Positions 1 through 8,009 of a DNA stretch of 8,009 nucleotides are shown here, one piece after another. Position 1 is the first letter of the stretch, and each line of letters begins with the position of its first letter. The stretch is from the NCBI GenBank assembly GCA_001919995.1, contig MNIY01000096.1, positions 1 through 8,009 on the forward strand. The letters are read 5' to 3'. Below the pieces are notes generated by a model that worked only from the letters and a program-made list of their open reading frames with translations, was not told the DNA's origin and searched no databases. Made by a program: the position numbers and the translations under genes. The stretch is from Ktedonobacter sp. 13_1_20CM_4_53_11 (GTDB lineage: Bacteria > Chloroflexota > Ktedonobacteria > Ktedonobacterales > Ktedonobacteraceae).

Positions 1-1257
1 CAAGGGCTCATGCGTAGGTACCACCTCTACTGCATTGACGAGCATGCGGAAGCGATTACCCATATCCATAACCGCAGCATTGACGGCCGGCCCAGGCCTG
101 GCATCAAACACCAGCCGCACTGGGTCCGCCTTGCCTCCAATGGAGAGCGGGTGAATTTCGAGCGATGGCTTCTGCTCGGTGATGGTGGGACACACCTCCA
201 GCATGTGGGCCCCAAGCCCCATCATGTCGTTCTGGCTCAGATGATAGGTGTAGTCTTCCATGAAGGACATCCCACCATCCAGATCGGCTCCCATCACCTT
301 CATCGCGCGCACCAGTGCAGCAGTCTTCCAGTCTCCCTCTCCGCCAAAGCCATAGTTATCCGCCATCAATCGCTGGACCGAGAGACCAGGGAGTTGTGCG
401 AGGCCGTGCAGATCCTCGAAGGTGGTGGTGAAGCCTTTGAAATTGCCCTCTTCGAGAAAATGCCTCAACCCGGCCTCAATGCGGGCGCCATCACGCAGGG
501 ACTGGTACTGACTGCCATCGCGGCGCAGAGATGGCGCCACGTCATATAGTTCGTTGTATTCCTTCACCAGCTGATCTATCTCGCTATCCGGCACCTGGTT
601 CACGTATTGGACGAGATCGCCTACGCCGTAGCCGGAGACATCATATCCCAACCGGATCTGGGCTTCCACCTTATCCCCTTCCGTGACAGCCACTTCGCGC
701 ATATTGTCGCCGAAGCGGGCGATCTTCGCCCCTTGAGCATCGTACCAGGCACAGGCAGCGCGCGTCCACGTTCCCAGGCTGGCCTGGACATCTTCATCTT
801 GCCAGTGCCCTACGATAACCTTTCGGTTCAGGCGCATCCGGCTGCCGATGAACCCGAATTCGCGGTCTCCGTGGGCGGACTGGTTCAGATTCATGAAGTC
901 CATGTCGATTTCCGACCACGGTATGTCGCGATTGTATTGCGTGTGCAGGTGCGCGAACGGCTTCTGCAGAGCCGTTAATCCGCCGATCCACATTTTGGCC
1001 GGGGAGAAGGTATGCATCCAGGTGATCAGGCCAACGCAGTTTCTGGCAGAGTTGGCTTCCAGGCACAACTCGCGAATCGCTTCAGGAGTTGTCAGGACCG
1101 GCTTAAAGACGAGGTTGACCGGGATTTTATCTGAGTGGGAAAGCGCCTGCGCGATCTCTTTGGAATGTTCGGCTACTTTCTCAATAGTCTCGGGGCCGTA
1201 CAGATGTTGACTTCCGGTGACGAACCAGACGTCGAACTGTTTGAGGTCGATCATCAT
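1..1257 (-). CDS. araA: L-arabinose isomerase AraA (3' end outside window)
   Basis: Cytoplasmic enzyme that converts L-arabinose to L-ribulose, the first step of the isomerase route. The reverse strand is open from an ATG at 1257 to the window edge, giving 419 codons of a family usually near 500, so about 80 C-terminal residues are missing. The protein starts [20 protein letters not shown] and keeps family blocks such as [14 protein letters not shown] (about 82-95), [12 protein letters not shown] (119-130) and [16 protein letters not shown]. The metal/catalytic residues known from E. coli (E306, E333, H350) correspond to E307 in [10 protein letters not shown]334 in SFMEDYTYH and H351 in HMLEVCP; the fourth, H450, lies beyond the edge. 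Two ATGs stand in tandem (1257 and 1254), and only a weak purine-rich site (AAAGAGAAA) precedes them. It is last in the visible araB-araD-araA order, 37 nt after araD, so probably the same transcript. Confidence 0.97.
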
Positions 1258-1294
1258 AGATTTCTCTTTCTCACGTTGGTGTTGTAGCGATCAG

Positions 1295-1939
1295 CTATCT
1301 CTGGCCGTATACATGCATGTAGCGGTGGTGCAGCTTGGCCACGTCTTCCGGGGCGATTTCGTCAGGCTGGCCAAGTTGCAGAGCAAGCCACACCGCACGT
1401 GCCACGTCTTCCACCATCACCGCCGCCTTGACAGCCGCCCGGGCTGTGGGGCCGACGGTGAAGACGCCGTGATTCTTCAAGAGTACCGCCTGAGATGTGC
1501 CGATGTGCTCGACCACCTGCCTGCCGATTTCCTCACCGCCGATCAAGGCGAAACCCGCACAGGGAATCGGACCGCCAAATTCGTCAGCAATAGCCGTGAG
1601 GTAGACGGGTATCGAGCGGCCGAGGGCGGCAAAGGCGGTAGCGTAAGAGGAGTGGGTGTGGACCACGCCATTGACATCGGGACGATGCCGGTAGACGTAG
1701 AGGTGGCTGGCTGTGTCTGAAGAGGGCTTGAGTTCTCCCTCAACGATATCGCCTTCCAGGTTCACCACTACGTGATCCTCTGGTCGCAGCTCGTCGTAGA
1801 GCACGCCGCTGGGCTTGATCACCACCAACCCACTCTCTGGATCCCTGGCACTGACATTGCCACCCGTCCAGACCACCAGACCGTTCTTAGGCAATTCCAG
1901 GTGCAGTTTCCAGACCTGTTCTTTGAGCTGGTCGAGCAT
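1295..1939 (-). CDS. araD: L-ribulose-5-phosphate 4-epimerase AraD
   Basis: Interconverts L-ribulose 5-phosphate and D-xylulose 5-phosphate and so delivers arabinose carbon to the pentose phosphate pathway. It is a class II aldolase/epimerase of 214 aa (E. coli AraD has 231). Visible family motifs are GGNVSARD (26-33), IKPSGV (41-46), SSDT (73-76), VVHTHSS (92-98) and KNHG (155-158). By comparison with E. coli, the zinc ligands are probably H94, H96 and H157 with D75 nearby. D119 (in TAIADEFGG) and Y211 in the terminal VYGQR match the catalytic Asp and Tyr. I chose the ATG at 1939 because the TGA of araB runs directly into GGAG, 7 nt ahead of it; a TTG five codons upstream overlaps that ribosome-binding site. 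The 11-nt gap to araB implies co-transcription and probably translational coupling. The substrate is assigned from the motifs plus the araB/araA neighbours, since related fuculose- and ulose-phosphate enzymes share this fold. Confidence 0.94.
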   Translation of the reverse strand: MLDQLKEQVWKLHLELPKNGLVVWTGGNVSARDPESGLVVIKPSGVLYDELRPEDHVVVNLEGDIVEGELKPSSDTASHLYVYRHRPDVNGVVHTHSSYATAFAALGRSIPVYLTAIADEFGGPIPCAGFALIGGEEIGRQVVEHIGTSQAVLLKNHGVFTVGPTARAAVKAAVMVEDVARAVWLALQLGQPDEIAPEDVAKLHHRYMHVYGQR

Positions 1940-1950
1940 GTTGTTTCTCC

Positions 1951-3651
1951 TCAATGCGGATCCGCCAGGATCTCTTCTCTAATACGCTTAAGGCGCTTCA
2001 TCACGTCATTAGCACCGCGCCCGAAGTAGTCGTACAGGGTGACGTACTCTCGATACAACCGGTCGTATGCTTCCTGGTTATGGGGAATCGGGTTGAACGC
2101 CTCCTCGCGCAGTCGGGCCATGTGCCTGGAGGCTTCGAAGATGGAATCGTAGCCGCCGGCCTCCTTGCCAGCCGCCACGGTGGCGTGCATGGCCGAGCCA
2201 ACCGCGCCCCCCTGGCTTGTCCCCGTCTGACGGATGGGCCGGCCGGTGACGTCGGCGTAAATCTGCATCAGCAACTTGTTGCGCTCCGGCAGCCCGCCCG
2301 CGGCCACGATCTCCTTGACCGGTATGCCGTTGGCCTCGAAGTCATCGATGATGATGCGCGTCCCATAGGCGGTGGACTCGATCAAGGCTCGGTAGATTTC
2401 CTCTGGCCTGGTGGCCAGCGTCAGGCCCAACAGCAAGCCGGTCAGGTCGATATCCACCAGGATAGAGCGGTTGCCATTCCACCAGTCGAGAGCCAGCAGA
2501 CCGCTCTCACCCGGCTTTAAGAGTGCCGCCTTTTCCTCCAGGAACTGGTGGATGTTCAGGCCGCGGGCTTCGGCCTGAAGTGTATAGGTAGCAGGCACAC
2601 ACTGCTCCACAAACCACGCGAAGCTGTCGCCCACGCACGATTGTCCGGCTTCATACCCCGAGAAGCCGGGAATGATGCCGTCCTGGACCACGCCGCAGAT
2701 GCCCGGGACCTCGCGCTCCTCCTTGCCCAGCGCCATATGGCAGTTGGAGGTACCCATGATGATCACCATCTGCCCCGGTTCGAGGACTGTGGCTGCTGGA
2801 ACGGTGACGTGGGCATCCACATTGGCCACAGCCACGGGTGTGCCCTGGTTCAACCCTGTCCAGCGCGCTGCCTCCTCGGTTAGACCACCAGCCTTCGATC
2901 CCAGCGGGTAGAGCGTGCGAGACATCTTCTCGTCGACGATGCGCTCCATGCGCGGATCTAGCGCTTTGAAAAACTCGTTGGGGGGGAAGCCGTCGTGCTT
3001 CGACCAGATGGCCTTGTAGCCCGCCGTGCACTCGTTGCGCTTCTCCACGCCTGTGAGCTGCCACACGACCCAGTCTGCCGCCTCAATCAGCCGATCTGCG
3101 GCGGCATAGACCGCTGGTGCCTCGTTCAGGATCTGCCACGCCTTTGGAAAGAACCATTCAGAACTGATCTTGCCACCGTAGCGGTCCAGGAAGGTGTATC
3201 CCAGCTCGCGGGCGATCTGATTCAGCTTGTTGGCTTCAGGCTGCGCGGCGTGGTGCTTCCACAATTTGACCCAGGCGTGCGGTTTGTTCCGCCATTCGGG
3301 CAAAAAACAGAGCGGCGTGCCGTCCGCCAACGTTGGGAGCATGGTACAAGCTGTGAAGTCAATGCCGATGCCAATCACGTCATCCGGCTTCACGCCGCTG
3401 TCGGCCAGTACCGCCGGAATAGTCGTCTTGAACACTTCCAGATAATCATTGGGGTCTTGCAGCGCCCAATCAGGCTCCAGGGCAATCGTGGTGCCGGGCA
3501 GGGTCTTGTCGATGACGCCATTCGCGTACAGATGCACGCTGCTGGCCAGCTCGCGTCCTGTGGTGACATCCACCAGCACCGCGCGACCGGACTCCGTGCC
3601 GAAATCGATGCCGACTGCATATTTCGAGGTTGCCCGAGGCGACGTGTTCAT
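1951..3651 (-). CDS. araB: L-ribulokinase AraB (FGGY kinase)
   Basis: ATP-dependent phosphorylation of L-ribulose to L-ribulose 5-phosphate in the cytoplasm. The protein has 566 aa, the same as E. coli AraB. The N-terminal phosphate-binding loop is [12 protein letters not shown] (13-24). The probable catalytic Asp is D279 in [18 protein letters not shown] (297-303) and DWWNGNR (389-395) are typical of ribulokinases, and the second FGGY signature starts at GGLPERNK (452-459). The ATG at 3651 is chosen over an in-frame upstream extension to 3738 because it is preceded by AAAGGAGG with 9-nt spacing and because homologous kinases begin just before the phosphate loop. It is the first gene of the araB-araD-araA transcript, behind a long leader with the operator described separately. 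A 13-codon reading frame ends 19 nt before the start. Confidence 0.96.
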
Positions 3652-3660
3652 GAACGCCTT

Positions 3661-3668
3661 CCTCCTTT
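3661..3668 (-). promoter_or_regulatory. Shine-Dalgarno of araB
   Basis: On the minus strand this reads AAAGGAGG, 9 nt before the ATG at 3651. It decides the araB start against the open in-frame extension reaching 3738, and it lies in the short gap after the stop of the small upstream reading frame. Confidence 0.85.
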
Positions 3669-3670
3669 CA

Positions 3671-3712
3671 CTAGCCACAAGCGAGGCCTGACCGAGACGT
3701 GGCGTAGTGCAT
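3671..3712 (-). CDS. Possible 13-aa leader peptide upstream of araB
   Basis: An ATG at 3712 opens a 13-codon frame ([16 protein letters not shown] stop) that ends 19 nt before araB. It is preceded by AAGGAGG at 3721-3727 with 8-nt spacing, a ribosome-binding site as good as that of araB itself. Its frame differs from araB. An SD and ATG this well matched could let ribosomes load here and re-initiate at araB, or tune araB translation. There is no run of regulatory codons and no obvious terminator/antiterminator, so classic attenuation is not indicated. I know of no named family for this peptide, and the frame is short enough that it may be fortuitous. Confidence 0.4.
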
Positions 3713-3854
3713 TTCAAGTCCCTCCTTAATATCTCCATAATCAGGGAGAGAATTCTAAGGGATCGTCAGAAGATACGTGTATCAGGTATAGGCAAGGAAA
3801 AAGAGCTAGGACAACGTTCTGGCCTTCCAATTAAGGACGATCTTAAAAGTACAT

Positions 3855-3913
3855 ATAGTAGAGCCTGTAAGGAAAGATGGATTAGCGGATAAGCATAATA
3901 TTAACAGTACTAT
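3855..3913 (-). promoter_or_regulatory. Leader stem-loop in araBDA mRNA
   Basis: Just after the operator, the transcribed strand has ATAGTA-CTGTTAA and, about 30 nt later, TTACAG-GCTC-TACTAT. The two halves can pair as a stem of about 12 bp with one bulged T and a 4-nt one-sided bulge. It would start roughly 10 nt from the inferred 5' end. The same arms occur in the abfA-side copy, where the bulged T is absent. No U-tract follows, so it is not a terminator. A role in mRNA stability or regulation is only inferred. Confidence 0.4.
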
Positions 3914-3927
3914 TTACAACGTTGTAA
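3914..3927. promoter_or_regulatory. LacI-family operator, araB promoter
   Basis: Perfect 14-bp palindrome TTACAACGTTGTAA with a central CG step, typical of LacI-family operators in which the hinge helices insert at the centre. It lies 2 nt downstream of the -10 box and covers the expected transcription start near 3923, so binding should block RNA polymerase. The identical 14-mer sits at the abfA promoter, and the gene between them encodes a LacI-family protein, which is the natural candidate ligand. Confidence 0.85.
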
Positions 3928-3929
3928 GG

Positions 3930-3959
3930 AGTATAGCATCGAAATCTCGCATTTGTCAA
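3930..3959 (-). promoter_or_regulatory. Promoter of araBDA
   Basis: On the minus strand there is a consensus TTGACA -35 box (3954-3959), an 18-bp spacer and a TATACT -10 box (3930-3935). Transcription would start near 3923, inside the operator, giving a leader of about 270 nt to the araB ATG. A near-identical arrangement drives abfA. It looks like a housekeeping-sigma promoter repressed by the LacI-type regulator. Confidence 0.85.
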
Positions 3960-4006
3960 TATAATAGTTGTGCTTATAGTGGATTTCTAAGTAAATTCTA
4001 AGAAAT

Positions 4007-4927
4007 TTAATTTATCTCCTCTTCAATTCTAGTCAAACCTCCAGTGCGCTCGCGAACAATGAGGCGGAAGGGCACCTCAACCCGGTCGGGTTGGCTAGTA
4101 CGCGTACCATCAATGCGCCCAAGGAGGAATGATACAGCCAGTTCGCCGATCATCTCCTTGTCTGGCGCAATGGTGGTCAACGAGGGAATCGCAAAGCGAG
4201 CCTCTTCAATATCGTCGAAACCGATCACGGCCACGTCATCAGGAATTCGGCGTCCGGCCTCGTGAAGTGCGCGCATCGCACCGAGCGCTAAGAGATCGTT
4301 GAAACAGAAGACAGCATCGGGAGGGTGATCCAGGGCTAACAACTGCTGCATCGCTCTTGCCCCATTAAGTCGACTGTAGGATTCAACCTGAATGATGAAC
4401 TGTGCATCCAGGGGCAGACCAGCCTCAGCTAATGCTTGAGTATAGCCGTGTAGACGACGGAGGCTACCTGCCCCACTCGCTATCGATAGAGCCTCCAGGG
4501 TGCCAATGGCGGCGATGCGACGCCGTCCCAAATGCAGGAGATGGTTCGTAGCAAGACGTGCGGCGGCCACATTGCTGTTGGCCAGGTGATCGTAAGGAAC
4601 ATCGATATCCAGGAGGGGGTCACCCAGGAGTACAAGAGGAGTCTTCAATACAGTATATGACCGAGCGGATGCAGCGGCAATTATTGCATTGCCAAGGTCA
4701 GAAAAGTAAGGATTGCTCAGATCAGGGATGGCAAAAGCAAGCACACCCACATGCCCACTGCGCAGGTAGCGCGCTGGCAGATTTGGTTGATAATTCAATT
4801 CCTCCAAAGCCGTGTGTACTCGTTTACGCACTTCTTCCGTCACATGAACATAGTCATGAACGACATTGGAGACCGTCTTGATTGAGACACCAGCCCTCTG
4901 AGCTACATCTTTCAGTGTTGCAGTCAC
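4007..4927 (-). CDS. LacI-family regulator of arabinose genes, shortened
   Basis: DNA-binding repressor presumed to control araBDA and the abfA operon, with arabinose or a derivative as likely inducer (inferred from context). It has 306 aa. The N-terminal helix-turn-helix is TLKDVAQRAGVSIKTVSNVV (4-23), followed by the hinge region NLPARYLRSG (49-58). The periplasmic-binding-protein-like domain shows VGVLAFAIPDLSNPYF (60-75), HLGRRRIAAIG (132-142), FCFNDLLALGAMRAL (207-221) and VIGFDDIEEA (234-243). LacI proteins usually have about 330-345 aa. Here YTVL (91-94) runs straight into KTPLVLLGD (95-103), and the expected 40-45 residues (the helix and strand carrying the VDGI-type block) are absent without loss of frame. 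The start is a GTG at 4927 with AAGGA 11 nt upstream; I see no upstream ATG in frame. The stop codon almost abuts the araB-side promoter repeat and no terminator separates them, so readthrough into araBDA is possible. Confidence 0.93.
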   Translation of the reverse strand: MTATLKDVAQRAGVSIKTVSNVVHDYVHVTEEVRKRVHTALEELNYQPNLPARYLRSGHVGVLAFAIPDLSNPYFSDLGNAIIAAASARSYTVLKTPLVLLGDPLLDIDVPYDHLANSNVAAARLATNHLLHLGRRRIAAIGTLEALSIASGAGSLRRLHGYTQALAEAGLPLDAQFIIQVESYSRLNGARAMQQLLALDHPPDAVFCFNDLLALGAMRALHEAGRRIPDDVAVIGFDDIEEARFAIPSLTTIAPDKEMIGELAVSFLLGRIDGTRTSQPDRVEVPFRLIVRERTGGLTRIEEEIN

Positions 4928-5022
4928 GTGTGTTTCTGTCCTTCTTCGGGGGTCGCAAGTAATTCAAACCTGGAGCGATCCTGGCACTTTTTGCCGGAAA
5001 ATCACTTAAACTTTTGATAAAG
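4928..5022 (-). other. 5' leader of the regulator gene
   Basis: About 90 nt between the predicted start near 5016 and the GTG. It contains the AAGGA site (4939-4943) and a short GGCA/TGCC stem (4983-4995). There is no copy of the TTACAACGTTGTAA palindrome, so direct autorepression by the same site is not supported. I see no gene here. Confidence 0.5.
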
Positions 5023-5052
5023 AGAATACTACTTTGAAAAGTTATTTGTCAA
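5023..5052 (-). promoter_or_regulatory. Promoter of the regulator gene
   Basis: Minus strand: TTGACA (5047-5052), an 18-bp spacer and TATTCT (5023-5028). The start would be near 5016. A 7-bp inverted repeat, AACTTTT/AAAAGTT (5009-5015 and 5037-5043), brackets the -10 box and could be a binding site, but such short AT-rich arms may be chance. The spacing equals that of the two repressed promoters, but the surrounding sequence is unrelated to them. Confidence 0.65.
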
Positions 5053-5140
5053 TGCACTCTTTCCTCAAGGAGATTAGGTACTCACAGACTGGCCTCCTCA
5101 CATCGTGATTCCAAAAAGTGTAGAGATAAAGTCGAATGAT
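5053..5140. other. Spacer between regulator promoter and abfA-side repeat
   Basis: An 88-bp stretch between the divergent promoters. I see no reading frame, no operator-like palindrome and no terminator with a U-tract. Confidence 0.5.
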
Positions 5141-5186
5141 TTTCTTAGAATTTGCTTAGAAATCCACTATAAACACAACTATTACA

Positions 5187-5216
5187 TTGACAGATGCGAA
5201 ATATCTATGTTACAAT
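5187..5216 (+). promoter_or_regulatory. Promoter of abfA and the sugar transporter
   Basis: TTGACA (5187-5192), an 18-bp spacer and TACAAT (5211-5216). The start would be near 5223, inside the operator, and the leader to the TTG of abfA is about 290 nt. It is the counterpart of the araBDA promoter and is expected to share its repressor. Confidence 0.85.
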
Positions 5217-5217
5217 A

Positions 5218-5231
5218 TTACAACGTTGTAA
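5218..5231. promoter_or_regulatory. LacI-family operator, abfA promoter
   Basis: The same perfect palindrome TTACAACGTTGTAA as at 3914-3927, here 1 nt after the -10 box. The two operator centres are about 1.3 kb apart with the regulator gene between them, so one repressor can coordinate both divergent transcription units. Confidence 0.85.
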
Positions 5232-5289
5232 ATAGTACTGTAATATTATGCTTATGAGCTAATCCATCTTTCCTTACAGACTCTACTAT
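5232..5289 (+). promoter_or_regulatory. Leader stem-loop in abfA mRNA
   Basis: ATAGTA-CTGTAA (5232-5243) can pair with TTACAG (5274-5279) and TACTAT (5284-5289). This gives two 6-bp helices separated by a one-sided ACTC bulge, capped by a 30-nt loop. It begins about 10 nt from the inferred 5' end. The araB-side copy has the same arms apart from one extra T. No U-run follows. The function is unknown; 5'-end protection of the mRNA is one possibility. Confidence 0.42.
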
Positions 5290-5314
5290 ATATACTCTTG
5301 AGATTGCTCTTAAT

Positions 5315-5515
5315 AGTGTATTCATCAGTTTCAAGGCACGTTAGTACGTAGTGCGATCCATGGTTTGTGACGACGTCACCCCAAACCAAAGGATGACGAG
5401 GCGCATTCCAATCGGCCATAGCATGAGCCACGGCTTGAGGAACCCCTTCCCAGGTCTCAAATCGTCGTCTATTGAGGAGAGTGCGGATTTATCCAGCATG
5501 TAGAGGGACTTACTA
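5315..5515 (+). other. Distal part of the abfA leader
   Basis: About 200 nt without a convincing gene on the plus strand. It contains a GC-richer hairpin (GGTTT-GTGAC, loop GAC, GTCAC-CCC-AAACC, 5362-5387), not followed by Ts. A 47-codon open frame (ATG 5360 to TAG 5501-5503) lacks a ribosome-binding site. The minus strand here resembles a transposase tail (separate entry). AGAGGG at 5502-5507 is the ribosome-binding site of abfA, 8 nt before its TTG. Confidence 0.5.
5378..5488 (-). pseudogene. Possible remnant of a transposase C-terminus
   Basis: One minus-strand frame reads, over 37 codons, a stretch including LLNRRRFETWEGV followed by DWNAPRHPLVWG. This recalls the C-terminal end (RRxFETWEx...YWNxHRHPFxWG) of some IS630-like transposases as I remember them. 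Upstream it is cut by stops (TAA, TAA, TAG between about 5489 and 5515), and downstream it runs meaninglessly into the promoter repeat. There is no start codon, no remaining transposase body and no terminal inverted repeat that I can see. If real, it is a fossil of an insertion upstream of abfA. The match is from memory and short, so it may be coincidental. Confidence 0.35.
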
Positions 5516-7039
5516 TTGGCTAAGATCAAGATTGACCCTGAGCGCAGGATAGGTAGCGTTGATCGCCGGATCTTCGGCGGGTTCATCGAGCACCTCGGGC
5601 GCTGCATCTATGGCGGTGTGTTCGAGGAGGGCTCAAGCCTGAGCGATTCGCATGGGTTCCGAAGTGATGTCTTGGATGCAGCGCGGACGTTGCGGATACC
5701 GGTATTACGCTGGCCGGGTGGTAATTTTGTGAGTGGCTATCACTGGACGGATGGTGTGGGGCCTGTGGAACAGCGTCCCCGTCGCATGGACCTTGCCTGG
5801 CACACAGAGGAGTCCAACCGATTCGGAACCGACGAATTCATCGAGTACTGTCGGTCCCTCGGCACAGAGCCGTATATCTGCGTCAATATGGGAACCGGCA
5901 CAATGGATGAGGCTCAGGCGTGGGTTGAGTACTGCAACGGCACAGGGGACACCTATTGGGCAAACCTGCGCCGCCGCTATGGTCACGAGGAGCCCTACAA
6001 GGTGAAATACTGGGGACTCGGCAACGAGATGTACGGGAGGTGGCAGATCGGGGCCCTGAGCGCAGAGGATTACGCCAAAAAGGCGATTGAGTTCGCCAAG
6101 GTAATGAAATGGACGGATCCGAGTATACAGCTGGTAGGCTGTGGCGAGAACGGCTGGAGCGAGTGGGACCGGATAGTTCTCGAGGAACTGTCCCCGTTTG
6201 TCGACTACCACAGTCTCCACATCTACACGGGAAGCAACGACTACTACAGAAACGTCTTCATGCCGCATCAAGCCGAGCGTGCCCTGAACATCTGCCAGGC
6301 GATGATCGACAGCGTGCGGTACCGGAAGGGTATTGATCACCCAATATACGTGGCCTACGATGAGTGGAATGTCTGGTTCCGGGAGCGGGGTACTGAGTCA
6401 GGTCTGGAGGAGCGTTATACGCTGGCAGACGCGCTGGCGATTGCCACATTTCTCAACATCTTCATCCGCCACGGCCAGACGGTGCGGATAGCCAACCTGG
6501 CCCAGCTGGTGAACGTCATCGCCCCTATATTCACGAACCGTGAAGGTTTGTTCCTGCAAAGCATTTACCACCCTCTGAGGCTGTATGCCGAACATCTACA
6601 GGAGGTCGCGCTGGACATCTCCGTCGACTCGGACACCTATGACTTGAGAGAGGATGAGGAGGTCGCTTCAGTGCCTCATAGCGTGACGGATGTGGCGGCG
6701 CCCAGGCCCTATCGCGTGGCAGACCTGGGTCCGTTCAAGCTGCTTGACGTGACCGCGACCTGCGATGCACATGGACACGAACTCATGGTAGCAGTGGTGA
6801 ACCGCGATCGCGAACGCGATCTCGCGACCACGATTGAACTGGTAGATGCGGTCGCCACGAGCGGTATCGTAGCCTACGAGGTGAATGGTGGCGATCCGAG
6901 CGTGGTCAACTCATTCGAGCACCCTCAGTCAGTAGATGTGCGGGAGTCGCGCATGGATGTAGATAGAGAGCGTTTAGACTGTTTCGAGTACACGTTCCCG
7001 GCTCACTCGGTCACAATATTGCGGATGCAAGTTGGATGA
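5516..7039 (+). CDS. abfA: Intracellular alpha-L-arabinofuranosidase, GH51
   Basis: Retaining glycosidase that removes terminal alpha-L-arabinofuranosyl residues from arabino-oligosaccharides, feeding L-arabinose to AraA. It has 507 aa, the usual length for the family (about 500). It begins AKIKIDPERRIGSVDRRIFG, followed by GGFIEHLGRCIYGG (21-34) and RWPGGNFVSGYHW (65-77). The acid/base glutamate is E171 in WGLGNEMYGRW, and the nucleophile is E283 in YDEWNVWF. The TIM barrel is followed by a C-terminal beta domain from roughly residue 370. No signal peptide or membrane segment is seen, so it should act in the cytoplasm on imported oligosaccharides. The start is a TTG at 5516: an in-frame TAG lies at 5501-5503, AGAGGG stands 8 nt upstream, and the family N-terminus begins exactly here. 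The ABC binding protein follows after 46 nt, probably in the same transcript. Confidence 0.96.
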   Translation: MAKIKIDPERRIGSVDRRIFGGFIEHLGRCIYGGVFEEGSSLSDSHGFRSDVLDAARTLRIPVLRWPGGNFVSGYHWTDGVGPVEQRPRRMDLAWHTEESNRFGTDEFIEYCRSLGTEPYICVNMGTGTMDEAQAWVEYCNGTGDTYWANLRRRYGHEEPYKVKYWGLGNEMYGRWQIGALSAEDYAKKAIEFAKVMKWTDPSIQLVGCGENGWSEWDRIVLEELSPFVDYHSLHIYTGSNDYYRNVFMPHQAERALNICQAMIDSVRYRKGIDHPIYVAYDEWNVWFRERGTESGLEERYTLADALAIATFLNIFIRHGQTVRIANLAQLVNVIAPIFTNREGLFLQSIYHPLRLYAEHLQEVALDISVDSDTYDLREDEEVASVPHSVTDVAAPRPYRVADLGPFKLLDVTATCDAHGHELMVAVVNRDRERDLATTIELVDAVATSGIVAYEVNGGDPSVVNSFEHPQSVDVRESRMDVDRERLDCFEYTFPAHSVTILRMQVG

Positions 7040-7073
7040 TTGGGGACAGCGCACCAGGTGGGTTTCAGAACGC

Positions 7074-7079
7074 AGGAGG
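7074..7079 (+). promoter_or_regulatory. Shine-Dalgarno of the binding-protein gene
   Basis: AGGAGG 6 nt before the ATG at 7086. It fixes the start of the binding protein and supports translation from the abfA transcript; I see no promoter or terminator in the 46-nt gap. Confidence 0.85.
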
Positions 7080-7085
7080 CAAGAA

Positions 7086-8009
7086 ATGGATTGCGAGGAC
7101 ATTCTGTGTAGAACATCACTTGAGCAACGTATCAGTAGGCGTAAGTTTTTGTGCAATACTGCACTCATAGCTGCTGGCGGTCTGGCTGCTGCGTCGTGTG
7201 CGGCGTATCCCACATCGGGAGCCACCAGTACCGTACCCATGACGTACTGGAACCTCTTCGGTGGAGGCGATGGTGCACGAATGATACAGATGCAAAATGA
7301 CTTCGTACGCAGCCACCCCAACATTGATCTTAAGGCCGTCACGTTGGCCTGGGGAGAACCGTACTACACCAAGTTGGCGATGTCCTCTGCCGGTGGGCGA
7401 CCTCCCGATATCGGGATCTCGCATATCACCCGCATGCCCGCATTTGCTCAACTGGGCTTCCTCGAGCCTTTTGACCTGGACCAGCTGGCTAAGGTTGGCG
7501 TCACTCCGGACAAGTTTCTGCCTGAAGTCTGGCAGCGGGCGCAGTATCAAGGCAAGGTCTATGCCATTCCACTGGATACCCACCCGTTTGTTATGTACTA
7601 CAACATCGATATCTGCAAAAAAGCAGGGCTGCTTGGGCCGGATGGAAATCTGAAGCCGATCCAGGGCACGACGGGGCTCATCGACGCGCTCAAGCAGGTG
7701 AAGCAGGCCACGGGAAACTGGGGCCTAACGTTTATTGGCGCGTGGCGTCTCTTCAATGCCCTTTACGGTCAGCTTGATGGGAAGATCCTGTCTCCAGATG
7801 CGAAAGAAATAGTGCTGGACAATTCCAAGGCGGAACAGGCTCTGTCAATTATGGCCGACCTGACACTGAAGAGCAAGGTTGCCTTCCCCACCACCGACTA
7901 TGGATCTACTGTTGCTCTTTTCGGCAGCGGGAAGGCCGGGTTCTACTGGAATGGGGAGTGGGAAGTAACAACCTTCCAAGCACTCCCGAACTTCCACTTC
8001 AGCATGGTG
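7086..8009 (+). CDS. ABC transporter sugar-binding lipoprotein (3' end outside window)
   Basis: Extracellular solute-binding protein, family 1, which would capture arabinose-containing sugars and hand them to membrane permeases that presumably follow beyond the window. 308 codons are visible of a family of about 420-450. The N-terminus carries a twin-arginine-type motif SRRKFL (17-22), then a hydrophobic stretch and a lipobox-like LAAASC with C38 as the probable lipidated cysteine, so it is likely a Tat-exported lipoprotein. The mature part starts with MTYWNLFGGGDGARMI and contains PPDIGISH, GFLEPFD, YQGKVYAIPLDTHPFVMYYN and AGFYWNGEWE, typical of this fold. The start is the ATG at 7086 behind AGGAGG. 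Position after abfA and under the shared operator suggests arabino-oligosaccharides as ligand; the sequence alone cannot fix the sugar. Confidence 0.92.
   Translation, partial: MDCEDILCRTSLEQRISRRKFLCNTALIAAGGLAAASCAAYPTSGATSTVPMTYWNLFGGGDGARMIQMQNDFVRSHPNIDLKAVTLAWGEPYYTKLAMSSAGGRPPDIGISHITRMPAFAQLGFLEPFDLDQLAKVGVTPDKFLPEVWQRAQYQGKVYAIPLDTHPFVMYYNIDICKKAGLLGPDGNLKPIQGTTGLIDALKQVKQATGNWGLTFIGAWRLFNALYGQLDGKILSPDAKEIVLDNSKAEQALSIMADLTLKSKVAFPTTDYGSTVALFGSGKAGFYWNGEWEVTTFQALPNFHFSMV

Follow-up and report, generated by a model that had tools for sequence, protein, structure and literature searches.

Why does the gene of a LacI-family regulator lie between two inverted, almost identical promoter segments, and what does this arrangement mean for the operons on either side? 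The question is raised by an 8,009-nucleotide stretch of Ktedonobacter sp. 13_1_20CM_4_53_11 (contig MNIY01000096.1), the whole of which was analysed and is referred to here as the window. Its minus strand carries araA, araD, araB and the LacI-family gene, its plus strand abfA, the product of which presumably belongs to GH51, and the gene of a substrate-binding protein (Table 1). It is probable that a promoter-operator segment was copied to the far side of the regulator gene as an inverted duplicate, letting a LacI-type repressor block the promoters of both operons. This explanation builds on the two copies themselves, the anatomy of promoters and operators, the co-occurrence of operator and regulator among relatives, and a divergence between the copies below that of four-fold sites.

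Table 1. Genes, modules and sites of the window, with the evidence for each or its position relative to the gene served
Feature	Position	Strand	Evidence or remark
araA, L-arabinose isomerase; extends beyond the window	1..1257	-	NF002795, E 3e-211; PF02610, PF24856, PF11762
araD, L-ribulose-5-phosphate 4-epimerase	1295..1939	-	NF005123, E 1e-103, above cut-off
araB, L-ribulokinase	1951..3651	-	NF003154 and TIGR01234, both above cut-offs
Module B, promoter-operator-leader, faces araBDA	3830..4005	-	BLAST, inverted-repeat search, column-wise alignment
Predicted operator palindrome TTACAACGTTGTAA of module B	3914..3927	-	262 nt before araB ATG
LacI-family regulator, 306 aa	4007..4927	-	PF00356, E 3e-17; PF13377, E 9e-36; alignments
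Probable regulator promoter TTGACA-18-TATTCT, within the inter-module segment	5023..5052	-	promoter scan
Module A, inverted copy, faces the abfA operon	5141..5314	+	BLAST, inverted-repeat search, column-wise alignment
Predicted operator palindrome TTACAACGTTGTAA of module A	5218..5231	+	284 nt before abfA TTG
Fossil of a transposase C-terminus, inside the abfA leader near module A	5378..5479	-	G009 ORF, 59% over 34 residues, E 9e-12
abfA, alpha-L-arabinofuranosidase, TTG start	5516..7039	+	NF051901, E 5e-134 (448 bits, below the cut-off of 625); PF06964, E 3e-38
Sugar ABC-transporter substrate-binding protein (lipoprotein); runs off the window	7086..8009	+	PF01547, E 7e-19

When the window was compared with itself by BLAST, 3830–4005/5314–5141 was the sole inverted pair (87.5% over 176 columns, E 8e-57), and an inverted-repeat search resolved it into three arms of 74, 72 and 24 nt. 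Column by column, 154 of the 176 positions are identical, with 14 transitions, 6 transversions and 2 one-base gaps; the sequence-only reading of this DNA had estimated some 20 substitutions and two gaps of 1 nt, which is exactly the number counted. Each module reaches 46 bp upstream of its -35 box and continues for 84 bp of leader after the operator (about 45 and about 85 bp had been estimated), and the similarity thus runs across all 176 columns, past the operator and core promoter. The ends are as abrupt as had been claimed: beyond the module edges, ungapped identity drops to chance level, with 17 of 50 bases inward and 14 of 50 outward. On one side, the single base 4006 separates the module edge at 4005 from the stop codon of the regulator (4007–4009, minus strand), again in agreement with the earlier observation. 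A regulator C-terminus cut by this module edge was considered and rejected: the tail LTRIEEEIN is also present in P0003 and resembled in P0002, so that by comparison of these sequences it looks native. The closest relatives of the regulator, the proteins P0001–P0008, are 80–96% identical to it; P0001, at 96%, has a different tail.

Both modules contain a promoter. In module B, the -35 box TTGACA (3959–3954) and the -10 box TATACT (3935–3930) are separated by an 18-nt spacer; in module A, a spacer of the same length lies between TTGACA (5187–5192) and TACAAT (5211–5216). With 11 of 12 matches each, the two rank highest among the promoter-like sites of the region, of which nine were found and 2.4 were expected. 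A perfect, LacI-type palindrome, TTACAACGTTGTAA, follows the -10 box after 2 bases in B and after 1 base in A. Even allowing 3 mismatches, it is present at these two places of the window only (chance expectation 0.14), and two matches at this tolerance were reached by 2 of 200 shuffles of the window. At both target promoters it has the form known of LacI-family operators, an even palindrome with a central CG. The LacI helix-turn-helix PF00356 was matched by residues 4–49 of the regulator (62.6 bits, cut-off 27), in keeping with the N-terminus of this family, and PF13377 by its C-terminal half.

A near-identical genome, G001, matches the window at 98.6% over 4645–7806 and at 99.0% over 4016–4646. 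Its module A is identical to that of the window, and its contig ends at window position 4016, 10 bases short of module B. Relative to that of the 99% identical G001, the regulator of the window has an in-frame gap of 129 bp, or 43 residues, after position 94 in the sensor domain (window about 4645), leaving 306 residues versus 347 in G001 (read to the contig end). Accordingly, a full sensor domain was recognised in G001, where PF00532 covers residues 63–333, but not in the window. At least 40 of the 43 residues are kept in all 120 listed relatives. The loss is either a deletion in the strain or an assembly error; if the deletion is real, control of the regulon in the window's strain may be altered or lost, since these are residues of the sensor.

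The assignment of operator to regulator was followed through the relatives. Of 101 relatives searched, 10 contain the exact TTACAACGTTGTAA 14-mer, and every one of them belongs to the 29 family members of this set; the pattern read backwards was present in none of the 101. A regulator of the group (E 1e-100 or better) is encoded in 11 of the 29 family genomes, and the palindrome is present in 10 of these 11 versus none of the 18 without the regulator (Fisher P 5e-7, uncorrected for relatedness). Because of this co-occurrence across the family, the palindrome is very likely the operator of the regulator, as judged from the sequences. The genome without the exact operator, G006, encodes a regulator relative of 53% identity (C1:785480–786481), and its site may differ.

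Nine operator regions from seven genomes were compared, together with one region of G002. In L114, L117, L119, L120 and L121, which make up five of these nine, a regulator 50–57% identical to that of the window starts at most about 260 bp from the operator, and one lies about 5 kb away in L118; L115 and L116 have distant LacI relatives only (31–32% identical), and no LacI relative was found in the operator region L122. At most of the operator sites compared, the operator is again preceded by a -35 box TTGACA, a spacer and a -10 box. The binding proteins of L114 and L121 are 53–55% identical to that of the window, and the neighbours in L119 are, as in the window, abfA and a binding protein. The regulon is therefore very likely related to arabinose, the inducer being read from the genes only. 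Three Ktedonobacter loci (L010, L011 and L048) carry a pair of operators with a spacing of 20 bp, at most about 150 bp from the regulator. The tandem spacing is exactly 20 bp both there (5828 and 5848) and in L114 (9008 and 9028); each promoter of the window has one operator.

A close counterpart is L119 of G011, in which a related regulator (57% identical) is divergent from abfA and a substrate-binding protein, with TTACAACGTTGTAA between them. Unlike the window, G011 has an operator with promoter only on a single side; araBDA is missing from the 5.8-kb contig, and the module has no DNA match in this genome. No araB relative was found at E 1e-100 in any of the 11 regulator genomes (G001, 76% complete, among them), so that araBDA seems to have joined the regulon later. 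The abfA side is slightly favoured as the older one, because G011 shares the order of regulator, operator and abfA, and because no araB relative was seen at this threshold in the regulator genomes.

On this basis, the window's lineage would have gained an inverted second copy of one promoter-operator segment on the other side of the regulator gene, after which the araBDA and the abfA-transporter operons would start from almost identical promoters. The LacI-family protein, made from its own promoter between the modules, would bind the identical palindrome after each -10 box, and once bound would block both promoters until freed from the operators by arabinose or an arabinoside. Binding, repression, inducer, start sites and the order of events, with the segment copied in the locus and not imported as a unit, are what we infer from the observed arrangement. 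The sequence-only reading had proposed a cassette, either duplicated or kept similar by gene conversion, through which one repressor controls two outward-facing operons; with 154 of 176 columns identical and sharp edges, a duplication that lets one LacI-type repressor serve both operons is the best-supported reading.

As in the local sugar regulons of a survey of LacI-type regulators (PMC4052901), an even palindrome with central CG lies on neighbouring catabolic promoters and the regulator is encoded beside its targets. According to this survey, more than 75% of the sites precede the start codon by 30–140 bp, and autoregulation applies to 72% of the regulators. The operators of the window, in contrast, are placed 262 and 284 nt before the genes, and no operator was found at the regulator's own probable promoter (no TTACAACGTTGTAA copy on 5052–5023, minus strand), which makes the locus untypical in both respects. 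A further difference to the regulons described there is that the two target promoters of the window are long inverted copies of each other.

That far more sequence is shared than a LacI operator needs had been taken to call for a special reason. The differences between A and B are spread nearly evenly, with 3 of 46 columns upstream, 0 of 6 in the -35 box, 9 of 26 from the spacer to the operator, 0 of 14 in the operator and 10 of 84 in the leader. The mild excess between the -35 box and the operator (scan P 0.043) was rejected as a sign of selection, being too weak. Selection instead of common ancestry might nevertheless have kept the modules alike if the upstream element and the leader had shared functions, for instance an activator site or an mRNA leader. 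The upstream part with its three differences and the spacer region as the most divergent part are consistent with this, as is a CTTAGAA motif repeated at 11-bp spacing upstream of both -35 boxes (5144–5161 and 3985–4002), which within the window is confined to the two modules and is a possible activator site. The leaders, however, are no more stably folded than shuffled sequences (z 0.51 and -0.56), no base pair has changes on both sides between them (two sequences only), and no Rfam family comes near its gathering score, the sole match being a eukaryotic small RNA (17.5 bits versus 65, at 5033–5223, minus strand). A structured leader or riboswitch was rejected on these grounds. Among the 201 relatives searched, the module leader is present in none except G001. 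Selection as the source of the likeness is thus most improbable, also in view of the weak clustering of differences. The claim of a special reason is not supported: with nearly even differences, an unstructured leader restricted to G001 and the low divergence described below, the extra length is best explained by the youth of the copy, not by a function of all 175 bp. Nearly even differences, with none in the operator, are as expected of a recent duplication in which the operator is under selection.

The age of the copy was judged against G002, the nearest sister genome, of the same genus (87% complete) with amino acid identities to the window of 97% (araA), 97% (araD), 94% (araB) and 90% (abfA). 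Between window and G002, 154 of 803 four-fold sites of these genes differ (JC 0.22; 0.17 to 0.30 by gene), while the distance between modules A and B is JC 0.125. Assuming similar rates at these sites, the segment was copied, or the copies were last homogenised, after window and G002 had split; four-fold sites and AT-rich spacers may evolve at differing rates. Concerted evolution could make an old pair appear young. An old duplication in which conversion between the inverted copies keeps the likeness, and in which the segment 4006–5140 is able to flip silently, is unlikely. Inverted repeats 1.1 kb apart are in principle good recombination substrates, and with the probable regulator promoter inside the flippable segment and both target promoters facing outward, flips would be silent and tolerated. 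Against this reading, the longest identical run between the modules is just 23–24 bases and no flipped arrangement was seen, the sole readable junction of G001 being in the same orientation. That the inverted modules maintain themselves, recombination homogenising the promoters, silently flipping the regulator and keeping the operons matched in strength and operator affinity, is very unlikely; if true, the pair would be a recombinational way to keep a two-operon regulon balanced. An invertible switch is a poor description of the locus, since the target promoters are in the repeats and face outward, and no recombinase is found among the window's six genes.

In G002, 264 bp separate the starts of araB and abfA, and this interval contains no regulator and no module; no regulator of the group was found in G002 or G003 at E 1e-100. 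G002 may once have possessed the regulator and lost it. The untranslated stretch before araB agrees between window and G002 in 39 of 51 columns. The G002 intergenic region was compared with the modules by local alignment under three scorings, with 1000 shuffles each. In the araB direction, the score was reached by 2, 332 and 1 shuffles for the whole of module B and by 16, 19 and 9 for the whole of A; for the part upstream of the -35 box, the numbers were 4, 122 and 1 (B) and 0, 3 and 0 (A). In the abfA direction they were 54, 292 and 36 (whole B), 254, 419 and 181 (whole A) and 798 to 970 (upstream parts). Under two of the three scorings, the G002 region thus resembles the module in the araB direction, which, with several tests made, is no more than suggestive; it also contains TTGACA/TATACT at 18-nt spacing in this direction. 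From this resemblance, which speaks against the abfA side as the older one, a related araB promoter may be older than the regulator's present position.

The module DNA was detected in 2 of 201 relatives (the window's own assembly being outside this set), namely G001 and G009, the latter with a 64-bp stretch of 78% identity that spans promoter and operator and reaches about 15 bp further upstream. A search of plasmids and phages with module B gave no match. An exact 23-mer of operator and leader had no match in viral contigs, and a viral link was rejected for this reason. Many dispersed copies, which would have refuted the sequence-only reading, were thus not found in the 201 relatives, plasmids and phages; further copies may exist in the window's own genome. 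Among 24 loci (the window and 23 others, some duplicates), only in the window is the regulator bracketed by inverted repeats with promoters; flanks of 1.5 kb were scanned for most, L142, L156 and L160 being shortened by contig ends. L010 gave three short inverted hits of 25–31 bp, away from its operators.

Close to module A, the abfA leader contains the remains of a transposase, which we take to be IS630-like. The matched G009 ORF hits Pfam DDE_3 and G009 has 12 DNA matches to the fossil; the 37-residue fossil piece by itself matches no Pfam family. From these similarities, an insertion element probably once lay beside the locus, and it may have contributed to the rearrangement. It is quite unlikely that module, regulator and module arrived between araB and abfA as one transferred or transposed cassette. 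The 1.6-kb excess absent from G002, the fossil near module A and the presence of group regulators in 11 of 29 family genomes, without G002 and G003, would fit such an arrival. The unit, however, contains no transposase (only the LacI gene lies between the modules) and shows no target duplication by eye at its ends, apart from that of G001 no copy was found in the 201 relatives or on plasmids and phages, and G002 does not resemble a clean empty site. A transposon was rejected with the same findings, namely the missing transposase and target-site duplication and the lack of other copies.

Promoter duplication and 'mobile promoters' in prokaryotes have reportedly been described by Matus-Garcia (2012) and van Passel (2014), work cited in PMC9208149 and PMC8049555. 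The definition of a mobile promoter includes dispersed copies at several loci. As with such promoters, homologous promoter-bearing intergenic DNA stands before unrelated genes of one genome, here on the araB and the abfA side. Unlike mobile promoters, the window has a local inverted pair around the controlling regulator, together with its operator. In the 201 relatives, plasmids and phages searched, no dispersed copies were found besides the one copy of G001 and the 64-bp match in G009. Among the matches listed (titles and starts of abstracts, few subscription journals covered), none dealt with a promoter that is duplicated in inverted form on the two sides of its regulator gene, and titles and abstract starts revealed no study of these arabinose regulators in Ktedonobacter relatives. 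A two-operon regulon made by promoter copying is rather an uncommon-looking example than a new kind of system. It would mean that a single step is enough for a local repressor to acquire another operon, since a whole promoter-operator segment is copied and no new operator has to evolve by point mutation, here in a pair young enough for the borders of the copied unit to remain visible. The analysis also predicts the operator and the regulon of a group of arabinose regulators from relatives of Ktedonobacter.

Some smaller features of the locus are added here. About 60 bp before araB (window about 3668–3724) are absent from G002, and CCTCCTT direct repeats flank this stretch. Where the window has the substrate-binding protein, abfA is followed in G002 by a 656-aa ORF (L113, 11441–13411), presumably a GH127-type beta-L-arabinofuranosidase. 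The 15-mer GAGYGCGGATTTRTC (window 5479; G002 C106:9790) is the sole exact match in G001 and in G002; as the pattern was chosen after seeing both, the match carries no weight as evidence. A 15-mer of the GAGTGCGGATTTATC type is located at the edge of the transposase fossil (window 5479–5493), at three places of G012 (C3:73370, C37:287585 and C43:2666) and in the same intergenic region of G002 (C106:9790), and is maybe the end of an element.
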